From the NCBI GenBank assembly GCA_031285975.1, contig JAITVE010000211.1, positions 1 to 10,673 of the forward strand: a stretch of 10,673 nucleotides of DNA, read 5' to 3'. Below the pieces are notes generated by a model, which saw only the letters and a program-made list of their open reading frames with translations, did not search any database and was not told the DNA's origin. A program made the translations under genes and the position numbers. The DNA comes from Candidatus Adiutrix sp. (GTDB lineage Bacteria; Desulfobacterota; Desulfarculia; Adiutricales; Adiutricaceae). Shown piece after piece: positions 1-10,673 of the stretch (its first letter is position 1; each line of letters opens with the position of its first letter).

Positions 1-714
1 CTGAACCCGGCCCTGAGCCTGGCCGAGCTCCTCCACACCATCGACGCCGAACTGAGCCCGGACGAGGAAACTTTCCGCCTCCGCCTCAGTTCCATCGAAC
101 CCCCGGAACTGGACGGCGAAATCCTGGCCGCCTACGAAATGTACCCCTGGCTGGCTCCCCATTTCCACCTGCCCCTCCAAAGCGGTAGCGACCGGGTGCT
201 GGAACTGATGGGCCGAACCTACCGCGCGGCGCAGTTCCGGGACTTGGTGACCCGCCTGAACCGCAGCTGGCCCCTGGCCGCCATCGGCGTGGACGTGATG
301 GCCGGTTTCCCCGGCGAAAGCGACCGCGATTTCCAAGACAGCTACGATCTCCTGGCCGAACTGCCGGTCAGCTATTTCCATGTCTTCCCCTATTCCAAAC
401 GCCCCGGCACCCGCGCCGCCGAAAGCCCCGGGCAAATCCCGGAACACATAAAACGCGCCCGCGTTCAGGAACTCAAAAAGCTGAACCAAGAGCGCCGCCA
501 AGCCTTTGCCGCCCTCAACCACGGCCAAGCGCAGCTTGGCTTGGTGGAGAACACCCCCCACGCCCCCAGCGGCCGCCTCAAGGTCATCACCGGCAACTAC
601 CTCTCCGCCCTCCTCCCCGAAGACGTTCGCGGGCTGCCTCCCGGCGCGCTCCTTCACGTCGCCATCGAAGCCTCCCGCAACCCTTGGAACCTTTTGGAAG
701 CCAAGCCCGTTTAG
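1..714 (+). CDS. mtaB: tRNA t6A37 methylthiotransferase MtaB, C-terminal part (5' end outside window)
   Basis: Radical-SAM methylthiotransferase that adds a methylthio group to N6-threonylcarbamoyladenosine at position 37 of tRNAs reading ANN codons; cytosolic. The frame is open from base 1, so 237 C-terminal residues are seen of a family usually near 430. The N-terminal domain and the CxxxCxxC cluster motif lie off the window. Visible family motifs, in fragment numbering: RLSSIEP at 28-34, HLPLQSGSD at 56-64, GFPGE at 102-106 and HVFPYSKRPGT at 127-137. A TRAM-like RNA-binding domain follows at about 175-233. RLSSIEP and the FPYSKRPGT stretch fit MtaB better than MiaB or RimO. The TAG stop (712-714) lies inside the first bases of a palindromic element. 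No functional link to the flagellar genes is apparent, and a separate promoter starts those. The family call is firm; the subfamily is likely. Confidence 0.9.
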   Translation: MNPALSLAELLHTIDAELSPDEETFRLRLSSIEPPELDGEILAAYEMYPWLAPHFHLPLQSGSDRVLELMGRTYRAAQFRDLVTRLNRSWPLAAIGVDVMAGFPGESDRDFQDSYDLLAELPVSYFHVFPYSKRPGTRAAESPGQIPEHIKRARVQELKKLNQERRQAFAALNHGQAQLGLVENTPHAPSGRLKVITGNYLSALLPEDVRGLPPGALLHVAIEASRNPWNLLEAKPV

Positions 715-816
715 AGCGCTTTTCTATTGCAAGGTAGTCTGCATGAAATGAAAAGCGCCCGGATGTTTACGTATTTTGCAATTTACTAAAGGCAGGTAAA
801 TTGCAAAATGCTCTAA
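711..816. repeat. Nested palindromic element with TTAGAGC / GCTCTAA ends, overlapping the mtaB stop codon
   Basis: The outer arms TTAGAGC (711-717) and GCTCTAA (810-816) are exact inverse complements. Inside are two more inverted repeats. GCGCTTTTC (716-724) pairs with GAAAAGCGC (750-758). ATTTTGCAATTTAC (773-786) pairs perfectly with 796-809 across a 9-base loop. The outermost bases contain the mtaB stop codon TAG (712-714). No T-run follows the hairpins, so this is not a classical intrinsic terminator, although the 14-bp hairpin could protect the mtaB mRNA 3' end. The ends match those of the element after fliQ (7700-7759), which suggests one dispersed family of small palindromic elements. 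The base pairing is seen directly; family membership is inferred. Confidence 0.75.
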
Positions 817-834
817 GAGAAAGCTCCGCGCGAA

Positions 835-970
835 GATTTATTCTCAGGCCAATTCATTTTGAGAAAATCGCGCTTCTCCCTCCTCGTCATTCCGGCTTTC
901 GCCGGTATGACGGCGGGGGTGGAATGATTTTCCAAATGAGGCCTCCCAGGAGGCCTGGATTTATTCTCAG
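835..970. repeat. Palindromic, MITE-like element flanked by a 13-bp direct repeat
   Basis: GATTTATTCTCAG occurs exactly at 835-847 and again at 958-970. Between the copies lies a nested, imperfect palindrome. The outer arms are 846-869 (starting AGGCC, ending GAAAATC) and 926-944 (starting GATTTT, ending AGGCCT), which pair apart from a few extra bases in the left arm. The core CGTCATTCCGGC (885-896), TTTC, GCCGGTATGACG (901-912) has 12-bp arms with one mismatch. A tight palindrome AGGCCTCC-CA-GGAGGCCT (939-956) sits at the right edge. The GTCATTCC...GGAATGAC style of core is a common REP-like repeat in proteobacterial genomes. Direct repeats flanking an inverted repeat resemble a small transposed element, but 13 bp is long for a target duplication. 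A short frame at 801-995 crosses it and shows no coding character. Confidence 0.6.
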
Positions 971-987
971 CATTGATTCACATAATA

Positions 988-996
988 TGCTATAAT
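988..996 (+). promoter_or_regulatory. Extended -10 (sigma70-type) promoter for the motA operon
   Basis: TGC-TATAAT at 988-996 is a perfect -10 hexamer with the TG of an extended -10 element. No good -35 exists at 16-18 bp spacing (968-973 reads CAGCAT), and TTGATT at 973-978 is too close. An extended -10 can compensate for a weak -35. The start of transcription would fall near 1003, giving an untranslated leader of about 150 bases before motA. It lies in an AT-rich island between the repeats and the operon. Confidence 0.55.
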
Positions 997-999
997 TAC

Positions 1000-1153
1000 A
1001 AGGCCGAGGTGTGCCTTGCCTGGCCCAGGCGGGCGTTGCGCTTCGTTATGTTTAATTAGGGTTAATTTAGGCATGTTTATTGCTTGCCTTGTTTGGGGTC
1101 AGAGAAGTGCCGGGCTGGCCGGTGATTGACCGCTGTTTTTCTTCAGGTGAACT
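1000..1153 (+). other. Predicted 5' leader of motA with small palindromes
   Basis: Right at the predicted transcription start are two adjacent palindromes: AAGGC (1000-1004) pairing with GCCTT (1013-1017), then GCCTGG-C-CCAGGC (1018-1030). They could be an operator or 5' mRNA hairpins. AT-rich TTAATT repeats follow (about 1051-1066). A weak hairpin, GGTCA (1097-1101) with TGACC (1127-1131), encloses CCGG pairs and is followed by five Ts at 1136-1140, so a weak attenuator is conceivable. AGGTGA (1145-1150) serves as the motA ribosome-binding site. No known riboswitch class is recognised here, and no sigma54 or sigma28 site with correct spacing was found. Confidence 0.35.
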
Positions 1154-1918
1154 ATGGATATCGCCACCATTATAGGAATCTTTTCCTGCATTGGACTGCT
1201 GATAGTCTCCATGACTATGGATGTGGGGCTGTCGGCGTTTTACGACCTGCCGTCCATTCTGGTGGTCTGCGGGGGCACGGCCTGCGCCACCATGATTAAT
1301 TATCCCCTGCGGGATTGCCTGAACACCATCTCCGTCCTGAAAAACGCCTTCATCACCCAGCCCATCACCATCGGCGAAATCGTCACCGGCTTCACCACCT
1401 TCTCGGCCAAGGCCCGCAAGGAAGGGCTCCTGTCGCTGGAAAACGACATCAGAAATATCAAAGACCCCTTTTTGCAAAAGGGCTTGCAATTGACCGTGGA
1501 CGGGCTGGAGCCCCAGGCCATCACCGAAATCCTGGAGACGGAAATCGCTTTTCAGGAGTCCCGGCACCGGCTGGGGGCCGATATTTTTCAGACCATGGGC
1601 AATTTCGCCCCGGCTTTCGGCATGATCGGCACCCTCATCGGGCTCATCGCCATGCTTCGCCACCTGGACGACCCCTCCAACATCGGCCCGGCCATGTCCC
1701 TGGCCCTGGTGACCACCTTTTACGGGGCCATTTTGTCCAACATGATTTTTGTGCCCATCGCCGGGAAGCTGCGGGCCCGCTCGCAGGATGAGAGCCGGGG
1801 CAAGGAGCTGATTCTTCAAGGCATCCTGTCGCTGTGCCGGGGCGATAACCCCCGCATTATCGAACAGAAACTGCACGCCTTCCTGCCGCCTTCGGCCCGC
1901 ATTTCCGTTTTTCGGTGA
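1154..1918 (+). CDS. motA: Flagellar stator protein MotA (PomA-like)
   Basis: Inner-membrane stator subunit that surrounds MotB and pushes on the rotor. At 254 aa it is the short PomA-like form. The N-terminus MDIATIIG is typical, and AGGTGA lies upstream at 1145-1150. Membrane segments are at about 1-20, 31-50, 150-170 and 183-203. The cytoplasmic loop carries R88 and E96, eight residues apart in ARKEGLLSLE, matching E. coli MotA R90 and E98, which contact FliG. The C-terminal pair of helices has the hallmark FAPAFGMIGTLIGL (151-164), with P153 at the conserved proline position, and TTFYGAILSNMIFVPIAGKL (187-206). This is the first gene after the promoter, and its TGA overlaps the GTG of the next gene (GTGA), implying translational coupling. 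Whether it uses protons or sodium cannot be decided from the sequence. Confidence 0.95.
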   Translation: MDIATIIGIFSCIGLLIVSMTMDVGLSAFYDLPSILVVCGGTACATMINYPLRDCLNTISVLKNAFITQPITIGEIVTGFTTFSAKARKEGLLSLENDIRNIKDPFLQKGLQLTVDGLEPQAITEILETEIAFQESRHRLGADIFQTMGNFAPAFGMIGTLIGLIAMLRHLDDPSNIGPAMSLALVTTFYGAILSNMIFVPIAGKLRARSQDESRGKELILQGILSLCRGDNPRIIEQKLHAFLPPSARISVFR

Positions 1919-2730
1919 CGGCCGTGAGAAGGCGGGCACGCGGCGGCAACAACCCGGGCGATGGCGGTCGGGGTATGCTGATGCTCACCACCGTGATGCT
2001 GATTCTGCTCTGCTTTTTCGTCTTCATGGTGTCGCGGTCGAACTTTGACGAGGCGAAATACGCCAATGCCGTCCGCTCCATTAAACAGTCCTTCGGCTCG
2101 CTGCCCGGCGGGCGGTCGGCCATGGGGGCGGAGGAGGGGCTGCCGGAGTTCGGCCTGGACGAAGAGGGGCGGCTGACGCGGCCCGATCTGGAAATGGGGC
2201 GCATCCGGGCGGTACTGGCTCCGGCTCTTCTGGACGGGCGGGCGGGCATCATCCACACCCGGAACCGGCGCATTATTTCGCTCTCAGCCGGGCTGGCCTT
2301 TAACCTCGACGAGTCGGCCCTGAGTGAGGAAATGGTGGAAACCCTGACGGTTTTCGCCCAAATCATGGCCGAAAACAACGTGCCCATCGCCGTGGAGGGC
2401 CACACCGACAACACGCCCCCCCAGACCGAGGGGGTGGGCGACAACTGGGACGTCTCCAGCCGCCGGGCCTTGGCCGTGCTGGACTTTTTGACCGCCACCG
2501 GCGGGCTGGCCCCGGCCCGGCTTTCGGCCTTTGCCTATGCCGGAACCAAGCCGCTCCATTCCAACGCCCTCCCCCAGGGGCGGGCCGGGAATAACCGGGT
2601 GGATTTGGCGCTGGATTTTTCCGAAATCACGGCGGCGGAATTGGGGAATTTGGCGGAAAAGGCCACCAGCTACAACTTCCAGGGCTTTGACTTCCTCCTT
2701 CGGGATCCGCAGGGGGGCGCTGATGAGTGA
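1915..2730 (+). CDS. motB: MotB-like OmpA-domain stator protein lacking the channel Asp (first MotB)
   Basis: A 271-aa MotB-family protein with a short basic N-terminus (RRRAR), one membrane helix (about 21-40), a linker with the MotB-like stretch NFDEAKYANAVRSIKQSFG (43-61), and an OmpA-like peptidoglycan-binding domain (about 118-236). That domain is canonical: EGHTDN (161-166, D165), NWDVSSRRA (177-185, R184) and NNRVD (226-230). The helix is not canonical. Aligned on its LLCFFV stretch, the usual W-x-x-T-F-A-D is replaced, T26 sits where the ion-binding Asp belongs, and residues 17-44 contain no acidic residue. The GTG start at 1915 overlaps the motA stop, and the 3' end overlaps the second motB. 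Anchoring to the cell wall looks intact, but ion conduction by this chain alone looks unlikely. GTG at 1924 is an alternative start. Confidence 0.9.
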   Translation: MTAVRRRARGGNNPGDGGRGMLMLTTVMLILLCFFVFMVSRSNFDEAKYANAVRSIKQSFGSLPGGRSAMGAEEGLPEFGLDEEGRLTRPDLEMGRIRAVLAPALLDGRAGIIHTRNRRIISLSAGLAFNLDESALSEEMVETLTVFAQIMAENNVPIAVEGHTDNTPPQTEGVGDNWDVSSRRALAVLDFLTATGGLAPARLSAFAYAGTKPLHSNALPQGRAGNNRVDLALDFSEITAAELGNLAEKATSYNFQGFDFLLRDPQGGADE

Positions 2731-3586
2731 AGCGGCGAAAGCGCAGAATGGCGCGAATCAGGCCTCGCCGTTTGGCGATACCGGCGGTTCCGGTACCATG
2801 CCGCCCCTGCGGAGGCGGCCCCCAAAGGCAGCGGCTGCCGTGGCCCCATCGGGCTGGATGGTCACTTTCGCCGACATGGTGACCCTGCTGTTGACCTTTT
2901 TGGTCATGGTGGTCAGCATCACCACGCTTGACCCGCACACGGTTTTGCCCCTAAAAGAGGGCGTGGTGCTGGAGCGGCCTGTGGACTCCGTGCAACTGGG
3001 CGACGGGGCGCTGCTCTTCGCGGATCAGGGGAAGCTGGCCCCGGTGATTGAACTGGCGGCCAATCTGGACAAACTGCCGCCGGACGTGATGTTCGACCAG
3101 CAGGAGATCAAGAACGCCATCTTCCAGCTTGACCCGGCCAAAACCCCGGACTATGAGCGGATGCGGCAAGCGGCCGACGAGGGCGTGAGCGTCTTCCGCG
3201 ACAACCGGGGGTTGGTGATCCAGTGGGATCGCAGTTTAATTTTTGCCGAGGGCGACAGCCGGTTGCTGGACGAGCACTTGGGCTTGCTCCAAAGCGTGGC
3301 CCTGTTCCTGAAAAGCCTGAGCCTGCCGGTGAGCATTGAGGGCCACACCAACCCCCTTTCGCCTGCGGAGGGCGGCTCGGAAGCGGCGGCCTACGCGCTG
3401 TCCCTGGCGCGGTCGAAGGCGGTGATGGAATATCTGGCCGGGCTGGGAGTGGCTGAAGCGCGCTTCCGCCTGGGCGGCTACGGCGGGGCCCGCCCCCGCA
3501 ACCTTGACCCGGACGCGGCCTGGGAAAACAGCCGCCTGGAAATAGTGGTGTATAAGCCGGAGCCGACCTCGCTGTTCGGGCGTTGA
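2723..3586 (+). CDS. motB: MotB-like stator protein with channel Asp but atypical OmpA domain (second MotB)
   Basis: A 287-aa MotB-family protein. The start is ATG 2723, with AGGGGGG at 2711-2717; the open frame continues upstream only as overlap with the previous gene. A 44-residue Pro/Ala-rich cytoplasmic tail precedes a textbook helix GWMVTFADMVTLLLTFLVMV (44-63), where D51 is the expected ion-binding Asp. A long linker of about 90 residues follows, then an OmpA-like domain (about 155-279). That domain is degenerate at its signature. GHTN (207-210) replaces GHTD, the Asn of the usual NxxLSxxRA is missing, and the usual NRRVE reads NSRLE (269-273). R230, equivalent to the DAP-contacting Arg of OmpA domains, is kept. 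The start overlaps the first motB by 8 bases (ATGAGTGA), indicating coupled translation and probably a joint complex. Confidence 0.92.
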   Translation: MSEAAKAQNGANQASPFGDTGGSGTMPPLRRRPPKAAAAVAPSGWMVTFADMVTLLLTFLVMVVSITTLDPHTVLPLKEGVVLERPVDSVQLGDGALLFADQGKLAPVIELAANLDKLPPDVMFDQQEIKNAIFQLDPAKTPDYERMRQAADEGVSVFRDNRGLVIQWDRSLIFAEGDSRLLDEHLGLLQSVALFLKSLSLPVSIEGHTNPLSPAEGGSEAAAYALSLARSKAVMEYLAGLGVAEARFRLGGYGGARPRNLDPDAAWENSRLEIVVYKPEPTSLFGR

Positions 3587-3630
3587 ACCGGCGGCTTTTG
3601 ACGGTTTCTTTATTAATATGGTTTTTTCGC

Positions 3631-3636
3631 TATAAT
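3631..3636 (+). promoter_or_regulatory. Candidate internal -10 box before fliL
   Basis: A perfect TATAAT at 3631-3636, preceded by CGC, sits in a 70-base AT-rich gap after the second motB, unlike the GC-rich surroundings. TTTATT at 3609-3614 is a weak -35 at 16-bp spacing. TTGACG at 3598-3603 is a better hexamer but 27 bp away, which is too far. Transcription would start near 3643, only about 14 bases before the fliL ATG. The box shares GCTATAAT with the motA promoter. Confidence 0.4.
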
Positions 3637-3656
3637 GGTATTTTGGGAGGTGCGAT

Positions 3657-4304
3657 ATGGCAGCGCAAAAAGGTAAAACCCCGCCCCCGGCGGAAGAAGA
3701 AAGCAAAAGCAGCGCGGGCGAGAGCGGAGCCCCGGCGGCAGCGGCCCCCGCGAAAAAGGGCGGCAAGCTGAAGCTGATAATTATTGTCGTGCTGGCCCTG
3801 GTGGTGGGCGGCGGCGGCGCGGTAGGGGTTATGAAATTCATGGGCGGCGGCTCCCAGCCGGAAGCCGCGGCTGAAGCCCCGGAAGGCGAGCCCGCCGAAC
3901 CCGCCGGTGAAGGCGAAGCGGCCCCCGCCAAAGAAGGCGCGGCCCCGGCTGAGGGCGGTGAAGGCGGCGAAGGCGGTGAGGAAGGCGTGGAGCCCGTAGC
4001 CGACGTCGGCCCCCAGAACATTGAGTTCAAACCCTTTGTCGTCAACCTTGGGGGCGGCAACCGCTTCTTGAAGCTGACCATGAGCGTGGAAGCCGACACC
4101 CAGGAACTGGCGGACGAAATCAATAAAAAAATGCCCCAGTTCCGCGACCTGATCCTCATGCTCCTGTCCAGCCTGTCCTATGACGACATTTCCACCCTGG
4201 ACGGCAAAGTGAGGCTGCGCAACCAGATGCTCAACCGCATCAACATCCAGCTTTCCGCCGGGAAGGTCAGGAACATTTATTTTTCCGAATTCGTGATGCA
4301 GTAA
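3657..4304 (+). CDS. fliL: Flagellar basal body-associated protein FliL
   Basis: Single-pass inner-membrane protein that encircles the stator in the periplasm and supports motor output. It has 215 aa, longer than the usual 150-180. ATG 3657 follows a strong GGGAGGTG site (3645-3652). A Lys/Ala/Pro-rich cytoplasmic tail is followed by a membrane helix (about 38-60). Then comes an acidic Gly/Ala/Glu/Pro low-complexity linker (about 62-118) with a GGE triple repeat. The conserved FliL domain spans about 119-215: FKPFVVNL, KLTMSVEADT, INKKMPQFRDLILMLLSS and the terminal IYFSEFVMQ. The extra length is almost all linker. It stands between the stator and C-ring genes, consistent with its role at the stator-rotor interface. 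The family call is certain. Confidence 0.95.
   Translation: MAAQKGKTPPPAEEESKSSAGESGAPAAAAPAKKGGKLKLIIIVVLALVVGGGGAVGVMKFMGGGSQPEAAAEAPEGEPAEPAGEGEAAPAKEGAAPAEGGEGGEGGEEGVEPVADVGPQNIEFKPFVVNLGGGNRFLKLTMSVEADTQELADEINKKMPQFRDLILMLLSSLSYDDISTLDGKVRLRNQMLNRINIQLSAGKVRNIYFSEFVMQ
3954..3980 (+). repeat. Three tandem 9-bp units in the fliL linker
   Basis: GGCGGTGAA (3954-3962), GGCGGCGAA (3963-3971) and GGCGGTGAG (3972-3980) are in frame and encode Gly-Gly-Glu three times. Copy-number change by slippage would keep the reading frame and alter only the length of the periplasmic linker. Confidence 0.8.
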
Positions 4305-4339
4305 GCCGCAAGGCCCGTGAGCATTGAAGAGGTAGGCCC

Positions 4340-5329
4340 ATGGCCAAAATTCTGACCCAGGATGAGGTGGACGCCCTGCTGAAAGGCATGGGCGGCGGCG
4401 AGGTCGAGACCGAAAGCGACAACAGCGGGGGCGATGAAGGCATCACCCCCTACGACCTCACCAACCAAGACCGCATCATTCGCGGGCGTATGCCCACCCT
4501 GGAAATCATCAACGACCGCTTTGCCCGGTTTTTTCGCCAAACCATGTCCACATCCCTGCGGAAGGTCATTGATATTTCGGCCTTTTCCATTGACATGATT
4601 AAGTTCGGCGAGTTTATGCGGGCACTGCCGGTGCCCACGAGCCTCCACATCTTCAAGGCCGACCCCCTGCGGGGCCATGCCATCATGGTCATTGAGACCA
4701 AGCTGGTGTTTAACTTGGTGGACAGCTTTTTCGGCGGCAGCGGGCGCGGCTACATCAAGGTTGAGGGGCGGGACTTTACGCCTATCGAGGCCCGGCTCAT
4801 CACCAAGGTCATTAAAATGGCCTTGAGCGATTTGGAAAAGGCCTGGAACCCGGTGCACCCCCTGACCCTGAGTTATGTGCGCAGCGAGACCAATCCCCAG
4901 TTCGCCTCGGTGGTGGCCCCCACGGAAGTGGTCATCGTCATCAAGTTCGAGGTGGAGTTGGAGCAGACCGTGGGGACGCTCATCATCTGCCTCCCCTATT
5001 CCACCATCGAGCCCATCCGCTCGAAACTCTACGCGGGCTTCCAGAGCGACCAGCTGGAAGTGGACACGGCCTGGATCAACCGCTTCATCGAGCGGGTGCG
5101 CGAGGCCGAGGTCAACATGATTGTGGAACTGGGCCGGGCCATGGTCACCGGCGAGGACATCATGAACCTGACCACCGGCGACGTCATCATGCTGACCCAC
5201 GATGTGCGGGAACCCTTGGAAGTCAAGGTTGAGGGCGTGCCCAAGTTCAAAGTTTTCGCCGGTTCCTCCCGTGGGCAGAAGGCCGTGCGGGTGGTGGGCG
5301 ACATCGCGCCGAAGATATGGGAAGAGTAA
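4340..5329 (+). CDS. fliM: Flagellar motor switch protein FliM
   Basis: Middle component of the cytoplasmic switch ring; it binds CheY-P and links FliG to FliN. At 329 aa it has normal length. The N-terminal CheY-binding peptide is intact (ILTQDEVDALL, 4-14), followed by an acidic Gly-rich tether (15-35). The CheC-like middle domain (about 36-240) has RFFRQTMSTSLRK and the GGxG motif FFGGSGRG (130-137) that contacts FliG. The SpoA domain occupies about 250-325 (LEVKVEGVPKFKVFAG). ATG 4340 follows GAGGT (4329-4333), 35 bases after fliL. After its stop come 103 bases without an evident gene before fliN. Confidence 0.97.
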   Translation: MAKILTQDEVDALLKGMGGGEVETESDNSGGDEGITPYDLTNQDRIIRGRMPTLEIINDRFARFFRQTMSTSLRKVIDISAFSIDMIKFGEFMRALPVPTSLHIFKADPLRGHAIMVIETKLVFNLVDSFFGGSGRGYIKVEGRDFTPIEARLITKVIKMALSDLEKAWNPVHPLTLSYVRSETNPQFASVVAPTEVVIVIKFEVELEQTVGTLIICLPYSTIEPIRSKLYAGFQSDQLEVDTAWINRFIERVREAEVNMIVELGRAMVTGEDIMNLTTGDVIMLTHDVREPLEVKVEGVPKFKVFAGSSRGQKAVRVVGDIAPKIWEE

Positions 5330-5432
5330 CTCCGCCGGGGCGGCGGCGATGTTCAAACGGTTCAGCCGGGACGCGGCGGCCGTGCCCTTCGTTCAGTTTT
5401 GACAATGACATGGAAAATTCTTGGAGATTACT

Positions 5433-5873
5433 ATGGCTGATACACCCCCCATTTCACAGAACGATCTTGACAAACTCATGAGCGACGACGACGGCCTGGA
5501 GCAGGACTGGGGCGACCCCGGCCCGGCCATGCCCCCGCCGGGTATGGACGTTCCCGGCGGCGGGCCGGGCGCGCATTTCGGCCCGCCCCCCAGCGCGGCG
5601 GCCGACGGCGCCAGCCGCCCGCTGGACTTCATCCTTGACCTTCCCCTGGAAATCTCGGTGGAGCTGGGCCGGGCCCGCATGGTCATCAACGACCTGTTGC
5701 AGCTCGGCCAGGGTTCGGTTATCGAACTGAGCAAGCTGGCCGGCGAGCCCCTGGAAATCTTCGTCAACGGCAAGCTGGTGGCCCGCGGCGAGGTGGTGGT
5801 GGTGAACGAAAAATTCGGCGTGCGCGTCACCGACATCGTCAGCCCCATGGAGCGCGTCAAGAGCCTGAGCTAG
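5433..5873 (+). CDS. fliN: Flagellar motor switch protein FliN with a FliM-like N-terminal motif
   Basis: Lowest C-ring component; it forms rings with FliM and docks the FliH-ATPase complex for export. At 146 aa it is of the usual FliN size. ATG 5433 is chosen because TGGAG (5422-5426) lies 6 bases upstream; a TTG at 5421 in the same frame is inside that site. The SpoA domain (about 63-145) is canonical: DLPLEISVELGRARM, LLQLGQGSVIEL, EPLEIFVNGKLVARGEVVVV and FGVRVTDIV. Residues 7-16 (ISQNDLDKLM) resemble the CheY-binding peptide of FliM. They are joined to the SpoA domain by an acidic and then a Pro/Gly-rich linker (about 17-62). FliY proteins have a similar N-terminal peptide, but the CheC-like middle domain of FliY is absent. 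Confidence 0.95.
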   Translation: MADTPPISQNDLDKLMSDDDGLEQDWGDPGPAMPPPGMDVPGGGPGAHFGPPPSAAADGASRPLDFILDLPLEISVELGRARMVINDLLQLGQGSVIELSKLAGEPLEIFVNGKLVARGEVVVVNEKFGVRVTDIVSPMERVKSLS

Positions 5874-5883
5874 CCCGCCTTGA

Positions 5884-5913
5884 CCGGGCCGCCGCGATAT
5901 CCGCCCGGCCCGG
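5884..5913 (+). terminator. GC-rich hairpin between fliN and fliO (possible attenuator)
   Basis: CCGGGCC (5884-5890) is the exact inverse complement of GGCCCGG (5907-5913), across a 16-base loop. The following bases (CTGTGTTTGATTT) are T-rich but interrupted, so termination would be partial at best. It starts 10 bases after the fliN stop and overlaps the -35 region of the box at 5936-5941. Confidence 0.4.
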
Positions 5914-5935
5914 CTGTGTTTGATTTGAATCGCAC

Positions 5936-5941
5936 TATAAT
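5936..5941 (+). promoter_or_regulatory. Candidate internal -10 box before fliO
   Basis: A perfect TATAAT lies in an AT-rich stretch 19 bases before the fliO ATG. No good -35 exists at 16-18 bp, since that region is the GC-rich hairpin arm; TTGATT at 5920-5925 is only 10 bp away. Transcription would start near 5948, giving a very short leader. With the hairpin just upstream, this would let the export-gate genes be transcribed separately. Confidence 0.35.
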
Positions 5942-5960
5942 AATACGAAAGATACATCTT

Positions 5961-6572
5961 ATGAAAAGCTTAATTGTGCGCGGCTTGACTTCTCTCCTGC
6001 TTTTGGCCGTCCTGACGGCGGCTCCCCTGGCCTGGGCCCAGGACGCCGTTCCGGCGGCCCCCACTGATTTGTCCACGGCCACGGCCTCCGGCACGGTGCA
6101 GCCCATCGCGGCCCCGGCTGAGGCGGCCGCGCCGAGCCAGAGCCCGGCGGCTTCCATGCTGTCCTTCTCCGGCGGCGGGCTGGATTTGCTGAAAGGCATC
6201 GGGGCCTTTGTTCTGGTGCTGCTGCTGCTGTTCCTGGCCCTCAAGGGCCTCGGTCGCTTGGGCCGTTTCAAGGGGCGGCGGGGCCGCGACGCTTTTTTTG
6301 AACTGCGGGGCATTCAGGCCCTCGATAACCGCAAATACCTGGCCGCTGTGGAAGCGGAGGGCCGCATCATCATTGTCGGCGTCACTCCGGATCGCATCAC
6401 CCCTGTGGCCCAGTGGATTGCCGAGCCGGAAGAGGACGACCTCGACCTCTCCACGGCCCGCCTCCCGGCGGACGAACCCGGCCTGGTCTTCAAGCTCCCC
6501 GTCGAAGACGACGACCCGCCGCTGGACATCAGCGTGGTGGACGGCCAGCAGCCTGAAAGGCCCGGCAAATGA
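5961..6572 (+). CDS. fliO: Flagellar biosynthesis protein FliO
   Basis: Membrane protein that assists assembly of the FliP ring in the flagellar export gate. It has 203 aa. ATG 5961 is chosen because it begins a clear signal peptide (MKSLIVRG, hydrophobic 11-23, probable cleavage AWA|Q at 26/27); the same frame is open upstream from 5880. The ribosome-binding site is weak (GAAAG at 5948-5952). An Ala/Pro/Ser-rich periplasmic stretch (27-70) precedes the membrane helix (about 77-96) and a basic flank (GRFKGRRGR). The cytoplasmic FliO domain (about 111-155) has ALDNRKYLAAVEAEGRIIIVG and RITPVAQW. An acidic C-terminal tail follows. Its TGA overlaps the fliP ATG (ATGA). FliO is poorly conserved, but context and domain shape make the call secure. 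Confidence 0.9.
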   Translation: MKSLIVRGLTSLLLLAVLTAAPLAWAQDAVPAAPTDLSTATASGTVQPIAAPAEAAAPSQSPAASMLSFSGGGLDLLKGIGAFVLVLLLLFLALKGLGRLGRFKGRRGRDAFFELRGIQALDNRKYLAAVEAEGRIIIVGVTPDRITPVAQWIAEPEEDDLDLSTARLPADEPGLVFKLPVEDDDPPLDISVVDGQQPERPGK

Positions 6573-7381
6573 CTATCCGGCGGCTGATATATGGGATTCC
6601 GATAGTCCTGCTGTTGACAGTTTTGCTGTCGGCGGCTTTGGATTTTATTGCGCCCGGCCAGGCCCTGGCCCAATCGGTGCCCATCCCCACCATCAGCATC
6701 GCCATGGATCAGGCCGACGACCCGGAGCGCATCGCCACGGTCATCAACATCCTGTTCGTGATGACCGTGCTGGCCCTGGCCCCCTCGATCCTGATTCTCA
6801 TGACCTCCTTTGTCCGCATCGTGGTGGTCTTCAGCTTCCTCAAGCAGGGCATGGGCACCATGAACTCGCCCCCCAACCAGGTCATCATCAGCCTGGCCCT
6901 GTTCATGACTTTTTACCTGATGATGCCGGTGTGGAAAGACATCGAGGCCCGGGCCTTCAAGCCCTTCATGGCCCACGAGATTACCCAGACCGTGGCTCTT
7001 CAGCGGGCCTTGGTGCCGGTGCGGGAATTCATGTTCCTGCAAACCCGCGAGAAAGATTTGGCTCTCTTCATGCAGATTGCCGGGGAGAATCGGCCCCTGA
7101 ACAAAGCCGAAGTGCCCACCATGTCGCTGATTCCGGCCTTTGTGATTTCGGAATTGAAAACGGCTTTCACCATCGGCTTCCTGCTCTACATACCCTTTGT
7201 GGTCATCGACATGGTGGTGGCCTCGGTGCTCTTGTCCATGGGTATGATGATGCTGCCGCCGGTGATGATTTCGCTGCCCTTCAAGCTCATGCTCTTTGTG
7301 CTGGTGGACGGCTGGAACCTGGTGGTGGGCTCCATCATCCGCAGTTTCGGCGACATCGCCCGCGTGGTGGGGGCCGGTTAG
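6569..7381 (+). CDS. fliP: Flagellar type III export gate protein FliP
   Basis: Core export-gate protein; five copies with FliQ and FliR form the helical channel inside the MS ring. At 270 aa it is of typical length. A signal peptide occupies about 1-34 (probable cleavage ALA|Q). Family signatures are TSFVRIVVVFSFLKQGMGT (79-97), SPPNQVIISLALFMTFYLMM (100-119), ISELKTAFTIGFLLYIPFVV (193-212) and DMVVASVLLSMGMMMLPPV (214-232). The methionines at 226-228 match the Met gasket of the channel. LPFKLMLFVLVDGWNLVV (236-253) is also present. ATG 6569 overlaps the fliO stop by 4 bases. Nothing is missing or truncated. Confidence 0.97.
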   Translation: MTIRRLIYGIPIVLLLTVLLSAALDFIAPGQALAQSVPIPTISIAMDQADDPERIATVINILFVMTVLALAPSILILMTSFVRIVVVFSFLKQGMGTMNSPPNQVIISLALFMTFYLMMPVWKDIEARAFKPFMAHEITQTVALQRALVPVREFMFLQTREKDLALFMQIAGENRPLNKAEVPTMSLIPAFVISELKTAFTIGFLLYIPFVVIDMVVASVLLSMGMMMLPPVMISLPFKLMLFVLVDGWNLVVGSIIRSFGDIARVVGAG

Positions 7382-7393
7382 AAAAGGAAAACT

Positions 7394-7702
7394 ATGACCC
7401 CTGAATTCGTGATAAATTTCGGCCGTCAGGCCATGGAGATGGTGCTCCTTCTGGCCCTGCCCATGCTTGGGGTGGGGCTGGTGGTGGGCCTGGTGGTCAG
7501 CGTGTTTCAGGCCACCACCCAGATTCAGGAAATGACCCTGCAATTCATTCCCAAAATCATCTGCATTTCCCTGACTATGGTGGTGGTCGGCCCCTGGATG
7601 CTGGAAGAGCTGACCGACTACACCGTCAACATCATCACCAGCTTCCCGGAGTGGGTGCGCACCGGCTTCGGCCTGGCCAATATCGGCATCAGTATGCCGT
7701 AG
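7394..7702 (+). CDS. fliQ: Flagellar type III export gate protein FliQ
   Basis: Two-helix export-gate subunit that packs around the FliP-FliR core. ATG 7394 follows AAGGAA (7384-7389), 12 bases after fliP. The first membrane helix is at about 15-37 (MEMVLLLALPMLGVGLVVGL). It is followed by the conserved VFQATTQIQEMTLQFIPKI (37-55), and the second helix is at about 56-80. The protein has 102 aa, while FliQ is usually close to 89. The extra residues are a polar C-terminal tail (about 88-102). Its TAG stop (7700-7702) is formed by the first bases of a palindromic element, so the tail may reflect loss of an earlier stop when that element arrived. The family call is certain; the origin of the tail is inferred. 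Confidence 0.95.
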   Translation: MTPEFVINFGRQAMEMVLLLALPMLGVGLVVGLVVSVFQATTQIQEMTLQFIPKIICISLTMVVVGPWMLEELTDYTVNIITSFPEWVRTGFGLANIGISMP

Positions 7703-7759
7703 AGCATCCAACAAGGCAAAAACCGGCAGAGCCGGACTTTTGCCTTGTTGGTGCTCTAA
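7700..7759. repeat. Long hairpin element with TAGAGC / GCTCTAA ends, between fliQ and fliR
   Basis: The left arm 7700-7721 and right arm 7738-7758 are inverse complements over 21 bp, with one extra T in the left arm (7707). The arms run from TAGAGCA at the outside to AAGGCAAAA at the inside. An inner hairpin CCGGC-AGA-GCCGG (7723-7735) caps it. The first three bases are the fliQ stop codon. No T-run follows, but a hairpin this long in the mRNA could pause transcription or stabilise the upstream message. The outer bases match those of the element at 711-816, which also takes in a stop codon. Confidence 0.8.
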
Positions 7760-7767
7760 TATAGGGA

Positions 7768-7782
7768 ACCGGCTTCGCCGGT
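7768..7782. repeat. Small hairpin ACCGGC-TTC-GCCGGT upstream of fliR
   Basis: Perfect 6-bp arms at 7768-7773 and 7777-7782 enclose TTC. It resembles the core CCGGC-TTTC-GCCGG at 892-905. It lies 27 bases before the fliR start, just upstream of an AT-rich stretch. Its role is unknown. Confidence 0.5.
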
Positions 7783-7799
7783 CGAAAATTATTTTAAGA

Positions 7800-7812
7800 A
7801 AGGTATGGATTG
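7800..7812 (+). promoter_or_regulatory. Ribosome-binding site deciding the TTG start of fliR
   Basis: AAGG at 7800-7803 lies 6 bases before TTG (7810-7812). The nearby ATG at 7805 is in another frame and too close to the site. In the fliR frame, a TAA at 7795-7797 blocks any start further upstream. Confidence 0.75.
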
Positions 7813-8601
7813 GGCGCTCCGGTCATCAACGCGGCGGAATTCGCCGCCTTTGTCCTGGTGCTGCTGCGGGTCTCCGTGGTGGTGGTGGTGGCCCCCATTT
7901 TCGGGGGCAACACCGTGCTGAGCCAGATAAAGGCGGCTCTAGCCTTGATGCTGACCTTCGCCATCGCCCCGATGGTGGAATACACCGCCGACATGATGCC
8001 CATGACCTGGTTCGGCTTTCTGTTTCTGGGCCTGGGGGAAGTCATGCTCGGTTTCGCCCTGGCCTTCATGGTGCGGCTGGTCTTGGAAGCCGCCAACGTG
8101 GCCGGTGAGTACATGAGCTTCCAGATGGGCCTGTCCATGCTCAACGCCATGGATCCCCAAAGCGGCGGGCAGGTGCCGCTTTTGTCGCTGTTCGTCCACA
8201 TGATCGTCATCCTGGTGTTCCTCTATGCCAACGGGCACATGCTGGTCATCAAGGCCCTGGTGGACAGCTTCCAAATCGCCCCGCCGGGTTTATTAAACCT
8301 CTGGAAGCCGGACATGTTCACGGAAGTGGTGCGGGCCATGACCGGGCTGTATGTGCTGGCCCTGAAAATCGCGGCCCCGGTCATCGCCGTGCTCTACTGC
8401 GTGAAGGCGGGCTTCGGCATTACGGCCAAGGCCGTGCCGCAGATGAACATCCTTTTTGTGGGCATCCCGGTCTATCTCATCGTGGGCTTTCTGGTCATGG
8501 GTTTTGGGATGCCCTGGTGGCCGCAGATGCTCGGGAGCGTGCTCATTGAAGTGGACGGCGCTCTGGGCCGGGTGTTGAATTTCTTTGCCCCGGCCATATA
8601 A
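7810..8601 (+). CDS. fliR: Flagellar type III export gate protein FliR
   Basis: Integral membrane export-gate protein, one copy completing the FliP5-FliQ4-FliR1 complex. At 263 aa it is of normal length. The TTG start is supported by AAGG 6 bases upstream and by an N-terminus that fits the family (INAAEFAAFVLVLLRVSVVV, 6-25). Membrane segments are at about 10-30, 40-58, 68-95, 125-150, 175-200 and 212-240. The family signatures APIFGG (28-33), GEYMSFQMGLSML (99-111), DPQ (115-117) and PQMNILFVGIP (210-220) are visible. It is separated from fliQ by 107 bases holding a long hairpin, the one real break in this otherwise tight stretch. A weak start codon plus an upstream hairpin could keep FliR, the lowest-copy gate subunit, at a low level; this is inference. 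Confidence 0.95.
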   Translation: MGAPVINAAEFAAFVLVLLRVSVVVVVAPIFGGNTVLSQIKAALALMLTFAIAPMVEYTADMMPMTWFGFLFLGLGEVMLGFALAFMVRLVLEAANVAGEYMSFQMGLSMLNAMDPQSGGQVPLLSLFVHMIVILVFLYANGHMLVIKALVDSFQIAPPGLLNLWKPDMFTEVVRAMTGLYVLALKIAAPVIAVLYCVKAGFGITAKAVPQMNILFVGIPVYLIVGFLVMGFGMPWWPQMLGSVLIEVDGALGRVLNFFAPAI

Positions 8602-8625
8602 TCCAAGGGAAAGGAGGTAAATTCC

Positions 8626-9711
8626 ATGGCCAACGACGAAGGCGGCGAGAAAACAGAAGAGGCCAGCGGGCACAAGCTTTCGGAAGCCCGCAAAAAAGGC
8701 CAGGTGCCCAAGAGCATGGAAGTGACCTCCGCCCTGGTGCTGCTGGCCGCCGGGGCCAGCCTGGTTATTTTGGGCCCCCTGGGCTGGGACAGGATGATGG
8801 GCATGTTCCGCCATTTCGTCTGGCGCATGACGGAGTTCGACCCCACCACCGTTGACCTCTGGCCCTGGTTTTACACCGCCTTCCGGGAGGTGCTGATTCT
8901 GGTGCTGCCCCTGGCCTTCATCATCATGATCGTCAGCGTGGCCGTGAACGTGTTCCAGATAGGCGGCTTTATGGTGGTTTCCGACGCGGTGACCCCGAAG
9001 CTGGACAAGCTCAATTTCATCAAGGGCTTCGGCCGCTTCTTCAAGCTCAAGAGTGTCGTCGACGGGCTGAAGAGCGTCTTGAAGATAGGCCTGATTTTTT
9101 ACATGTCCTACCTGGTCATCGAGGATCACCTGGAAGAATTCGCGGTGATGAGCCAAATGGAAGCGGCCCAGATGGGGCTTTTGACCATGCGGGTGATCGC
9201 GGAGCTTTTCTTCAAGGTGGTGATTACCCTCCTGATCCTGGCCGTGTTCGACTATGCCTATCAGAAGTGGCAGTTCATGCAGGACATGAAGATGAGCAAG
9301 CAGGAGGTCAAGGACGAATACAAGCAGATGGAGGGCGACCCCAAGGTTAAGGCCCGCATCCGCCAAATTCAGATGGAGGCCTCTAAAAAGCGGATGCTGG
9401 GGGACGTGCCGAAGGCCGACGTGGTCATCACCAACCCCACCCACTTCGCCATCGCCCTGGTCTACAACGCCGCCATGGCCCAGGCCCCCCTGGTGCTGGC
9501 CAAGGGGCAGGACTTGATGGCCCAGCGCATCAAGGACGTGGCCAAGGAATCGAAAATCCCCATCGTGGAAAACAAACCCCTGGCCCAGGCTCTCTACAAG
9601 GTGGTGGAGGTGGGCCAGGTCATCCCCCTGGAATTTTACAAAGCCGTAGCCGAGGTGCTGAGCTACGTCTACCGTCTCAAAGGCAAGGTGCCCGGTGGCC
9701 GAAGAAGATAG
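8626..9711 (+). CDS. flhB: Flagellar export switch protein FlhB
   Basis: Export-gate protein that switches substrate specificity from rod/hook to filament after self-cleavage. At 361 aa it has normal length. ATG 8626 follows a near-perfect AAGGAGGT (8611-8618), much stronger than for its neighbours. The N-terminus is typical ([20 protein letters not shown], 6-25). Four membrane segments lie at about 33-52, 88-112, 150-166 and 190-210. A charged linker (about 218-258) leads to the cytoplasmic domain with the autocleavage motif N270-P271-T272-H273 (codons 9433-9444), followed by the family stretches [15 protein letters not shown] and [14 protein letters not shown]. All cleavage residues are present. 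The stop lies 17 bases inside the next gene if flhA starts at GTG 9695. Confidence 0.97.
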
Positions 9712-10673
9712 TTTCCTTTCAAAAATCAAAGCCCGGCTGATGAACTCGGGCGGCGAAGTGGCCATGGGCGTGGGGGTGGTCTCCATCCTGGCGGTGATGA
9801 TTTTCCCCGTGCCCACCGTCGTGCTTGACCTGTGCCTGACCTTCAACATCACCATGTCCATCATCGTGCTCTTGACCGCGCTTTACACCTTGAAGCCGCT
9901 GGACTTTTCCATCTTCCCCTCGCTCCTCCTGGTGCTGACCCTTTTCCGTCTGGCCCTGAACGTGGCCACCACCCGCCGCATTCTTTTGGACGGCTACCAG
10001 GGGCCGGACGCGGCCGGGGACGTTATCCAGGCCTTCGGCTTTTTCGTGGTGCAGGGCGATTATTTGGTTGGCATCATCATTTTCGCCATTTTGGTGCTGA
10101 TTAACTTCATGGTCATCACCAAAGGTTCGGGCCGCATCGCCGAAGTGGCCGCCCGCTTTACGTTGGACGCCATGCCCGGCAAGCAAATGGCCATCGACGC
10201 CGACCTGGCCGCCGGGCTCATCGGCGAAGAGCAGGCCAAGGAGCGCCGCAACACCATTGCCCGCGAGGCCGACTTCTACGGGGCCATGGACGGCGCCTCA
10301 AAATTCGTGCGCGGGGACGCCATCGCCAGCATCATCACCACGGTCATCAACCTGGTGGGGGGGCTGATTATCGGCATCATCCGCCACAACATGGACGCGG
10401 CCACCGCCGCCCAGAACTACACCATCCTCACCATCGGCGACGGCCTGGTGGGGCAGATTCCGGCCCTTTTGATCTCCACCGCTGCGGGTATCATCGTCAG
10501 CCGGGCCGGGGCCGAGCAGACCATGAGCAAGGACTATGCCCGGCAGTTCACCCTGCGGCCGGAAGCCCTGGCCCTGGCCGGGGCGGTGGTCTTCATCTTC
10601 GGCTTGCTCCCCGGTATGCCCACCGTGGCCTTCTGCGCCACCGGGGCTTTGATCGAGGCCGCCGCCTTCGCCT
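9695..10673 (+). CDS. flhA: Flagellar export gate protein FlhA, N-terminal part (3' end outside window)
   Basis: Nonameric membrane protein of the flagellar export apparatus that receives substrates and couples export to the proton gradient. About 326 of roughly 700 residues are seen, mostly the membrane domain, with no frame break to the window end. The GTG start at 9695 gives [17 protein letters not shown] and has AAGGTG at 9685-9690. ATG 9740 would drop 15 residues and remains possible. Signatures are [15 protein letters not shown] (39-53), [17 protein letters not shown] (81-97), the FHIPEP stretch [15 protein letters not shown] (154-168), [18 protein letters not shown] (194-211) and the helix GLIIGIIRH (223-231). 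The 17-base overlap with flhB is consistent with coupled translation. Confidence 0.96.

Follow-up and report, generated by a model that had tools for sequence, protein, structure and literature searches.

The window, i.e. the whole 10,673-nt stretch of DNA analyzed here, comes from Candidatus Adiutrix sp., a relative of termite-gut species. Its ORFs include motA, motB1 and motB2, which overlap and form one operon on the forward strand (Table 1). The trio is set in a flagellar operon, whose genes were named by reading. Both gene overlaps claimed in the first-pass annotation are present, that between motA and motB1 provided that motB1 starts at GTG 1915. A contig break or frameshift artefact is ruled out, since many independent genomes carry this trio with its reading frames intact.

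Table 1. Coordinates of the stator genes, their key residues and the neighboring flagellar genes within the window.
Feature	Position	Strand	Basis or remark
motA, PomA/MotP-like, the operon's only MotA gene	1154..1918	+	Pfam, alignment to solved MotA
MotA/MotB1 overlap	1915-1918	+	4 bases, provided GTG 1915 is the start
motB1	1915..2730 (start GTG 1915, alternatively GTG 1924)	+	ORF, Pfam, predicted model, fold matches
MotB1 Thr23 codon, column of the MotB ion-binding Asp	1990-1992	+	numbering from GTG 1924; profile alignment with 6YSF MotB
MotB1 Asp162, wall-binding residue kept	2407-2409	+	alignment column; predicted role
MotB1 Arg181, wall-binding residue kept	2464-2466	+	alignment column; predicted role
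MotB1 C-terminal tail with GFxF motif	2671..2706	+	
MotB1/MotB2 overlap	2723-2730	+	8 bases
motB2	2723..3586	+	ORF, Pfam, predicted model, fold matches
MotB2 Asp51, ion-binding Asp kept	2873-2875	+	profile and column alignment
MotB2 Asn210, replacing the OmpA-domain anchor Asp	3350-3352	+	profile and column alignment
MotB2 Arg230, kept	3410-3412	+	alignment
fliL-like gene	3657..4304	+	gene name by reading, no profile
fliM, fliN, fliO, fliP, fliQ, fliR, flhB	downstream of the fliL-like gene	+	names by reading

MotA matches the Pfam family MotA_ExbB (109.4 bits), and its residues 2-249 align to the solved MotA 8UCS/6YSF (222 bits); judged from the alignment, the protein looks complete. Its best score against the NCBIfam equivalogs is below the cut-off (269.5 vs 394). 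Both MotB proteins pass the Pfam cut-offs of MotB_plug (24 bits) and OmpA (27.2 bits), MotB1 with 26.8 and 59.3 bits and MotB2 with 39.4 and 37.3 bits, and both remain below the curated cut-off of the NCBIfam MotB/MotD/MotS equivalogs (best 100.8 and 72.1, respectively, vs 283).

The profiles of MotB1 and MotB2 match 6YSF MotB across the transmembrane (TM) helix and the wall-binding domain, and the column of the ion-binding Asp was also located by aligning 246 MotB-like rows. The complementary defects described by the first-pass annotation were recovered in these alignments: MotB1 lacks the channel Asp (Thr23) and keeps the wall anchor (Asp162 and Arg181), and MotB2 keeps the Asp (Asp51) and has an altered anchor (Asn210 for Asp). 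The role of the wall-binding Asp/Arg pair is taken from PMC6572160, whose residues D271/R286 correspond, by our own assignment, to the columns of Asp162/Arg181. The predicted models (mean pLDDT 80.1 for MotB1 and 83.5 for MotB2) matched MotB/MotS/PomB and MotS/MotB periplasmic domains, respectively. The fold searches thus confirmed, at the level of predicted models, a MotB-type periplasmic fold common to both proteins, and this is all that they added.

Among the matches listed in the protein searches for MotB1 were Candidatus Adiutrix sp. and Desulfomonilia, and no laboratory species. The genome-contig scan returned mostly OmpA proteins, chiefly of Bacteroidota, and only two useful named MAGs.

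Conservation of the MotB1/MotB2 asymmetry

The residues were compared in 86 adjacent MotB1/MotB2 pairs from the phylum, of which the 29 pairs of the window's family are close relatives and represent few events. A set of 118 phylum loci (L159-L276), one stretch per genome, was drawn from the best-ranked hits, by E-value, of a MotB1-profile search, so the 46 pairs and 72 lone MotBs found there are no frequency estimate.

MotB2 retains the ion-binding Asp in all 86 pairs. In MotB1 this residue is absent in 71 pairs, present in 14 and cut in one (L258 is unscorable at this position). The asymmetry is beyond chance, because the Asp is missing from 71 of the 85 scorable MotB1s, from none of the MotB2s and from only 2/74 lone MotBs; the latter two (L035 and L174) are MotB1s cut by a contig end, without a readable MotB2, and stand outside the pair counts. 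At least one ion-binding Asp is found in every pair (86/86) and at least one anchor Asp in 85/86, the anchor Asp being kept by MotB1 in 83/86. The order motA-motB1-motB2 and the Asp asymmetry recur phylum-wide, in many families. The stretch read includes motA for 70/72 pairs with an Asp-less or unscorable MotB1, compared with 1/14 Asp-bearing pairs, and the window, where motA is present and the neighboring motB1 and motB2 encode proteins without and with the Asp, respectively, fits the Asp-less type of pair that we propose.

Counted from the Asp column as 0, the helices of the 71 Asp-less MotB1s are mostly without W-6, T-3, D0 and T+3. They carry Phe at +8 in 99% and at +9 in 100% of the proteins (Phe-Phe in 70/71), and single residues reach 80-89% at +4, +5, +6 and +10. 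As Phe-Phe is kept despite the lost ion face, the MotB1 helix probably still serves in a stator. All 14 Asp-bearing MotB1s have W-6 and T-3, and 13 of them T+3. It is very improbable that MotB1 is a decaying MotB duplicate or a non-motor wall-binding protein, i.e. a case of ordinary paralogue decay. The TM helix devoid of Asp and the low MotB_plug score would agree with such a fate; however, MotB1 is spread over many of the phylum's families, its helix motif and anchor Asp being strongly kept, motA accompanies nearly all Asp-less or unscorable pairs, and the same residue was changed repeatedly in the same paralogue.

Of the 29 pairs of the window's family, 23 have Asn and 6 have Asp at the anchor position of MotB2; among the 57 other pairs this position is Asp in 55, Ser in one (L055) and cut in one. 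The MotB2 anchor has decayed almost exclusively in the window's family, and loss of the MotB1 Asp is phylum-wide. Within this family, the pocket Asn and Trp are replaced in 29/29 MotB2s, and MotB1 keeps the anchor Asp together with the pocket Asn and Trp in at least 28/29. Both proteins of the family have another residue in place of the first Arg of NRR, so this change gives no sign of a division of labor. In L009, from the window's genus, neither protein has the anchor Asp at that column, MotB1 reading HTSD, and the anchor Arg of MotB1 is Met or Lys in L173, L175 and L176. The GFxF motif of the MotB1 tail was detected in 58/73 Asp-less or unscorable and in 14/14 Asp-bearing MotB1s, and in 0/86 MotB2s and 0/72 lone MotBs.

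These observations bear on a strong rival to the heterodimeric stator proposed below, in which MotB2 homodimers and MotA would form the working stator and MotB1 would be a wall-binding accessory lying beside the MotA ring and never inside it, where it would place or hold stator units in the manner of MotY or FliL. We consider this rather unlikely. MotB2 outside the window's family is a complete MotB, for which a homodimer is possible, the anchor Asp of MotB1 is nearly always kept, and the tail motif specific to MotB1 could bind another motor part. On the other hand, the constancy of Phe-Phe and of positions +4, +5, +6 and +10 seems to exceed the needs of a plain membrane anchor, and MotB2 homodimers of the window's family may be poorly anchored, since their wall site is altered.

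Loss of the Asp, and further stator genes

The Asp-less MotB1s do not form a single clade (p-AU 2.2e-6, after removal of 17 columns around the Asp), in an AU test that used a quick 72-row tree and a group named after the first tree had already been seen. The trees were built without L062, L172 and L258, with 8 loci of the window's family in the first tree and 4 in the AU tree. Under the model used, a scenario in which the Asp was lost once and did not change again is rejected, and loss followed by regain is less likely, because the Asp-bearing MotB1s also keep W-6, T-3 and mostly T+3. The Asp has changed more than once, and in our sample only in MotB1.

The first-pass annotation had named, as evidence against an asymmetric stator, a separate canonical motAB pair doing all the work in the same genome. 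An ordinary MotA/MotB pair is indeed carried by the host genome (contig C261), and that it does all the work there is possible. As a general account this was rejected: in 21/35 genomes with the Asp-less trio, MotB1 and MotB2 are the sole MotB_plug matches and FliM is present in all 21, these counts coming from draft genomes with one profile each. Of the genomes outside the window's family, 42 have a scorable Asp-less MotB1, and 35 of these were covered by the search. In G030, a low-complexity repeat and not motB1 lies directly upstream of motB2. G002 has kept FliM and an ordinary MotB, and the trio was not found there.

An ordinary MotB is also present in 32/37 genomes of the window's family (the host and 31/36 others), as called by score, the sequence having been read for that of the host genome. 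Such doubling of stator sets, together with the shared operon of overlapping genes and the anchor Asp found mostly in both MotB1 and MotB2 outside this family, would suit a mixed assembly of MotB2-MotB2, MotB1-MotB2 and idle MotB1-MotB1 axles, in which the ratio of MotB1 to MotB2 tunes the active ion sites and hence torque or ion cost. We hold this to be improbable, as it can be argued that MotA would be wasted in MotB1-MotB1 rings, that overlapping genes point to synthesis in nearly equal amounts and not to tuning, and that MotB2-MotB2 axles of the window's family may anchor badly.

A putative stator with one ion site

Based on our observations, we suggest as the best reading, with chances that we judge to be evenly balanced, a MotA5-MotB1-MotB2 stator with a MotB1-MotB2 axle and one ion site. 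The asymmetric stator of the first-pass annotation is in this respect partly supported by the sequences. MotA, MotB1 and MotB2 would be made together and build one flagellar stator of 5:1:1 stoichiometry, in which the heterodimer forms the axle within a ring of five MotA. The ion-binding Asp would be contributed by MotB2 only, with MotB1 filling the second helix position, where the ion face would have given way to small or hydrophobic residues unable to become charged. As only MotB2 carries the Asp, a single ion site would power MotA, with about 5 ions per MotA turn in 72-degree steps, as opposed to the 10 ions and 36-degree steps of the 5:2 rotary model with its two nominally identical sites. 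MotB1 would tether the assembly to the cell wall. For most of the loci read in the phylum, MotB2 would also be able to bind the wall, and in the window's family, where its wall site is altered and wall binding may have been lost, anchoring would be largely left to MotB1.

Several points speak against the heterodimer: the 14 MotB1 relatives with Asp, the completeness of MotB2 outside the window's family, where it could act as a homodimer, the anchor residues missing in L009, L173, L175 and L176, the arrangement in G030, the ordinary MotB of G002, and the ordinary MotBs of the host and most other genomes of its family. In E. coli, MotB with Asp changed to Asn is dominant-negative, and an axle with one Asp would be expected to fail there.

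More tentatively, the heterodimeric stator may be the only stator in many genomes, its first MotB having lost the ion site several times independently, and it might perhaps serve energy-poor anaerobes as a low-cost gear. If it exists, a natural one-site stator would allow direct tests of site number, step size and torque, and an axle of two unlike chains would prove able to evolve. If MotB1 is instead an accessory protein, it is still widespread in the flagellar gene set of the phylum.

Comparison with known systems

In the literature searched (the best 20 matches where there were many), no description of an Asp-less MotB1/MotB2 pair was found, and a search with D. vulgaris locus tags gave no paper. 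MotY, an accessory protein with an OmpA-like wall-binding domain, is located beside the stators, and the MotB2 profile reaches solved MotY chains (E about 1e-11). Unlike the accessory proteins MotY and FliL, MotB1 keeps a MotB-type stator helix, and a separate fliL-like gene, identified by reading, lies just downstream of the window trio, apart from motB1.

The structures 6YKM (Campylobacter), 6YSF (Clostridium sporogenes), 6YSL (Bacillus) and 8BRI (PomAB) are those of flagellar stators with five MotA and two MotB chains. The window trio resembles these in that its MotA aligns along 6YSF MotA and both MotB profiles match 6YSF MotB. In known stators the B chains are alike and both equipped with the Asp (PMC9389320), whereas the window operon encodes two different B chains, one of them without it.

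The motA-motB1-motB2 operon of Aquifex aeolicus likewise places two motB genes behind a single motA. According to PMC4525482, its MotBs share 97% identity in their TM and N-terminal regions, and each of them, when fused to the periplasmic part of E. coli MotB, conferred slight motility together with Aquifex MotA. Unlike these proteins, MotB1 of the window has a TM helix without the ion face, and a duplication of the Aquifex type was rejected, since the TM columns of MotB1 and MotB2 differ at -6, -3, 0 and +3.

The AglR-AglQ-AglS system of Myxococcus also combines one MotA-like with two different MotB-like proteins (PMC9389320, PMC9120999), and whether AglQ and AglS form heterodimers or homodimers is not known according to PMC9389320. 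In contrast to the window pair, AglQ and AglS are both predicted to carry the TM Asp, and they belong to a gliding motor and not to a flagellar stator (PMC9389320, PMC9120999).

The stator genes of the window and their relatives in the family

Both overlaps between consecutive stator genes reported in the first-pass annotation were borne out, and the two MotB proteins, which each exceed the Pfam cut-offs for MotB_plug and OmpA, do not reach any NCBIfam equivalog cut-off. MotB1 carries Thr23 at the column of the ion-binding Asp of the 6YSF MotB and has the wall-site residues Asp162 and Arg181, and in MotB2 Asp51 is present, Arg230 is retained and Asn210 replaces the wall-binding Asp, which confirms the reciprocal residue change described earlier for this pair. 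According to PMC6572160, an Asp/Arg pair of OmpA (D271/R286) binds diaminopimelate; by our own assignment, these residues correspond to the wall-site Asp and Arg columns of MotB1 and MotB2.

Features of the window around the stator genes
Feature	Position	Strand	Remarks
Radical-SAM methylthiotransferase-like C-terminal part	139-714		upstream of motA; by reading only
Palindromic repeat-like sequence	885-912		cgtcattccggctttcgccggtatgacg; upstream of motA
motA	1154-1918	+	MotA_ExbB, 109.4 bits; residues 2-249 align with solved MotA 8UCS/6YSF
motB1	1915-2730	+	overlaps motA by 4 bases
GFxF motif in MotB1 tail	2671-2706		after the OmpA domain
motB2	2723-3586	+	overlaps motB1 by 8 bases
fliL-like, fliM, further flagellar genes	downstream of motB2		names from reading only

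The source genome is a draft (2.4 Mb, 417 contigs, 78% complete) that also contains an ordinary MotA/MotB pair on contig C261; short repeats near this pair resemble, by eye, the palindromic sequence of the window. The relatives that carry names, Candidatus Adiutrix sp. together with MAGs and strains of Deltaproteobacteria such as Nc350_bin97, Pcl387_bin74 and Smac51, are termite-gut bacteria.

MotB1 is present in 32 of the 37 Adiutricaceae genomes, and an ordinary MotB, judged by score, is additionally found in 32 of the 37. The transmembrane Asp column of the 30 family MotB1 loci read holds Ser (25) or Thr (5), and the Asp is present in every readable MotB2 (29/29). At the anchor position MotB2 has Asn in 23 and Asp in six of these 29, with pocket Asn and Trp replaced in all, and MotB1 keeps the anchor Asp in 28/29 and both pocket residues in 29/29. 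Since the pocket residues also vary in MotB2 outside the family (Asn in 44/57, Trp in 36/57) and the first Arg of the NRR motif is replaced in family MotB1 and MotB2 alike, the anchor Asp is the sole clear contrast between the two proteins. Seven family relatives of MotB2 (P0138, P0171, P0194, P0197, P0206, P0207 and P0212) are listed with MotB_plug and without OmpA, in line with a changed wall-binding domain in this family.

Two family genomes speak against a strict co-occurrence of motB1 and motB2, which the first-pass annotation had named as a point to check. In G002, FliM and an ordinary MotB are present, no trio was found, and 1.7 kb of other sequence precedes the fliL-like gene, which shows that the whole trio can be absent where an ordinary MotB exists. 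G030 has motB2 near a contig start and no motB1; it may be a genome with MotB2 alone, or a repeat may have been inserted near the contig break. A low-complexity repeating sequence (bases 1-634 of locus L278) lies directly upstream of its motB2, at the place expected for motB1 and near the contig end. Besides the FliM near motB2, this genome has two adjacent extra FliM matches (G030:C356:7831-8409 and 9624-10202). Among the other family genomes without MotB1, G027 carries its FliM gene only 0.7 kb into a contig, G036 (68% complete) gave no FliM match, and G001 gave no match to FliM, MotB_plug or MotB2. In the class Desulfarculia, no trio accompanies the FliM and single MotB of G046, and the seven g17 genomes that were searched (G043, G048-G051, G054 and G056) have neither FliM nor the trio; these seven and G001 look non-flagellate.

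Paired MotB proteins across the phylum

A search with the MotB1 profile (E 1e-22) matched 315 of 394 genomes, ordinary MotBs being among the matches. Outside the class, 18 loci from this search were read, and another 100 stretches, each from a different genome, were taken from the head of its list. Across family, class and phylum loci, MotB1 and MotB2 stand side by side as a pair in 86 cases, and 74 loci contain a single MotB. The ion-binding Asp is present in MotB2 of all 86 pairs; in MotB1 it is absent from 71 (replaced by Ser in 48, Ala in 11, Gly in six, Thr in five and Cys in one), present in 14, and cut off in one. Lone MotBs carry it in 72 of 74 cases, and the exceptions, L035 and L174, are MotB1s at contig ends. 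Outside the family MotB2 keeps the anchor Asp in 55 of 57 loci (Ser in L055, cut in L062). Every pair thus retains at least one ion Asp, and 85 of 86 retain at least one anchor Asp; L009 lacks the latter in both proteins, and the MotB1 anchor Arg is replaced by Met or Lys in three loci.

With helix positions numbered from the Asp column, Trp occupies -6 in 98-100% of the proteins in each of the three Asp-bearing groups, and Thr/Ser occupies -3 (100%) and +3 (93-100%). Among the 71 Asp-less MotB1s, only 14% retain the Trp at -6; these proteins carry mostly Leu, Met or Val at -3, and Leu, Ile or Met at +3, together with Phe at +8 (99%) and +9 (100%) and a single residue at 80-89% at each of +4, +5, +6 and +10. 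The ion face has therefore largely disappeared as a unit, the remainder of the helix being kept. Apart from one protein at +3, the ion face of the 14 Asp-bearing MotB1s is intact.

The MotB1 tail carries GFxF in 58 of 73 Asp-less or unscorable proteins and in all 14 Asp-bearing ones; the 15 without it belong to the wider phylum and class, none to the family. GFxF is absent from all 86 MotB2s and 72 lone MotBs, and from L174, counted apart. The tail, which has low confidence in the predicted structure model, may serve for docking.

In a 146-row tree most MotB1s are separate from MotB2s, seven MotB2 rows, all from one group, fall on the MotB1 side, and the Asp state changes at least three times. 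A second quick tree was built from 72 rows without the 17 columns surrounding the Asp; in it, a branch with support 91 (not starred) separates the MotB1s from the rest. A single group of Asp-less MotB1s is rejected on this quick tree, as forcing its 44 Asp-less MotB1s together changed the log-likelihood by -132 units (p-AU 2.2e-6). Repeated loss of the Asp would account for the whole ion face retained in Asp-bearing MotB1s; loss with later regain is less likely.

Where MotB1 is Asp-less or unscorable, the stretch read includes a motA gene in 70 of 72 pairs, versus one of 14 Asp-bearing pairs, an association that is not an independent statistic because both traits are common to related lineages. 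The 13 Asp-bearing pairs without it are L181, L184, L186, L190, L191, L206, L232, L233, L236, L241, L248, L249 and L271. Of the four whose upstream region was read, L181 and L191 have a flgI-like gene there, and L206 and L249 have none. Eight of these 13 genomes have a MotA_ExbB match, interpreted as MotA, at a distance of 15.7-17.0 kb on the same contig.

Composition of the stator

MotB_plug was searched in 36 pair genomes: one with an Asp-bearing MotB1 (G151), and 35 of the 42 non-family genomes whose MotB1 is scorable and Asp-less. The pair's own proteins are the only matches in 21 of the 35 (others are present in 14) and in G151, and all 22 sole-pair genomes contain FliM. The stator of many flagellate genomes must therefore come from the trio set, as judged from one profile in draft genomes. 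Such genomes fit both an axle of MotB1 and MotB2 and an axle of two MotB2 chains with MotB1 beside it. The mixed axle is favored by the stator helix kept in MotB1, by the complementarity of the pairs in ion and anchor Asp, and by the apparently poor anchoring of family MotB2 alone. On the other hand, MotB2 is complete outside the family, as the MotB2-only axle would have it, and L009 and the Met or Lys substitutions of the MotB1 anchor Arg also speak against a mixed axle, as does experience with Asp-less MotB in E. coli. An asymmetric MotA/MotB1/MotB2 stator is the best-supported reading of these sequences, with a roughly even chance of being correct.

PMC9389320 describes a motor of a:b stoichiometry as consuming a times b ions, the 5:2 model as using 10 ions per MotA turn in 36-degree steps, and five ions per turn as calling for a wholly new model. 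A mixed axle with a single site would behave as 5:1, with five ions, 72-degree steps and a halved torque limit. If, as in one variant, rotation is stopped by a site that is charged, the MotB1 residue at the Asp column, not being chargeable, would impose no block.

Comparison with known systems

The trio belongs to a variant form of the flagellar stator genes that extends across the phylum. Literature searches for Asp-less or paired MotBs, which covered few subscription papers and at most the best 20 matches each (20 of 65 and 20 of 325 in two of them), yielded no description of this arrangement. The Agl motor combines one MotA-like with two MotB-like proteins, both predicted to bear the Asp, and whether it forms heterodimers is presented as an open question (PMC9389320, PMC9120999). 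Aquifex also has the order motA-motB1-motB2, but the transmembrane and N-terminal regions of its two MotBs are 97% identical (PMC4525482).
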